A program made the translations under genes and the position numbers. From positions 310,001 to 374,000 of the forward strand of contig NZ_JAMTCJ010000003.1 of assembly GCF_024171815.1 (NCBI RefSeq): a stretch of 64,000 nt of DNA. Reading direction: 5' to 3'. Positions 1 to 64,000 of this stretch are shown here, one piece after another. The first letter of the stretch is position 1. Every line of letters begins with the position of its first letter. The DNA comes from Williamsia maris (GTDB taxonomy: Bacteria; Actinomycetota; Actinomycetes; Mycobacteriales; Mycobacteriaceae). The notes under the pieces were generated by a model. The model ran no database searches. It was given only the letters and a program-made list of their open reading frames with translations, and was not told the origin of the DNA.

Positions 1-440
1 TGGCTCGCCAGCGCGACGACTCCGACGGTTTCCTCGTCGGGCGCGAGACGTTCGTCGGCATGCGTGACTTCTGGGGACCCAAGACCGACGACACGACGGG
101 AGTCACGGCACATCTCAACTCCGTGGCCAAATACGTTGTGTCGCAGACCATCGCCGATCCGGCATGGTCGAACACCGAGGTACTGTCCGGTCCGCTCACC
201 GACGACATCATTCGAATCAAGGAACAGCCCGGTGGCGACATCGTCTGCACCGGCAGCATCGGCCTGTGTCACGACCTGATCGCGTTGGGGCTCGTCGACG
301 AGTTCCGCCTCTTCGTGTACCCGTTCGCGCGCGGCAGCGGACGACGACTGTTCGACGGGACGCCACCGCGGCGTCTGCGGCTCGAGGAATCTGTTGCGTT
401 CCCCTCCGGCGTCACCCTCGTCCGCTATCGCGCGGTGTGA
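1..440 (+). CDS. RibD C-terminal/DHFR-like reductase family protein, 5' end outside window
   Basis: The frame is open from base 3, so the N-terminus lies before the window; 145 residues are visible. The first visible part contains DGFLVGRETFVGMRDFWG, the NADPH-binding strand-loop typical of the RibD C-terminal domain. The C-terminal part reads GDIVCTGSIGLCHDL and then GLVDEFRLFVYP, the usual end of this fold. Members reduce riboflavin-pathway intermediates or, more often in actinobacteria, have unknown substrates. It stands alone here, convergent with the minus-strand run that ends at 447, so context does not identify its substrate. Family assignment is firm; the specific reaction is unknown. 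Confidence 0.8.
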   Translation, partial: ARQRDDSDGFLVGRETFVGMRDFWGPKTDDTTGVTAHLNSVAKYVVSQTIADPAWSNTEVLSGPLTDDIIRIKEQPGGDIVCTGSIGLCHDLIALGLVDEFRLFVYPFARGSGRRLFDGTPPRRLRLEESVAFPSGVTLVRYRAV

Positions 441-446
441 GTCGAT

Positions 447-851
447 TCAGTCGGTGAGTTGCCGGGACAGTTCGACGCCCGACGACAGCACCAGGTGCAC
501 CATCGTCAGCAGCGCCGCGTCGCCGAGCGTCCCCGCCGGGAAGGTGTAGTGCTGCAACACATCCGTGGTGACCTCGGCCGACGAACGTTTGATCGACCCG
601 AAGCTCAGGTTCGTCGACAGCCGCTCGATGTCGGTGCGCAGCGCCTCGGTGTTCGGCAGGTCCCAGGCGAGCACCTGGGTCACCGAGAGCACGTCGAGGC
701 CCTCGCTCAGCGTCATCGCCTGGATCGCGGCCCGGGTGCCCTCGAACGCCAGGGTCAGCGAGGTCCCGTCGTCGCCCCGGGTGACGTCGGCGACCCCGTC
801 GAGCAGGCCGGCGGCCCGATCGATGAGATCGGTCGCGGGCGTGGCGGTCAT
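447..851 (-). CDS. small conserved protein, possibly YbjN/chaperone-like fold
   Basis: This 134-residue protein has no membrane segment or signal peptide. Its start ATG overlaps the uppS stop (ATGA, 848-851), so it is translated as the distal gene of the recO-uppS unit. M. tuberculosis has an uncharacterised small protein, Rv2360c, in the same place after uppS. The alternating alpha/beta pattern, and a C-terminal half starting [19 protein letters not shown], resemble YbjN or type III secretion chaperone-like domains, but I infer this from pattern only. No catalytic motif is visible. Function unknown. Confidence 0.75.
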
Positions 852-1675
852 CGGGTCGTCCCGGGTTCGCCGACCCCACCGAAGCGACGGTCGCGGGAGG
901 CGTACTCCACACAGGCGGCCCACAGGTCGCGCCGATCGAAGTCGGGAAACAGCTTGTCCTGGTACACCATCTCGGCGTACGCGGACTGCCAGAGCAGGAA
1001 GTTCGAGATGCGACGCTCCCCCGAAGGGCGCAGGAACAGGTCGACGTCGGGCATGTCCGGCTCGTCGAGGTAGCGCGCGAAGGACGACTCGGTGACCCGT
1101 TCGGGATCGAGCTGACCGGCCGCGGCGCGACGCGCGATCTCCCGGGCGGCGTCGGCGATTTCGGCCCGCCCGCCGTAGTTGACGCACATGGTCAGGTTCA
1201 TCACCGTGTTGTCCCTCGTCAGCTCCTCGGCGATCTCGAGCTCCTTGATCACGCTGCGCCACAGGCGGGGTCGGCGTCCGGCCCACCGCACACGGACACC
1301 CATCTCGTGCATCTCGTCGCGGCGGCGGCGGATCACGTCCCGGTTGAAGCCCATCAGGAACTTCACCTCGTCGGGGCTGCGCGACCAGTTCTCGGTGGAG
1401 AACGCGTACGCCGACAGCCACGTGACGCCGAGCTCGATGCACCCCTCGACCGAGTCCATCAGCACGGCCTCGCCGCGCTTGTGGCCCTCGGTGCGGGGCA
1501 GTCCGCGGTCGGTGGCCCACCGTCCGTTGCCGTCCATCACCAGCGCGACGTGGCGCGGGATGAGCTCGGTCTGCAACAGCGGCGGCCGGGCACCGGACGG
1601 GTGCGGGTCGGGCGGCCGGATCACCCTGTCGGCGGCGGTCTCAGCGAGCCGCTTCGCGGGGCGACGTAGAGCCAT
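848..1675 (-). CDS. uppS: cis-prenyl (decaprenyl/undecaprenyl) diphosphate synthase
   Basis: UppS condenses isopentenyl diphosphate onto a short allylic diphosphate to make the long-chain polyprenyl carrier used for peptidoglycan and arabinogalactan assembly. The 275-residue protein shows the family motifs: VMDGNGRWA near residue 46 with the catalytic Asp48, FSTENWSR in the middle, and [15 protein letters not shown] near residue 215, which binds diphosphate and Mg. In mycobacteria the orthologue Rv2361c makes decaprenyl diphosphate, so C50 is the likely product. I chose the ATG at 1675 over the GTG one codon upstream because AGAGGA lies 8 nt before it. The start lies inside the end of recO, which indicates translational coupling. 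Confidence 0.95.
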
Positions 1676-2435
1676 CACGCATGTCCTCTCCCACTCGGTG
1701 CGGTGCCTCGCGTTCGATCAGGGGCAGCGTCCGCAGCTGCCGTTCGAGATGCCACTGCAGATGTGCGGCGGTGAGCCCGCTGCACTGACGGCGCAACGAA
1801 TCGCTCGCGTCGACGGTGTGCTCCCACTGACCACGGTAGAGCGCGTCCATGAGATCGAGTACGCCCGGCGACGGCGTCGCCGATCCGGGCGGACGGCAAT
1901 GCACACACACCGAACCGCCCGCCGCGACGTGGAAGGCCCGGTGCGGGCCGGGCGCCCCACAGCGCGCACACGAGGTGAGCGCGGGCATCCAGCCGGCGAA
2001 GTCCATGGCGCGCAACAGGAACGCGTCGAGCACCAGCTCGCGGGGCCGGGCGGCGTCGGCGATGGCGCGCAGTCCCCCGACGGTCAACTTGTGCAGCCGG
2101 TCGGCGGGCGCGCGCTCCTCGCCGGCGAGGCGCTCGGCCGTCTCGAGGATCGCGCAGGCGCTGGTGTAGCGGCCGTAGTCGGCGACGATGGGTGAGGCGA
2201 ATGCGTCGAGGCTCTCGACCTGGGTGACCACGTCGAGGTTGCGTCCGGGATAGAGCAGCACGTCGACGTGGGCGAACGGTTCGAGGCGGGCACCGAACTT
2301 GGATCGTGTCCGGCGCACCCCCTTGGCGACCGCGCGGACCAGCCCGTGCTGGTAGGTCAGGAGCGTGACGATGCGATCGGCCTCGCCCAGCTTGTGCTGG
2401 CGAACCACCACTGCCTGGTCCCGATACAACCTCAC
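1641..2435 (-). CDS. recO: DNA repair protein RecO
   Basis: RecO loads RecA onto SSB-coated single-stranded DNA together with RecR in recombinational repair. The 264-residue protein has the N-terminal OB fold starting [20 protein letters not shown], the helical middle, and a four-Cys zinc module (CARC, then CVHC about 20 residues later) in the C-terminal half. The GTG start at 2435 has GGAAGA about 9 nt upstream. The 3' end overlaps uppS by 35 nt on the same strand, the order seen in mycobacteria. Confidence 0.95.
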
Positions 2436-2459
2436 CTGGTCATTCTTCCACCCGCGAGG

Positions 2460-3860
2460 TCATCCGGGCGGCACCGACCCGCGCTCACCGGACGCGGCAC
2501 CGACCGGCTCGACGGCCTCGGTCGTCGGTGGTTGCGGGGCCCGCTGCCAGCCCTTGGCGTCGTAGAACCGCACCGCGATCGACCCCAGCACCAGGCCCAC
2601 CAGCAATCCGACCGAGGTCATCACCAGGGAATGCCCCAGTCCGGCCGAGAAATCCCCGCCGAAGTACAGGACCGACCGGACGCCCAGATAGATCTGACGC
2701 ATCGGTTCCACCTCGGCCAACCACGCGAACACCCGCGGACTGGCCTCCAGCGGCACCGCACCGCCGGACGAGGGCAGTCCGAGGATGACGAAGAAGATGA
2801 GGTTCACGATCATCCCGGCGGTGCCGAACAGCGCCATGATCGACGACGCCGTCACCCCGACCGCGGTGATCGCCAACGTCGAGTACATCCACAACGTGAA
2901 CGGCGCAGGGTTGTCCATACCGACCGCCGCGCACACCCCGATGTAGAGAGCGGACTGCACCATCGCGATCACGAACATGATCCACCACTTGGCCACGAGC
3001 GTTCCTCGGCGCGAGATGGGCAGCCGTGTGCGCCATCGGTACAGCGGGCCGATCTCGATGGGGATGAAGCCGAGCATGCCGTCGACCAGGGAGTGCACGA
3101 TCAGGGCACCGGTGAACCCGGCGAGGACCAGCAGGATCGTGAAGTAGAACGCCGACAACCCGTTCGCCGCGCCGCCCGGGAGCGGTTCGGCGTCGGACAC
3201 CGCGAACACCACGGGCGCGGCGAACGCGTAGGACGCCAGGCCGACGAACGGGACGTCGTTCTGGGCCAGTCGGTCTCGGACGGTCTTCGTGAGTTGCGCG
3301 CCGAACCGTTCGTTGACCGAGGTCTTGATCCGATCCACGGCGGTGGTCAACACCGACGAGGCGAACGTGCCGGAGCGTCGGTTGGTCAGCACCTCGACCG
3401 TCGGCGGTGACGGGGTCGCGTTGCCGACGACGGAACCGGCGAGATCGATGGCCGACTGCGAGAAGTCGGCCGGGATGATGATCACGCCGAACGTCTGGGC
3501 CGAGGCGAGACGGTCCAGTGCCGTCCCGCGATCGTGCAGGCTCAGCTTCAGGCCGCTGTCACGCGTACCGTCGAGCACTCCCTGCGCGACCTCGTTGCCG
3601 AATTCCGCACGTGGCGCGTTCGCACCCTGGGAAGCGCCCGTGTCCTCCACGACGAGGTCGACCGAGAAGTCGTGCAGGTGCTTCTCGGTGTCGACGATCG
3701 CACCCATGTACATCGCGGCGAGCAGACACATGATGCCGACCACCGCCGCGATCGGGGCGACCCAGAAACGCGGGGTCGACAGCAGCGCCCGGACCGCGTG
3801 GGTCGAGGTCCCCATCGGTTCCGGTTCCGCGCCCTCGGGCTTCTCGTGCGCGCCCGACAC
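2460..3860 (-). CDS. YhgE/Pip-like (DUF3533/ABC-2-type) membrane protein
   Basis: About 466 residues. One membrane segment near residues 30-50 (FWVAPIAAVVGIMCLLAAMYMGAIVD) is followed by a roughly 190-residue extracytoplasmic region. Five or so further membrane segments fill the C-terminal half, and the tail is short and Pro-rich. This is the YhgE/Pip and DUF3533 layout; relatives act as phage receptors, secretion helpers or ABC-2-type exporters, and the substrate here is unknown. The GTG at 3860 is the favoured start because it sits 4 nt after the era stop; an ATG at 3815 just before the first helix is the alternative. M. tuberculosis has a different gene (amiA2) between recO and era, so this is a local difference from its gene order. 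Confidence 0.75.
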   Translation of the reverse strand: MSGAHEKPEGAEPEPMGTSTHAVRALLSTPRFWVAPIAAVVGIMCLLAAMYMGAIVDTEKHLHDFSVDLVVEDTGASQGANAPRAEFGNEVAQGVLDGTRDSGLKLSLHDRGTALDRLASAQTFGVIIIPADFSQSAIDLAGSVVGNATPSPPTVEVLTNRRSGTFASSVLTTAVDRIKTSVNERFGAQLTKTVRDRLAQNDVPFVGLASYAFAAPVVFAVSDAEPLPGGAANGLSAFYFTILLVLAGFTGALIVHSLVDGMLGFIPIEIGPLYRWRTRLPISRRGTLVAKWWIMFVIAMVQSALYIGVCAAVGMDNPAPFTLWMYSTLAITAVGVTASSIMALFGTAGMIVNLIFFVILGLPSSGGAVPLEASPRVFAWLAEVEPMRQIYLGVRSVLYFGGDFSAGLGHSLVMTSVGLLVGLVLGSIAVRFYDAKGWQRAPQPPTTEAVEPVGAASGERGSVPPG

Positions 3861-3864
3861 CGCC

Positions 3865-4803
3865 CTAGAACCCCATCTTCCGGAGCTGTTTGGGGTCACG
3901 CTGCCAGTCCTTGGCCACCTTGACGTGCAGCTCCAGGTAGACCCGCATACCGAGCAACCGCTCTATCTGGCCGCGGGCGGCGATGCCGACCTCCTTGAGC
4001 CGAGCGCCCTTCTTGCCGATGATGATGCCCTTCTGGCTGTCACGTTCGACGTAGAGGATCGCGTGGACGTCGACCATCGGTGCCTGGTTCTCGGGGCGGC
4101 CCTCGCGCGGGATGACCTCCTCGATGACCACGGCCAGCGAGTGTGGGAGCTCGTCGCGGACACCCTCGAGCGCGGCCTCCCGGATGAACTCGGCCATCAG
4201 GACCTGCTCGGGTTCGTCGGTGAGTTCGCCGTCGGGGTAGAACGCCGGTCCCGTCTCCATCAGCCCGACCAGGACGTCGGTCAGGACCTCCAGCTGCTCA
4301 CCGGAGGTCGCCGACACCGGGACCACCTCGCGCTCACCGCCGAGGAGTGCCGACAGCGCGAGGAGCTGCTTGGCCACCCGGTCGGGGGTGACGCGGTCGA
4401 TCTTGGTGACGATGCCGAACAGCGTCGTCTTGGGCGCCATCCGGGTCACCTGGTCGACGATCCACCGGTCGCCGGGGCCGATCGCCTCGTCGGCGGGGAT
4501 GCAGATGCCGATGGCGTCGACCTCGGAGTAGGTGTCGCGGACCAGGTCGTTGAGGCGCTGACCGAGCAACGTCCGGGGCCGGTGCAGTCCGGGGGTGTCG
4601 ACCAGGATGAGCTGCGCGTCATCACGATTGACGATGCCGCGGATGGTGTGGCGGGTGGTCTGCGGACGGTTCGACGTGATCGCGATCTTCTCGCCGACCA
4701 GTGCGTTGGTCAACGTCGACTTACCGGTGTTGGGCCGGCCGACGAAGCACACGAAACCCGAGCGGAACGTGTCGGAGCCGGTGTTGTTGCGTGGGTCGGT
4801 CAC
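3865..4803 (-). CDS. era: GTPase Era
   Basis: Era is an essential GTPase that binds the 3' end of 16S rRNA during 30S maturation. The 312 residues show the G1 loop GRPNTGKST near residue 22, the switch region with TTRHT, the DTPG G3 motif and TKID as G4. The C-terminal KH domain carries GIIIGKKGARLKEVG. The start overlaps the stop of the upstream gene (ATGA, 4800-4803). The neighbours ybeY, phoH and the CBS protein form the conserved ribosome-maturation block. Confidence 0.97.
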   Translation of the reverse strand: MTDPRNNTGSDTFRSGFVCFVGRPNTGKSTLTNALVGEKIAITSNRPQTTRHTIRGIVNRDDAQLILVDTPGLHRPRTLLGQRLNDLVRDTYSEVDAIGICIPADEAIGPGDRWIVDQVTRMAPKTTLFGIVTKIDRVTPDRVAKQLLALSALLGGEREVVPVSATSGEQLEVLTDVLVGLMETGPAFYPDGELTDEPEQVLMAEFIREAALEGVRDELPHSLAVVIEEVIPREGRPENQAPMVDVHAILYVERDSQKGIIIGKKGARLKEVGIAARGQIERLLGMRVYLELHVKVAKDWQRDPKQLRKMGF

Positions 4804-5204
4804 GCGGGGGCACCGTTGCGCGTCAGCCGCAGGGACTCGCGACCGGATCGGTCGGTGACGATCACCGTGACGTCGGCACCGAGATCACCGGCGGCGGCCA
4901 GACCGGGGTCGGTGGCGTCGCCGGCGAGGAGTACCGCGGCCTCGAGTCCGGTCGCACCGCTCGATGCGGCGACGGCCACCGCGACCTGCAGAGCCGACAG
5001 CGACAGCGCCGGCAGCGACACCGGCGCGGCGGCGTAGGTGCGGCCGTCGGTGTCGCGGACCGCTGCCGCCTGTGTCGCCTCGACGCGGCCCATCGCACCG
5101 CGCGCGAGGACGACGAGCTTCGCGTCCTCGGCGTCGAGGTCGTCCGGGCCGGTGACCGCGGTCCACCCCTCGGGCAGGACCAGCTGGTCAGATGGGGTGC
5201 TCAC
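4800..5204 (-). CDS. cytidine deaminase-fold protein lacking the catalytic zinc site
   Basis: This 134-residue protein lies between the CBS protein and era, where mycobacteria carry the deaminase-like Rv2365c. Its order of elements matches small cytidine deaminases: an opening helix with [12 protein letters not shown], then [18 protein letters not shown], then a helix with LQVAVAVAA. The zinc-binding Cys/His-Ala-Glu and PCxxC motifs are absent, and the protein contains no cysteine at all. I infer a non-catalytic member kept for a binding or structural role. Both ends overlap neighbours by ATGA, so it is tightly co-translated with era. Confidence 0.75.
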
Positions 5205-6589
5205 GAGATTCCTTCCGTCGCACGTCGCGATGCCGACCTGGTGTCGGTGTCGGTGTCGTCGGGTTCGACGACATCGGGTGCGGACTGATCCTCCTCCGGA
5301 TCGTCGACGTGCTCGCGCTCGACCACCACCGAGGTGATGCGCAGACGGCCCTGCCGGTTCGGTCCCCCCTCGGCGACGAACTGCAGTCCGTGGGAGACGA
5401 CGTGTGATCCGGGCAGCGGGACCCGGCCGAGTCCGAGCCCGACCAACCCACCGACGGTGTCGACGTCGTCCTCGTCGATCTCGACGTCGAACAGCTCGCC
5501 GAGGTCCTCGATGGGCAGCCGCGACGAGACCCGGTAGCGGTCGTCACCGAGGTCCTCGATCGGCGACCCCTCGTCGGTGTCGTACTCGTCGTTGATCTCG
5601 CCGACGATCTCCTCGAGCACGTCCTCGATGGTCACCAACCCGGCGATGCCGCCGTACTCGTCGACCAGCAACGCCATGTGGTTGCGCATCCGCTGCATGT
5701 CGGCCAGCACCCGGTCGAGGGGTTTGGAGTCGGGGATGAACTCGGCGGGGCGCATCAACTCGACCACCCCGACGCGACGGGCGGCGGATTCGGAGTCGGG
5801 CGCCGAGGTCGGCAGGGTGCGCTGCACCAGGTCCTTGAGGTAGACGACACCGACGATGTCGTCGGGGTTCTCGCCGATCACCGGGATCCGCGAATGACCG
5901 GACCGCACGGCCAGACTCGTGGCCTGCGCGACGGTCTTGTCCGACTCGATCCAGATCATCTCCGGGCGGGGCACCATCACCTCGCGGGCCGAGGTGTCGC
6001 CGAGGTCGAACACCGACTGGATCATCCGGCGCTCGCCGGCGTCGACGACGCCGCGCGCCTCGGCCATGTCGACGAGTTCGCGCAGCTCCACCTCCGTCGC
6101 GAAGGGGCCGTTGCGATAGCCCTTACCGGGCGTGATGGCGTTACCGAGCAGGATCAGCAGGCGGGTGATCGGGCGGATCAGGAACCCGAGCGCCTGTAGC
6201 AGCACGGCCGAGGTCAGAGCGATCGAGTACGCGTTCTGTCGCCCCAGCGTCCGGGGGCCGACACCGACCATCACGTAGCTGACGAAGGCCATCACGACGA
6301 CCACGAGGACGACCGCCGAGAACGTGCTGAGCACGTCGAGGGTCACCACGGCGACCAGCGCGGTCGCGGTGATCTCGCAGATGATGCGCATCAGAACGGT
6401 CAGACCGACGTAGGTGGCACGGTCGACGAGGACGGCGCGCAGACGCACCGCACCCGCGCGGTCCTCGCGGATCATGTCGTCGACGCGGGCGGCCGACACG
6501 GTCAGCAGTGCGGTGTCGATGGCGGCGAACAGTCCTCCGAGCGGGATCAGCGCGATCGCGAGGAGGAGGAGCCACACCTGGGCAGGCAC
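5201..6589 (-). CDS. CNNM/CorC-HlyC family membrane protein with CBS pair
   Basis: 462 residues. The DUF21/CNNM domain fills about residues 1-190 with four hydrophobic segments, the first being [19 protein letters not shown]. Two CBS domains follow at about 205-330 (one begins [12 protein letters not shown] and the other contains [20 protein letters not shown]). The end is a CorC_HlyC domain near 350-430. Relatives are linked to Mg or Co efflux or homeostasis with CBS domains sensing nucleotides. The tail after residue 430 is acidic and threonine-rich. It starts with GTG 6 nt after ybeY, and its stop overlaps the next gene by ATGA. Transported ion is not shown by sequence. Confidence 0.88.
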
Positions 6590-6595
6590 CGGTGC

Positions 6596-7141
6596 TCAGC
6601 GCTCCCGGGGTTCGGGGGTGAAACCGATCCGGTCCAGCAGGGTCGCGTCCCGCGCCTCCTGGCGCATCCGGCGTTCCTGCTCGCGGCGGCGGGCGTACCA
6701 GGAGTCGATGATCTGGCCCTGCAGCCCGAACATCTCCTTCTCCTCGTCCGGCTCGGCGTGGTCGAACCCGAGCAGGTGCAGGACACCGTGCACGGTGAGC
6801 ACCGCCAGTTCGTGTTCGACCGAATGTCGTGCGGTGGCGGCCTGGGCCGCGGCGAACTCGGGGCACAGCACGATGTCGCCGAGCATCGCCGGTCCCGGGT
6901 CGGGGGTGTCCGGGCGTCCGCCCGGGGTGAGCTCGTCCATCGGGAAGCTCATCACGTCGGTGGGACCGGGCAGGTCCATCCACCGCATGTGCAGCTCGGC
7001 CATCGTCTCGTTGTCGACGAGGACCATCGACAGCTCGGCGCCGGGATGGACGTCCATCTCGCCGAGGGCGAAGTCGGCGACATCGACCAACATGTCCTCG
7101 GGGACGTCGACACCCGATTCGTTGGACACCTCGATGCTCAC
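6596..7141 (-). CDS. ybeY: endoribonuclease YbeY
   Basis: YbeY is a zinc-dependent RNase needed for 16S rRNA 3'-end processing and 70S quality control. The 181-residue protein carries the signature [11 protein letters not shown] (H-x3-H-x5-H zinc site) near residue 112, with MSFPMDE upstream. The C-terminal tail is longer and more Arg-rich than in E. coli, as is common in actinobacteria. Its GTG start overlaps the phoH stop (GTGA, 7138-7141), so phoH and ybeY are translationally coupled. Confidence 0.95.
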
Positions 7142-8202
7142 GAGCGCCGTCCACCGCCTGCCGACCGCCGTGTCGATCCGGCGACCCGGTCGATCGCCTG
7201 CGACTCCTCGAACTTGCCGTAGGCGTCGACGATGTCGGCGACCAGGCGGTGTCGGACGACGTCCGCGCTGGTCAGCGTCGCGAAGTGGATGTCATCGATA
7301 CCGGTCAGGATGCGGCTCGCCGCACGCAGGCCGCTCTCCGAACCGCCGGGGAGATCGACCTGGGTGACGTCGCCGGTGACCACGATCTGCGACCCGAACC
7401 CGAGTCGGGTCAGGAACATCTTCATCTGTTCGCCGGTGGTGTTCTGCGCCTCGTCGAGGATGATGAACGCGTCGTTGAGGGTGCGACCGCGCATGTAGGC
7501 GAGCGGGGCCACCTCGATAACGCCCGCGGCCATCAGCTTCGGGATCGAATCGGGGTCCATCATGTCGTGCAGCGCGTCGTGCAGCGGACGCAGATACGGG
7601 TCGATCTTCTCGTGCAGCGTGCCCGGCAGGAAGCCAAGCCGCTCGCCCGCCTCGACCGCGGGCCGCGTGAGGATGATCCGGCTGACGGCCTTGGCCTGCA
7701 GCGCCTGGACGGCCTTGGCCATGGCCAGGTAGGTCTTGCCGGTACCCGCCGGTCCCATGCCGAAGACGATGGTGTTGACGTCGATCGCGTCGACATAGCG
7801 CTTCTGGTTCAGCGTCTTGGGCCGGATCGTCTTGCCGCGGCGGGAGATGATGTCGAGGCTGAGCACCTCCGCGGGCGACTCCTCCGAACCGTCGGTGAGC
7901 ATCGACACGCTCTGCTTGACGAGATCGGGGGTCAGCGGGGTGCCGGCCCGGACGACCGAGACCAGTTCGGCGACAACGCGTTCGGCGGTCGCCACGTCGG
8001 GCGGGGTGCCGGTGAGCGTGACCATGTTGCCGCGGACGTGGATGTCGGCGGTGAGCAGGGACTCCAGAGTGCGCAGGTTCGCGTCCCGGGCGCCGAGCAG
8101 ACCGAAGATGACGTCTGGGGAGACCTCCATGCCCGATTCCACCCGAGCCGGTCCCCGGGCGGTACTGGCGCCGGAGTCGCCGGCTGTGCTCGCGTCAGTC
8201 AC
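7138..8202 (-). CDS. phoH: PhoH-like ATPase (YbeZ type)
   Basis: PhoH/YbeZ proteins are cytoplasmic P-loop ATPases or RNA helicase-like proteins that work with YbeY. About 354 residues: an N-terminal KH-like part ([15 protein letters not shown]), then the PhoH domain with Walker A GPAGTGKT, the segment [15 protein letters not shown], and Walker [12 protein letters not shown]. The frame is open to a GTG at 8220. I prefer the GTG at 8202 because GGGAG lies upstream of it and because the resulting 24-residue lead matches the mycobacterial orthologue Rv2368c. A TTG at 8205 is also possible. Confidence 0.92.
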
Positions 8203-8320
8203 CAAGCGTTTGTCTCCCACATCGTCGATGGCGGCCGCGTCAGCTCCCTGAGCACGGCATAGACCACGAGTCTACTGCCATCGGCGGTCACAACTCGATG
8301 TGATATCCCCGCCGACGGCC

Positions 8321-9136
8321 TCAGATGCCCAGACGGCGCAGCGTCTCGCGGTGGCAGCGGCTCGTCGGGTCGACGAACGCCTCGTGCCCCTCGCCCATCA
8401 CCGTCACGAGCTCGACGGACTGACCGTTGGCGCGAACCCGCTCGACGTAGGACCTGCTCATCTCCAGCGGGACCGAGACATCGAGGTCGCCCTGGACCAC
8501 GACGACGTGCGCGGGGATCACCGGCAGGTAGACCGGCGAGGCGTCGCGGTAGCGGTGCGGGGTCTCGGCGTAGCTCGCGCCGATGAAGGCCGCGAGGGCG
8601 ACGTGGCCGTTCTGTCCCACCTCGACGAGGTCGGTCGCCGGCGCCTGCACCACGATCGTGGTGATGGTCGCCTTCGGGGTCTTCGCACCCAACCGGCCGA
8701 CCGCCCACAGCGCGAGCTGACCACCCGCGGAGTGCCCGATCACCGACACGTGCGCGAAGTCCGCGCGACGCGCGATCTCGGGGGGAAGGGCCGCACGGAC
8801 GGGACCGTCGAGCGCCAGGATGCCGTTGGCGACGTCGTATCCGGTGCGCGGCCATCCGCCGCCCTCCTCACCGACCCGTCGGTACTCGACGTTCCAGACG
8901 ATGGCGCCGCGCTCGGCGAGGTTGCGGGCCACCGGCGTCTCGACGATGAGCTCGAAATCGGTGGACCAGTAGCCGCCGTGGACGATGACCACGACCGGGA
9001 TGGGGTGCGCCTCGTCATCGGGACGCGCGGGCGGCAACACCGGTAGATAGAGGTGCCCGAACTGCGAGTCGGCCTCGCCGTAGTCGACCTTGAGTCGCTT
9101 CACCGCTGCTCTCGTCCCGACACTGTTCGCGGTCAC
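8321..9136 (-). CDS. alpha/beta hydrolase (esterase/BD-FAE-like)
   Basis: 271 residues with the HGG oxyanion motif (VVVIVHGGYWS) near residue 50, the nucleophile elbow GHSAGG (Ser in VIGHSAGGQLALW) in the middle, an Asp candidate in VVQGDLDVSVPLEM, and His in MGEGHEAFVDP. This order fits the carboxylesterase/kynurenine formamidase-like branch. No signal peptide is evident, so it is probably cytoplasmic. The GTG start overlaps the rsmE stop (GTGA, 9133-9136). Substrate unknown. Confidence 0.85.
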   Translation of the reverse strand: MTANSVGTRAAVKRLKVDYGEADSQFGHLYLPVLPPARPDDEAHPIPVVVIVHGGYWSTDFELIVETPVARNLAERGAIVWNVEYRRVGEEGGGWPRTGYDVANGILALDGPVRAALPPEIARRADFAHVSVIGHSAGGQLALWAVGRLGAKTPKATITTIVVQAPATDLVEVGQNGHVALAAFIGASYAETPHRYRDASPVYLPVIPAHVVVVQGDLDVSVPLEMSRSYVERVRANGQSVELVTVMGEGHEAFVDPTSRCHRETLRRLGI

Positions 9137-9888
9137 CGCACGGCCCACCGGGCGGTGAGCGCACCGATCGCCCCCAGTGCGACCGCGGCGGCGGTGGAGG
9201 TGCGCAGCACCTCGGGACCGAGGACCACCGGACGCGCGCCCAGCGCGCCGAAATCGTCCAGCTCACCCGGGTCGACGCCGCCCTCGGGGCCGACCACGAG
9301 CAGCACCTCAGTCGCGTCGCGCAGTGGTAGATCCGCGAGTGATTCCCGACCGTCCTCGTGCAACACCGCCACCACACCTCCACGCTCGATCACATCAGTG
9401 ATCATCAATCGCACAGACGCTGTGCTCGCCAATCCTTCGACGAGTGGAACATACGCCCGGCGGCTCTGCTTCGCAGCGGTCGCGGCGGCCGAGCGCCATT
9501 TGCGCAGCCCCTTCTCCTCACGCGGGCCGACCCACCGGGTCACGCCGCGCGCGCTCTGCCAGGCGACGATGCGGTCGACCCCCGCCTCGGTGGCCAGTTC
9601 GACGGCGAGCTCGGAACGGTCGGACTTCGGGACCGCCTGGACCACGGTGACCGTCGGCGTCGGGCGGACGTGGGTGCGGCGCTCGACGACGGTGGCGCGG
9701 AGGCGGTCCTTGGACAGGGTCGCGGCGACCTCGCAGGTCGCCACGGTGCCCGCGCCGTCACCGAGCATGATGCGGTCGCCGGCGGCGATGCGCGTCACGG
9801 TCACCGCGTGGTGGCCCTCGGTCCCTGCCAGTTCGGCGAGCCCGCCCACCGGCGGCACCTCGTCGATCCAGAACAGCGGCGGGGTCAT
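9133..9888 (-). CDS. rsmE: 16S rRNA (uracil1498-N3)-methyltransferase
   Basis: RsmE methylates U1498 of 16S rRNA in the 30S subunit. The 251-residue protein has an N-terminal PUA-like region (GTEGHHAVTVTRIAAGD) and a C-terminal SPOUT knot with LLVVGPEGGVDPGEL, then LGPEVLRTSTAAAVALG, the SAM-binding knot typical of RsmE. It lies 27 nt downstream of dnaJ, as in mycobacteria, so the two are likely co-transcribed. Confidence 0.95.
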   Translation of the reverse strand: MTPPLFWIDEVPPVGGLAELAGTEGHHAVTVTRIAAGDRIMLGDGAGTVATCEVAATLSKDRLRATVVERRTHVRPTPTVTVVQAVPKSDRSELAVELATEAGVDRIVAWQSARGVTRWVGPREEKGLRKWRSAAATAAKQSRRAYVPLVEGLASTASVRLMITDVIERGGVVAVLHEDGRESLADLPLRDATEVLLVVGPEGGVDPGELDDFGALGARPVVLGPEVLRTSTAAAVALGAIGALTARWAVR

Positions 9889-9915
9889 CGGCGACGAGGT
9901 GACATGGGCGTGGGC

Positions 9916-11067
9916 CTAGCGTCCGGCGAACGCGTTCCGCAGCCGGGAGAACAGTCCCCCGCTGGCAGCGGACGCGGTGTCGACCAACTCGAGATGCTCC
10001 GACGTCGCGACCTGTCGGTACTCCTTGAGCTTCTGGGCCTGCTTGCCGTCGAGCTTGGTCGGGACGACGACGTCGAGGTGGACGTGGACGGTCCCGCGGA
10101 CCCCGGTGTGCAGGTGCGGCATGCCCTGACCGCGGATCTTGGTCACCTGACCGGGCTGGGTCCCCGGCTCGACGGTCACCATGGCGTGCCCGCCGAGAAC
10201 GGTGTCGATCTCGAGCGAGGCACCGAGTGCGGCGTCGACCATCGGCACGCGGACGGTGCAGTGCAGGTCGTCGCCGTCACGGACGAACACGTCGTGCGGC
10301 TTCTGGACGACCTCGACGTACAGGTCACCAGCGGGTCCGCCGCCGGGGCCGACCTCACCCTGTCCCTGCAGACGGACACGCATGCCCTCGCCGACGCCGG
10401 CGGGGATCTTCACGGTCATCGTGCGGCGCGAGCGGACGCGTCCGTCGCCCGCGCACTTGCGGCAGGGGTCGGGGATGGTCTGGCCGGTGCCACCACAGGT
10501 GGGGCACGGGCGCGAGGTCATGACCTGACCGAGGAACGAACGCTGCACCGACTGGATCTCGCCTGCGCCCTTACAGGTGTCGCAGTTGACCGGCTTGCTG
10601 CCGTCGTGGCCGCCGGAGCCCTTGCACACATCGCACAGCACGGCGGTGTCGACGGTGACCTCGTTGGAGACCCCGGCCGCGCATTCGTCGAGGTCGAGCT
10701 GCATGCGCAGCAGGGCGTCGGAGCCGGGCTGGACGCGGCCGCGCGGACCACGTCCGCCGCCGGCGCCACCGCCGAAGAAGGCCTCGAACACGTCGCCGAG
10801 TCCGCCGCTGCCGCCGAACCCGCCACCGCCGAAGCCACCGGATCCTGCCGAGGCCAGCGGGTCTCCCCCGGCGTCGACGATGCGACGCTTCTCCGGGTCG
10901 GAGAGCACCTCATAGGCGGTCGACACCTCGGAGAACCGCTGCTGGGCGGCCTCGTCGGGGTTGACGTCCGGGTGCAGTTCGCGGGCCAACTTGCGGTAGG
11001 CGCGCTTGATCTCCGAGTCGCTGGATCCGGGGGCGACGCCCAGGATTCCGTAATAGTCACGTGCCAC
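9916..11067 (-). CDS. dnaJ: chaperone DnaJ (actinobacterial DnaJ2 type)
   Basis: A co-chaperone that stimulates DnaK ATPase and delivers unfolded substrates. 383 residues: a J domain at 1-70 with the HPD triad ([10 protein letters not shown]), a short Gly/Phe-rich linker, a zinc region with four CxxCxGxG-type repeats ([32 protein letters not shown]) and the beta-rich C-terminal substrate domain. Linkage to hrcA rather than dnaK marks it as the DnaJ2 paralogue. It starts with GTG 99 nt after hrcA; the gap holds GAAGGA but no clear terminator. Confidence 0.96.
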
Positions 11068-11166
11068 TGCGCAGCAATGTCCTTCACTAGATCGAAACGT
11101 GGTGGGTGCACCGGGTCGTCGGCGACCGGCGGTGCCGGGTCGGCGCGATGGCGCCGCGAACGCAGA

Positions 11167-12201
11167 TCAGCGTTCGGCGAGCACCTCGCCGACGTATCTG
11201 GCAACGGCTGCGACCGACGCGATGGTTCCCGGATAGTCCATCCGGGTGGGCCCCAACACGCCCAGACCACCGAAAACAGTGCCCGGGGCACCGTACCCCG
11301 TGGACACGACGGCCGCGCCACGCAGGTTCTCGGTGCGGGTCTCCTCACCGATCTGGACCGTCACCGTGCCCGGCAGCTGGGTGGCGGCGAGGAGTTTGAG
11401 CACGACCACCTGCTCCTCGAGGGCTTCGAGAACCGAGTCCATCGAACCCGAGATGGGCGCGAAGTCGGCCGCCGCGCGGGCGAGGTTCGACGTACCGCCG
11501 AGGACGAGCCTGTCGTCGGTGCGTTCGACGAGTGTCTCCACCAGCACGGTCGCGATGCGGATGACCGCCTGCCGCAGGTCGTCGGGTGCGGCGTTGGCGA
11601 TCTCGGCGACCGCGTGCGACGCGATCTCCATCCGCTGTCCGTGCAGCGCCGCGGAGAACATGTCCCGCAGCCGCATGATGTCGTTGTCGTCGAGCTCCTG
11701 GCTGGCGTCGACCATCCGCTGTTCGACGCGGCCGGTGTCGGTGATGACCACCAGCAGCAGCCGGGCCGGGGCCAGGGCGACGATCTCGAGGTGTCGCACG
11801 GTGGCCGACGACAGCACCGGGTACTGGATGACGGCAACCTGACGGGTGAGCTGCGCCAACAGTCGCACCGACCGTCGCAGCACGTCGTCGAGATCGACGC
11901 CGGAGTCGAGGAAGCTCAGGATGGCGCGACGCTCGACCGACGACAGCGGTTTGACCTCGGAGATCCGGTCGACGAACAGTCGGTAGCCCTTGTCGGTGGG
12001 TACGCGGCCGGAACTGGTGTGCGGCTGGGCGATGTAGCCCTCCGCCTCCAGGACGGCCATGTCGTTGCGGATGGTCGCGCTGGACACGCCGAGGTGGTGG
12101 CGGTCGACGAGGGCCTTCGACCCGATCGGCTCCTGGGTGGCGACGTAGTCGGTGACGATCGCACGCAGGACCTCGAACCGCCTTTCGTCGGTACTCGACA
12201 C
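11167..12201 (-). CDS. hrcA: heat-shock repressor HrcA
   Basis: HrcA represses class I heat-shock genes by binding CIRCE operators. 344 residues: an N-terminal winged helix ([25 protein letters not shown]), the middle GAF-like dimer region, and the C-terminal [21 protein letters not shown]. The GTG start has a strong GGAGGAGG about 12 nt upstream. I saw no CIRCE-like inverted repeat in 12202-12300, so autoregulation is not supported here; its targets are probably elsewhere. Confidence 0.95.
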
Positions 12202-12422
12202 GAAGCGTTCACCTCCTCCGGCGTGGGCGTCGGCACCGACACGGGCACCGATCTGTGGTCTGTCTGTCGAGTTTACGTAGCCGTCACCGCGGGCGTCGCC
12301 GACGTGGCCGTGGCCGGGACCACCGAGGTCACCGCACCAGCCGCTGCGGGGCGGCTACGGTGGACCGATCCCGGCCGCGGAGGACGTTTCGCCGACGCCG
12401 TCTCCAGACAACAGGGGGGCAA

Positions 12423-12866
12423 GTGATCTTCAAAGGTGTCCGGAACGGCAAGCCGTATCCCGACCACGGGCTGTCGATGCGCGACTGGGCGCAGATCCCG
12501 CCCCGCCAGTTCCGGCTCGACCAACTCACGACGGTGACGACGGCCCTGGCCCTGGACAAGCTGCTGTCGGAGGACTCGACCTTCTACGGCGACCTGTTCG
12601 CCCACGCCGTGCGGTGGCAGGGCGAGATGTACCTCGAGGACGGGCTGCACCGCGCGGTCCGGTCGGCCCTGCGCAACCGGCACGTCATCCACGCCCGGCT
12701 GCTCGACCTCGACGCCATGGCGGGGTCGATCGTCGAGGCCGCGCCGTCGGACTCGGTGACGACCGCCCCGATCCCCACTAGTCCACCAGCAGCTGACGAA
12801 TCACCCCGTCAGCGAGCAGACGCCCACGGTTGGACAGAACCACCCGATCGTCGCGCAGCACGGTGA
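12423..12866 (+). CDS. small conserved actinobacterial protein, Rv2375-like
   Basis: 147 residues, starting GTG with AGGGGGG 2-8 nt upstream and divergent from hrcA. The N-terminal 100 residues closely follow M. tuberculosis Rv2375 (MRDWAQIPPRQFRLDQL, LLSEDSTFYGDLF). The segment YLEDGLHRAVRSALRNRHVI resembles the EDGHHR-type core of ParB/sulfiredoxin folds, which is an inference. The C-terminal 45 residues are low-complexity and overlap the end of hemW by 89 bp in convergent orientation. Function unknown; the position between hrcA and hemW is conserved except that M. tuberculosis carries the mycobactin cluster in between. Confidence 0.78.
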   Translation: MIFKGVRNGKPYPDHGLSMRDWAQIPPRQFRLDQLTTVTTALALDKLLSEDSTFYGDLFAHAVRWQGEMYLEDGLHRAVRSALRNRHVIHARLLDLDAMAGSIVEAAPSDSVTTAPIPTSPPAADESPRQRADAHGWTEPPDRRAAR

Positions 12867-13980
12867 GTCCCGCGTCGGTGGTGACCACCGCCTGGGCCCG
12901 TTCGTCCGGATCCAGTTCGCTCAGTGGCAGTCCCACGCTGCGCCGCAGTGCGAGCATCACCCGCTCGGTGTGCTGATCGGCCATCGTCAATTCCTCCACC
13001 ATCGCGACGGGCAGCTCGCCGTCGCGTAGCGAGACCGCGTAGCGCCCCGGGTGTTTCGCGTTCGACCACCGCACGCCGGCGACGTGGGAATGGGCGCCGG
13101 GGCCCGCACCCCACCAGTCCGAGCTGTCCCAGTAGGCGAGGTTGTGCCGGCACTGCGCGGTCGGGTCCCCCGCGCGCGCCCAGTTCGAGACCTCGTACCA
13201 GTCGAGTCCCGACGCCGACAGCTTGTCGTCGATCATCTCGTATCGGTCGGCCAGCACGTCGTCGTCGGGCGCGGGCAGCTCACCGCGCCGGACGCGGCGC
13301 GCCAGGGCCGTGCCGTCCTCGACGATCAAGGCGTAGGCGGAGACGTGGTCGACGCCCGCGCCGACGACCGCGTCGAGGGTGCGGGCCAGATCGTCGTCGG
13401 TCTCCCCCGGGGTGCCGTAGATGAGGTCGAGGTTGACGTGCGCGAAGCCGGCCGCCGTCGCCTCCCGCGCGGCGGCCACGGCGCGACCGGGCGTGTGCGT
13501 CCGGTCCAGCGTCGCGAGCACGTGGGGCGCGGCCGACTGCATCCCCAACGACACCCGCGTGAACCCGGCCGCCATCAGTCCGTCGAAGAACTCCGGGGAG
13601 GTCGACTCCGGATTCGACTCGGTGGTGATCTCGGCGTCGGGGGTGAGGTCGAAATGCCTGCGGACTGCATCGAGGAGCGCCGCGAGCCCGTCGGCCCCGA
13701 GCAGCGACGGGGTGCCGCCGCCGACGAACACCGTCGACACCGCCCGCACCGGGGTCAGACGGTCTGCGGCGATCGCGAGTTCCGCCTCCAGCGCGACGTG
13801 CCACTGCTCCGGCGACGAGTCGGCCCCGAGTTCACCGGCGGTATAGGTGTTGAAGTCGCAGTATCCGCAGCGCGTCGCGCAGAACGGAACGTGGAGGTAG
13901 AGCCCCAACGGGGTCGTCGGGTCGCTGCTCGGGAGCACGAGTGGCTGGTGCTGCGCAACGGTCATCCCACGATCATCCAT
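12778..13980 (-). CDS. hemW: radical SAM heme chaperone HemW
   Basis: HemW-type proteins resemble coproporphyrinogen dehydrogenase (HemN) but mainly bind and deliver heme. 400 residues: the radical-SAM cluster motif CATRCGYCDF (C-x3-C-x2-C) near residue 32, GGGTPS for SAM binding, ESNPES, and a C-terminal HemN_C region. The three-Cys motif without HemN's extra N-terminal Cys favours HemW. The start could be 13980 or the ATG at 13965; neither has a strong ribosome site. Confidence 0.93.
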   Translation of the reverse strand: MDDRGMTVAQHQPLVLPSSDPTTPLGLYLHVPFCATRCGYCDFNTYTAGELGADSSPEQWHVALEAELAIAADRLTPVRAVSTVFVGGGTPSLLGADGLAALLDAVRRHFDLTPDAEITTESNPESTSPEFFDGLMAAGFTRVSLGMQSAAPHVLATLDRTHTPGRAVAAAREATAAGFAHVNLDLIYGTPGETDDDLARTLDAVVGAGVDHVSAYALIVEDGTALARRVRRGELPAPDDDVLADRYEMIDDKLSASGLDWYEVSNWARAGDPTAQCRHNLAYWDSSDWWGAGPGAHSHVAGVRWSNAKHPGRYAVSLRDGELPVAMVEELTMADQHTERVMLALRRSVGLPLSELDPDERAQAVVTTDAGLTVLRDDRVVLSNRGRLLADGVIRQLLVD

Positions 13981-14137
13981 CCTGGGCCGCCGGGAGCCGA
14001 TATCGCCGGGGAATGATCGTCGCCACCACGCGGTTGGTCAGGGGTACGGCACCGGACGCGGGAACATCTGACCGTGATTGTGCTCACGATGATTCAAAGT
14101 TATCGCAAGTAGACGCAGTGAGGGAGGCCGTGGCAAT
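13981..14137. promoter_or_regulatory. hemW / sir divergent upstream region
   Basis: No gene is visible between the hemW start and the sir leader peptide. Positions 14076-14100 hold a 25-nt element that reappears at 24317-24341 with 19 identical positions (shared core TCACGATGAT, then AAGT). AGGGAGG at 14121-14127 is the ribosome site of the leader peptide. I could not place a convincing -35/-10 pair for the sir transcript. Confidence 0.4.
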
Positions 14138-14227
14138 ATGGGCGACGTGATTTTCCCAGGGGTGTGGCTTGCCGAGCGGCGCCACATAGACCTCAAGCGC
14201 GTCTGCAGCGCTTTCTGTCTCTTCTGA
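14138..14227 (+). CDS. 29-aa putative cysteine-responsive leader peptide upstream of sir
   Basis: ATG at 14138 has AGGGAGG 10 nt upstream, and the frame ends at TGA 14225-14227. The C-terminal part reads RRHIDLKRVCSAFCLF; the RRHIDLKR..C pattern recurs in actinobacterial leader peptides in front of sulfur-assimilation genes. Two Cys codons (TGC 14204, TGT 14216) fall in the last seven codons. The final codons form the 5' arm of a terminator-like hairpin, as expected for ribosome-mediated attenuation by cysteine supply. Peptide function as a free product is unlikely. The similarity is from memory of the family, not a search. Confidence 0.75.
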   Translation: MGDVIFPGVWLAERRHIDLKRVCSAFCLF

Positions 14228-14257
14228 CCGCGCTCCGCAGCAGAAGAGTCTCTTTTT
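14219..14257 (+). terminator. attenuator-type intrinsic terminator in the sir leader
   Basis: CTCTTCTG (14219-14226) is perfectly complementary to CAGAAGAG (14241-14248), with a 14-nt loop containing a possible GCG/CGC pair, followed by TCTCTTTTT. The 5' arm covers the last two sense codons and the start of the stop codon of the leader ORF. A ribosome held at the Cys codons would therefore block the hairpin and let RNA polymerase reach sir at 14388. Confidence 0.7.
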
Positions 14258-14387
14258 CCACCTCCTCCGGCGCTGCCCGCGCGGTCGTCTCATGCCCTCA
14301 TCTCGATCGCATCGCGAGCCGCCAGCCCCGGCTCGCACGACCGGAACGCACCAAGCGAACCGGCACCAGTCCGTAGGAGCACCACGC

Positions 14388-16124
14388 ATGACCTCGACGC
14401 CCGACACGGAGGCACTCGACACGGGGGCACCCGACGCGGAGGCGGCGCCCCGTCCCGCCCGCCGCCCGCGGCCCGCCAAGCGCCGCGCTGAAGGACAGTG
14501 GAAGCTCGGGTATCGCGAGCCGCTGAACCCCAACGAGCAGGCGAAGAAGGACGACAACCCGCTCAACGTCCGCGCCCGCATCGAGAACATCTACTCCAAG
14601 CGCGGATTCGACTCGATCGACAAGCAGGATCTGCGCGGCCGGATGCGCTGGTGGGGGCTCTACACCCAGCGTGCGCAGGGCTACGACGGCACGTGGACCG
14701 GAGACGAGAACCTCGACCTGCTCGAGGACAACCACTTCATGATGCGGGTCCGTTGCGACAAGGGCGCGCTCACCGCGGAGCAGCTCCGCACGATCGGTGA
14801 GATCTCCACCGAGTTCGCCCGCGACACCGCCGACCTCTCCGACCGCGAGAACGTCCAGTACCACTGGATCCGCATCGAGGACGTCCCCACGATCTGGGAA
14901 CGCCTCGAGGGCGTCGGACTCAAGACCACCGAGGCCTGCGGCGACTGCCCGCGCGTCGTGCTCGGGTCGCCGCTGGCTGGCGAGGCGATCGACGAGGTCC
15001 TCGACCCGACACCGGCGATCGACGAGATCGTCCGTCGCTACGTCGGCGACCCGTCGCTGTCGAACCTGCCCCGCAAGTTCAAGACGGCCATCTCCGGACT
15101 CCAGGACGTCGCCCACGAGGTCAACGACATCGCCTTCATCGGCGTCGAGCACCCCGAGCACGGTCCGGGACTCGACCTCTGGGTCGGCGGCGGCCTGTCG
15201 ACGAACCCGATGCTGGCGCAGCGCGTGGGCGCGTGGATCCCGCTCGACGAGGTCCCCGATGTCTGGGAGGCCGTCTGCACCCTGTTCCGCGACTACGGCT
15301 ACCGACGTCTACGCGCCAAGGCGCGGTTGAAGTTCCTGCTCAAGGACTGGGGCATGGAGAAGTTCCGCCAGGTCCTCGAGGACGAGTACCTCGGCCGGAA
15401 GTTCATCGACGGGCCCGCACCCACCCCGCTGACCGAACCGCGTGACCACGTGGGCGTGCAGCGGTTGAAGAACGGTCTGAACTCGGTCGGCTTCGCCGCC
15501 ATCGCCGGCCGCGTGTCCGGAACCGCGCTGACCGCGGTCGCCGCGGCGGCGCAGCGTGCCGGGTCCGACCGCATCCGGTTCACCCCGTACCAGAAGCTGG
15601 TCATCCTCGACGTCGCCGACGACAAGATCGACACCCTGATCGACGAGTTGGCGGCGCACGGTCTCGACGGTCGCCCGTCGCGGTGGCGTCGCAACCTGAT
15701 CGCCTGCTCGGGCATCGAGTTCTGCAAGCTCTCGTTCACCGAGACCCGCAAGCGCTCACAGCGACTGGTGCCCGAACTCGAAGAGCGGCTCGCCGACATC
15801 AACTCCCAGCTCGACGTTCCGATCACCATCAACATCAACGGCTGCCCGAACTCGTGCGCCCGCGCACAGATCGCCGACATCGGCTTCAAGGGACAGCTGA
15901 TCGAGGACGCCGACGGCAACCACGTCGAGGGTTTCCAGGTGCATCTGGGCGGCACGCTGGGTCAGGACGCCGCGTTCGGTCGCAAACTCCGTCAGCACAA
16001 GGTCGGAACCGAGGAACTCGGCGACTACATCGACCGCGTCGTCCGCAACTTCGTCAAGCACCGCGACAGCGGTGAACGCTTCGCGCAGTGGACACTTCGC
16101 GCGCAGGAGGAGGATCTACGGTGA
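14388..16124 (+). CDS. sir: ferredoxin-dependent assimilatory sulfite reductase
   Basis: Reduces sulfite to sulfide with six electrons, using siroheme coupled to a [4Fe-4S] cluster. 578 residues in the usual two-repeat layout. The cluster/siroheme cysteines are CSGIEFC (C-x5-C) near residue 445 and NGCPNSCAR (C-x3-C) near residue 490. Mycobacterial SirA/NirA is the closest match in layout. I chose the ATG at 14388 because AGGAG lies about 8 nt upstream; the open frame begins earlier at 14292 without such a site. First gene of the sir-cysH-cysD-cysN-chelatase operon; its stop overlaps cysH. Confidence 0.96.
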   Translation: MTSTPDTEALDTGAPDAEAAPRPARRPRPAKRRAEGQWKLGYREPLNPNEQAKKDDNPLNVRARIENIYSKRGFDSIDKQDLRGRMRWWGLYTQRAQGYDGTWTGDENLDLLEDNHFMMRVRCDKGALTAEQLRTIGEISTEFARDTADLSDRENVQYHWIRIEDVPTIWERLEGVGLKTTEACGDCPRVVLGSPLAGEAIDEVLDPTPAIDEIVRRYVGDPSLSNLPRKFKTAISGLQDVAHEVNDIAFIGVEHPEHGPGLDLWVGGGLSTNPMLAQRVGAWIPLDEVPDVWEAVCTLFRDYGYRRLRAKARLKFLLKDWGMEKFRQVLEDEYLGRKFIDGPAPTPLTEPRDHVGVQRLKNGLNSVGFAAIAGRVSGTALTAVAAAAQRAGSDRIRFTPYQKLVILDVADDKIDTLIDELAAHGLDGRPSRWRRNLIACSGIEFCKLSFTETRKRSQRLVPELEERLADINSQLDVPITININGCPNSCARAQIADIGFKGQLIEDADGNHVEGFQVHLGGTLGQDAAFGRKLRQHKVGTEELGDYIDRVVRNFVKHRDSGERFAQWTLRAQEEDLR

Positions 16125-16852
16125 GTACGGCAGTGCGCATGGAGGCGCATCTACGGGACCTGGTCGATGCGGGCAACCGCGATCTGGGTCCGGACGCGAC
16201 ACCGCAGCAGTTGCTCAGGTGGACCGCGGAGAACTTCGGCACCGACTTCGTCGTCGCGTCGAACATGCAGGACGCGGCCCTCGTCGACCTCGCCGTCGAC
16301 GCGATCGACCCGGCGTCGATCGACAACGAGAAGCTCAAGGTGCTCTTCCTCGACACCGGCTACCACTTCGCCGAGACCCTCGGGACCCGCGACGCGGTCG
16401 AGCAGGTCTACGGCGTCGAGATCGTCAACGTCACGCCGGAGCAGACGGTCGGCGAGCAGGATCAGCTGTTGGGCCGCAACCTGTTCGCGTCGAACCCCGC
16501 CGAGTGCTGCCGGCTGCGCAAGGTGGTCCCGCTACAGCGTGAACTGGGTCGCTTCTCCGCATGGGTCACCGGCATCCGTCGTGTCGAGTCCCCCACCCGC
16601 GCCGACGCGCCGTTGATCTCGTTCGACGAGGGCTTCGGCCTGGTGAAGATCAATCCGATCGCAGCGTGGACCGACGAGCAGATGCAGGACTACATCGACA
16701 GCCGCGGCGTCCTGGTCAATCCCCTTGTCGATGAGGGATATCCGTCCATCGGGTGCGAGCCCTGCACCGTCAAGCCGGCACCGGGTGCCGATCCGCGCAG
16801 CGGCCGTTGGGCCGGGCGCTCCAAGACAGAATGCGGGTTGCACGCCTCATGA
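16121..16852 (+). CDS. cysH: adenylyl-sulfate (APS) reductase
   Basis: Reduces APS to sulfite and AMP using thioredoxin. 243 residues. The two cysteine pairs that hold the [4Fe-4S] cluster of APS reductases are present: CCRLRK near residue 130 and CEPC near residue 210. The catalytic ECGLH lies at the C-terminus. These pairs separate it from cluster-free PAPS reductases, so the pathway here needs no CysC kinase for reduction. The GTG start overlaps the sir stop (GTGA) and is preceded by GGAGGAGG inside sir. Confidence 0.95.
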   Translation: MSTAVRMEAHLRDLVDAGNRDLGPDATPQQLLRWTAENFGTDFVVASNMQDAALVDLAVDAIDPASIDNEKLKVLFLDTGYHFAETLGTRDAVEQVYGVEIVNVTPEQTVGEQDQLLGRNLFASNPAECCRLRKVVPLQRELGRFSAWVTGIRRVESPTRADAPLISFDEGFGLVKINPIAAWTDEQMQDYIDSRGVLVNPLVDEGYPSIGCEPCTVKPAPGADPRSGRWAGRSKTECGLHAS

Positions 16853-17802
16853 CCATCGAACAGTCGAACGTCGTCGGGACCACACCACCCGCGGGGGTGA
16901 CCGACGAGTCGGAGTACAGCACCCTCGACGCCCTGGAGTCCGAGGCCATCCACATCTTCCGCGAGGTGGCAGGCGAGTTCGAGCGCCCGGTCATCCTGTT
17001 CTCCGGCGGCAAGGACTCCACGGTCCTGCTGCACGTGGCGATCAAGGCGTTCTGGCCGGCGCCGATCCCGTTCTCGCTCCTGCACGTCGACACCGGACAC
17101 AACCTGCCCGAGGTGTTGGCGTTCCGCGACGAGGTGGTCGCCCGGCACAACCTGCGCCTGCACGTCGCGAGCGTCGAGGACTACCTCGCCGACGGTCGTC
17201 TGACCGAGCGACCCGACGGTGTCCGCAACCCCCTGCAGACCGTTCCGCTGCTCGACGCGATCAACGAACATCGCTTCGATGCGGTGTTCGGCGGTGGACG
17301 TCGCGACGAGGAGCGCTCGCGCGCCAAGGAGCGGATCTTCTCGCTGCGCAACGCCTTCGGCCAGTGGGATCCCAAGCGCCAGCGTCCGGAACTGTGGAAT
17401 CTGTACAACGGCAAGCACGCCCCCGGTGAGCACGTCCGCGTCTTCCCGCTCTCGAACTGGACCGAGCTCGACGTGTGGCGCTACATCGCCCGCGAACAGG
17501 TGTTGCTCCCCGCCATCTACTACGCGCACCAGCGGGACGTGTACGAGCGCGACGGCATGTGGATGACCCCCGGACCGTGGGGCGGACCCCGTGATGGTGA
17601 GGAGATCCAGCGACTCTCGGTGCGATACCGCACCGTCGGTGACGGTTCCACCACCGGCGCGGTCCTGTCCGACGCCGCCGACAACGACGCGGTCCTCGCC
17701 GAGGTCGCCGCATCGCGTCTCACCGAGCGTGGCGCCACCCGCGGTGACGACCGGGTGTCGGAGGCGGCCATGGAGGACCGCAAGCGCGAGGGCTACTTCT
17801 GA
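16849..17802 (+). CDS. cysD: sulfate adenylyltransferase subunit 2
   Basis: Catalytic subunit of ATP sulfurylase, forming APS from ATP and sulfate. 317 residues with the PP-loop SGGKDST near residue 47, the conserved VFGGGRRDEERSRAKERIFS, and WTELDVWRYI. The C-terminus ends KREGYF as usual in CysD. The ATG overlaps the cysH stop (ATGA, 16849-16852). It works as a complex with the CysN GTPase encoded next. Confidence 0.97.
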   Translation: MTIEQSNVVGTTPPAGVTDESEYSTLDALESEAIHIFREVAGEFERPVILFSGGKDSTVLLHVAIKAFWPAPIPFSLLHVDTGHNLPEVLAFRDEVVARHNLRLHVASVEDYLADGRLTERPDGVRNPLQTVPLLDAINEHRFDAVFGGGRRDEERSRAKERIFSLRNAFGQWDPKRQRPELWNLYNGKHAPGEHVRVFPLSNWTELDVWRYIAREQVLLPAIYYAHQRDVYERDGMWMTPGPWGGPRDGEEIQRLSVRYRTVGDGSTTGAVLSDAADNDAVLAEVAASRLTERGATRGDDRVSEAAMEDRKREGYF

Positions 17803-17858
17803 TGAGCGCCCGCACCCCGATGAACGCCACTGGTGAGATGAACGGACGCAACCGATGA
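17802..17858 (+). CDS. possible 18-codon coupling ORF between cysD and cysN
   Basis: The cysD stop (TGATG at 17800-17804) provides an ATG, opening a frame of 18 sense codons (MSARTPMNATGEMNGRNR) whose TGA overlaps the cysN ATG as ATGA (17855-17858). cysN has no strong ribosome site of its own. This suggests a translational bridge rather than a functional peptide; its translation is inferred only from the two overlaps. Confidence 0.35.
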   Translation: MSARTPMNATGEMNGRNR

Positions 17859-19150
17859 CCGCAGGACCCGACCTTCTCCGCATCGCCACCGCGGGCAGCG
17901 TCGACGACGGCAAGTCGACCCTGGTCGGTCGGCTGCTGTTCGACACGAAATCCGTTCTCGCCGACCAGATCGACGCGGTCACCCGCGCCTCGGTCGACAA
18001 GGGCCTCGACACCCCCGACCTGTCGCTGCTCGTCGACGGGCTGCGCGCCGAGCGCGAGCAGGGCATCACCATCGACGTGGCCTACCGGTACTTCGCGACG
18101 CCGCGACGGTCGTTCGTCCTCGCCGACACGCCCGGCCACGTCCAGTACACCCGCAACACGGTCTCCGGCGCGTCGACGGCGTCGCTGGTCATCCTGCTCG
18201 TCGACGCCCGTACCGGTGTGGTCGCCCAGACCCGCAGGCACGCCGCGGTGATGGCCCTGCTGGGTGTGCCGCAGCTGGTGTTGGCGGTCAACAAGATCGA
18301 CCTCGTCGACGACGCGGAGTCGGTGTTCGCCGACATCAGCGCCACGTTTGCCGACCTGACCCGCACGCTGGGCTGGTCCGACGAGCAGGTGCAGGCCATC
18401 CCGGTGTCGGCCCTGCGTGGCGACAACGTCGCGACGCGCTCGGAACTCACCCCGTTCTACGACGGCCCCACCCTCATCGAGCACCTGGAGACGGTGCCCA
18501 ACGTCGCCGATCGCGCCCCCGTCGGGTTCCGCTTCCCGGTGCAGTACGTGATCCGGCCGCGCACCGCCGAGTACCCGGACTACCGCGGCTACGCGGGCCA
18601 GGTCGCCGCCGGTCGCGTCGAGGTCGGCGACGACGTCGTGGTCCTCCCCTCCGGGATCCGCACGACGGTCGCGGGCATCGACACCGCCGACGGCTCGCTC
18701 GAGTCGGCGCACACCGGTCGCAGCGTCACCGTGCTGCTCGCCGACGACATCGACATCTCGCGTGGCGACGTCATCGCTGCGGCCCACGATGCACCGGAAC
18801 CGATCTCGAACTTCACCGCCACCGTGTGCTGGTTGGGCGACAAGCCGCTGCTCCCCGGCGCCCGACTCCTCCTCAAGCACGGCGCGTTCACCACGCCCGC
18901 AATCGTCGGAGGCGTGGACACGCTGTTCGACGAGCAGGAACTGTCCCTGCGGGACGCCCCGGATCGTCTGGAGCTCAACCAGATCGGCCGGATCTCGGTG
19001 CAGACCGCGCAGCCCGTCAGCGCTGACGACTATCTGGTGAGCCGCGAGTCGGGCAGCTTCCTGCTGATCGACCCGCAGGGCGGCAACACCCTGGGCGCCG
19101 GCCTCGTCGGTGACGCGCTCGCCCCGCTGCACCTGTCCGAACTGGTATGA
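17855..19150 (+). CDS. cysN: sulfate adenylyltransferase subunit 1 (GTPase)
   Basis: GTPase that drives ATP sulfurylase with CysD. 431 residues: G1 AGSVDDGKSTLVGR near residue 12, the switch region with REQGITIDVAYR, DTPGH, NKID, then elongation-factor-like beta barrels. It lacks the C-terminal APS kinase (CysC) domain found fused in M. tuberculosis CysNC, in agreement with a pathway that goes directly through APS reductase. The stop overlaps the chelatase start (ATGA, 19147-19150). Confidence 0.96.
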   Translation: MTAGPDLLRIATAGSVDDGKSTLVGRLLFDTKSVLADQIDAVTRASVDKGLDTPDLSLLVDGLRAEREQGITIDVAYRYFATPRRSFVLADTPGHVQYTRNTVSGASTASLVILLVDARTGVVAQTRRHAAVMALLGVPQLVLAVNKIDLVDDAESVFADISATFADLTRTLGWSDEQVQAIPVSALRGDNVATRSELTPFYDGPTLIEHLETVPNVADRAPVGFRFPVQYVIRPRTAEYPDYRGYAGQVAAGRVEVGDDVVVLPSGIRTTVAGIDTADGSLESAHTGRSVTVLLADDIDISRGDVIAAAHDAPEPISNFTATVCWLGDKPLLPGARLLLKHGAFTTPAIVGGVDTLFDEQELSLRDAPDRLELNQIGRISVQTAQPVSADDYLVSRESGSFLLIDPQGGNTLGAGLVGDALAPLHLSELV

Positions 19151-19902
19151 CCCCGACGCTGGTCCTCGCGGCGCACGGAAGTCGTGATCCCCGCTTCGTG
19201 GTCACCGCGGAGCGGGTGCGCGACGCCGTTGCCGTCGCGTTGCCCGGCGTGCGGGTCGAATTGGCCTACCTCGACCTGAACGAGCCGACGGTCGCCGATG
19301 CGTTGGGTGCCGCGACCGGCTCGCACGTCGTGGTGGTCCCGCTGTTGTTCTCCACCGCGTTCCACGCCACGGTCGATCTGCCGGCGATCATCGACGCCTT
19401 CCGTGCCGGGCACCGCCACGTCGCGGTCACCCAGACGGCGACGCTCGGGGGCGACCACCGGCTGATCGGCGCCCTGACGGATCGTCTGGCGGACATCGCG
19501 ATCCGCTCCGACGACGGGGTGATCGTCTGCGCGGTCGGCAGTCGCGATCCGGCCTCCGACAACGAGCTGAACGCCGTGGCCCACCAACTCTCGAAGCGAC
19601 TCGGCGGCACCGCCGCGCGTCCGCTGTTCGCGACACGGCTGGGCGCCGACGGGGTGAACCTGCGAACCGCGATCGAGGCGGTGACGGCGGCGGGAGCGCG
19701 ACGCGTCGTGCTCAGCCCGTACTTCCTGTCCGCGGGAACCCTCACCGATCGCGTGGAGAACGCGCTGGACGCAATGGCGCCCGACTCCGCGGTGGCCGGG
19801 CCGATCGGACCGCACCCCGGACTCGTCGCGATCATCTGCGACCGCTATCGCACCGCCTTGTCTCAGCCGGCGATGGCAGGCACGCGCGTGGCGCGCACGT
19901 AG
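19147..19902 (+). CDS. sirohydrochlorin chelatase (CbiX/SirB family)
   Basis: Inserts Fe2+ (or Co2+) into sirohydrochlorin to give siroheme, the cofactor of the sulfite reductase encoded in the same operon. 251 residues in two tandem CbiX-type halves. The first starts [13 protein letters not shown] with the metal-binding His, and [17 protein letters not shown] carries the second His. The second half begins [13 protein letters not shown] and contains [16 protein letters not shown]. Located like M. tuberculosis che1 after cysH. The 3' end overlaps cysA by 40 bp in convergent orientation. Confidence 0.9.
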
Positions 19903-20858
19903 ACCTCGTCACCCTCGGACAGCGACAGCGCCTCGGCGTCACCGCGGGTGATCTGGGCGTGGAACTCGTCGCCGGTGGCCGCGTTCGACAGCTCGACACG
20001 GACCTCGAAGCCGAGATGAACCACGCGGTGCACCCTGGCCTTGAGCACGCCGGTCTCGGCGCTGGCCTGATCGGCGCTCGACAGCGCCAGGTCGGGCGTG
20101 CGTCCGACGCGGATGTCGTGGGGACGGACCAGCGATCCGTTGAGCTTGGCCACCGAGCCGAGGAACGACATCACGAACTCGTTCTGCGGGCGGTCGTACA
20201 GGTCGTCGGGACTGCCGACCTGCTCGATGCGTCCCTTGTTGAGCACGGCGATCCGGTCGGCGACGTCGAGCGCCTCCTGCTGGTCGTGGGTGACCAGCAC
20301 CGTGGTCACGTGGACCTCGTCGTGCAGCCGCCGCAACCACTTCCGCAGGTCCTCGCGCACCTTGGCGTCGAGAGCACCGAACGGCTCGTCGAGCAGCAAC
20401 ACCTTCGGGTCGACGGCGAGAGCACGGGCCAACGCCATGCGCTGTCGCTGGCCACCGGACAGCTGCGCCGGGTAACGCGTCTGGAATCCGGTCAGTCCGA
20501 CGACGTCGAGCAGCTCGTCGACCTTCTTCGCGACCTCGGCCTTGGGGCGCTTGCGGATCTTCAGGCCGAACGCGACGTTCTCGCGCACGGTCATGTGCTT
20601 GAACGCGGCGTAGTGCTGGAACACGAACCCGATGTCGCGATTCTGCGGCGACACCCTGGTGACGTCGTCACCGTTGATGTAGACGGTGCCGGAGTCGAGC
20701 TGGTCGAGCCCGGCGATGGAACGCAGCAGCGTGGACTTGCCCGAACCCGACGGACCGAGCAGCGCCGTCAACGATCCGGACGGGATCTCCAGCGACACGT
20801 CGTCGAGGGCCGCGAAGTCGCCGTAGCGCTTGTTGGCACCGGAAACAGAAATCGTCAT
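19863..20858 (-). CDS. cysA: sulfate/thiosulfate ABC transporter ATPase
   Basis: Energises sulfate import. 331 residues: Walker [10 protein letters not shown] near residue 36, Q-loop in [12 protein letters not shown], signature [15 protein letters not shown] near residue 133, Walker [14 protein letters not shown]-loop VTHDQQEA and a C-terminal TOBE-type domain. Last gene of the sbp-cysT-cysW-cysA operon; the ATG overlaps the cysW stop (20855-20858). Confidence 0.96.
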
Positions 20859-21763
20859 CGTGCAAACTCCTTGTCACCGGTTGTGGTGTCGATCGGAAGG
20901 GTGTCGTCGGTCGGGTCGGGGGTGTCGTCGCTCGTGCGGCGTGCGCTGCGGGTGACCCGACCCACCGCACCCCGTCGTTCGATGAGGGTCATGGCGAGCA
21001 GGACGAGCAGTGCGATGAACATCAGCAGGGTCGCCGCCGCGTAGGCACCGAACTCGTTGTAGTCGTCGGTGTAGCGCGACGACACCAACAGCGTCAGGGT
21101 CTGCGAGATGCCGGGGAACCCGGACGAGACGATGATGACCGCGCCGTATTCGCCGAGGCTGCGCGCCACCGTGAGCACCACGCCGTAGGTCAGGCCCCAG
21201 CGGATCGCCGGGAGCGTGATGCGCCGGAACGTCTGCCAACCGCCCGCGCCCAGGGTGGCCGCGGCCTCCTCCTGTTCGGTCCCGATCTCCCGGAGCACCG
21301 GTTCGACCTCACGGACGACGAACGGCAGGGTCACGAAGATGGTCGCGAGGACCATGCCCGGCAGCCCGAAGATCACCCGGAAGCCCAGGCTCTCGATGCC
21401 GCCGAACCAGCCGCCGTATCCCCACAGCAGGATCAGCGACACACCGACCACGACCGGCGAGACCGCGAACGGCAGGTCGATGATGGCCTGCACGATGCCG
21501 CGGCCGCGGAATCGGCCGCGCACCAGCGCGATGGCCGTCGCGACACCGAAGATGACGTTGAGCGGCACGACGATGACGACGATGAGCAGGCTCAGTTGCA
21601 GCGCCGAGATCGCCGCCGGGGTCGTGATCCAGTCCCAGAACTGGCCGAGACCGTGTTCGAAGGAGCGCCAGAAGATCAACGCGACCGGCACGACGAGCAG
21701 CACGAACAGGTAGAGCAACGCGACGATGCGCAGACCGTATTTCGAGCCCGGTGACAGTTTCAC
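20855..21763 (-). CDS. cysW: sulfate ABC transporter permease CysW
   Basis: Inner-membrane permease of 302 residues with about six membrane segments and the coupling loop [26 protein letters not shown] that contacts CysA (EAA motif). A Ser/Asp-rich tail follows the last helix. The GTG start overlaps the cysT stop (21760-21763). CysT and CysW form the heterodimeric channel. Confidence 0.94.
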
Positions 21764-22617
21764 GTGTCCGCTCCCTCACGCTTGGCCGACCGTCGTCCGA
21801 CGATGCGCAGCACCAGCAGGACGACGAAGGCGATGAGCAGCAGCACGACCGACACCGCGGAGGCGTCGATGGGCTTGTCGACCTCGAGCTGCTGCTGGAT
21901 GTACTGCGACGCGACCTGGGTCTCGCCGGGGATGTTGCCGCCGATGAGCACGACCGAGCCGAACTCGCCGATGGCGCGGGTGAAGGCCAACCCGGCGCCG
22001 GTGAGGATCGCCGGGGCCAGCGACGGCACGATGATCCGCCACCAGATGGTGAGGTTGGACGCACCGAGCGATGCCGCGGCCTCCTCGACCTCACGGTCGA
22101 CCTCGATCAGGACGGGCTGCACCTGGCGCACCACGAACGGCAGCGTCACGAAGGCCAGCGCGATCACCAGTGCCGGTTTGGTCGCGTTGAGCTCGATGTC
22201 GATGGGGCTGTTGGGCCCGTAGAGCGAGAGCAGCACCAGGCTCGCGACGATCGTCGGCAGCGCGAACGGGAGGTCGATGAGCGCGTTGACGATCCGCTTG
22301 CCCGGGAACTCGTCCCTGACGAGGACCCACGCCACGAGCGTGCCCATGACGACGTTCACCAGTGCGACGACCACCGACACCAACACCGTGGTCTGGATGG
22401 CCCCGACCGCGTTGTCGGCGGTGACGGCATCGGCGAACCCGCTCCAGCCGTCCTCGAACGACTTCGCCGTGATGGCGGCCAACGGCAGCAGCACGATGAC
22501 CGTGAGCCAGAGTCCGGCCACCCCGATGCCCAGCGGCCCACCGCCGACGATCCGGCGGCCTCCCGCGAGCCTCGGTGGTGGTGCGGCGGATACCGGTTCG
22601 ACCTGCACCGACGTCAT
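21760..22617 (-). CDS. cysT: sulfate ABC transporter permease CysT
   Basis: 285 residues, about six membrane segments, with the EAA loop EEAAASLGASNLTIWWRIIVPS. I set the start at the ATG 22615-22617, which overlaps the sbp stop as ATGA; the open frame extends further upstream but inside sbp. The N-terminal 25 residues are cytoplasmic and Pro/Gly-rich. Pairs with CysW. Confidence 0.94.
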   Translation of the reverse strand: MTSVQVEPVSAAPPPRLAGGRRIVGGGPLGIGVAGLWLTVIVLLPLAAITAKSFEDGWSGFADAVTADNAVGAIQTTVLVSVVVALVNVVMGTLVAWVLVRDEFPGKRIVNALIDLPFALPTIVASLVLLSLYGPNSPIDIELNATKPALVIALAFVTLPFVVRQVQPVLIEVDREVEEAAASLGASNLTIWWRIIVPSLAPAILTGAGLAFTRAIGEFGSVVLIGGNIPGETQVASQYIQQQLEVDKPIDASAVSVVLLLIAFVVLLVLRIVGRRSAKREGADT

Positions 22618-23774
22618 GACTTGCCTCCTGCGTCGTAGATCCTGCTGATCGCGCCCTTTGTCCCGAAGAGCGCGGAGTCGACCGCTTTCCAGCCGGTCAG
22701 GTCCTTGCCCTTGTTCTTGGCCGCGGTTCCCTTCCCCAGCACCTTGCCGAGGTCGGAGATCGTCCACAGCTTGTCGATGGTCCCGGGAAACAAGTTCTTC
22801 GTGGCCGCGATGACGTCGGGTTTGACCGGGCGGAAGCCCTGCTCGGCCCAGATCCGCTGTCCCTCATCGGTGAAGAGGTAGTCGACGAACGCGTTCGCGG
22901 CGGCCTTGTCGTCGCTGGTGTTGACCACGGCCACCGGGTTCTCGATCTTGAACGTCGTCGGCGGGATCACGTAGTCGACCCGCTGCGACTGCGGTGCGGT
23001 GTTGTTCTTGCGCGACAGCATGATCGCTTCGTTCTCGTAGCTGATCAGCACGTCGCCCTGGCCCTGCTCGAAGGTCGTGGTCGCCTCGCGACCCGACTTC
23101 GGGTTGACCCGGATGTGATCGCGCAGCAACGAGGTGACGTAGGAGAGGCCCGCTTTCGGGTTCGCACCGCCGTTGCTCTCGGCCGCATAGGGGGCCAGCA
23201 GGTTCCACTTCGCCGAGCCCGAGCTGCCGGGGTTGGGGGTGATCACCTCGACGCCCGGCTTGAGCAGATCGTCCCAGTTGTGGATGTTCTTCGGGTTGCC
23301 CTGCCGGACCACCAGTGCCACAACCGATCCGAACGGGGTGCTGTTGTACGGGGCGTGCTGGGACTTCCAGTCCTTGTCGATGACCCCCGCGGTGACGAGG
23401 CGGGTGATGTCGGGCTCGACGGAGAAGTTGACGACATCGGCGGGCACGCGGCGGGCGACCTTGCGGGACTGGTCACCGGAGGCGCCGTAGGACTGCGAGA
23501 AGCCGATGTCCTTGCCCGCTTCGGTCTCCCGGAACGCCGGGATGATCTTGTCGAAGCCGGGCTTGGGGGTGGCGTAGGCGATGAGGTTCACGTGCCGCGA
23601 ACCGCTGGAGATGTTCTCCCCGCCCGGGGTGTCGGTGGACCCGCCCGCGCACGCCGCGACGGTGGCCGCCACGACGAACATCGACGCCACCGCTCTCGAC
23701 AGGCGGGCGGCCGACGACGGGAGTCGTCGGTCGGCCGGGGCCCGGCGTGATGCCGGGACTCGATGGACGAACAT
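22614..23774 (-). CDS. sbp: sulfate-binding lipoprotein of the ABC transporter
   Basis: Captures sulfate outside the membrane and delivers it to CysT/CysW. 386 residues with an Arg-rich N-terminus, a hydrophobic stretch near residues 29-40 and a lipobox ending VAAC at Cys42, so it is probably a lipoprotein. The mature part has the Sbp/CysP signatures YGASGDQSRKV and VITPNPGSSGSAKWNLL. ATG at 23774 is preceded by AAGGGG. Orthologous in position to mycobacterial subI. First structural gene of the importer operon, 88 nt after a Cys-containing leader ORF. Confidence 0.94.
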   Translation of the reverse strand: MFVHRVPASRRAPADRRLPSSAARLSRAVASMFVVAATVAACAGGSTDTPGGENISSGSRHVNLIAYATPKPGFDKIIPAFRETEAGKDIGFSQSYGASGDQSRKVARRVPADVVNFSVEPDITRLVTAGVIDKDWKSQHAPYNSTPFGSVVALVVRQGNPKNIHNWDDLLKPGVEVITPNPGSSGSAKWNLLAPYAAESNGGANPKAGLSYVTSLLRDHIRVNPKSGREATTTFEQGQGDVLISYENEAIMLSRKNNTAPQSQRVDYVIPPTTFKIENPVAVVNTSDDKAAANAFVDYLFTDEGQRIWAEQGFRPVKPDVIAATKNLFPGTIDKLWTISDLGKVLGKGTAAKNKGKDLTGWKAVDSALFGTKGAISRIYDAGGKS

Positions 23775-23833
23775 GGGGCAACCCCTTGTCTGGTGCGTGC
23801 AGTGAGGACGTTCGAGAGTTCGAGATGGGGCGA

Positions 23834-23855
23834 GGGGCGCGCATGGCGACGCCCC
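23834..23855 (-). promoter_or_regulatory. hairpin between the leader ORF and sbp, with an alternative arm
   Basis: In the transcript, GGGGCG (23855-23850) can pair with CGCCCC at 23839-23834 or with a second CGCCCC at 23832-23827, giving two mutually exclusive hairpins just after the leader stop. There is no U-run, so a Rho- or translation-based mechanism would be needed if it regulates. The role is inferred from position. Confidence 0.35.
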
Positions 23856-23862
23856 GGATGCG

Positions 23863-23952
23863 TCAGCGACAGAAAATGTCTGCGACGCAGCGATATTCCA
23901 CCGCGATCAGGGACAACCGGTATCGCACCTGGTAGCCGTTGAGTTCGAACAC
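23863..23952 (-). CDS. 29-aa putative cysteine-responsive leader peptide upstream of sbp
   Basis: Frame from GTG 23952 to TGA 23863-23865; an internal GTG at 23928 is an alternative start. The C-terminal half reads LIAVEYRCVADIFCR, with Cys codons at the 9th and 3rd positions counted back from and including the stop. A TANNNT box (TAATCT, 23965-23960) would start the transcript one base before the GTG, making it leaderless like the polycysteine uORFs described in mycobacteria. It precedes the sulfate importer in the same way the other 29-aa Cys-ended ORF precedes sir. I do not recognise the peptide itself. Confidence 0.6.
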   Translation of the reverse strand: MFELNGYQVRYRLSLIAVEYRCVADIFCR

Positions 23953-23959
23953 AGGCGGA

Positions 23960-23965
23960 AGATTA
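23960..23965 (-). promoter_or_regulatory. -10 box of the sbp operon leader
   Basis: TAATCT on the minus strand fits the actinobacterial TANNNT -10 consensus and is spaced so that transcription would begin at about 23953, one base before the leader GTG. GATAAT, overlapping it, is an alternative. No clear -35 was found. Confidence 0.45.
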
Positions 23966-24016
23966 TCACCGGGGCCGGGTGGCCTCCGGTACCGATGTTT
24001 GCTCTGCTGAGCAGGG

Positions 24017-24094
24017 CTAACGGGTGGCGAGCCAGGCGACGAGCACGAGCACGAGCAGCGCGATCAGGGCGATGGTGACGCGGGAGCGCGGCAT
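24017..24094 (-). CDS. 25-aa single-pass membrane microprotein
   Basis: ATG at 24094 lies one base after the stop of the 66-aa membrane gene. The product (MPRSRVTIALIALLV plus LVLVAWLATR) is a short basic head and one membrane helix. Tight spacing after a second small membrane protein suggests co-translation. No homology is claimed; coding status rests on spacing and a perfect transmembrane profile. Confidence 0.45.
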   Translation of the reverse strand: MPRSRVTIALIALLVLVLVAWLATR

Positions 24095-24095
24095 G

Positions 24096-24296
24096 TCAGT
24101 GGTCCTTGCTCGTGTGGTCACTCGGCCGCAACCGGTCGAACAGGTTCGACACACCGTTGACCAGTGCGTTCAGGACGATTGCGGCCACGATCGCCAGCGG
24201 GATGACCACGGCCAGCGACACCAACAGCTGCGGCAGGAACGACAAACCGGTGAGCCACGCCTCCACACCGTCCCACCAGGTCCGCAATCCGTTCAC
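24096..24296 (-). CDS. 66-aa membrane protein
   Basis: One strong membrane helix at about residues 22-48 (LLVSLAVVIPLAIVAAIVLNALV) with an amphipathic N-terminus and a charged C-terminal tail ending HTSKDH. GTG start at 24296. A TAAAAT -10-like box lies at 24322-24317 on this strand. M. tuberculosis has a small membrane protein, Rv2401A, in the same place between the sulfate-binding protein and the GH15 enzyme. Function unknown. Confidence 0.7.
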   Translation of the reverse strand: MNGLRTWWDGVEAWLTGLSFLPQLLVSLAVVIPLAIVAAIVLNALVNGVSNLFDRLRPSDHTSKDH

Positions 24297-24447
24297 GCGC
24301 CCAGCCTAGCCTGCGCGATTTTATTCACGATGATCTGAAGTCCGCCCCGGCCGACGGGTGTCCGCTGTCCTCGGGCCGCCGTCGGCGATGACCGGACGCG
24401 CCGCGTACGTGTGGCGCGTCATGGCACCGCTCACCCATGATGGACCG

Positions 24448-26448
24448 ATGACAACCCCCTCAGCGGACGGCGTCGCGACGGCGTACGCCGCCGGCGGAGC
24501 CCATGCCGGCTCGTTCGATCCCGACGTCAGCGCGTTCACCCCGGCCACGGCCACGCGCAACGCGTTTCCGCCGATCGACGACTACGCCTTCCTGTCCGAC
24601 TGCGAGACCAACTGTCTGATCGCCCGCAACGGCGCGGTCGAGTGGATGTGCGTCCCGAGGCCGGACTCCCCGAGCATCTTCGGCGCGATCCTCGACCGGT
24701 CCGCGGGGCACTTCAAACTCGCGCCCTACGGCGTCAACGTGCCGGTCGACCGCCGCTACCTGCCGGGCAGTCTGATGGTCGAGACCACCTGGCAGACCGA
24801 CACCGGCTGGATCGTGGTCCGCGACGCTTTGGTCATGGGGCCGTGGCACGACATCGAGACCCGCTCACGCACCCACCGCCGCACCCCGACCGACTGGGAC
24901 GCCGAGCACATCCTGCTGCGCACCGTGAAGTGCGTCAGCGGCACCGTCGAGGTCGCGATGAGCTGTGAGCCCGCCTTCGACTACCACCGTGGGTCCACCA
25001 CCTGGGAGTACTCGGGCCCTGCCTACTCGGAGGCGATCGCGACCGCGACCGACACCACCCACCCGGTGCCGACGCTGAAGCTGACCACCAACCTCAAGCT
25101 GGGCCTCGAGGGCCGCGAGGCGCGCGCCCGGTCACGGCTGACCGAGGGTGACAACCGCTTCATCGCGTTGAGCTGGTCGGCACAGCCTGCTCCGCAGAAC
25201 TGGGAGGAGGCGGCGCAGAAGATGTGGTCGACGTCGGAATCCTGGCGTCAGTGGATCAACGTCGGCTCGTTCCCCGACCACCCGTGGCGCGGTCATCTGC
25301 AGCGCAGCGCACTGACCCTCAAGGGTCTGACCTACTCCCCCACCGGCGCACTGTTGGCCGCCGCGACCACGTCGCTGCCCGAGACACCGGGCGGAGAACG
25401 CAACTGGGATTACCGCTACGCGTGGGTGCGCGACTCGACCTTCGCGCTGTGGGGGCTCTACACCCTCGGCCTCGACCGGGAGGCCGACGACTTCTTCTCG
25501 TTCATCGCCGACGTGTCCGGGGTGACCAACGGCGAGCACCACCCGCTGCAGGTCATGTACGGCGTCGGCGGCGAACGCACCCTGGACGAGGAGGAGTTGC
25601 ACCACCTCTCCGGCTACGACGGCGCACGACCGGTGCGTATCGGCAACGGCGCGTACAACCAGGCGCAGCACGACATCTGGGGCACCATGCTCGACTCGGT
25701 GTACCTGAACATGAAGTCCAACGACACGATCCCCGAGACGCTGTGGCCGGTGCTCAAGGCGCAGGTCGAGGAGGCGATCAAGCATTGGAAGAAGCCCGAC
25801 CGCGGGATTTGGGAGGTGCGCGGCGAACCGCAGCACTTCACCTCGTCGAAGGTGATGTGCTGGATCGCGCTGGACCGCGGCGCGAAACTGGCCACCATGC
25901 ACGGCGAGAAGTCGTACGCCACGACGTGGGCCGGTATCGCCGACGAGATCAAGGCCGATGTCCTCGAGCACGGAGTCAACGACAAGGGCGTGTTCACCCA
26001 GCGATACGGCAGTGACGCCCTCGACGCGTCGCTGCTGCTGGTCCCGCTCCTGCGGTTCCTGCCGTCCGACGACGAGCGGGTACGCAACACCGTCCTCGCG
26101 ATCGCCGACGACCTGACCGAGAACGGGTTGGTGCTGCGCTACCGGGTCGAGGAGACCGACGACGGTCTGTCCGGCGAGGAGGGCACGTTCACCATCTGTT
26201 CGTTCTGGTTGGTGTCCGCGCTCGTCGAGATCGGCGAGCTCGCCCGCGCCAAGCAGTTGTGTGAGCGGCTGCTCAACTACTCCAGTCCGCTCAAGCTCTA
26301 CGCCGAGGAGATCGACGCCAAGACCGGCCGCCACCTCGGCAACTTCCCGCAGGCGTTCACGCACCTCGCGCTGATCAACGCCGTCATGCACGTCATCCGC
26401 GCCGAGGAGGCCAGCGCGCACAGCACGTTCGTGCCCGCCAACCACTGA
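24448..26448 (+). CDS. GH15-family glycoside hydrolase, trehalase-like
   Basis: 666 residues: an N-terminal beta-sandwich with DDYAFLSDCETNCLIARNGA, then the (alpha/alpha)6 barrel with ERNWDYRYAWVRDSTF. The Glu-containing catalytic region near the C-terminus includes EEGTFTICSFWLVSAL. Bacterial GH15 proteins of this type include glucoamylases and the mycobacterial trehalase (Rv2402/MSMEG_4528 type); synteny favours the trehalase reading. I chose the ATG at 24448; ATGs at 24358 and 24421 are in frame but lack ribosome sites. No signal peptide, so cytoplasmic. Confidence 0.85.
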   Translation: MTTPSADGVATAYAAGGAHAGSFDPDVSAFTPATATRNAFPPIDDYAFLSDCETNCLIARNGAVEWMCVPRPDSPSIFGAILDRSAGHFKLAPYGVNVPVDRRYLPGSLMVETTWQTDTGWIVVRDALVMGPWHDIETRSRTHRRTPTDWDAEHILLRTVKCVSGTVEVAMSCEPAFDYHRGSTTWEYSGPAYSEAIATATDTTHPVPTLKLTTNLKLGLEGREARARSRLTEGDNRFIALSWSAQPAPQNWEEAAQKMWSTSESWRQWINVGSFPDHPWRGHLQRSALTLKGLTYSPTGALLAAATTSLPETPGGERNWDYRYAWVRDSTFALWGLYTLGLDREADDFFSFIADVSGVTNGEHHPLQVMYGVGGERTLDEEELHHLSGYDGARPVRIGNGAYNQAQHDIWGTMLDSVYLNMKSNDTIPETLWPVLKAQVEEAIKHWKKPDRGIWEVRGEPQHFTSSKVMCWIALDRGAKLATMHGEKSYATTWAGIADEIKADVLEHGVNDKGVFTQRYGSDALDASLLLVPLLRFLPSDDERVRNTVLAIADDLTENGLVLRYRVEETDDGLSGEEGTFTICSFWLVSALVEIGELARAKQLCERLLNYSSPLKLYAEEIDAKTGRHLGNFPQAFTHLALINAVMHVIRAEEASAHSTFVPANH

Positions 26449-26455
26449 CGGACGT

Positions 26456-26494
26456 CGCGGCCGACGAGCCGCGGTCAGGTGGTCAGGTGGTCAG
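26456..26494. repeat. hairpin and short tandem repeat between two convergent genes
   Basis: CGCGGC (26456-26461) pairs with GCCGCG (26468-26473) around a 6-nt loop, possibly a terminator without a U-run. It is followed by a GGTCAGGT unit repeated about 2.75 times, which runs into the stop of the cation transporter gene. Confidence 0.35.
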
Positions 26495-27396
26495 TCCAGA
26501 CGCCAGGACTCGTAGGCGGCCGGATCGCCGATGGGTTCGAGGTGGATCGTCACGTGCAGGTGGTCCAGCGATCCGACGAGGTCGGTCTCGACCTGTTCGA
26601 CGAGGTCGTGGCCGCGCTGAACGCTCCACTCCCCGGGCACGAGCATGTGCAGCTGCAGGAAACGCTCGTGTCCCGACTCGCGGGTGCGGATGTCGTGGAA
26701 GTCGATGTCGGGGCTGCGGTACCGCTCGAGTACCGCGTCGACGCGCCCGCGGTCGTCGTCGGGCAGAGCCGTGTCCATCAGGCCCGCACCGGATTCCCAG
26801 ACCAGCCGTCCGCCGACGACGAGGATGTTGACCGCGACGGCGATGGCGATCAGCGGATCCAACGGCAGCCAGCCGGTGAGCGCGACCAGCAGCACACCGA
26901 CCACGACGCCTGCAGTCGTCCAGACGTCGGTGAGCAGGTGCTTTCCGTCGGCCTCCAGCGACAACGACCGGTGCCGACGACCGATCCGCAACAGCAGCAC
27001 CCCGACGCCGCCGTTGATGGCCGTGGCGATCAGTGAGATCACCAATCCCAGACCGACGGAGTCGAGTTCGGACGGGTTGAACAGACGTTCGGTCGCGGCC
27101 ACGATGATGATGCCCGCAGCGATCACGATCATCACGCCCTCGAACACCGCGGAGAAGTACTCGGCCTTGGTGTGCCCGAAGTTGTGGTCGTCGTCGGCCG
27201 GGCGTGCCGCGACGCGCAGCGCGATGAACGCACCCACCGCGGCGACGACGTTGACCATCGACTCGGCCGCGTCGGAGAGCAGGCCCACCGACCCCGACAC
27301 CCGCCAGGCGATGATCTTCAGGGTGATGACGACGACCGACGCGACGATGCTGATCAGCGCGTATCGGGACAGGTCTTCGCGGGCGGGGGTGGTCAC
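26491..27396 (-). CDS. cation diffusion facilitator (CDF) metal exporter
   Basis: 301 residues, six membrane segments. Helix II has LLSDAAESMVNV (S-x2-D-A-A-E, CDF metal site) and the following loop has DDDHNFGHTKAEYFSA. Helix V has EADGKHLLTDVWTT with the second metal-binding pair. The cytoplasmic C-terminal domain of about 90 residues contains two His-rich strands. Exports divalent metals such as Zn, Fe or Mn; sequence does not decide which. GTG start with AGGA about 10 nt upstream. Confidence 0.92.
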   Translation of the reverse strand: MTTPAREDLSRYALISIVASVVVITLKIIAWRVSGSVGLLSDAAESMVNVVAAVGAFIALRVAARPADDDHNFGHTKAEYFSAVFEGVMIVIAAGIIIVAATERLFNPSELDSVGLGLVISLIATAINGGVGVLLLRIGRRHRSLSLEADGKHLLTDVWTTAGVVVGVLLVALTGWLPLDPLIAIAVAVNILVVGGRLVWESGAGLMDTALPDDDRGRVDAVLERYRSPDIDFHDIRTRESGHERFLQLHMLVPGEWSVQRGHDLVEQVETDLVGSLDHLHVTIHLEPIGDPAAYESWRLD

Positions 27397-27452
27397 CCGA
27401 TCATCCTGCCCAACCGCGCGCGACCGGTGCACACCGACCGTGTCGGAACGGT

Positions 27453-29489
27453 TCAGCCCGCGGTGGCGACGAGCCCCTTGCGTGCCAGCAACGGCTCGAT
27501 CTCCGCGCTCCGTCCGATCAGTTCGGCATGTGCGGCAATGGGATCGACGCTGTCGCCGCGGGACAGGGTGGCGTCGGCGAACCGCTGTCCGTTGGCGCGG
27601 GTGAGACCGCCGTTGGCGAGGAACCACTGCTCGGTCTCCGCGTCGAGCACCTCCGACCAGATGTAGGAGTAGTAACCGGCCGAGTAGCCACCGCCGAAGA
27701 TGTGGTTGAAGTAGGCGCTGCGGTAGCGCGGTGGGATGAGGTCGCTGGCGACACCGGCGGACGCGAGCGCACGGGCCTCGAAGGCCTCGACATCGGTGAT
27801 CTCGTCGTCGGCGGTGATGCGGTGCCACTCGAGGTCGAGAACCGCCGCGGCGAGGTATTCGATGGTGCTGTGCGCGGATTCGACCGAGGTGGCCTCCCGC
27901 GCGGCCTCGGCGAGTTCGGCGGGGATGGCCGCCCCGGTCTCGTGATGCCGGGCGTAACCGGACAGAACGGTCGGGTGCAGCGCCCACATCTCGTTGACCT
28001 GGGACGGGAACTCGACGAAATCACGCGGGACGTTGGTGCCCGACTGCGACGGGTACCGAACCGCCGAGAGCATCCCGTGCAGTGCGTGTCCGAACTCGTG
28101 GAACAGCGTGGTGAGCTGGTCGAACGAGAGCAGACACGGCGAACCGTGCTGCGGCTTGGTCAGATTGAGCACGTTGACCACGATCGGGTGGGTGACCAGC
28201 AGCTGCGACTGGTCGACGATGTTGTTCATCCACGCGCCACCCCGCTTGCTGGGCCGCGCGAAGAAGTCACCGAGGAACAACCCCACCGACACCCCGTCGG
28301 CGTCGAACACCTCCCACGTACGAACGTCGGGGTGATAGGTCGGCAGCTCCGGGCGTTCGACCATCCGCAGCCCGTAGAGCTGTCGCGCCGCAGCGAACAC
28401 CCCGTCGGTCAGGACGCGGTCGAGTTCGCAGTAGTCGGCGAAGTCGTCGAGCGACACCGCCGAGTTCTGTCGCTGCTCCACCGCGAGGCGATGGGTGATG
28501 TCCGACGGCGCGATCGGGTCGGATCCCGATCCGTGCAGGCGCGTCAGTTCCCGTCCACCCGCGCGCATCGCGGCGGCGACCAGTTCGGACAGGAACGACT
28601 GCACCGCATCGGCGTCCGGAGCGGTCTGCTCGGCGATGACGAACTCGGCGTGGTTGCGGTAGCCCAGCAGGCGGGCGCTGCGGGCGCGCAGGGCGGTGAT
28701 CTCCAGGATCATCGCGCGGGTGTCGAATTCGTTGCCGCGCGAGCACCGGTTCACCGACGCCTCGAACACCCGCCTGCGGGTCTCCGGATTCGTGAGCGAG
28801 GCCAGCGCCGACTGACTGGTCGGCAGATCCAGTGACAGCAACAGTTTCCCGTCGTGGCCCGCCTCGGTCGCCGCGTCCGCGGCCGCCGAGATCGCCGACG
28901 CCGACAGTCCGTCGAGGGCGGCGGCGTCGTCGACGAGCACCGCGCTGGCGTTGCTGTCGTCGAGCACGTACTGCGAGAAGGTCGTCGTCAACGTCGACAG
29001 ACGTGCCGAGATCTCCCGCATCTGCCGCTGTCCGTCGTCGTCGAGGGCCGCGCCGGCACGGACCGCGTCGCGAAAACGCCGCTCCAACAACCGCAGTGAC
29101 GGCTCATCGAGTCCCAGTGAGTCGCGTGTGCGGTACAACGTGTCGATGCGCGCGAACAGGGCGCCGTGCAACGCGATGGTGTTGCCGTGTTCGGTCAGCC
29201 GCGGCGCGAGTTTCTGCGCGATGGCGTTGCGGGCCGGATTGGTGTCCGGCCCCACGAGATTGAAGAACACGCCCGCCGCCTGCGCGAGACCACGGCCGGT
29301 CTGCTCCAACGCCTCGATGGTGTTGGCGAACGTCGGCGGCCGGGTGTCGGCCGCGATCGCCTCCACCTCGCGCAGATGATCGGCCATCGCGATGTCGAAC
29401 GCGGGCACGAAGTCGTCGTCGGAGATGGACGGGAAGTCGGGCAGTCCGTGGATGTGGGGGCTCGGCGCGAGCACCGGGTTGATCGGCAT
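27453..29489 (-). CDS. M3-family metallopeptidase (oligopeptidase A/Dcp-like)
   Basis: 678 residues. The zinc site HEFGHALHG lies near residue 463, followed by FVEFPSQVNEMW with the third ligand Glu. A helical N-terminal region and the C-terminal FNHIFGGGYSAGYYSYIWSE are typical of peptidyl-dipeptidase/oligopeptidase A. Probably degrades short cytoplasmic peptides. I used the ATG at 29489, just after lepA; the open frame reaches 29546 inside lepA. Confidence 0.93.
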   Translation of the reverse strand: MPINPVLAPSPHIHGLPDFPSISDDDFVPAFDIAMADHLREVEAIAADTRPPTFANTIEALEQTGRGLAQAAGVFFNLVGPDTNPARNAIAQKLAPRLTEHGNTIALHGALFARIDTLYRTRDSLGLDEPSLRLLERRFRDAVRAGAALDDDGQRQMREISARLSTLTTTFSQYVLDDSNASAVLVDDAAALDGLSASAISAAADAATEAGHDGKLLLSLDLPTSQSALASLTNPETRRRVFEASVNRCSRGNEFDTRAMILEITALRARSARLLGYRNHAEFVIAEQTAPDADAVQSFLSELVAAAMRAGGRELTRLHGSGSDPIAPSDITHRLAVEQRQNSAVSLDDFADYCELDRVLTDGVFAAARQLYGLRMVERPELPTYHPDVRTWEVFDADGVSVGLFLGDFFARPSKRGGAWMNNIVDQSQLLVTHPIVVNVLNLTKPQHGSPCLLSFDQLTTLFHEFGHALHGMLSAVRYPSQSGTNVPRDFVEFPSQVNEMWALHPTVLSGYARHHETGAAIPAELAEAAREATSVESAHSTIEYLAAAVLDLEWHRITADDEITDVEAFEARALASAGVASDLIPPRYRSAYFNHIFGGGYSAGYYSYIWSEVLDAETEQWFLANGGLTRANGQRFADATLSRGDSVDPIAAHAELIGRSAEIEPLLARKGLVATAG

Positions 29490-29514
29490 GCCCACGATCG
29501 TAGTGCGGCGGCGG

Positions 29515-31380
29515 CTACTTGCCCTTGGGCTTGTCGTTGCCCGCATCCGACGACAGCGCCGCCACGAAGGCCTCCTGCGGGACCTCGACCCGTCCGATGG
29601 TCTTCATCCGCTTCTTGCCCTCCTTCTGCTTCTCGAGGAGTTTGCGCTTACGACTGATGTCGCCGCCGTAGCACTTCGCGAGCACATCCTTGCGGATCGC
29701 CCGGATGTTCTCGCGCGCAATGATCTTCGAGCCGACGGCGGCCTGGATCGGCACCTCGAACTGCTGGCGTGGGATGAGCTCCTTGAGCTTGAGCGTCATC
29801 TTGTTGCCGTAGGCGAAGGCGCCGTCCTTGTGCACGATCGCACTGAACGCGTCGACGGCCTCGCCCTGTAGGAGGATGTCGACCTTCACCAGGGCCGATT
29901 CCTGTTCGCCCGCCTCTTCGTAATCGAGGCTGGCGTATCCGCGGGTGCGGGACTTGAGCGCGTCGAAGAAGTCGAAGATGATCTCGGCCATCGGCATCGT
30001 GTAACGCAGCTCGACGCGGGTCTCCGAGAGGTAGTCCATGCCACCGAGTTCGCCACGGCGGGACTGACACAGCTCCATGATCGTGCCGACGAACTCGCTC
30101 GGGGCGATCACCGTCGTCTTCACGATCGGTTCGAAGATGGCCTGCGCCTTGCCGTCGGGCCAGTCCGACGGGTTGGTGACCGTCATGTCGGCCCCGTCCT
30201 CACCGACGAGTCGGTAGACGACGTTCGGGGCGGTCGAGATCAGGTCGAGGTCGAACTCCCGCTCGAGCCGCTCACGCGTGATCTCCATGTGCAGCAGTCC
30301 GAGGAAGCCACAACGGAACCCGAACCCGAGCGCGACCGACGTCTCCGGCTCCCACGTCAGCGCGGCGTCGTTGAGCTGCAGCTTCTCCAACGCATCGCGC
30401 AGATCGGGGTAGTCCGATCCGTCGACCGGGTACAACCCGGAGTAGACCATCGGGCGGGGCTCGCGGTATCCGGTCAGCGCGTCGGTCGCGCCGTTGCGCG
30501 CGGTCGTGATCGTGTCGCCCACCTTCGACTGGCGGACGTCCTTGACGCCGGTGATGAGGTAACCGACCTCGCCGACCCCGAGGCCCTTCGACGCCTTCGG
30601 CTCCGGCGAGACGATGCCCACCTCCAGGCATTCGTGCGTGCTCCCGGTCGACATCATCTCGACCTTGACGCGCGGCTCGAGACGCCCGTCGACCACCCGG
30701 ACATAGGTGACCACGCCGCGGTAGGTGTCGTAGACCGAGTCGAAGATCATCGCCCGCGTCGGACCGTCGGCGTCACCGACCGGGGCGGGGATCAGCTTCA
30801 CGATCTCGTCGAGCAGTTCGGTGACGCCGGCGCCGGTCTTGCCCGAGACGCGCAGGATGTCGTCGGGGTCGCAGCCGATGATGTGCGCGATCTCCGCGGC
30901 GTACCGGTCGGGATCGGCGGCGGGCAGGTCGATCTTGTTGAGGACCGGGATGATCGTGAGGTCCTTGTCCATGGCCAGGTAGAGGTTGGCCAGGGTCTGG
31001 GCCTCGATGCCCTGGGCGGCGTCGACGAGGAGCACCGCACCCTCGCAGGCCTCGAGCGCGCGCGACACCTCGTAGGTGAAGTCGACGTGGCCGGGGGTGT
31101 CGATGAGGTGCATGACGTAGTCGGTGGTCACGCCGTCGGTCGTGACCTGCCAGGGCAGCCGCACGTTCTGCGCCTTGATGGTGATGCCGCGCTCGCGCTC
31201 GATGTCCATCCGGTCGAGATACTGCGCCCGCATCTGCCGCGCCTCGACGACACCGGTGAGCTGCAGCATGCGATCGGCCAGCGTGGACTTGCCGTGGTCG
31301 ATGTGGGCGATGATGCAGAAGTTCCGGATCCGTTCGGGATCGGTGAAGGTGGTGTCGGCAAAGCTGGGAATCGAACTCAC
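29515..31380 (-). CDS. lepA: elongation factor 4
   Basis: EF4/LepA is a ribosomal GTPase. 621 residues: G1 AHIDHGKST near residue 27, [10 protein letters not shown] in switch [15 protein letters not shown], and the LepA-specific C-terminal domain with [17 protein letters not shown] and [24 protein letters not shown] start with AGAGGA directly upstream. Divergent from the plus-strand hydrolase gene, and upstream of the M3 peptidase by 25 nt, so those two may be co-transcribed. Confidence 0.97.
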
Positions 31381-31469
31381 TCCTCTGACGGGACGTCGCG
31401 TACCCCCCAGTTTCGCACGTCATGGACCTCGCCCGGCGTGCGCGCACGCCACGACGCCGAGCCCACCGT

Positions 31470-31475
31470 TACCGT
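31470..31475 (+). promoter_or_regulatory. -10 box of the short hydrolase gene
   Basis: TACCGT, seven bases before 31482, gives a transcript with a one-base leader before the GTG at 31483. This helps choose the start. Confidence 0.4.
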
Positions 31476-31482
31476 GGGCGCC

Positions 31483-32172
31483 GTGGCCGACCACGACGAC
31501 GCCGGTGCCGACGACCCCCGGACGACCAGCGAGCCCCTGACCCACGACGGTGTCGTCGGGGTACTGCACCGCCCCGCGGACGATCCGATGGCGACCGCGG
31601 TGCTCACCCATGGGGCGGGCGGCAACCACGACGGCCTCCTGCTGCGGCAGTTGGGCGCCGCGCTGAGCGCACGCGGGGTCCTGGTCGCCCGGATCGATCT
31701 CCCCTACCGCCAGAAACGCCCGAAGGGCCCGCCCAGTCCGTCCGGATCGGCGCGTGACCGGGACGGGATCGTCGAGGCATGCGCCCTGCTGCGCGAGATG
31801 GCGTCCGGCCCGTTGATCGTCGGGGGCCACTCCTACGGCGGCCGACAGGCGTCGATGGTCGTCGCCGACGACGCCTCCGTCGCCGACGGTCTGCTGCTGA
31901 CGTCATACCCGCTGCACCCGCCCGGCAAGCCCGACCGTCTGCGCGTCGAGCACCTCCCCCGCATCACCCGGCCGGTCGTCGTCGTGCACGGACCGTCGGA
32001 CCCGTTCGCCACCACCGACGAACTCGCCGCCGCCGTCGCGCTGATCCCGGCCCCGACGACTGTGGTGGAGATCACCGGAACCGGGCATGATCTGCGGCCC
32101 GACCGCAAGCCCACCGCCGAACTGACCAGCGCGGCCGTGCTGTGGCATCTCCTGGGCCGCCGGACCGATTAG
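31483..32172 (+). CDS. alpha/beta hydrolase, KANL3/Tex30-like
   Basis: About 229 residues. Motifs in order: LTHGAGGNHDG (oxyanion), the nucleophile VGGHSYGGRQAS, VVVHGPSDPFAT (Asp) and TGTGHDLRP (His). This is the compact dienelactone hydrolase-related Tex30/KANL3 family; substrates unknown. The frame is open far upstream over lepA, so the start is uncertain. I favour GTG 31483, which a TANNNT box makes nearly leaderless; GTG 31474 is another option. Confidence 0.8.
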   Translation: MADHDDAGADDPRTTSEPLTHDGVVGVLHRPADDPMATAVLTHGAGGNHDGLLLRQLGAALSARGVLVARIDLPYRQKRPKGPPSPSGSARDRDGIVEACALLREMASGPLIVGGHSYGGRQASMVVADDASVADGLLLTSYPLHPPGKPDRLRVEHLPRITRPVVVVHGPSDPFATTDELAAAVALIPAPTTVVEITGTGHDLRPDRKPTAELTSAAVLWHLLGRRTD

Positions 32173-32175
32173 ATT
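32170..32175 (+). promoter_or_regulatory. -10 box of the PemK/MazF-like gene
   Basis: TAGATT is spaced to start RNA at 32182, one base before the ATG at 32183. It overlaps the stop codon of the preceding hydrolase gene. Confidence 0.45.
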
Positions 32176-32182
32176 CGTCCCC

Positions 32183-32773
32183 ATGGCGAACTGGACCTCC
32201 GTGGCACTCCGGCTGGCACGGCAGCACGGACCGCGCATCTACCGCGAACTGCAGCGCTCGGGCGCCCTGGACAAGGGCAAGGCCGCGATCACCGCCCGGA
32301 TGAACGGCGGCACCCCGGCCTCGGCCCCGACCGCCGGCCCCGGACCGCAGGGACGCCCGGTCACCGACACCGACCGTCCGACGGCCGACCGCGCACGACG
32401 CATCGAGTACAGCCCGGCGCTCGACGGCGCCGCCGACCCCGGCGAGATCGTCTGGACGTGGGTCGCCTTCGAGGAGGACGCCTCGCAGGGCAAGGACCGT
32501 CCGGTCCTGGTCGTCGGACGCGACGGGAACACACTGCTGGGCCTGATGCTGTCGAGCCAGGGCCACCGCGCCGACGACCCGAACTGGCTCGAGATCGGCA
32601 CCGGCAACTGGGACGGTGGCGGCTCCGGGTCGGCCCACAAGGTCAGCTACGTCCGACTCGACCGCGTGCTCGACGTCCCCGAGCAGGGCATCCGACGCGA
32701 GGGCGCGATACTCGACCGCGCCCGCTTCGACACGGTCGCCGACCGGCTGCGCAGCGAGTACCGCTGGAACTGA
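32183..32773 (+). CDS. PemK/MazF-fold protein
   Basis: 196 residues. The C-terminal 120 have the PemK/MazF barrel pattern: PGEIVWTWVAFEEDASQGKD, RPVLVVGRDG, LMLSSQGH, and YVRLDRVLDVPEQGI. The N-terminal 70 residues are a basic helix plus a Pro/Thr-rich linker that toxins do not have. There is no small antitoxin gene next to it, and M. tuberculosis has an uncharacterised counterpart (Rv2405) beside lepA. I infer a chromosomal PemK-fold protein, not a classic toxin-antitoxin pair. Confidence 0.8.
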   Translation: MANWTSVALRLARQHGPRIYRELQRSGALDKGKAAITARMNGGTPASAPTAGPGPQGRPVTDTDRPTADRARRIEYSPALDGAADPGEIVWTWVAFEEDASQGKDRPVLVVGRDGNTLLGLMLSSQGHRADDPNWLEIGTGNWDGGGSGSAHKVSYVRLDRVLDVPEQGIRREGAILDRARFDTVADRLRSEYRWN

Positions 32774-32799
32774 CCCACCCGGTCCGTGTCGCGCGGACC

Positions 32800-32830
32800 T
32801 TGCGTTGGAGTGCACTCCAACTCCTACGCT
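32800..32830 (+). promoter_or_regulatory. MerR-type promoter with 19-bp spacer and palindromic operator
   Basis: TTGCGT (32800-32805) and TACGCT (32825-32830) are separated by 19 bp, the lengthened spacing that MerR proteins correct by DNA distortion. A perfect 16-bp palindrome, TTGGAGTGCACTCCAA (32805-32820), fills most of the spacer. The predicted start, 32837, is the first base of the merR GTG, so the mRNA is leaderless. Confidence 0.8.
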
Positions 32831-32836
32831 GGACCG

Positions 32837-33277
32837 GTGACCACAACCACCGATCCGCTGGTCTCCGGCGGCACCGACGACGAGCGCACCTACGGCATCG
32901 CCGAGGTCTCGACCATCACCGGTCTGACGCCCGACACGTTGCGCTGGTACGAGCGCGAGGGAATGGTGCCTCCGATCCCCCGCGGCGGCGACCGGCGGCG
33001 GCGTTACACCGACCGCTACATCGGGGTGATCACCCTTCTCGTGCGCCTGCGCGAGACCGGGCTGCCCGTCGCCGACATGCGCCGATTCGCCCTTCTCGTC
33101 GAGGGCGGCCCCGACACCCATCCGGAGCGGCTGGCGATCCTGCTCGCCCACCGGGCGCGGATCGCCGAGCGACGCAGGCTGATCGACGAGACCAGCGACG
33201 CACTCGAACTGAAGATCGGCCACTACCGGACGTTGATCGACACCGGCGGTGAATGCGCCGCGGCGCGACCGGACTGA
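32837..33277 (+). CDS. MerR-family transcriptional regulator
   Basis: 146 residues: an N-terminal winged helix (YGIAEVSTITGLTPDTLRWYEREGMVPP), wing residues GGDRRRRYTD, and a C-terminal coiled-coil with HRARIAERRRLIDE. One Cys near the C-terminus is not enough to call a metal sensor. It appears to regulate itself through the palindromic promoter directly upstream and to be translated from a leaderless GTG. Other targets are not evident; the next gene is convergent. Confidence 0.92.
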   Translation: MTTTTDPLVSGGTDDERTYGIAEVSTITGLTPDTLRWYEREGMVPPIPRGGDRRRRYTDRYIGVITLLVRLRETGLPVADMRRFALLVEGGPDTHPERLAILLAHRARIAERRRLIDETSDALELKIGHYRTLIDTGGECAAARPD

Positions 33278-33299
33278 GTCGGGGCAGCACGGCGCACCG

Positions 33300-34376
33300 T
33301 CAGCGCAGGGCGACCAGTTCGTGCAGCGTCGTGCCGGTCCGCTCGTCGACCCGACCGTCGTCGCGGGTGACCGCCAGACGGAAATCCGACTCGAACCGGA
33401 AGTAGCCCGGCTGACCGACGATGCGTTTCATCAACGGACGCAACGCCTTGCTGCCCACGACCGGGATGTCGCCGAGCAGGTCGTGCCCGTGCAGGACCGT
33501 GCGCACGTCGAGCCGCAGTTCGAGTCGGCCGGGGATGCTCAACGAGATCCAGGTCGGGTACTCACGTCCGGCGTCGGCGTCGAACAGCAGTGGTCCCTCG
33601 GTCAGGACGGCCTCGCCGGTGCTGAGGATCACGTCGGCTCCGTCGGCGACCATCACCGGGGCGATCTGGTGCGACCCGTACCCCTCCTGGGTCAGCACCA
33701 CCGCGTAGAGCAGGGAGTAGTCGGCGACGTACAGACGGCCCCAGTGCCAGCGATCGATCACCTTGCGCATGTCACCGGCACCCCAGTTGTGGTCGGCGTA
33801 TCCGGTTCCGGTGACCTCCCAGCGTCGAGCCCCGATCGAGAGCCGACCGGTGACCGCCGCGCGGGGGGCGCCGACGCACCACCCGAAGATCTCGCCGTTG
33901 CCGAAGTGCGTCTCGCCCTGACCCGGCATCCACGGCGCGATCTCGTTCGCGAACTCGAGGTCAATGACCACGTCCTCCTCGGCGAAATGCACCGTGTACG
34001 TGGGTAGTTCATCGCCGAGGTCGACGTGTGCCGAGTTCTGCCCCACGGTCACGTCGCACTGCTCGGTCGAGAAGCTGCAGTCTCGTGCGGGGTACTTCTG
34101 GGCGATCTGTCGGCGGCTGCCGTCGGGGCCGTAGAGGATGATCTCCACCCACGGACGACTACGCGGCAGGTCCTCGGGCCTGCGCTTGGTCAGGAACCCG
34201 ACCACGGTGTACCCGTTGTCGAGCGCGGCGTCGAAGTACCAGTGCTCGAAGGCGGTCAGCTTCGACGACTCGTGCAGCGCGTTGTGCGCCGGCCGGACCG
34301 CGGTCAGCGCCCCGTCGGCACGTCCCGGCCCGTTCCAGGCCTCGACCAGATCGGTTCTGCTCACGGTGAACTCCAT
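33300..34376 (-). CDS. CrtC/AttH-like lipocalin-type protein
   Basis: 358 residues, rich in beta strands. HWYFDAALDNGYTVVGFL near residue 40 and WEVTGTGYADHNWG plus WHWGRLYVADYSLLYAVV in the second half match the AttH/CrtC (hydroxyneurosporene synthase/carotenoid hydratase-like) double-lipocalin pattern. There are no carotenoid genes nearby. It ends a five-gene operon with homogentisate dioxygenase and an aldehyde dehydrogenase, so it may act on a hydrophobic catabolic substrate; this is inference. ATG 34376 is favoured over a frame extension to 34523. Confidence 0.7.
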   Translation of the reverse strand: MEFTVSRTDLVEAWNGPGRADGALTAVRPAHNALHESSKLTAFEHWYFDAALDNGYTVVGFLTKRRPEDLPRSRPWVEIILYGPDGSRRQIAQKYPARDCSFSTEQCDVTVGQNSAHVDLGDELPTYTVHFAEEDVVIDLEFANEIAPWMPGQGETHFGNGEIFGWCVGAPRAAVTGRLSIGARRWEVTGTGYADHNWGAGDMRKVIDRWHWGRLYVADYSLLYAVVLTQEGYGSHQIAPVMVADGADVILSTGEAVLTEGPLLFDADAGREYPTWISLSIPGRLELRLDVRTVLHGHDLLGDIPVVGSKALRPLMKRIVGQPGYFRFESDFRLAVTRDDGRVDERTGTTLHELVALR

Positions 34377-34404
34377 TCGTGTAGGCGTGCGTAGGTGGTC
34401 GTCA

Positions 34405-35886
34405 TCAGAAGGCGAGATGGACGGTCTTCTCCTGCGTGTGTGCGGTGACCCCGGACATGCCGAGTTCCCGGCCGGTGCCACTGCCCTCGCGTCCACCCCA
34501 CGGCAGATGCGGTTCGGGCACACCCCACCCGTTGACCCACACCGAGCCCACCCGCAGGCGCGGGATCACCGAGTGCGCGGTGGACAGATCCGAGGTGTAG
34601 ATCATCGCGTTGAGGCCGAAGCGGGTGTCGTTGGCGATCGCGATGGCCTCCTCGGTGTCGCGGAAGGTGATGATCGTGGCGACCGGACCGAAGATCTCCT
34701 CGCGCGCGATCGTCATCTCGTTGGTTCCGCGGAACACGGTGGGCTGCACGAAGAACCCGGGCCGATCGACGCGTGATCCGCCGGTGAGCAGTTGCGCACC
34801 CTCGGATCTCCCCGTCTCGATGTAGCCCAGGATGTTCTCCAGTTGCCTGCCGTTGACGATGGTCGCCATGGTCGAGGTCTCGTCGCACGGATCGCCGATC
34901 ACCGCGCTCTCGGCGATCGCCACCAGTCGGGCGGCGACCTCGTCGGCGATCGATTCGTGCACCAGGACACGGGTTCCGGCGGCGCAGACCTGCCCCTGGT
35001 GATAGAAGTTGCCCATCGCGATCCAGGGCAGAGCGGCGTCGAGGTCGGCGTCGGGGAACACGATCTGCGGAGACTTGCCCCCGAGTTCGAGCGTCATCGA
35101 GCGGAACTTGTCCCCGGCCAGCGGTTGGATCCCCCGACCCACGCGGGGACTGCCCGTGAAGGTGATCTTGTCGAGCCCCGGGTGACCGGCGAGAGCCGCG
35201 CCGGCGATCGGTCCGCGTCCGGTCACGACGTTGACCACCCCGGCCGGGAAACCGGCGCAGGTCAGCAGTTCGACGAGCCGGATGGTCGACAGCGACGCGT
35301 CCTCGGCGGGTTTGACGACCACGGTGCAGCCGGCCGCGAGCGCCGGTGCGAGTTTCCAGCCGGCGATGACCGCGGGGTTGTTCCACGGGGTGATGGCCCC
35401 GACCACGCCGAGGGGTTCGCGCAGTGTGTAGCCGAACCGGTGCTGTCCGGCGAAGTCGGGCAGGCTCGTGGTCTGGCCGGTGATCTTGTCGGCCCACCCG
35501 GCGAAATGCCGGAACGTCGCGGCGGTCACCGGCATGTCACCGATCACGCTGTCGCGGTACAGCTTGCCCATCTCGAGCGCCTCGAGTGCGGCGAGGTTCT
35601 CCGCGTCGGCCTCGATCAGGTCGGCCGCGTGGGCGAGGATCCGACCGCGCTCCGACCCCGGCATCTGCGACCAGACACCGGATTCGAACACCGCACGCGA
35701 ATTGGCCACGGCACGGTCCACATCGACGGCGGTGGCCGCGGCGACGTCGACGACCACCGACTCGTCGGCCGGGTTGATCGAGGTGTAGGTGCCCCCGTCC
35801 GACGCCGACATCGACTCCCCGCCGATCCGCAGTGTGGGTTCGGGGAGCACCGGATCGGCCGGTCGGGGGATCTCGGTCACGGTCAC
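34405..35886 (-). CDS. NAD(P)-dependent aldehyde dehydrogenase
   Basis: 493 residues with all ALDH hallmarks: [30 protein letters not shown] (cofactor loop), the general base Glu in LELGGKSP, nucleophile Cys in GQVCAAGTR, and EEIFGPV near the C-terminus. Oxidises an aldehyde to an acid; the substrate is unknown but it is co-translated with homogentisate dioxygenase (GTGA overlap at 35883-35886). Confidence 0.93.
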
Positions 35887-37229
35887 CGCGGTCTCCTGGG
35901 ATCGAACTGGGGACGCAGGCCGGACCAGACGGCGTCGTAGTCGGGCTGGCGGTGGTCGGCGGCCATGGCGGTCTCGGTGGTCAGCAACGGCATCCGGGTC
36001 TCGAACATGATCGCCATGGTGTTGGCGAGGTACTGCGGCGTGAGATCGGCGGTCGTGCCGAGTTCGAACGTCGCCAGGTCAGGGCCGTGGGCTCCGAACA
36101 TGTTGTGCAGACTCGCCCCTCCCGGCAGGAAGCCCTCGGCCTTCGAGTCGTGGACGCCGTAGATCAGCCCCATGAACTCGGTCATCACGTTGCGGTGGAA
36201 GTGCGGCGGCCGGAAGGTCCTCTCCGCGACCATCCACCGCGGCGGGAACGACACGAAGTCGACGTTGGCCTGGCCCGGTGCTCCCGACGGCGAGGTCAGC
36301 ACGGTGAACACCGACGGGTCGGGATGGTCCACGTTGGCGTTGGTGATGGAACTGAACGCCGCGAGATCGTAGACGTGGCATCCGTGGTTGCCGTGCCAGG
36401 CGACCACGTCGAGGGGCGAGTGGTCGAGTTCGGTGGCCCAGAGGTGCCCGCCGAACTTCACGACGCGTTCGGTCGTCCGGGTGCCCTCCTCGTACGCGGC
36501 CACCGGGTGACGGAAGTCGCGGGCGTGGGCCAGGCCGTTCGCGCCGATCGGGCCCAGGTCGGGCAGCACGAACGGCGCGCCGTAGTTCTCACAGATGTAG
36601 CCGCGGATCGGGCCGTCGAGGAGGTCGACGGCGAAGGTGATGCCGCGTGAGATGAGGGCGATCTCGCCCGGACCCGCCTCGAGGACACCGAGCTCGGTGC
36701 GGACACGGATCCGACCGGTCTCGGGGACGATCAGGAGTTCGCCGTCGTTGTCGGCGAAGTACCGGTCCCCCATCGACCTCGAGGCGGTGTAGAGGTGCAC
36801 GCCGATCCCACTGCGCGCCAGTACGTCTCCGTTGGCGCCCATCGTGTAGAGACCGTCGACGAAGTCACCGGGTGCCGACTCGAGCGGCAACGGATCCCAG
36901 CGCAGCCGGTTGGGGTTCGCAGGGCCGCTCAGCGGTGCGGTCGCCAGGGTTCCGTCGTCGATGCGGTGGTAGGCGCCGTGGGCTGCGGTCGGCAGGATGC
37001 GATACATCCACGTGCGCCGGTTGAGGTCGCGGGGCTCGGTGAACGCGGTACCCGAGATCTGTTCGGCGTACAGCCCGAACGGTGCACGCTGCGGTGAGTT
37101 CTGGCCCCAGACGAGCGCCCCCGGTACGGCCTCGGAATGGTGCTCGTTACCGAAGCCCCGGAGGTAGTCGAGAGACGTGTTCGTCGGGGCGGTCGGCTCG
37201 TCGGTCGGACGATCGGCGATCTGTGTCAT
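35883..37229 (-). CDS. hmgA: homogentisate 1,2-dioxygenase
   Basis: Opens the ring of homogentisate to maleylacetoacetate in Tyr/Phe catabolism, using Fe(II). 448 residues. The iron-binding region is intact: [15 protein letters not shown] (His and Glu ligands) and [15 protein letters not shown] (third His). The N-terminal [13 protein letters not shown] is the family signature. ATG 37229 has GAGAGG about 8 nt upstream. The usual partners maleylacetoacetate isomerase and fumarylacetoacetase are not in this operon. Confidence 0.95.
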
Positions 37230-37272
37230 CGGGTGCCTCTCTGCGATGAAGTGGTGTCGGGGGTACGGGGCG

Positions 37273-38607
37273 TCAGCGACGCAGCGCGCCCGACGCGTCG
37301 AATTCGGCCTCGCGCCCGTCCATCTGGGCGTGGTACCAGCTCTCGCGGTGTCGGCGCATCCACTTCTCGTGGACCCGGCCGACGACGGGAATCCGCCGCG
37401 CCGTCTCGACCACCGCAACGAGCGGCACACGACCCACCACCCACAGCAGCCACGGGAAGGCCGAGGGCATGTCGTAGCGACGGTAGGTCTGCGGCATCAT
37501 GAACAGCCGCGCGTAGGCGGCGTAGACGCCGCCGTTGTAGGTCTCGCGGAGTCGGCGGAACCCGGTGTGTCCGTCGCGGGGCGCGAATGCCCTGGGGAAC
37601 GACGTGATCAGTTCGGCGCCATGATCTCCGGCGTCGTGGCTCCGGGCCACCGACACCAGCGCGAGCAGTCGCAACGAGTCGGCGATGGTCTGCGGGTACC
37701 AGCGGCTGCGCACCCCGACCACGTGTCCGAGGTACCGCTGGAACGCGATGAGCTGGTAGATCTCCGAGCGCGTGGTCTGGATACCGGTGGTCCACAACGC
37801 CAGTGCCGGAGCAACACTCCCACCGAGCAGGGTCATCATCATGTACGACTGGCTGATCGGGATACCCCACCTCGAGGTGTCCCATTCGGGGTGCTCGGCG
37901 ACGCGTCGGCGTACCGAGACGTGCATGACGCGCACCATCATCGCCGTTGCTCGACCGGTCGAGCCCGGTGTCAGCAGAGCCCCGGGTTCGGAGACGTCGA
38001 TCCAGAATCGCGCCGTCTCGAGGAACCGACGCAGTGCGTTGTCCCCCGCGTACCCACCCGCCAGTGACAGTGGGGTCGCGACCGCGGCCTCGGTGTACAT
38101 CTCCAGGGTGATGCCACCGGCGACGCTGAACAGCATGGTCCCCCAACGCCGCCAGACGCGCGCCCCCGCCTCGACCACCTCCGGGTCCACCCAGTCGGGC
38201 ACCTTCTCGAACTCGTCGAACAGCGCCACCATCGACGGTGGCGGATCCTGGATCGAGGAGAGTCCCTCGGCGAGCGCCTGTTTGAGCATCGCTCGGCCGC
38301 GCACCGGACCGATCTCGCCGTAGAACACCTCGTCGACGAAGCGTTCGGCCACCGGGTCCGCGGCGAACATGTCGGCGCAGAAGGCGTCGATCTGATCCTG
38401 GGTGGGGAAGATGTCCTTGCCCGTCACGCGACGTACGACCCTGCGTGCGCGGAGCATCCCCGGGGTGTTCATGCCCTTGCGGTACGGGAAGGCGGTGGCC
38501 ACGTCCGGGTGGACGAGGTCGTCGAAACCCGAACGCTCGGCGGCGGGCTCGCCCGGCGCCGGTACTGCGGCTCGGGTCCCGGTGCTCTTCTCGGTGTTCG
38601 TGCTCAT
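37273..38607 (-). CDS. MpaB/DUF2236 oxygenase-family protein
   Basis: 444 residues with the all-helical DUF2236 (ER-bound oxygenase MpaB/rubber oxygenase) domain. The heme-binding region is marked by [20 protein letters not shown] and [15 protein letters not shown]. No Tat or Sec signal is present, unlike secreted latex-clearing protein Lcp, so it probably acts in the cytoplasm or at the membrane. The substrate is unknown; relatives cleave prenyl chains or act in natural-product pathways. Its start overlaps the upstream hydrolase (ATGA, 38604-38607). Confidence 0.82.
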
Positions 38608-39794
38608 GAGATCTCCGCTCTACGGTGGTTCCGGTGCTCGCCGGTGGCGAATCCGCGGGTCGGGAGCCAGTCCCCGATGGTCTCGGCGATGCGGTCGACA
38701 CCGTCGGGTTGATCGACGAGATAGTGGTTCAGACCCTCGAGTTCGACGTGCGACACCTCGGTGTCGGCCGACGCGGCCGCCATGTCGCTCGAGTCGCTGA
38801 CGAACGCCGCCTGGTCGGCGCGCAGGCAGACGACCTGGGTGGGTGTGGTGACCGTCTGCAGGTTGCGCAGGGCGTCGGCGTTCGTGCGGTCGAAGCTCCA
38901 CGTGCTCAACCAGCTGCGGACGGTCGAGAACCGCGCCAAACCTCCCGCGGCCGAGTTCGCCGCCTGCGGATCGCCGTGCATGCTGCCGACCTGCCGATCA
39001 CTCGGGTCGAGAGTTATGTCGACGAAGCGCGGGTCACCCACGGTGCGGTGTACGACGAATGCGCGATCCGACGCCCCCACCCGATCGAGTCGGTCGATCT
39101 CGGCCTGTGCCCAGTCGTCGATTCGCCGTATGCGATCGAGTTGCGCGGCGCGGTAGGAGTCGACCCAGTCCCGGTCGAGGGGCACCGCACGTCCGGGTCG
39201 GTAGAGATCGAGCTCGGGATCGGTGGCGACGGGATCGGCCTCGTCGGTGACAGCGCCGTCGATCCAGTGCCGGAGCACCCGTGCCCGGCCCGGATGGGCG
39301 CCCACGAGAATCAAACCGTCGGCCGGGCCGCACTCGGAGAGATCGACCGGATCTCCGGCCGGGGTCCGCGTCACCGCCTGGCCCCGGGCCAGCGCCTGCG
39401 ACTGGTAGAACGACGCCAGCGACCCACCCCCGGAGAACCCCAGCAGGATCACCTTCTCGAACCCGAGCTCCTCGCGCATCCACCGGACACCCCTGCCCAG
39501 GTCGTCGGCCGCACGCTCCATGATCAGGGCGGGTTCGTTGGTCGCGTAGCGGGTGTTGACGGCCATCGTCGGCAGTCCCCGCTCGGCGAGCCCACGCAGC
39601 AAGAAATGCGTGAGGAAGTTCGACGCCGGGTGCGCCATGATCAGACCCACATCACGGGAGTACGTCTGCCCGGCAACGAAATTCGCCGGAAGCGTCGGGT
39701 AGTGACGGGTCAGGCCCGAATGGCTCTCCACCCGTCCGTCCGTCGCGGGGCGGAAGGGTATGCGTTGAAACCGATCGACGACGTCTGCGATCAC
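38604..39794 (-). CDS. alpha/beta hydrolase, first gene of the hmgA operon
   Basis: 396 residues, larger than most hydrolases of this type because of an inserted cap of about 150 residues after the nucleophile. Ser lies in ILLGFSGGGSLASFYQ near residue 120, and a late His in LEGLNHYLVDQPDG near residue 360. GTG start with a strong GAGGAGG upstream. It opens a five-gene operon (hydrolase, MpaB-type oxygenase, hmgA, ALDH, CrtC-like). Substrate unknown. Confidence 0.8.
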   Translation of the reverse strand: MIADVVDRFQRIPFRPATDGRVESHSGLTRHYPTLPANFVAGQTYSRDVGLIMAHPASNFLTHFLLRGLAERGLPTMAVNTRYATNEPALIMERAADDLGRGVRWMREELGFEKVILLGFSGGGSLASFYQSQALARGQAVTRTPAGDPVDLSECGPADGLILVGAHPGRARVLRHWIDGAVTDEADPVATDPELDLYRPGRAVPLDRDWVDSYRAAQLDRIRRIDDWAQAEIDRLDRVGASDRAFVVHRTVGDPRFVDITLDPSDRQVGSMHGDPQAANSAAGGLARFSTVRSWLSTWSFDRTNADALRNLQTVTTPTQVVCLRADQAAFVSDSSDMAAASADTEVSHVELEGLNHYLVDQPDGVDRIAETIGDWLPTRGFATGEHRNHRRAEIS

Positions 39795-39847
39795 CGGCGA
39801 ACCTCCTCGTCGGGTCGGAGGTCGCGCTGTACGACCACTGCCAGGGG

Positions 39848-39869
39848 TACCACACCGTACGGTCTGGTA
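39848..39869. promoter_or_regulatory. 22-bp near-perfect palindrome upstream of the hmgA operon
   Basis: Half-sites TACCAcACCGT and ACGGTcTGGTA match at 10 of 11 paired positions. It lies 54 bp before the hydrolase start, next to an A/T-rich stretch that could hold the -10. Length and symmetry fit a TetR-type operator, and a TetR gene lies 3 kb away. Binding is not shown. Confidence 0.55.
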
Positions 39870-39894
39870 TGTATTTTGTTCCCCGGTGCGCCGA

Positions 39895-41850
39895 TCATGC
39901 GATCACGCGGTAGCGCAGCATCATGTCGTGGTCCTCGTGGTCGAGGATGTGGCAGTGCCACACGTATCCCTGCAGGGTGCTCGGGTGCACGTGCGGTCCG
40001 GACGCCATGTGCATCCCGCCCATGTCGTCATGGCCCGGGTGCCCGGTCTCCGCGGGAGGCGGTGCGGGCATCGCCGTCGTCGCCTCCGATGCGGGTGGAC
40101 TCGGCGGGACAGGCGGCTGCGGCACAACGGTTCTCGACGACCGCGCCGATCCGGTGGTGTCGAGCGTGCCGGCGAGCGGGTCGGCGGGGAACGTGGCGTC
40201 GGGATCGAATCCGAGTTCCTCGGCGGTCGGGAACCGCACGACCACCTGGGTCACCGTTCCTCCGTCGGTGCGAACGGTGTCCTTCCACCCGGCCTCCCAG
40301 GCGGCGGGCCCATGGGACGGCCCGCCGTAGAACCGGTCGGGTGCCGGTGCCCACCGCACGCCGATCGCCGGCTGCGGGTGTGCCGCCTGGTATTCGACGG
40401 TGCGCAGCGGACGCCGACCGAGCACCCGGAAGTTGACGAGGTGGATGTGGATGGGGTGCGGATCCGGCGTGATGTTGATGATGTTCCAGATCTCCGTGGT
40501 CCCCTGCCGCGGCTTCTCCATGTCCGGGTCGGCGTAGCGAAGATTGTTGAGCGACATGATCGCCGGGGGCAGTCGCAGCGCGTAGGGCTGACTCACGGTG
40601 ACGTTGCGGACACGCGCGGTCCGCGCCAGGGGTGGCAACACGGACGGCCGGCCGGGCCCACCACGGAGCCGCCGGGGAACCGAGCCACGGAAGCCCCGGC
40701 GAGCCGACGCCACGAACCGACCGAACACCGGCATGATCACCTCGCCCAGCATCGCGGCCTGGAACGGTGGCTGCTCCCGATTGCACAGGTCGACCGACTC
40801 CCCGGGCCGCAGACCGGAGAAGTCGACGAGCACGTCATAGCGCTCGCCGGGCGCCATCCGGAACGACCGGACGCGAGCGGGCGCGTCGAGCAGACCGCCG
40901 TCGCTGCCGAGGATCCAGAACGGCATGTCGTTCGAGAAGTGCAGTGTCCAGACGCTGTAGGAGCCGGCGTTGAGCATGCGGAACCGGTAGAGACCCCGGT
41001 CGACGGTGATCTTCGGCCACGCCGTGCCGTTGATCATCCCGACGTCACCGACGGCGCCACCCTCCCAGCGCCCCTGCGGGACAACCGGGGTGGAGCGGAT
41101 GCTCATGTGCCCGTCGTCGGTGAAGATCTTCTCCTGCAGGATCAGCGGGAACTCGTACTCCCCCGACGGCAGACCCAGGCGATTCGAGGCGTCTCCCGTG
41201 TCGAAGTCGTCGCGGAGCAGGAAGTTGCCCGCGAGACCGGCGTACACGTTCGTGCGCGTGATCCCCATCGAATGGTCGTGGTACCAGAGGTGGCCGGCCT
41301 CTTGCCGATTCGGGTAGTGATGAACCGCCGTGCCCACCCGCGGCATCAGCAACCGCTCGGGATTGCCGTCGCTGTCGGGTGCGGTGACCGCGCCGTGCAG
41401 GTGCAGGCTGTTCGGAGGTCGATCGCGGTAGTCCTCGCTGACCCCGTGCACCGTCGTGTCGATGTCCTTCGCGAACGGGTGGCGCAGCAATTCGTTCCGA
41501 TACCGGATGGTGGTCGACTCGCCGACCCGCCCCTCGATGGTGGCGCCGAGGTAGGCCATGTCGGAGTAGCCGAACGACGGCACCGACGGGAGGTCCCTGT
41601 GCATCCGGGCGCGTCCGGAGCGCGCCGTGACGGCGAGCTCCCCGACCCCCGATCGCACGCCGGGCCGGACCATCTCGTCGACGAACTTCGCCAGCGGCGG
41701 TGAGTGGAACACCGAGGGCAGCGGGAACGGGAACGCGGGCGGATAGTCCGGACCGGCCACGGCACGGGGGGCCAGACCGCCCACCGCGGCGAGGCCGCCG
41801 ACGGCGGCGACGCCGCGAAACAGCCTCCGCCGATTGATCTCTTGTGACAC
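39895..41850 (-). CDS. Tat-exported multicopper oxidase (CotA/bilirubin oxidase-like)
   Basis: 651 residues. The N-terminus NRRRLFRGVAAVGGLAAVGG is a twin-arginine signal, so it is exported folded. Copper ligands are visible in HLHGAVTAPDSDG, WYHDHSMGITR, HPIHIHLVNFRVLG and YVWHCHILDHEDHDMM (type 1/2/3 sites with axial Met). An insertion of about 60 residues rich in Pro/Ala/Ser lies before the last ligand block. Oxidises phenolics or metals using O2. GTG start with GAGGGA upstream, divergent from the lipase-like gene. Confidence 0.93.
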   Translation of the reverse strand: MSQEINRRRLFRGVAAVGGLAAVGGLAPRAVAGPDYPPAFPFPLPSVFHSPPLAKFVDEMVRPGVRSGVGELAVTARSGRARMHRDLPSVPSFGYSDMAYLGATIEGRVGESTTIRYRNELLRHPFAKDIDTTVHGVSEDYRDRPPNSLHLHGAVTAPDSDGNPERLLMPRVGTAVHHYPNRQEAGHLWYHDHSMGITRTNVYAGLAGNFLLRDDFDTGDASNRLGLPSGEYEFPLILQEKIFTDDGHMSIRSTPVVPQGRWEGGAVGDVGMINGTAWPKITVDRGLYRFRMLNAGSYSVWTLHFSNDMPFWILGSDGGLLDAPARVRSFRMAPGERYDVLVDFSGLRPGESVDLCNREQPPFQAAMLGEVIMPVFGRFVASARRGFRGSVPRRLRGGPGRPSVLPPLARTARVRNVTVSQPYALRLPPAIMSLNNLRYADPDMEKPRQGTTEIWNIINITPDPHPIHIHLVNFRVLGRRPLRTVEYQAAHPQPAIGVRWAPAPDRFYGGPSHGPAAWEAGWKDTVRTDGGTVTQVVVRFPTAEELGFDPDATFPADPLAGTLDTTGSARSSRTVVPQPPVPPSPPASEATTAMPAPPPAETGHPGHDDMGGMHMASGPHVHPSTLQGYVWHCHILDHEDHDMMLRYRVIA

Positions 41851-41883
41851 CGGTCCCTCATCTCGTCGATCCGAACTCGGCCG

Positions 41884-41903
41884 ACAGTACCATCCGGTAT
41901 GGT
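41884..41903. promoter_or_regulatory. divergent promoters with an inverted repeat
   Basis: The inverted repeat ACCAT-N5-ATGGT (41889-41903) overlaps a plus-strand -10 TATGGT (41898-41903), which starts RNA at the lipase-like GTG 41910. It also overlaps the first base of a minus-strand TACTGT (41889-41884), which would serve the oxidase gene. A regulator here could control both genes, the TetR two genes downstream being the obvious candidate. Confidence 0.5.
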
Positions 41904-41909
41904 TTGTTG

Positions 41910-42761
41910 GTGACGTTCATCGAATTCGACATCGCTCGCCGGCCACACCGACCTCCCGCCCGCCGGTGGCCACGGGTCGCGGTGATGCTGGCGGTGATCG
42001 TCGCGACGGTGGCGGTTCCCGCGCCGTCGGCCGCCCGCCCTGATGACTGCGCCCGGCCGGTGGTGCTGGTGCACGACCTCGCCGCGGGAACCGCGAGCAT
42101 GAACCCGCTGCGCACCGCACTGGAAAGATCCGGAGCGTGCGTCACCTCGGTGGCCTACGGGTCGACGCCTGCGGCGCGCGCACTCTCGCGAGCCGGCGGG
42201 CCCGACCTGGGCGGACTCACCTCGCTGGAAGAGTCGGGCGCGGAGTTGGCGCGTCGTCTCACGTCGTCATCCGCTCCCGCGGGACCACTGACCGTCGTCG
42301 CACACGGTGCGGGCGCACTCGCAGTGCAATACGCGCTGCAGCACGGTGTCCCCGGGACGCGCGTCCGGGCACTCGTGACGATCGGCCCGCTGTGGAACGG
42401 GACGAACCCGGCAGGACTGGCCGACGTCGAACAGATCAGCCGCCGCCTGGGCACCTTCGACACGATCCTGCGACTCGAACGCCCCGTCGTCGACCCGATC
42501 TGCGCGAGCTGCCGGGAGATCGTGACCGGCTCGGATTTCCTTGTCGCCCTGCGAAGGACGGCGTTCCCGACCCCTGGTGTGCGCTACATCGACATCGTCT
42601 CGCGCACCGACGGACTGGTCACCGACCCCGAGGCGTCGACGGCGCCGGGTGCGTCGGTGACGGTGCTGCAGAGGATCGACCCGCGGGCGGCCTCCGATCA
42701 TTTCCGTCTCCCGGCCGATAAGCTGGTGCGGTCGCTGGTCGTCGACGCCGCGCGCGGGTGA
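41910..42761 (+). CDS. secreted lipase-fold protein lacking the catalytic serine
   Basis: 283 residues with a signal peptide (basic head, VAVMLAVIVATVAVPAPSAA, cleavage near residue 48). The rest follows secreted actinobacterial class 2 lipases: PVVLVHDLAAGTASMNPL, GGLTSLEESGAELARRL, and late DHFRLPADKLV with the catalytic His position. The nucleophile elbow, normally GHSQGG, reads AHGAGA, so Ser is Gly, and the oxyanion HG is HD. It is probably a non-hydrolytic binding protein. GTG 41910 is predicted leaderless; the frame is open from 41844. Confidence 0.75.
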   Translation: MTFIEFDIARRPHRPPARRWPRVAVMLAVIVATVAVPAPSAARPDDCARPVVLVHDLAAGTASMNPLRTALERSGACVTSVAYGSTPAARALSRAGGPDLGGLTSLEESGAELARRLTSSSAPAGPLTVVAHGAGALAVQYALQHGVPGTRVRALVTIGPLWNGTNPAGLADVEQISRRLGTFDTILRLERPVVDPICASCREIVTGSDFLVALRRTAFPTPGVRYIDIVSRTDGLVTDPEASTAPGASVTVLQRIDPRAASDHFRLPADKLVRSLVVDAARG

Positions 42762-42795
42762 TCGGCCGGCGCTTAACGACCCGAGACCGAACAGA

Positions 42796-43362
42796 GTGAC
42801 CACGATGCCGTCGACCCGTCGGAAGACCGCCCGCCTGACCGCGGACGACTGGATCGCTGCCGCCTTCGACCTGTTGACGAGCGACGGTGTCGCCGCGGTC
42901 AAGGTGGTGACCCTCTGTCAGCGGCTCAAGGTGACCAAGGGCAGCTTCTACTGGCACTTCACCGACATCAACGCTCTGTTCGAGGCGATGGCCGGGGCGT
43001 GGACGGACGAATCCGACTCCTACCTACGGGGTCTCACCGAGCTGGGGACGGCGCCGCCGGCCGAACGCATCGAACAGATGACCAAACGACTGGTCGATCA
43101 CCGAACCTGGGCGCGCGAGTCGGCCGTCCGCGAATGGGCTCGGTCGAACCCCACGGTGGCGACCGCGGTTGCGGCACTGGACAACCGGATCTTCGAGGTC
43201 GTGCAGGACACCCTCGTCGAACTCGGTCTCGGTGCCGCCGACGCACGCATCCGCGCCGGCCTGCTGGTCTACGCAGGCATCGGGTTCGTCGAGAGCCGGG
43301 GCAGCCTGCCCACCCCGACCCCCGACCAGATCCACAAGATGATCGAGATCATCTTCGACTGA
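42796..43362 (+). CDS. TetR-family transcriptional regulator
   Basis: 188 residues. The N-terminal helix-turn-helix at about 15-60 has LTSDGVAAVKVVTLCQRLKVTKGSFYWHF, a typical TetR DNA-binding core. The ligand domain is short, with no clear family. GTG 42796 or ATG 42805 may be the start. It lies 34 nt after the lipase-like gene and may be co-transcribed. Candidate targets are the palindromes at 39848-39869 and 41889-41903. Confidence 0.9.
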   Translation: MTTMPSTRRKTARLTADDWIAAAFDLLTSDGVAAVKVVTLCQRLKVTKGSFYWHFTDINALFEAMAGAWTDESDSYLRGLTELGTAPPAERIEQMTKRLVDHRTWARESAVREWARSNPTVATAVAALDNRIFEVVQDTLVELGLGAADARIRAGLLVYAGIGFVESRGSLPTPTPDQIHKMIEIIFD

Positions 43363-43382
43363 GCCGCCGCGTCTCGCGTCGA

Positions 43383-44231
43383 CTAGGCCAGTCGGGTGAT
43401 CTCCACGACCACGTCGAGGTCGGTGGCGCCGCCGCCGGTGTAGATGCCCTTCAGCGGAGGGACGTCGGAGTAGTCGCGTCCGATGCCCACCGAGACGTGC
43501 TGTTCGTTGATCGGGACGTCGTTGGTCGGGTCGTAGCCCCACCAGGCGCCGGTCCAGGCCTCGATCCACGCATGGCTCTGACCCTCGACCACCTGGTCGA
43601 TGGCGGCGTCACGGCTCGGGTGCAGATAGCCCGAGACGTACCGGGCCGGGATCCCGAGACTGCGCAGCATCAACAACGTCAGGTGGGCGTAGTCCTGGCA
43701 CACGCCCTTGCGCTCGCTCCACGCGTCGACCGCACTGGTGTGTACGCCGGTGGTGCCGGGGACGTACTGCATCTCCGAGTGCACCCAGCTGCAGATCGCC
43801 ACGACCGCCGAGCTCGGGTCGAGGCCCTTCGACAGCTTGCGTGCCGTCGCCGCCAGCGGACGGTTGCGGGGCACGTAGTCGGTCTTGCCGAGCACCTCGT
43901 CGAAGCGGTCGATCACGTACTCGGTCTTGAGGTCGTCCCAGTCGGTCTGCTCGGCCTCGGTCGGCCGGTTGCCCGCCTCGGTCTCCACCACCGACGACCC
44001 CGACACCTCGAGCTCCTCGTGGGGCGCATGGAGGTCGAAGGCGGTGACCGCGGTACCCCAGTAGTCGGTGTAGCGGTACGAACGCGTGGCGGGCACCGTC
44101 TCGACGCGGTTGACGATCACGTTCTGGCGGTTGTCGCTGCGCGGCGTCAGACGCGCCTCGTTGTACGACGAGGTCACCGGTGCGTTGTAGGCGAATCCGG
44201 TGGAATGCACGACCCGCAGGCGCCAGCTCAC
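43383..44231 (-). CDS. transglutaminase-like protein of the ATP-grasp/alpha-E operon
   Basis: 282 residues. An N-terminal beta domain (WRLRVVHSTGFAYNAPV) precedes the transglutaminase core with the full triad: Cys in RKGVCQDYAHL near residue 170, His in GQSHAWIEAW, and Asp in YDPTND. No signal peptide. Its GTG overlaps the alpha-E gene stop (44228-44231), and the three-gene order equals M. tuberculosis Rv2411c-Rv2409c. The family is predicted to cleave or ligate peptides, but no substrate is established. Confidence 0.88.
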   Translation of the reverse strand: MSWRLRVVHSTGFAYNAPVTSSYNEARLTPRSDNRQNVIVNRVETVPATRSYRYTDYWGTAVTAFDLHAPHEELEVSGSSVVETEAGNRPTEAEQTDWDDLKTEYVIDRFDEVLGKTDYVPRNRPLAATARKLSKGLDPSSAVVAICSWVHSEMQYVPGTTGVHTSAVDAWSERKGVCQDYAHLTLLMLRSLGIPARYVSGYLHPSRDAAIDQVVEGQSHAWIEAWTGAWWGYDPTNDVPINEQHVSVGIGRDYSDVPPLKGIYTGGGATDLDVVVEITRLA

Positions 44232-45214
44232 AGTTCACTCTCCTCGATGAAGTGGTCCTCGGCGGAGCTCGCCCGGACGTCCGCCCATGCCACGTACGGA
44301 GTGACGTGGAAATACTGCAGTGTCACAGCCTCGTTCAGGTCCCGACAGGTCTCCTGCAGGGCCAGCAACCGGTCCTGGAGGTCGTCGAGCAGCAACCCGG
44401 GCTGCATGAACTCCAGCGAGCTGCGTGCGCGACCCAGGAGACGCTGCGCCTCGGCGCGTGCGCCGACTCGGCTGTTGGGGCGGTTGTCGAGCTCCATCAA
44501 CGATTCCTCGGCGAGGGTGATCGCATGGAACACCGACCGCGGGAACAACCGGTCCAGCAGCATGAACTCGACCACGCGGCTGGCGTCGAGCGCACCGCGG
44601 TAGGTGCGCAGATAGGTGTCGTGGGCACCCGCCGAACGCAGCACGGTGACCCAGGCGGGCGATCCCGACCGGTCCCCGGCGCGCGACAACAACATCCGGA
44701 TCGTCATGTCCACGCGCTCGATGGATCGGCCCAGCAACAGGAACCGGTAGCCGTCGTCGCGACTGAGCGTGGCGTCGGCCAGACCCGCGAACATCGCCGC
44801 CCGGTTCTTCACGTAGGAGAGGAACTCGTAGGGCCCCAGTTTGCGGGCGGCCCGCTCGGCCTCGGTGAGTCCGTTGTAGGTGGTGTTGAGGCATTCCCAC
44901 ATCTCGCTGGACGTGACCTCCCGTGCGCCACGGGCGTTCTCACGCCCGGCACCGATGCAGTCGACGATCGACCCGTGGCCCTTCTTGTCGTAGGCCACGC
45001 GTTCGGTCAGCGACCAGACGTCGAGCTTGTCGACGTCGGCGGGCGGCTCCATGCCCAGCACCTGCAGCACCAGCCGGCACGTACGATCCGGGTCGACGGT
45101 GGCGTCCTCGAGCAGCTGATGCACCGCGACGTCGAGGATCCGGGCGGTGTCGTCGGCCCGCTCGACGTACCTGCCGATCCAGTACAGCGACTCCGCGTTA
45201 CGCGCCAACATCAT
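44228..45214 (-). CDS. alpha-E domain protein
   Basis: 328 residues, almost wholly helical. It begins MLARNAESLYWIGRYVERAD, the alpha-E signature, and keeps EDHFIEESEL at the C-terminus. The protein always travels with the permuted ATP-grasp and the transglutaminase, so it probably forms part of one complex. The ATG overlaps the ATP-grasp stop (45211-45214). Biochemical role unknown. Confidence 0.88.
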   Translation of the reverse strand: MMLARNAESLYWIGRYVERADDTARILDVAVHQLLEDATVDPDRTCRLVLQVLGMEPPADVDKLDVWSLTERVAYDKKGHGSIVDCIGAGRENARGAREVTSSEMWECLNTTYNGLTEAERAARKLGPYEFLSYVKNRAAMFAGLADATLSRDDGYRFLLLGRSIERVDMTIRMLLSRAGDRSGSPAWVTVLRSAGAHDTYLRTYRGALDASRVVEFMLLDRLFPRSVFHAITLAEESLMELDNRPNSRVGARAEAQRLLGRARSSLEFMQPGLLLDDLQDRLLALQETCRDLNEAVTLQYFHVTPYVAWADVRASSAEDHFIEESEL

Positions 45215-47100
45215 TCGGTGCCCCCCTGAGACTGGAACTGCATGTCGGATCGACCCTGCTGCTGTTGTTGCTGCTGCTCTTTCTGCTGGTGGGCCGTGGC
45301 CTCCGGACCCTGCTCGGTCTGCTGGGACGGCGGCAGGTCCTTGCCGCTCACCAACTCTTCACCGCCGAGCTCGCGTTCGGATTCCGACGTGCGGGAGGCC
45401 AGCACCCAGGTGTCCTTGGAACCACCGCCCTGGCTGGAGTTGACCACCAGAGACCCCTCCGGCAGCGCGACGCGGGTGAGACCACCGGGCAACACCCACA
45501 CCGACTCACCGTCGTTGACGGCGAACGGACGCAGGTCGACGTGGCGCGGTTGGAGCTTGTCACCGATCTTCGTCGGCACCGTGGACAGCTGGACCACCGG
45601 CTGCGCGATCCACCCGCGGGGGTCGTTGCGCACCTTGCGGGCCAGGGTGTCGAGCTCCTCGGAGGTGGCGTCGGGCCCGAACACGATCCCGTAACCGCCG
45701 GATCCCTCAACGGGTTTGACGACCAGCTCGTCGATCCGGTCGAGGACCTCCTCGCGCTCGTCGTCGAGCCAGCAGCGCAGCGTGTCTACGTTGCCCAGAC
45801 TCGGCTTCTCGCCGAGGTAGTACTGGATGATCTCCGGCACGTAGGTGTAGACGAGCTTGTCGTCGCCGACGCCGTTGCCCACGGCGCTGGAGATGACGAC
45901 GTTGCCCGCGCGGGCGGCGTTGAGCAGACCGGCCACGCCCAGCATCGAGTCGGGACGGAACTGCATCGGGTCGAGGAAGTCGTCGTCGATGCGTCGGTAG
46001 ATCACGTCGACGCGCTGCTCACCCTCGGTGGTGCGCATGTAGACGACGTTGTCACGACAGAACAGGTCGCGGCCCTCGACGAGCTCGACACCCATCTGGC
46101 GCGCGAGCAGCGAGTGCTCGAAGTACGCCGAGTTGGCGACACCGGGCGTAAGCACAACGACATTCGGGTCGGCCTCGTTGAACGCGGCGGAGGCACGCAG
46201 CGCCTTGAGGAGCTGGCTGGAGTAGTCGGCGACCGCGCGGACCCGGTGGCTGGAGAACAGGTCGGGGAACACGCGCGCCATCGTGCGGCGGTTCTCCATC
46301 ACGTACGAGACGCCCGACGGCGACCGCAGGTTGTCCTCCAGGACGCGGAAATCGCCGTGCTCGTCGCGGATCAGGTCGATGCCCGCGACGTGGATTCGAA
46401 CCCCGTTGGGCGGCTTGATCCCGACCGCCTGCCGGTGGAAGTGCTCACAGGAGGTGACCAGGCGCTTGGGTACGACCCCGTCGCGGAGGATCTCCTGCTC
46501 GCCGTAGATGTCGTCGAGGAACATCTCCAGCGCCTTCACACGCTGGGTGATCCCGCGCTCGAGCTTGGCCCACTCGCTCGCCGAGATGACCCGGGGCACA
46601 ACGTCCAACGGGAAGGGACGCTCCTGCCCGGAGAGCGAGAAGGTGATGCCCTGGTCGATGAACGCACGGCCCAGTGCGTCCACGCGGGTGTTGAGGTCGG
46701 CCCGGTCCGACGGCGCCAACGCCTTGTGGATCCCGCGGTAGGGCGCACGGACCTCGCTGTTGCCGTCGAACATCTCGTCGAAGGCCTCGGCGTAGGGGCC
46801 CTTGGTGTAACCGGAGAAGATGCCGGTGGCGCCGTTCGCGGCCTTCGTCGAGCCCGTCGACTTGGCCGCGGTGGACTTGGCCGGGGCGTCGGACGACTTG
46901 GCTGCCGACCGCGTGCTCTTCGCCCCCACGGTCCGGCGGGCGGCGGGTGCGGCGCTCGGCTTGCGGTCGGGCGCGGCGACCTTCCCCGCCTTCGCGGCCG
47001 GCGTCGCCTTCTTGGCGCCGCCAGACGACGACTTGGCAGGACGCGATCGACTGTCCGAGGACCGGGTGTCGGTGTTCTCGGAGGAGGTTCCGGGGCTCAT
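45211..47100 (-). CDS. circularly permuted ATP-grasp protein with Lys/Ala-rich N-terminal tail
   Basis: 629 residues. About residues 110-560 form the circularly permuted type 2 ATP-grasp domain (PYRGIHKAL, ITFSLSGQERPFPLD, VLEDNLRSPSGVSYV, ELVVKPVEGSGGYG, VPTKIGDKLQPRHVDLRPF). Residues 10-90 are a histone-like Lys/Ala/Ser/Thr tail with AK and KS repeats. The C-terminus carries a run of seven Gln after KE. Known members are predicted peptide ligases; tails of this sort are not part of the catalytic domain and may bind nucleic acid or cell wall. ATG 47100 is preferred over TTG 47106. Confidence 0.87.
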   Translation of the reverse strand: MSPGTSSENTDTRSSDSRSRPAKSSSGGAKKATPAAKAGKVAAPDRKPSAAPAARRTVGAKSTRSAAKSSDAPAKSTAAKSTGSTKAANGATGIFSGYTKGPYAEAFDEMFDGNSEVRAPYRGIHKALAPSDRADLNTRVDALGRAFIDQGITFSLSGQERPFPLDVVPRVISASEWAKLERGITQRVKALEMFLDDIYGEQEILRDGVVPKRLVTSCEHFHRQAVGIKPPNGVRIHVAGIDLIRDEHGDFRVLEDNLRSPSGVSYVMENRRTMARVFPDLFSSHRVRAVADYSSQLLKALRASAAFNEADPNVVVLTPGVANSAYFEHSLLARQMGVELVEGRDLFCRDNVVYMRTTEGEQRVDVIYRRIDDDFLDPMQFRPDSMLGVAGLLNAARAGNVVISSAVGNGVGDDKLVYTYVPEIIQYYLGEKPSLGNVDTLRCWLDDEREEVLDRIDELVVKPVEGSGGYGIVFGPDATSEELDTLARKVRNDPRGWIAQPVVQLSTVPTKIGDKLQPRHVDLRPFAVNDGESVWVLPGGLTRVALPEGSLVVNSSQGGGSKDTWVLASRTSESERELGGEELVSGKDLPPSQQTEQGPEATAHQQKEQQQQQQQGRSDMQFQSQGGTE

Positions 47101-47186
47101 AACCAACCATGTTGCCCCACATGGGCCGACTCGGCATGGGGTTGCCGGTGATCGCGTCGATCAGACGCAGGTGAGGGTGGTGATCG

Positions 47187-48323
47187 TCAGGGCCGGCGGC
47201 GGGCGCGGCGAGCAGCACGAACGCCGAGCAGTGGTCGCGCCGCACCGCGGAGGACGGCTTTGGCGCGGGTCCTCACCCGTGGCCGGTCGATGGGCAACGG
47301 CATCGTCGCGAGCACGTCGGCGAGCGCGGACACCGCGACGTCGAGGGTCTCCTCGATGCCCGGTTCACCGGTTCCCGCGGCCGTCACCCGTGCCACCCGA
47401 AGGTCCTCGATGTCGCCGACGACGTCCCATCCGGACGCCTCGATGTCGGCGATCATCGAATCCGACTGCGCCGCGGCCCACTCCGACTGCTCCGGCGACA
47501 ACGACCGTCCCGCCCGTCCCGGCGTGCCGAACAACACCGAGCCGATCAGGATCCGTTTGACCGCCGTCTCGTAACGCGCCCACTCGACGCGGTCGGGCTG
47601 CAGGTGCTCGTTGAGTCGTCGCAGCAGTTCGACCTGGGCCGGTGACAGCGCGGCGTTGCTCGGCGGGACCGGACGGTCGAGGGCGTCGCCGTCCGCGTCG
47701 AGCAGACCGACGAAGCGATCCCACAGCGACGTCGGGTCCGATCCCCCGCCGGCCCGCGGCACCGTGACGAGATGGACGTTGCCCGGGGGCAGATGGGCGC
47801 CCCACGTCCGCAGTATCCGACCGTGATCCTGGAACTCCCAGAACGGTTCCTGTTCGGCGAGGGGCCGGGTGCGCAGCGAGTCGACGAAACCGTCGAGTGT
47901 GGAGCGGTGTTGGTTCTTGATGTTCTCCTGCCACACCGACGGGATCTGGCGGGCCAGGTCACGCACCGTCACCACCACGTGCACGTCGGCGAAGTCGAGA
48001 TCGGCGATGACCGAGGCGGCCTGGACGTCGGTCGCGGTCGAGAACAGTTCGTGGGAGACGACCGAGGTGCCCGGCCACGCACGCATCTGTTCGACGAGGG
48101 CACGCCACACGCCGGCGTGCGCGGGATCGACCCAGTCGAGGTAGCGGTCGGGTTGCAGGTGCACCGCGGCGTGGAAGTGGTCCTGCATCGTCGTGCCCGG
48201 ATAGAGCAGTCCACTGGTCCGCATCGCGATGTCGCGGTTACGCCAGAGGCGGTCCTGCAGATAGGTCGTCCCGGTCTTCGGCAACCCGACGTGGACGAAG
48301 ATCCGGGGCCTGTCCGGTGCCAT
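47187..48323 (-). CDS. sulfotransferase-like P-loop protein
   Basis: 378 residues. The N-terminus IFVHVGLPKTGTTYLQD is the 5'-phosphosulfate loop of PAPS-dependent sulfotransferases, and VVVTVRDLARQIPSVWQ fits the 3'-phosphate motif. The C-terminal 40 residues are very Arg-rich. It would sulfate a lipid, glycan or small metabolite; none is identified. It precedes the ATP-grasp operon by 86 nt on the same strand and may be transcribed with it. I used the ATG 48323 rather than a TTG three codons upstream. Confidence 0.8.
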   Translation of the reverse strand: MAPDRPRIFVHVGLPKTGTTYLQDRLWRNRDIAMRTSGLLYPGTTMQDHFHAAVHLQPDRYLDWVDPAHAGVWRALVEQMRAWPGTSVVSHELFSTATDVQAASVIADLDFADVHVVVTVRDLARQIPSVWQENIKNQHRSTLDGFVDSLRTRPLAEQEPFWEFQDHGRILRTWGAHLPPGNVHLVTVPRAGGGSDPTSLWDRFVGLLDADGDALDRPVPPSNAALSPAQVELLRRLNEHLQPDRVEWARYETAVKRILIGSVLFGTPGRAGRSLSPEQSEWAAAQSDSMIADIEASGWDVVGDIEDLRVARVTAAGTGEPGIEETLDVAVSALADVLATMPLPIDRPRVRTRAKAVLRGAARPLLGVRAARRARRRP

Positions 48324-48451
48324 CAGTGGCAATCGAGCGGTGGGGCGACCGAGGTGACTACGTTCATAGACGTCCGACTGTATCGGAGCGTGTCCAGATC
48401 TGCGTTCGCACTGATCGCAACCCCGGACCGCCTGGACGGGCCCGCGACGAT
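48324..48451. other. upstream part of the rpsT intergenic region
   Basis: This is the first part of the 313-base non-coding stretch (48324-48636) between the sulfotransferase-like gene and rpsT. I see no ORF with a ribosome site and no RNA gene in it. Confidence 0.4.
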
Positions 48452-48480
48452 TTGGGTGGGTTCGGGCCGTGGGGTAATAT
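48452..48480 (+). promoter_or_regulatory. rpsT promoter
   Basis: TTGGGT (48452-48457) and TAATAT (48475-48480) are separated by exactly 17 bp, a standard housekeeping promoter. The start would fall near 48487, leaving a 5' leader of about 150 nt before the rpsT GTG. AAAGAGGT about 9 nt upstream is the ribosome site. Autogenous control through the long leader is possible but not shown. Confidence 0.7.
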
Positions 48481-48636
48481 CCATCGCTGGTGCTCGTGAC
48501 GGTTTTTCGGTGACAACCCGATCATCTCGCGAGCAGGTGCGAACTCGACCATCGAGGGACCGCCGACAACACTTTTCCCACAGATCAATGCGGGGCCCTC
48601 GGGGTCGTGCACAACCGAGCAAAGAGGTACCCAGGC

Positions 48637-48897
48637 GTGGCAAACATCAAGTCGCAGATGAAGCGGAACAAGACCAACGAGATCGCGCGTCAGCGCAACC
48701 AGTCGGTCAAGTCGTCGCTCCGCACGGCCATCCGCAACTTCCGCGCGGCCGTCGCCGCCGGCGAGAAGGACAAGGCGTCGGAGCTGCTCGTCAGCACCGC
48801 CCGCAAGCTCGACAAGGCCGCCAGCAAGGGCGTCATCCACTCGAACCAGGCCGCCAACAAGAAGTCCGCGATGGCGGTCGCGGTCAACAAGCTCTGA
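48637..48897 (+). CDS. rpsT: 30S ribosomal protein S20
   Basis: 86 residues, highly basic and helical: [20 protein letters not shown] at the N-terminus and [20 protein letters not shown] near the C-terminus are the S20 signatures. S20 binds 16S rRNA early in 30S assembly. GTG start, 8 nt after GAGGT. Single-gene unit between a good promoter and a strong hairpin. Confidence 0.97.
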
Positions 48898-48931
48898 GCT
48901 GATCGCTCGGCCTGAGGGCCGCGTGCAGATC

Positions 48932-48964
48932 TCACCCCGGTGACGTGTGATGTCACCGGGGTGA
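48932..48964. terminator. bidirectional terminator between rpsT and holA
   Basis: A perfect 13-bp inverted repeat (TCACCCCGGTGAC and its complement) around a 7-nt loop, followed on the plus strand by TCTGTCTGT. It lies in the 90-bp gap between two convergent genes and can end both transcripts, though the U-run is weak. Confidence 0.75.
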
Positions 48965-48987
48965 TCTGTCTGTGCCCTCGGGGCAGC

Positions 48988-49959
48988 TCAGCGGTGGCGG
49001 GTGGGTTTGAGATCGGCGACCAGGCCCACCGCGCGCTGCAGGCTGTAGTCGGCGTCGGCCGCCTGGCCCTTGACGTCACCGTTGAGGGTCGAGACCACCA
49101 TCAGTGCACTCGCGATCGACTCCGCGTTCCACGCGCGAGCCTGCGACTGCACCCGCTTGAGACGCCCCGGGGACATCCCCACCTCCGATGCCGCCGAGTA
49201 CTGGTCCATCGTTCCCAGACCCTTGACCCGGGCGATGGCGTGGACGGCCTCGCCCAACGCGTCGGCGATGACCACGTGCGGGACACCGTGGTGCTCGGCC
49301 CACGAGAGGGTCTCGAGCGCTCCCGCCTTGTCCCCGGTGATCGCGCGGTCGGCGACGTCGAATCCCTTGGTCTCGGGGCGACCGGAGTAGTAGGTCGCGA
49401 TGGCGGCCGCGTCGACCTTGCCGCCGGTGTCGGAGACCAGCTGGCCACAGGCGGCGGCGAGTTCCCGCAGATCGGCACCCACCGATTCGACGACCTGCGC
49501 GACGACCTCGGCCGACACGCGCACCTTGAGTCGGGCGAACTCGGCCTTGACGAAACGGACCCGCTCCTCCGGCCACTTCAGCCCGACACATTCGTGTACC
49601 TGGGCGCCCGCGCTCTTCAACGCCCCGACCATCGACTTGGTCCGTCCGCCACCGGTGTGCGCCACCAGCAGGGTGATGCCCTCGGGCAGCGACTGGGCGG
49701 CGGAGGTGATCAGCGCGGCCGGCTCCTTGCCCGCGTCGGCCGCGGACTCCACGATGACCATCCGCTCGTCGGCGAACAGCGACGGGCTCAGCATCTCGGC
49801 GAGCTCGTATTCGCTGACGTCACCCGCCCGGACCCGGGTGATCGGCACGTCGGTACCGGTCTCGGCGTTCACCTGCTTGCGGATCGCCGCGGTGGCGCGC
49901 TCGACCAGGAACTCGTCGTCGCCGAGCAGGAGGTGGAGTCGGTCGGTCACGTCGGCCAT
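48988..49959 (-). CDS. holA: DNA polymerase III delta subunit
   Basis: Clamp-loader delta subunit, which opens the beta sliding clamp. 323 residues: LHLLLGDDEFLVERAT at the N-terminus, the RecA-like/AAA region without a Walker A (normal for delta), and C-terminal helical collar with NGDVKGQAADADYSLQRAVGLVADL. ATG 49959 follows GGGG about 8 nt upstream. Its first 140 bp overlap the end of the comEC frame. Confidence 0.93.
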   Translation of the reverse strand: MADVTDRLHLLLGDDEFLVERATAAIRKQVNAETGTDVPITRVRAGDVSEYELAEMLSPSLFADERMVIVESAADAGKEPAALITSAAQSLPEGITLLVAHTGGGRTKSMVGALKSAGAQVHECVGLKWPEERVRFVKAEFARLKVRVSAEVVAQVVESVGADLRELAAACGQLVSDTGGKVDAAAIATYYSGRPETKGFDVADRAITGDKAGALETLSWAEHHGVPHVVIADALGEAVHAIARVKGLGTMDQYSAASEVGMSPGRLKRVQSQARAWNAESIASALMVVSTLNGDVKGQAADADYSLQRAVGLVADLKPTRHR

Positions 49960-51490
49960 CGTGCCAGACCCCACCGACGACACCGGCCCGGCCGTGGCCC
50001 GTCCTGCGCCACAGCCACACCCCCACGGCCGGTGCGGCGACGACCAGCGCGACCCACAGCGCCCCGCCGACGCCGTCGGGCACCGACACCGATGCACCCG
50101 GGACACGGGCGAGAACGTCGGCGGTGCGCACCATCCACCACAGCTCGGGCTCGCAGAACCGGATCAGGAGCTCGCCGACCCGCGGTGACAGACCCACGAT
50201 CGCGGCGGCGACCGTGCCGAGAACTGTGATGGGCGCGACCGCGAGGGCGACGGCGAGGTTGGCCGCCACCCCCACCACGTTGACCGTGCCCGCGATCATG
50301 GCGATCAGGGGTGCGGTGACGATCTGCGCGGCCAGTGCGATGGCCAGCAGGTCGGCCACGCCGCGTGGGATCCCGGCGGCGCACAACCGATCCCGGAGGG
50401 TCGGCGCCAGCAGGATCAGGGCCGCGGTGGCACAGACCGACAGGGCGAAACCGGGATCGACGGCGAGCGCGGGCCAGACACCGAGCGCCATGATCACCGC
50501 GGCACACAGTGCCGGGATCGCCGCGGAGCGCCGCCCGGCGACCAGGGCGAGAAGTCCGACCGCACCCATCACCGCCGCCCGCACCACGCTCGGCGACGGA
50601 CGCACCAGCACCACGAAGCACGCCAACACGATCGCGGCGAGGACGGCCGAGGTCCGACGTCCGACGCCGACCGCCTGCAGCACGAGGAGCACCGCACCAC
50701 AGACGATCGCGAAGTTCGCACCCGACACCGCGGTGAGGTGGGTCAGGCCGCAGCGCGTGAAGTCGTCGGCGACGTCGGCACCGAGTCCGGACACGTCGCC
50801 GAGCACCAGGCCCGGCAGCAGGCCCGACTCGGCTGCGGGCAGGGCGCGTCGGGACCTCTCGGCGAACCGGAGTCGAACGGTCGACGCCCAGCGCTGATAC
50901 CCCGGTGGTCGCGACACCGCGCGCGGCGGTCCGGTCGCCCGCAGCGACGCGACGGTCAGGTCGGCGCGATACGGCCGGTCGACGGTGACCACCGCGGTGA
51001 CACGTTGTCCGGGAACCAGATCCGACCATCCGTCGAGCGGTGCGGTCAGTGTGGCCGCCGCGCGGTCCGACGGCGGCGACAGGACCGACGCGGCGACCGG
51101 CACCCGGATCCGGGGCGGTCCCGGTCCGCGCAGCACGCGCGGGTCGTCACCGATGAGCAGCTCCGCCGTCGTCTTGTGTCCGACGAGGTCGGCCGCGGCC
51201 ATCGGGTGCTGCTGCAGGTCGATGACGCGGGCGGTGACAGCCGCACCGAAGCCCGCCGACACCCCTGCGGTCGCGATGACCAGCAGCATCACCGGTCGTA
51301 GGGCATGCGCACGCTCGCCACGGCGCACCACGAGGACCGTCGTCGTGAGGACCACGGCGCACAGGGCCGTCGCGACGCCGCCTGCCCACACCCCGCCGAC
51401 CGCGCCGGTGATCGTGACCGCCCAGCACCCGGCCGCGGGCGCGAGCAGGCGGAGATCCGCTCCGACCGCGTCAGACCGTGACGCGATCAC
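49820..51490 (-). CDS. comEC: ComEC/Rec2 family DNA-uptake channel protein
   Basis: 556 residues with about ten membrane segments. The competence domain contains HLTAVSGANFAIVCGAVLL, and an OB-fold region lies near residues 100-190 (DLVPGQRVTAVVTVDRPY). It lacks the C-terminal metallo-beta-lactamase domain found in longer ComEC proteins. The last 45 residues are Arg-rich and encoded within the holA start region. Sits after comEA; whether this organism takes up DNA is unknown. GTG start inside the end of comEA. Confidence 0.85.
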   Translation of the reverse strand: MIASRSDAVGADLRLLAPAAGCWAVTITGAVGGVWAGGVATALCAVVLTTTVLVVRRGERAHALRPVMLLVIATAGVSAGFGAAVTARVIDLQQHPMAAADLVGHKTTAELLIGDDPRVLRGPGPPRIRVPVAASVLSPPSDRAAATLTAPLDGWSDLVPGQRVTAVVTVDRPYRADLTVASLRATGPPRAVSRPPGYQRWASTVRLRFAERSRRALPAAESGLLPGLVLGDVSGLGADVADDFTRCGLTHLTAVSGANFAIVCGAVLLVLQAVGVGRRTSAVLAAIVLACFVVLVRPSPSVVRAAVMGAVGLLALVAGRRSAAIPALCAAVIMALGVWPALAVDPGFALSVCATAALILLAPTLRDRLCAAGIPRGVADLLAIALAAQIVTAPLIAMIAGTVNVVGVAANLAVALAVAPITVLGTVAAAIVGLSPRVGELLIRFCEPELWWMVRTADVLARVPGASVSVPDGVGGALWVALVVAAPAVGVWLWRRTGHGRAGVVGGVWHDGRRDRPTPPPARRRRVPGRARHRGDPQAGERRDRYRRADHPGPGG

Positions 51491-52532
51491 GCAGCTTCGC
51501 CAGGCGTCCAGGGCCGATTCCGTCGACCTCGGCGAGCTGATCGACCGACGTGAATCCGCCGTTGCGCGAACGCCAGTCGATGATCGCCTTCGCGGTCACC
51601 GGCCCCACACCGGGCAGGGTGTCGAGCGCCGCCTCGTCTGCGGTGTTGAGGTTCACCGGTGCGCTGTCCCCGGCGGACGCCGGGCCGGGGGCACCGCTCG
51701 TCGCGGGTGGCGCACCCGGGGACGCCGCGGCTCCGGCAGCGCCTGGCCCGGACGACGACGCGGAGACGATCGCGCTGCGCATGCCCGCTCCCCCGGCCGG
51801 GTCGGCGAACCCGACCAGGATCTGATCGCCGTCGCGGACCGGTTGCGCCATGTTCAGGCTCAGCAGGTCGGCGCCCGGTCGGCCGCCGCCCGCGCGGGCG
51901 ATCGCGTCGGCGACCCGGGCCGTGCCGGTCAGTCGCACCAGGCCCGGCGTCCGGACCAACCCGACGACACTGACGACCAGCTCGTCGGCCGGCGCGGGCC
52001 GGGCGGGCGACGACGCAGAGGCCGACGACGAGCTCGGCTCCGCGGACGAGCCGTTGTCGGCCGGACGCCCGGACTGCCCGGGTGTGGTTGTCGAGGGGGC
52101 TGCGGCGCCGGCCGAGGCCGGGAACGCCACCCGCGCGGCCGCGGGGGAATCGTCGGAAGGTCCACTGAACACGGTGTAGGCGGTCACGACGCAGGCCAGC
52201 ACGCCGACCGCGATCAGCGCTATCGCGGCGGGCGGTGCGACGACCGGCATCCGCCGTGTGGGCGGTCGGCGCACGGAGACCGACCGATCCGACTGCGCCG
52301 CAGCGACATCGCCGTCCGATGATTCGTCGAGCCATCGCGGCGGGGGCGTCGTACCCCACAGTGGCTCGTCATGGACGGTTCGGGGCACGGCCCCGACCGC
52401 CCGCTCGGGTGACACGGCGAGGTCGTCATCGCCCGGGACACCGACACCCACCTCCGGGACCCAGGGCGCCGGCTCCGACCGCAGGCGCGACAGGGCATCG
52501 GGTCGACGGTCACGCCCAGAGCTGCTTGCCAT
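51471..52532 (-). CDS. comEA: ComEA-like membrane-anchored DNA-binding protein
   Basis: 353 residues: a Pro/acidic cytoplasmic N-terminus of about 95, one membrane helix (PAAIALIAVGVLACVVTAYTV), a Ser/Ala/Pro linker, an SLBB domain (VVGLVRTPGLVRLTGTARVAD), a second linker, and two helix-hairpin-helix motifs at the C-terminus (VNLNTADEAALDTLPGVGP, GIGPGRLAKL). Binds DNA outside the membrane and hands it to ComEC. The linkers are unusually long. Confidence 0.9.
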   Translation of the reverse strand: MASSSGRDRRPDALSRLRSEPAPWVPEVGVGVPGDDDLAVSPERAVGAVPRTVHDEPLWGTTPPPRWLDESSDGDVAAAQSDRSVSVRRPPTRRMPVVAPPAAIALIAVGVLACVVTAYTVFSGPSDDSPAAARVAFPASAGAAAPSTTTPGQSGRPADNGSSAEPSSSSASASSPARPAPADELVVSVVGLVRTPGLVRLTGTARVADAIARAGGGRPGADLLSLNMAQPVRDGDQILVGFADPAGGAGMRSAIVSASSSGPGAAGAAASPGAPPATSGAPGPASAGDSAPVNLNTADEAALDTLPGVGPVTAKAIIDWRSRNGGFTSVDQLAEVDGIGPGRLAKLRDRVTV

Positions 52533-52627
52533 GTCGTCACGGTAGGCAGCACCCCGGACGCGACCTCACGATCAGGGGTCGGTTCGCCCTCGAGCTGTGC
52601 AGAGGGCCGCACCTGTGGAGAAGGTGT

Positions 52628-53494
52628 TCAGTCGGCGTCGGGTGCGAAGCCCTCGATCGGTCCGACCTCCGAGCACACCGCGATCCCGACCGCCCCCGAA
52701 CCGACGTGACAACTCAGGACCGGGCCCATGTCCGAGGTGATCAACGAGGTGATCGAGCGCAACCGTCCGCGCAGTCGTGTGGTGATGTCGGCAGCCGCCT
52801 CGGGCGCCTCACAGTGCAGGACACCGACGGTCACCGGCCTGCCCTCGGTGGCCTCGACGGCGGCGTCGACCATCTTGCCGACGGCCTTGGAGAAGGTGCG
52901 CTGTTTCTCGGTGAGGACCAGCATGCCGTCGACCATCCGCAGGACCGGCTTGATGGACAACGCCGATCCGAACAGCCTGGTCGCCGCGCCGATCCGACCG
53001 CTGTTGCGCAGGTTGTCGAGCTGGGCGACACACAGCAGCGACTCGGTGGTCGAGCCCGCGCGGATGGCGGCCTCGTACACCCGGTCGCGGTCGGCGCCGC
53101 TCTGCGCGGCCTGCGCGGCGGCGATCGCGCCGAACCCGACGGCGATGCCCACCGACCGCGAGTCGACCACCCGGATCCGTCCTGGATGGCGGTCGGCAGC
53201 GAGTCGGGCCGAACTCCAGGTGCTGCTGAGTCGGCGACTCATGAGCACGGCCACGACACCGTCGCCGTCGCTGTCCTCGACCGCGCGACCGAACGCGGCC
53301 TCGAGGTCTGCGGGGACGGCCCCGGAGGTGGTGGTGCCGGGATCGTCGAACAGTTCGGGACCGATCTCGTCGACGTCCTCGGCGAGGTCCTGCTCACCGT
53401 TCAGAACGTGCAACGGGACCTGCCGGATGTCGTACATGTCTCTGATCGACGCGGGCAACCGCGCCGACGAATCGGTCACAACGACGACGGCCAC
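52628..53494 (-). CDS. DegV-family fatty acid-binding protein
   Basis: 288 residues. DegV/FakB proteins bind a fatty acid for phosphorylation by FakA. Seen: VVVVTDSSARLP at the N-terminus, TTSGAVPADLEAAF (fatty-acid carboxyl loop), SRRLSSTWSSARLA, and VVDSRSVGIAVGFGA. GTG 53494 is the start that gives the usual N-terminus. The partner-like DAK/FakA protein is encoded at 62908-64000. Homologue Rv2417c lies in the same place. Confidence 0.88.
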   Translation of the reverse strand: MAVVVVTDSSARLPASIRDMYDIRQVPLHVLNGEQDLAEDVDEIGPELFDDPGTTTSGAVPADLEAAFGRAVEDSDGDGVVAVLMSRRLSSTWSSARLAADRHPGRIRVVDSRSVGIAVGFGAIAAAQAAQSGADRDRVYEAAIRAGSTTESLLCVAQLDNLRNSGRIGAATRLFGSALSIKPVLRMVDGMLVLTEKQRTFSKAVGKMVDAAVEATEGRPVTVGVLHCEAPEAAADITTRLRGRLRSITSLITSDMGPVLSCHVGSGAVGIAVCSEVGPIEGFAPDAD

Positions 53495-53499
53495 GCCGA

Positions 53500-54309
53500 T
53501 CAGCGTAGGGGGTCGTCGCCGCGAACGGCACCGGCGGTCGGGACGTCGTCGCCGATCCCGAGCGCCGAGCGCAGACCGGTGATCGTCACCTCGGCGACCT
53601 CGCGGTGACACCCGAAGCCCCAGTGGATGCCGTCGGGGTTGTGATCAGCGGCGATCAACCGTTCCGCGGGCGCGCTGCTGTCGAAGTCGGCGAAGTGGGC
53701 CGCGGTCGGCGGGTAGAAATCGACGGTCGGGACGTCGTGCTCGGCGGCCCAGCGTCGGGCGGCCGCGGTCGCCGGGGCCCGACCGGTGTGCACGTGCCCG
53801 TAGTACGGACTGCGGTGCGTCGGCGACAGGCAGAGGATGACCGGCAGATCGGGTCGGACCATGGCCAGCGCGGCGCGGATCTTCTCGAGGTAGTCCACCG
53901 TCACCGCGGGCGGCAACGCGACCGGCCACCCGAGCGGCGACAACCGCGGCTGCAGCCATTGGTAGGCGGTGCGCACGGCCTGGCGTAGCGGCGCCGGGCG
54001 CAGATAACGGATCTGTTCGCGCAGCGCGGTCGGCAGCGGTGACGGCAGCGTGTCCATCCCGCCGATCGCCAGCACCACCACCCGGGCGTGCGGGACCGCC
54101 GCCCAGATCCGCGGGTCCTGGGTCAGCGCCCACCAGACGTCGCGCGTCGTCCATCCGATGCGGCCGAAGAGTTCGGCCCGCCCTCCCACCGCCGACGCGG
54201 CGATGTTGGGCCAGATGCGGTCGTCGTCGGCGGGCAGTCCGCCCTCGGGACCGTAGTAGGCGAGCGAGTCCGACAGCACCAGGACGGAACCGGGCCGTGT
54301 GTCGGTCAC
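53500..54309 (-). CDS. octT: SGNH-type octanoyltransferase (OctT-like)
   Basis: 269 residues of SGNH-hydrolase fold: LVLSDSLAYYG carries the nucleophile Ser and NPDGIHWG the Asp/His pair. The neighbour is gpgP, as for M. tuberculosis Rv2418c, which octanoylates diglucosylglycerate in methylglucose lipopolysaccharide synthesis. By synteny I infer the same role. The GTG overlaps the gpgP stop (54306-54309). A different acyl substrate remains possible. Confidence 0.8.
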   Translation of the reverse strand: MTDTRPGSVLVLSDSLAYYGPEGGLPADDDRIWPNIAASAVGGRAELFGRIGWTTRDVWWALTQDPRIWAAVPHARVVVLAIGGMDTLPSPLPTALREQIRYLRPAPLRQAVRTAYQWLQPRLSPLGWPVALPPAVTVDYLEKIRAALAMVRPDLPVILCLSPTHRSPYYGHVHTGRAPATAAARRWAAEHDVPTVDFYPPTAAHFADFDSSAPAERLIAADHNPDGIHWGFGCHREVAEVTITGLRSALGIGDDVPTAGAVRGDDPLR

Positions 54310-55007
54310 TGCACCCCTGCGTCGGCGACCTCGGCCGAGGCGTTCCACACGTCGAGGCGCCATGTCGGGGTGTCGCCGTGGCCGCTCAGCTGGACCCAGC
54401 TGGTGTTGGCCAGGCCCCCGAAGACGGGCCAGTTGCGCACCGGCAGATCCAACAGTCCCGCGGTGAGCGCGGCGATGGCACCACCGTGGGCGACGAGGAC
54501 GACCGGGGTGTCCGCGTCGGGTCCCCTGCCCCAGTCCGGCAACCCTTCGACGAGCTCGGCGACCAGCGGCACGCTGCGAGCGGCGACGTCGACGCGACTC
54601 TCGCCGTTCGGCGGACGCCAGTGCGCGTCGTCGCGCCACTGTCCCCGCGCACCCGGCATGGCCTCGTCGACCTCGAGGTGGGTCATGCCCTGCCAGTCGC
54701 CGAGATGTGTCTCCCGCAGTCGGGTGTCGGTCGTGACGGTCAGGCCGCAGCGGTCGGCGAGGGCGACCGCGGTGTCGCGGGCACGGGTCAGGTCCGAGGA
54801 GATGATCAACCGCGGCGCACGCCGGGCGAGGACCGCGCCCGCGGTCGCGGCCTGCTGCACCCCCAGCGCCGACAACTCGGTGTCGAGTTGCCCCTGCATG
54901 CGGCTCGCCGCGTTGTACTCGGTCTGTCCGTGCCGGAGGAGGATGAGACGCCGGACGACCGGGGTCATCCGTTCGACACTGCTGTCATGGGTGTCGGGAC
55001 CACCCAT
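54306..55007 (-). CDS. gpgP: glucosyl-3-phosphoglycerate phosphatase (histidine phosphatase family)
   Basis: About 233 residues with the histidine-phosphatase signature LILLRHGQTEYN, a second catalytic region RLRETHLGDWQGMTH and LVAHGGAIAAL near the C-terminus. The sequence closely follows Rv2419c (GpgP), which removes phosphate from glucosyl-3-phosphoglycerate before further glycosylation. The start may be ATG 55007 (one-base overlap with rsfS) or ATG 54968, closer to the mycobacterial N-terminus. Confidence 0.87.
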   Translation of the reverse strand: MGGPDTHDSSVERMTPVVRRLILLRHGQTEYNAASRMQGQLDTELSALGVQQAATAGAVLARRAPRLIISSDLTRARDTAVALADRCGLTVTTDTRLRETHLGDWQGMTHLEVDEAMPGARGQWRDDAHWRPPNGESRVDVAARSVPLVAELVEGLPDWGRGPDADTPVVLVAHGGAIAALTAGLLDLPVRNWPVFGGLANTSWVQLSGHGDTPTWRLDVWNASAEVADAGVQ

Positions 55008-55366
55008 CAGGTGAGCTCGACATCGACGACCGGGCAGTCCTTCCAGAGTCGTTCCAGCGCATAGAAGTCCCGCTCCTCGGAGTGCTGGATGTGCACGACG
55101 ATGTCGGAGTAGTCCAGCAGCGTCCACCGTCCCTCACGGGTTCCCTCGCGCCGCAACGGCTTGCGCCCCACCTCGCGGAGCTTCTCCTCGATGGCGTCGA
55201 CGATGGCTCCGACCTGACGTTCGTTGCCCGCCGAGGCGATGACGAACAGATCGGTGATGACCAGTTGTTCGGAGACGTCGATGACGACGACGTCGTCGGC
55301 CAGCTTGTCGGAGGCCGCCTGCGCGGCCACCTTGGCCATGGCCAGTGCCTCGGATGTGGCTGTCAC
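55007..55366 (-). CDS. rsfS: ribosome silencing factor RsfS
   Basis: 119 residues. RsfS binds L14 and blocks subunit joining when nutrients are low. Signature parts: [42 protein letters not shown] and [11 protein letters not shown]. The start overlaps the end of nadD (55363-55366), and its stop shares a base with the gpgP ATG. Confidence 0.96.
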
Positions 55367-56121
55367 TGTGGTCCTTTCGATGAGAGATGATCGTCGGCCC
55401 CGGGGAGAGGCTCCGGCTGCGCGGACGGACCCGAGACCCCGGGTGATTCCGGTTGGGGTGTCCGATAGAGCCTGCGTTTGTTGATGTACTGCACCACGCC
55501 GTCCGGCACGAGATACCAGACCGGTCGGCCCTCTCCTGCGCGCGTGCGGCAGTCGGTCGACGAGATCGCCAGTGCCGGAACCTCGATGAGGTGCAGGGCG
55601 TCGGGCGGCAGGGTCGCCAGGTGCGCGCCCAGATGGCCGGCGTCCAGGTCGTATCCGGGTCGGCTGACGCCGACGAAGCGGGCGAGACCGAACAACTCCT
55701 CCCAGTTCTGCCAGGTCAGGATCGAGCTCAGCGCGTCGGCGCCGGTGATGAAGTACTGATCGGCGTCGGGGTGCAGACGGTGCAGGTCCCGCAGGGTGTC
55801 GACGGTGTAGGTGTCACCCCGGCGTTCGATGTCGACACGACTCACCGAGAACCGGGGGTTGGCCGCGGTCGCGATGACCGTCATCAGGTAGCGGTCCTCG
55901 GCCGGGCTCACCGCGGGGGTGCGGGCACCGTCGTCGACGAGCTTCTGCCAGGGACGCCCGGTGGGCACGAAGACGACCTCGTCGAGATCGAACCGGTCGG
56001 CGACCTCGTTGGCCGCGACCAGGTGGCCGTTGTGGATGGGGTCGAAGGTGCCGCCCATCACGCCTATCCGCCTGCGCCGGGCGGGACGGCCGCTCACGTC
56101 GGGCGATCCGGTGTCGGGCAT
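55363..56121 (-). CDS. nadD: nicotinate-nucleotide adenylyltransferase
   Basis: Adenylates nicotinate mononucleotide in NAD synthesis. 252 residues: [15 protein letters not shown] near residue 17 (nucleotidyltransferase HxGH motif), [18 protein letters not shown], and the late ISSTDCRTR, equivalent to ISSTxIR. The C-terminal 35 residues are an extra Pro/Ser/Gly-rich tail. ATG 56121 chosen; an in-frame ATG at 56160 also exists. Confidence 0.94.
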
Positions 56122-56177
56122 GTCTGAGGAGTCTACGGGGCCACCTGCGCGTTTCGACATCTGCTGCGGACGGGGCA

Positions 56178-57602
56178 CTAGACCGGCAGCAGTTCGGCGA
56201 CGACCCGCGCCAACTGCGCCGCGTTGCGACACTCGTGCATCTCGATGATCGTCGCGTAGTCCGACGCCACCGAATCCCCCGAGTTCCAGATGCTCTCCGC
56301 CTCCGGGTTGAGCCAGTAGGCGTGGCGGGCGCGGGTGACCAGTTCGCGCAGCGCACCGAAGCTGGGGTCGTGATAGTTGTTGCGGCCGTCGCCGAGCACC
56401 AGCAACGCACCTCGGTGGGTCAGCGAGTCGATGTGGTCCTCGACGAACCCCGACAGGGCGTGACCGTAGTCGGAGTGACCGTCGCGGGTGATCAGACGTG
56501 CGGAGCTGAGGATCTGCGCCACCGACGACCCGATGTCGATGTCGTCGGGCCGTCGACTGAAGTACTCGGTCACCTCGTCGACGGTGTCGACGAAGGCGAA
56601 CACCCGCACGGCCGAGAAATGTTGGCGCAGCGCGTAGACCAGCTGCAGGGTGAACTGCGAGAAACCCGACACCGATCCGGAGACGTCGCACAGGATCACC
56701 AGCTCCGGTCGTCCCGGTCGGGGACGGGCGTAGGTGAGCTCGATCGGGACGCCGCCGGTCGACATCGACGCCCGCAGGGTCTTGCGGATGTCGACGACGC
56801 CGCGACGGGCGCGACGCCGACGGACCTCGAGCTTGGCCGCGAGCAGACGCGCGAGCGGGTCGACCGTGCGTCGCATCTCGATCATCTCGGCGCGTCCGGC
56901 GGAGAGGAAGTTGATGTTCTCGGGAAGGGTCGGGACCGCGTACTCCCCCACGCGGTCACGACCGGCGCGATCGACCATGCGCCTGCGGGTCTCCTCGGAG
57001 ATCATCGACCCGAATCTCGTGACGCGATCGGCGGCCGAGCGGCGATAACGCGGCTCGGCACCGTCCTGGTCGGCCGAACCCGCCGCCGCCATCGCCGCGG
57101 CGATCTTCGCGATCAGCGTCTGCGGCCGGATGGTCGACATCGCCTGATAGGTCGAGAACGCGTCGCCACGGGTGGATCGGTATCCGCCGATCTGGTCCAC
57201 GATCAGCGAGATGAGTTCGGCGAGCCGACCGTCGTTCTCCGCGTCCGGATCGGCCAGCATCTCGGCGACCATCTCGCGCACGGCGTCGATGTCGACGGCA
57301 CCGTCGGCGTCGGTGGGCAGTTCCTGAGTGGTGGTCCGCATGCCGGATCCGACCGGGAACCACAGGTCGAACACGGCGTCGAAGACCGCCCGGTGCCCGT
57401 GGTCGGTGACCAGCGTGCAGGCCAGTCCCTCGCGAAAGCTGTTGCGGTCGAGCAGGTTCAGCACCTCGGTAGCCGAAGCGGCGTCGATCAACGACGCCGG
57501 GCCGACCACGATGCCCCGGGCCCGCAGGTCGTCGACGAAACCCGTGAGGTGGTCCACGAGGTGGTCGGGTGCGACCGTCGACGAGCGCAGCGGCGAGGTC
57601 AT
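56178..57602 (-). CDS. VWA domain protein (CoxE-like) paired with a MoxR ATPase
   Basis: 474 residues. The C-terminal third is a von Willebrand A domain with MIDAS motif [13 protein letters not shown] near residue 300. The N-terminal part is helical with an Arg-rich stretch ([18 protein letters not shown]). Such proteins act with MoxR AAA ATPases as chaperones for metal-cofactor or complex assembly. ATG overlaps the moxR stop (57599-57602). Client unknown. Confidence 0.88.
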
Positions 57603-58528
57603 CGGTCCAGCTTCAGCTCCCTGGCCGCCGTCGCCAGATCGGGTCGGTGCTTGAGGACGACGCCGAGGGTCCGCTTGATCAGTGCGTCGTCGAGACCGCG
57701 TCCCGGCTTCTCCCCGATGCCCAACGCCAGCAGGGTGTTGCCCCAGTCGATGGTCTCGGCCACCGACGGCTTCTTGCGCAGATCGAGGCTTCGCAGCACG
57801 CCGATGATGCGCACCATCTCGCGGGCGAGCGAATCCGAGAGACCGGGCACCCGCGACGAGAGGATGTCGTGTTCGCGGGCCGCGTCGGGGAAATCGATGT
57901 AGAGGTACAGGCAGCGACGTTTGAGCGCCTCGGAGAGCTCGCGGGTCGCATTCGAGGTCAGGAGCACGATCGGGCGTCGCACCGCGGTGACGGTGCCCAT
58001 CTCGGGGATGGTGACGGCGAAGTCGCTGAGCACCTCGAGGAGCAGTCCCTCGACATCGACGTCGGCCTTGTCGACCTCGTCGATGAGCAGCACGGTCGGC
58101 TCGGTGCGCGAGATGGCCCGCAGCAGCGGACGCGGCAGCAGGAACTCCTCGGAGAAGATGTCGGCCTTGGTCTCGTCCCAGCCGCGCTGCCCGGTCGACT
58201 GGATGTGCAGGATCTGCTTGGCGTGGTTCCACTCGTAGAGTGCGCGGGCCTCGTCGATGCCCTCGTAGCACTGCAGCCGCACGAGTTCGGCACCCGCGGT
58301 CTGCGAGATCGCCCGTGCCAGTTCGGTCTTGCCGACGCCGGCGGGTCCCTCGACGAGGAGGGGTTTGCCGAGTCGGTCGGCGAGGAACACCGCGGTGGCG
58401 GTGGCCACGTCGGCCAGATATCCGGTCTCGGCCAGGCGGTCCACCACGTTCGTGGTGTCGGTGAACACCGGTTCCACGCTCGGGCCGCCGAGGGCGATGC
58501 CGGGGTTGTCGGTGGGTGTCGGTGTCAT
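57599..58528 (-). CDS. MoxR-family AAA ATPase
   Basis: 309 residues: Walker [16 protein letters not shown] near residue 48, Walker [12 protein letters not shown], sensor 1 [18 protein letters not shown] with the arginine finger region, and a helical lid. ATG 58528 overlaps the proA stop (ATGA). Works with the VWA protein encoded next. Confidence 0.92.
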
Positions 58529-59829
58529 GGGCGCGTCTGCCCCCGGCCCCACACGATCCACTTCGTGGAGGTGAGCTCGGGCAGGCCCATCGGGCCACGG
58601 GCGTGCAGCTTCTGGGTCGAGATGCCGATCTCGGCACCGAAACCGAACTGCTCGCCGTCGGTGAACGCGGTCGAGGCGTTGACCATCACCGCCGCGGCGT
58701 CGACCCGGTCGGTGAACTCCGTCGCGAGCGCGAGGTCGTCGGTGATCACGGCCTCGGTGTGCCCGGTGCCCCAGGTGTCGATGTGGTCGATCGCGGCGTC
58801 GACCCCGTCGACGATCTTGATGGCGATGTCGAGGCTGAGATATTCGTCCGCCCAATCAGATTCGGTGGCCGGCTCCATCCCCGGCTCGTCGCCGTGGATC
58901 ACCACGCCATGGGCCTGCAGCGCCGAGACCAGTCGCGGCAGGGCGACGTCGGCGACCGCGGCGTCGATCAGGACGGTCTCGACGGTGTTGCAGACGCTCG
59001 GGCGGCGGGTCTTGGAGTTGACGACGACGTCGGTGGCGATGTCGAGGTCGGCCGAAGCGGAGACGTAGATGTGGCAGTTGCCGGTGCCGGTCTCGATGGT
59101 CGGCACGGTCGCGTCGCGGACCACCGACGCGATGAGTCCGGCTCCCCCACGGGGGATCACGACGTCGACGAGGCCGCGGGCCCGGATCAGCGCGGTCACG
59201 CTCGATCGGTCGGCGCTGGGCAGCAACGTGACGACGTCGGCGGGCAGGCCGTGGTCGACGAGGACGTCGCGGAGCACCGCGACGAGGGCGGCGTTGGAGT
59301 CCGCGGCCGACGATGACCCGCGCAGCAGTACCGCGTTCCCGGACTTGCAGGCGATGCCGAACGCGTCGACGGTCACGTTGGGGCGGGCCTCGTAGACCAT
59401 GCCGACGACACCGAGGGGGACACGGACCTGGCGCAGGTGCAGCCCGTTAGGCAGCGTCTTGCCGGACACGATGTCGCCGATCGGGTCGGGCAGGGTCGCG
59501 ACCTGCCGCAGTCCGTCGGCGATCTGGCCGACGCGGTCCGCGGTGAGACGGAGGCGGTCGAGCAGGCTCTCACCGGTTCCGGCGGCCCGGGCGCGGTCGA
59601 TGTCGCGACCGTTGGCGGCGAGGATCGGCGCGGCCTGGGCGACCAGTGCGTCGGCGGCGGCGAGCAGGACGGTGTTCTTGGTGGCCGTGGTCTGCCGGGC
59701 CAGGATTCGCGATGCCCGCCGCGCGGCCCGCGCGGCGTCGGTGACCTGCACCTCGATCGACGGGCCGGGATCCGACGCATCGGCGTCCGCCCGATCCGCG
59801 ACCGCTGTGTCTGCGGTGGTTGCGCTCAT
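58525..59829 (-). CDS. proA: gamma-glutamyl phosphate reductase
   Basis: Second step of proline synthesis, NADPH-dependent. 434 residues in the ALDH superfamily: [28 protein letters not shown] near the N-terminus, [12 protein letters not shown], nucleophile Cys in [13 protein letters not shown], and [20 protein letters not shown]. An extra Asp/Ala-rich N-terminus of about 25 residues precedes the core. Confidence 0.96.
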
Positions 59830-59903
59830 CGGACCAGACTAACGCCGCACCCCGGTGGACCCGCATCGCGCCGTCGCAGGGCAGCACGGGTGCGCCGGGC
59901 GCG

Positions 59904-60602
59904 TCAACACCGCCGCAGGGACCGTCGTAGGACCGGTACCGACGGCGCGTCGACGGACAGGCGGTACGTCGCCACGACCCGTACGAACTGCACCGCGTAC
60001 TGGCAGGCGAACGCCGCCCGACGCGGCATCCACGCCGACGGCGGCGAATCGCTCTTGTACTGGTTCGACGGACCGTCCACGGCGACGAGGTTGGCGGGGT
60101 CGTTCGCGAACCGCAGGCGGGTGGCCGGCGCCCACTGCGACGCACCCATGTCCCATGCGTAGGCCAGCGGCACGATGTGGTCGATCTGGATCGCCGTCCC
60201 GCTCGTGCGGCCGCGCCGGAAGTCGATCCACTCCCCGCTGTAGGGGCTGCGCAGTTCCCCGGTCGCCACGGCCCGGGGACACGACGCGACCGCCACGTAG
60301 GTCTTGTCGTGCAGGTCGCGGTCGAGCACGTCGTTGCGGGTGTCGCACCCGTTGCCCGCGTCCTGGGCGTCGGACGAATCGGCCCACGCCGAGCCGAACG
60401 CGGCGCGGTCGTACCCGCCGGGACGCGCACGTTGCGGCAGGACCGGCACCTGCGCCAGCGCCGCCACCGCGCCGGTCACGTCGACGTCGATCGGTGCACG
60501 CGTCTGCGGGGTCCGCGCGATGACCGCCACGAGGACGCAGACCACCGCGAACGCGACGATCGCCACCCACGTCCGTGCCGGCAGCCGACGGCGAGCCCTC
60601 AC
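59904..60602 (-). CDS. membrane-anchored or secreted HNH nuclease-family protein (DUF1524-type)
   Basis: 232 residues. A basic N-terminus and one hydrophobic helix (WVAIVAFAVVCVLVAVIA) act as anchor or signal. The rest has the DUF1524/HNH pattern: IQIDHIVPLAYAWDMGA with the active His, then FANDPANLVAVDGPSNQYKSD and PSAWMP. Three or more Cys outside the membrane could form disulfides. Likely degrades DNA outside the cell. It stands between proA and recG; ends 18 nt from recG's start of the next run. Confidence 0.88.
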   Translation of the reverse strand: MRARRRLPARTWVAIVAFAVVCVLVAVIARTPQTRAPIDVDVTGAVAALAQVPVLPQRARPGGYDRAAFGSAWADSSDAQDAGNGCDTRNDVLDRDLHDKTYVAVASCPRAVATGELRSPYSGEWIDFRRGRTSGTAIQIDHIVPLAYAWDMGASQWAPATRLRFANDPANLVAVDGPSNQYKSDSPPSAWMPRRAAFACQYAVQFVRVVATYRLSVDAPSVPVLRRSLRRC

Positions 60603-60620
60603 CGACTCACGCCCGACGGG

Positions 60621-62894
60621 TCAGGACTTCTCCAGGTAGCTGATCCGGCCCGGGCCGAGGACGGCGTCGACCAGGTCGGCCATGGGCCGGTGGTCGAGAA
60701 GTGTGAGGTCGCCGGAGACGACCTCGGCGGCCAGCTCCCTGGCGTCGGCGATGACGTCGGCGTCGTCGAGCAGGGAGAGGAACCGCAGCGAGGAGTTGAC
60801 GCCGGACTGCACCGCACCGAGGACGTCTCCTTCCCGTCGTTGGATCAGATCGATCCGTGCGAGTTCGAATCCGTCATTGGACGCCTCGACCGCCCGTAAC
60901 CGTTCCATCGCCGACGAGGTCGGTGACACCGCGGTGCGCAGGAAGCATCGACCCGGGAGCCCACCACGGCCGACGCGGCCGCGCAGCTGGTGGAGCTGGC
61001 TCACGCCGAAACGTTCGGCGTCGACGATGACCATCGCGTTGGCGTTGGCGACGTCGACGCCGACCTCGATGACCGTGGTCGAGACGAGGATGTCGATCTC
61101 GCCACGGGTGAACGCGTCCATGGTGGCCGTCTTGTCGTCGCCGGACATGCGGCCGTGCAGCAGCTCCACACGGTGTCGGCCCAGCGGGCCGCTGCCGATT
61201 TGGTCGAACATCTCGACCACCGAGGTGGTCTGTGGGCCCTGTTGCTCGGCGGCACGCTCCTCGGATTTGGCGCCGGCGGCGGTGCCGTCGTCACCGATGC
61301 GGGAGCAGACCACGTAGACCTGCCTGCCGAGCCCGACCTCCTCGTCGACGACCTGCCACAGCCGGTTCTCCCACTTCTCCAGCTGGGTGGGCACGACGTT
61401 GGTGGTGATCGGTTGCCGGCCCGCGGGCAGCTCGCGCAGCGTGGAGGTCTCCAGATCGCCGTAGACCGTCATCGCGATGGTCCGCGGGATGGGCGTGGCG
61501 GTCATCACCAGCATGTGCGGGATCAGGTCGTCGCGTCCCCGGGAGCGCAGGGTGTCCCGCTGCTCGACGCCGAAACGGTGCTGCTCGTCGACGACGATCA
61601 GGCCCAGGTTGAAGAAGTCGACGTGGTCCTCGAGCAGCGCGTGCGTGCCGATGACGATGCCTGCGGTGCCGGTGACCGCCTCGAGCAGCGCGGCTCGTTT
61701 GCCCGCCGTCTTCATCGACCCGGTGAGCAGGGCGATGCGCGTGGCCGACTCCTCGGCCCCGAGCTCCCCGGCCTGGGCCAGGCCGCCCAGCATCGTCGTC
61801 AGACTGCGGTGGTGTTGCGCCGCGAGGACCTCGGTGGGCGCCAACAGGACGCACTGGTAGTCGTTGTCGATCATCCGCAGCATGGCGATGAGCGCCACCA
61901 GCGTCTTGCCCGAGCCCACCTCCCCCTGCAGCAACCGGCTCATCGGCTCGCCCGATCCGAGCTGGGTGCAGATCTCGTCGACGACGGTGTGCTGACCGCC
62001 GGTCAGCTCGAACGGCAGCCGTCCGAGCAGCGCGTCCTCGAGTCCGTCGTCGACGTGGACCGCGGCCGGACCGCGATGTCCCAGATCGGCGAACCGGCGC
62101 TGCGCCAGGCTCAGCTGCAACGCCAACGCCTCGTCGAACTTCAGACGCGCACTCGCCGCCTCGATGTCCTCGGCCGTCTCGGGCAGGTGGATCGCCCGTA
62201 GCGACTCGTCGGATCCGATCAACCCGCGCGTGTCCCGATCGGCGTCGGTCAACGGGTCCTCGATGCGCTCGACGACGTCGAGGGCCTTGCGGACCGCGCG
62301 CCAGATGTCCCACGTCTGCAGAGCTTTCGTGGCCGGGTAGACCGGGAGGAAGGGGCGATGGAAGTCGGCGAGGTCCGTCGAGTCGACACCGGCGGCGCCA
62401 CCGTCCGGACCATCCCCGGCCGCGGCGTCGCCACCGGCCATCGACAGCATCATCGACGAGCCCACGGTCTCGATGTCGGCGCCCTCGTCGGGCAGCACCA
62501 TCCAGTTCGGATGGGTCAGCTGCATCTGCTCGCGGTAGTACGACACCGTCCCGGCGACCATGAAGCGCACGCCGGGTCGCAGGGCGCGCTGGATGGCGTA
62601 CGGGTTGAAGAACGTGACGCCGAACGAGATCGTGCCGTCGGTTGCCTTGATGGACAACAACTTCCCGCGCTTGTTCCGCATCGGGCGCAGATCGGCCTTC
62701 TCCACCCGTGCGACGAGGGTGACCCACTCGCCGTTCTCCGGGCGTCGCGTCGACGACAGCTGTCCCTGCCGCACGTAGCGCATCGGGAAGTACCGGAGCA
62801 GCTCACCGATGGTGTGTACCCCGATCTCCTCCCCCAGGATCGTCGCGGTCTTCTCCCCGACCACCTCGGCGAGCGACTCCGCCTGTGCCGCCAT
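60621..62894 (-). CDS. recG: ATP-dependent DNA helicase RecG
   Basis: Reverses stalled replication forks and branch-migrates junctions. 757 residues: an N-terminal wedge/OB domain (VTLVARVEKADLRPMRNKRG), helicase motif I LLQGEVGSGKTLVAL, II LIVVDEQHRFGVEQR, III MTATPIPRTIAMT, and VI QLRGRVGRGGLPG. The insertion near residues 180-200 is Gly/Ala/Asp-rich and longer than in E. coli. ATG 62894 was used; GTG 62918 is an alternative overlapping the upstream gene. Confidence 0.96.
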   Translation of the reverse strand: MAAQAESLAEVVGEKTATILGEEIGVHTIGELLRYFPMRYVRQGQLSSTRRPENGEWVTLVARVEKADLRPMRNKRGKLLSIKATDGTISFGVTFFNPYAIQRALRPGVRFMVAGTVSYYREQMQLTHPNWMVLPDEGADIETVGSSMMLSMAGGDAAAGDGPDGGAAGVDSTDLADFHRPFLPVYPATKALQTWDIWRAVRKALDVVERIEDPLTDADRDTRGLIGSDESLRAIHLPETAEDIEAASARLKFDEALALQLSLAQRRFADLGHRGPAAVHVDDGLEDALLGRLPFELTGGQHTVVDEICTQLGSGEPMSRLLQGEVGSGKTLVALIAMLRMIDNDYQCVLLAPTEVLAAQHHRSLTTMLGGLAQAGELGAEESATRIALLTGSMKTAGKRAALLEAVTGTAGIVIGTHALLEDHVDFFNLGLIVVDEQHRFGVEQRDTLRSRGRDDLIPHMLVMTATPIPRTIAMTVYGDLETSTLRELPAGRQPITTNVVPTQLEKWENRLWQVVDEEVGLGRQVYVVCSRIGDDGTAAGAKSEERAAEQQGPQTTSVVEMFDQIGSGPLGRHRVELLHGRMSGDDKTATMDAFTRGEIDILVSTTVIEVGVDVANANAMVIVDAERFGVSQLHQLRGRVGRGGLPGRCFLRTAVSPTSSAMERLRAVEASNDGFELARIDLIQRREGDVLGAVQSGVNSSLRFLSLLDDADVIADARELAAEVVSGDLTLLDHRPMADLVDAVLGPGRISYLEKS

Positions 62895-62907
62895 CAGCCG
62901 ACCACCG

Positions 62908-64000
62908 TCACTCGACACCCACCTGCAGGACCTCGTCGGCCTGTCCCGACTGATAGGCGACGAACTCCACACCCGGATGTGCCGCGGACACATGGCGTTC
63001 CAGCCGTTCGAGCACCCCGTCGGCGATGTCGGCGCCGGCCAGCACGGTGACGAGTTCGCCACCGGTGCTGAGCATCAGGTCCACCAGCGCGGTCGCCGCC
63101 TCCGCCTGACCGGGCCCGATGACCAACACGTCCATGCCGATCAACCCCAACAGGTCGCCGGCATCGCACGCACCGGCCAGGGTCAGCGCGGGTTCGGTCG
63201 CCGTCATCACCGATCCACGACGGGTGGACGCGGCCGCCTCGGCCATGGCGTAGGCGTCCGCGTCGGGAGCGGCGGCGATGTCGTGCACCGCCAGCGCCGA
63301 GAGGCACTGCACCATCGACAGCGTCGGCAGGAAGACCACCGTCCGATGCCTCGACCGCGCGTCGGCGGCCACGGTGACCAGATCCTGGGCGGGCAACGCG
63401 CCGTTGGCCATCACCACCACGTGTGCGGCGTCGACGGCCAGGATCGCCTGGGCGAGCGCGGCCGCGTCGAGTCCGTCGTCGGAGCGGACGACACTCGCCC
63501 CCTCCTGCTCGAACAACTCCGCCGCGCCGTCACCGTCGACCACGGCGACGACCCCACGGGCACGGGCGGCGGGACGATCGTCGGGATCGTGCGAGGCGCG
63601 GTGGGCGTCGAGGACGAAGCAGGAGATCCGGATCGCACTGACCCGACCGACCTCGATCCCCGCCTCGACCGCGTCGCCGGGTTCGCAGGTGTGCACGTGG
63701 ACCGAGAACCGCTCCCCGGCGGTGTTCGAGCTGTCCCCGACGATGACCACGGCGTCGCCGAGACCGTCGAGACGTGCCCGCAGCACCGGAATCTGTTCGG
63801 CGGGCGCACCTTCGATGGTGTACATGACCTCGAAGTCCATCTCCGAGGAGTTCGCATCACAGGCCTCTCCCGCCGAGGGGTGCCCGATCGGGTCGCCGCC
63901 GCCTGCCAACGCGCCCTGGTACCGACGACGACGGGCCGAGACACCGGTGAGCACCCTGACCATCGAGTCGACGAGCACGAGGAGTCCGCGCCCACCCGCG
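62908..64000 (-). CDS. DAK/FakA (YloV-like) family protein, N-terminal part outside window
   Basis: Open to the window edge; the visible start AGGRGLLVLVDSMVRVLTG is the end of the DAK2 kinase domain, so the nucleotide-binding N-terminus lies beyond 64000. The visible C-terminal 350 residues are the FakA-C/DegV-like part: VMYTIEGAPAEQIPVLRARL, VIVGDSSNTAGERFSVHVHT, and a last domain with VLVIGPGQAEAATALVDLM. Phosphorylates fatty acid bound to DegV/FakB-type proteins such as the one at 52628-53494. Operon order with recG is common. Confidence 0.85.
   Translation of the reverse strand, partial: AGGRGLLVLVDSMVRVLTGVSARRRRYQGALAGGGDPIGHPSAGEACDANSSEMDFEVMYTIEGAPAEQIPVLRARLDGLGDAVVIVGDSSNTAGERFSVHVHTCEPGDAVEAGIEVGRVSAIRISCFVLDAHRASHDPDDRPAARARGVVAVVDGDGAAELFEQEGASVVRSDDGLDAAALAQAILAVDAAHVVVMANGALPAQDLVTVAADARSRHRTVVFLPTLSMVQCLSALAVHDIAAAPDADAYAMAEAAASTRRGSVMTATEPALTLAGACDAGDLLGLIGMDVLVIGPGQAEAATALVDLMLSTGGELVTVLAGADIADGVLERLERHVSAAHPGVEFVAYQSGQADEVLQVGVE

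Follow-up and report, generated by a model that had tools for sequence, protein, structure and literature searches.

The sulfite reductase gene sir of Williamsia maris (ATG 14388) is directly preceded by a short open reading frame (stop at 14227) that has cysteine codons at its end and whose last codons run into a hairpin. We asked whether this arrangement could act as a cysteine-responsive attenuator of the sulfate-assimilation operon, as a preliminary description of the locus had proposed, and which of its parts are kept in related genomes. All coordinates refer to the window, i.e. the whole stretch of 64,000 nucleotides that was analysed.

Leader and operon

The features discussed below are the following:

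14110–14115, forward strand: possible −35 element TAGACG, with a putative promoter role read from upstream sequences
14131–14139, forward strand: −10-like element TGGCAATAT, at a constant distance from the leader start
14147–14227, forward strand: leader reading frame, GTG start, 26 codons, encoding VIFPGVWLAERRHIDLKRVCSAFCLF followed by the stop; leaderless-type by comparison, with a profile match
14204–14206, forward strand: first cysteine codon, TGC
14216–14218, forward strand: second cysteine codon, TGT, codon-locked, proposed sensor
14219–14257, forward strand: predicted intrinsic terminator, 8-bp stem 14219–14226/14241–14248, T tract to 14257
14375–14379, forward strand: Shine-Dalgarno sequence AGGAG of sir (same sequence in L014, a related locus)
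14388–16124, forward strand: sir, sulfite reductase (PF01077, PF03460)
16088–16852, forward strand: cysH, PAPS/APS reductase domain protein, start uncertain (PF01507)
16849–17802, forward strand: cysD-like, PAPS_reduct-domain protein, ATG 16849 (PF01507)
17855–19150, forward strand: cysN-like GTPase (PF00009)
19147–19902, forward strand: CbiX-type chelatase (PF01903)

Domains of the operon were assigned with Pfam, the gene names being our inference. They bear out the order sir-cysH-cysD-cysN-chelatase that had been described downstream of the leader. The sir gene is 89% identical, over the best segment, to those of Williamsia herbipolensis and W. deligens. Facing the operon, positions 19863–23774 of the minus strand hold genes that by eye resemble those for the ATPase, two permeases and binding protein of a sulfate ABC transporter.

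The leader had been described as a 29-codon frame with a good ribosome site, running on the forward strand from ATG 14138 to the stop codon TGA 14225–14227 and encoding MGDVIFPGVWLAERRHIDLKRVCSAFCLF. The frame itself was found as described, with this ATG lying in frame 9 nt upstream of GTG 14147 and overlapping the −10 region. The upstream sequences of related loci argue against the ATG start and its ribosome site. We compared 112 distinct sir leader loci, obtained after removal of 10 duplicates; L062, L077 and L109 (no core pattern), L167 (unparsed) and L148 and L149 (no sir start) were left out. A start codon was found 10–11 nt past a TGGCA element in 108 of the 112 loci (GTG in 76, ATG in 32), using a pattern that allowed a spacing of about 8–14 nt and required the leader frame; the other four loci missed the pattern. 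Between the TGGCA element and this start, an in-frame start codon is present in 72 of the 108 loci, only an out-of-frame one in 28 and none in 8. At the W. deligens locus (L011/L049), the ATG equivalent to 14138 does not share the reading frame of the peptide. In the majority of Williamsia and Gordonia loci, the −35 candidate reads AAGTAGAC. Translation of the leader from GTG 14147 is most likely leaderless. If the transcript starts at this GTG, the purine-rich stretch 14120–14127 would lie upstream of the RNA.

Leaderless polycysteine ORFs with cysteine-responsive attenuation were reportedly described by Canestrari in Mol Microbiol in 2020. The uORF of nirA/Msmeg_4527, a mycobacterial relative of the present leader, figures in a PLoS Genet article of 2015 (PMC4633059), and leader peptides without clear terminators had been predicted for mycobacterial cys operons in 2005 (PMC1262725). 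The Williamsia leader matches the profile NF042936 (leader_Ms4527A) with an E value of 2.8e-10 and 39.6 bits, under the cut-off of 45, and the profile NF042934 (cis_reg_atten) with 24.9 bits, under the cut-off of 27. All 8 genomes of the genus gave matches to NF042936, none of them above cut-off, as did 206 of 251 genomes of the family, 65 of them above it; within the class, 110 of 148 genomes have NF042934 matches. Of 80 named relatives, 77 have the core leader in front of sir, and a scan for its motif over the whole window gave a single occurrence, at 14183. By these matches, the Williamsia leader is related, with sub-threshold scores, to the Ms4527A cysteine-leader family found at the mycobacterial sulfite reductase. 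Like Ms4527A leaders, it is a short leaderless-type ORF next to a sulfite reductase gene, with the core RRH[VI]D[LF]KRVCS and cysteine at its end. A leaderless start behind a −10 element, a property of the mycobacterial examples, is made likely in Williamsia by the comparative anatomy of the loci, with its constant spacing between TGGCA and start. The Cys tracts differ: the Williamsia leader has CSAFC, its two cysteines being split by SAF, whereas many mycobacterial loci have CSCCC or CTCCC. There is thus no run of adjacent cysteines ('polycysteine') in Williamsia.

Several other leaders came to light in the same material. The W. maris genome encodes a second cysteine leader, MLTRREFMLTRRRAIDFCRFATCRCR followed by the stop (L002, 1480–1560; G000:C1 near 974738), which by eye precedes a rhodanese/thiosulfate sulfurtransferase-like gene, matches NF042934 with 22.5 bits, under the cut-off, and carries TGT nine codons past its aspartate (D+9). 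Two loci of another genus of the family (L155 and L156) have longer Cys/Met-rich leaders, CSGMCMPCGMC.MHMPSMH, behind which lies a stretch rich in T. One record, entered as Kitasatospora arboriphila (L053), has almost the same sir locus as Williamsia muralis and is probably mislabelled.

Conservation of the peptide and of one cysteine codon

Codons of the core are numbered here from its histidine (H0). Five residues (L−5, R−2, H0, D+2 and R+5) are invariant across 94 unique leader cores. On a tree of 111 sir loci, R−2, H0, D+2 and R+5 show no amino-acid change, with 34, 16, 20 and 21 third-base changes, respectively. RNAalifold found no consensus structure among 88 unique leaders (energy 0). 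Two subgroups, with Trp (25 leaders) or Arg (24 leaders) at codon −6, have hairpins of their own and the other 39 have almost none; local-fold z profiles around the UGU codon are mixed. Given the invariant residues and the lack of a common structure by RNAalifold, what is kept is the peptide and not an RNA fold common to the leaders. Invariance of the flanking residues despite free synonymous change hints at stalling assisted by the nascent chain.

The two cysteine codons behave differently. At the first, 4 of 111 loci carry Asn, Ser or Ala instead, and the 108 loci with Cys there have TGC in 76 cases and TGT in 32. The second, at H+11 (14216 in the window), is TGT in 104 of the 105 sir leaders that have Cys at this position. 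The sole TGC was found in L093, where the next codon is Cys TGT. In six of the remaining 7 leaders of the 112, the last Cys of the core lies two codons earlier and is TGT; the seventh, L145, is frameshifted just before UGU, which puts the conserved Cys out of frame and may represent a natural loss or an assembly error. One third-base change was counted on the tree at H+11, as against 16 at the first Cys codon (111 loci). Four of 112 sir leaders have a single Cys, and UGU and the fixed peptide around it are kept there too. In the sir genes of the leader loci, some of them incomplete, cysteine is encoded by TGC 555 times and by TGT 22 times. TGT is likewise overrepresented at H+9 (39 of 47) and H+10 (21 of 48), so that the lock at H+11 is the strongest case of a bias that extends over the cysteine tract.

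The same codon is kept across the class. In the Williamsia leader, TGT 14216 lies nine codons after the conserved Asp (GAC 14189), and this spacing from Asp to Cys(UGU) is shared with NF042934 leaders, of which we sampled 70 loci minus L234, i.e. 69 loci with 71 leaders, 68 of them distinct. The Cys nine codons past Asp is TGT in 71 of the 71 parsed leaders, from 21 actinobacterial families (family labels counted by hand), the sample consisting of the best-scoring matches. Since the NF042934 profile search runs on protein, no codon was selected by it. Other Cys codons at D+2 and D+7 in 63 NF042934 leaders, including L002, are TGC 58 times and TGT 10 times. Up to 11 NF042934 matches occur per genome; several different downstream genes must therefore be involved.

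UGU would be read through wobble by the one tRNA-Cys. Our reading of the UGU lock is that it may reflect selection for a slowly decoded stall codon. Base pairing by the U could also account for the conservation: in 95 loci, the likely partners of the UGU third base are mostly A, located in the spacer (50) or in the leader (24) at positions that differ between loci, and in most of the Gordonia loci listed it pairs just behind the stop codon. We favour a codon effect over a pairing effect because the UGU lock is spread over the whole class. The lock of a single UGU goes beyond the preliminary description; no description of it was found in the literature searched, which does not establish that it is absent from print.

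The hairpin behind the leader

The 5′ arm of the hairpin, CTCTTCTG (14219–14226), consists of the last two sense codons of the leader and the TG of its stop codon. It is followed by a loop of 14 nt, the 3′ arm CAGAAGAG (14241–14248) and TCTCTTTTT (14249–14257), and the free energy of the hairpin is −13.6 kcal/mol. The 8-bp hairpin and T tract claimed for the locus are therefore present, and they form the strongest such element in the window: on both strands of the 64 kb, this is the sole Watson-Crick stem of at least 8 bp (loop 3–14) with at least 6 T in 8. When the leader-spacer stretch that contains it is shuffled with dinucleotides preserved, a looser match (stem of at least 6, G-T pairs allowed, at least 5 T) arises in 3% of cases. 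A hairpin scan with a loop limit of 8, which passes over the 14-nt loop, lists a different hairpin at 14195–14213. Scanning the window against Rfam gave no family at its gathering score.

This element has a narrow distribution. The 39 nt of hairpin and T tract were found in 3 of 121 sampled genomes of the family (G000, G003 and G005), all of the same genus; the search tolerated up to 3 mismatches and all three matches were exact. The five remaining genomes of the genus are without them. Among the 112 distinct sir leaders, a stem of at least 8 with at least 6 T occurs in three, which are sisters. Over the 35 nt past the leader stop, none of the three sister pairs shows a difference, while the rest of the spacer (110 nt) differs at 8, 4 and 8 sites, which is mild evidence for a sequence constraint on these 35 nt. 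By this distribution, the putative terminator is lineage-specific, belonging to this Williamsia subclade, a point that the preliminary description did not contain. Being confined to three sister genomes, it is not the general mechanism of the family, and since an element this strong is absent from 109 of 112 distinct sir leaders, the leader family works without it.

Intrinsic termination as a general mechanism was also considered at a loose threshold and rejected: 16 of 85 loci matched against 5.85 expected by shuffling, but the matches are clumped in near relatives. Within 120 nt of the UGU codon of NF042934 leaders, a terminator was found in 0 of 70 (stem of at least 8, at least 6 T) or 1 of 70 (stem of at least 6, at least 5 T). 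L150, from another genus, has a separate hairpin with a T-rich tail between leader and sir (stem of at least 7, at least 6 T), perhaps an independent terminator.

Similar combinations are known elsewhere. Upstream of cysS in Rhodobacterales, uORFC-8-2 has Cys codons followed by an intrinsic terminator, and transcription attenuation through shortage of Cys-tRNA has been proposed for it (PMC8632094). By its description, it differs from the Williamsia leader in phylum and gene, in its AUG start, in its tandem Cys codons, mostly UGC, and in its own stem architecture. LeuL2 and TrpL1 of Streptomyces lividans likewise combine an actinobacterial leaderless leader with a hairpin and a U stretch, described as Rho-independent terminators; the signal is leucine or tryptophan instead of cysteine and the peptides are different (PMC8079986).

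We then placed a ribosome on the leader, using a footprint model in which it is assumed to cover 18 nt upstream and 12 nt downstream of the first base in the A site. The probability of the terminator stem, 0.98 by folding in the free leaderless RNA, is 1.00 with the ribosome at TGC 14204 and 0.00 with the ribosome at TGT 14216. In this model UGU 14216, and not the first Cys codon, would therefore be placed to block termination; the proposal that a stalled ribosome covers the hairpin arm, made for both codons, holds for 14216 and fails for 14204. The stem is also abolished (0.00) by a ribosome on the stop codon, so that termination in cysteine-rich cells would need quick release. It is weakened by ribosomes at some earlier codons, to 0.22 at CGC 14198 and 0.48 at GCT 14210, indicating that some competing pairing exists and that the switch is not clean in the footprint model. 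Folding of the Williamsia leader identified no clear antiterminator hairpin.

Possible modes of regulation

Taking as observed the anatomy, the family relation, the leaderless-type start, the selection on peptide and codon, and the strength and distribution of the hairpin, we infer the transcription start, the stalling, the termination and cysteine as the signal. We consider it rather probable that the sulfate-assimilation operon is controlled here by ribosome-mediated attenuation in response to cysteine, in which a stall at UGU 14216 blocks the terminator. RNA polymerase would start at or beside GTG 14147, and the 26-codon leader would be translated without a Shine-Dalgarno site. With ample Cys-tRNA, the ribosome would get past UGU 14216, terminate and leave; the last leader codons could then pair with 14241–14248, and RNA polymerase would stop in the T tract near 14257. 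With scarce Cys-tRNA, the ribosome would wait with UGU 14216 in its A site and its front edge near 14228, covering the 5′ arm; the terminator could not form and sir-cysH-cysD-cysN-CbiX would be transcribed. Similarity to NF042936 and the matches across genus and family give good support to attenuation keyed to cysteine, as had been claimed. The term 'classical' goes too far for a leader with no clear antiterminator. Counting against the attenuator model are the presence of only two Cys codons, four codons apart, and a weak family-wide trend towards translational output.

Translational output, a mode reported for mycobacterial Cys leaders, would mean that the spacer folds over the sir Shine-Dalgarno sequence when no ribosome is stalled, the hairpin 14219–14257 being incidental. 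The M. smegmatis work is cited as translation attenuation in PMC13236596, in contrast to the terminator that overlaps the last leader codons in Williamsia, and at some mycobacterial loci the Shine-Dalgarno sequence lies within a local hairpin, e.g. GGCTCCTCCGAAGGAGCC (L107). The trend itself comes from 102 loci: placing a ribosome on their last Cys codon changes the cost of opening the Shine-Dalgarno sequence by a mean of −0.26 kcal/mol, lowering it by more than 1 in 17 loci and raising it by more than 1 in 5, while the controls, at five codons further upstream, gave lower costs in 6–11 loci and higher costs in 9–19. At the Williamsia locus, however, there is hardly any effect (0.0 and −0.3), and in its two sisters L013 and L015 the sign is reversed, with +2.6 and +1.0, and +2.5 and +1.3, respectively. 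Pairing of the leader tail with the Shine-Dalgarno sequence fares no better. A role of the tail as anti-Shine-Dalgarno sequence, noticed by eye in Gordonia and W. deligens, was rejected: over 95 loci with 84 distinct pairs, complementarity is no higher than after shuffling of the tails (mean z +0.26), although single loci pair well (L136, −14.1 kcal/mol). We regard translational output as unlikely at the Williamsia locus.

Rho-dependent attenuation of the tnaC type, in which departure of the ribosome would expose C-rich RNA behind the leader to Rho, is less likely still. C exceeds G in the spacer of 111 of 112 loci (means of 0.39 for C and 0.27 for G), a figure for sir-leader spacers alone, and Rho was suggested for mycobacterial cys leaders without terminators in PMC1262725, which calls its prediction weak; in Williamsia, a good intrinsic terminator would act before Rho. 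It is hardly credible that the leader is a small protein with a function in trans that merely shares the operon promoter. Conservation of the peptide does extend beyond Cys, but the peptide varies at both ends, one codon is locked at its third base and the place before sir is conserved, all of which fit a role in cis.

The attenuator with a stall at UGU 14216 is thus the reading that we prefer for this locus, and it is a known kind of switch, that of mycobacteria, here joined to a terminator. More tentatively, the NF042934 and NF042936 leaders may form one family of codon-locked cysteine sensors assisted by the nascent chain. Lying in the exit tunnel, the peptide L..R.[HA][VI]D[LF].R would prime the ribosome, the UGU nine codons past Asp would be the stall codon, and the output module would be exchangeable, being in the Williamsia subclade an intrinsic terminator made out of the final codons of the leader itself.

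Mycobacterial cysteine attenuation takes its name from runs of Cys codons. What is kept across the class is one UGU and a fixed peptide around it, rather than a Cys run. If the codon-lock reading is correct, the stall should be weakened by the synonymous UGC and should depend on the nascent peptide. The Williamsia locus would also show a way of building a terminator onto such a sensor.
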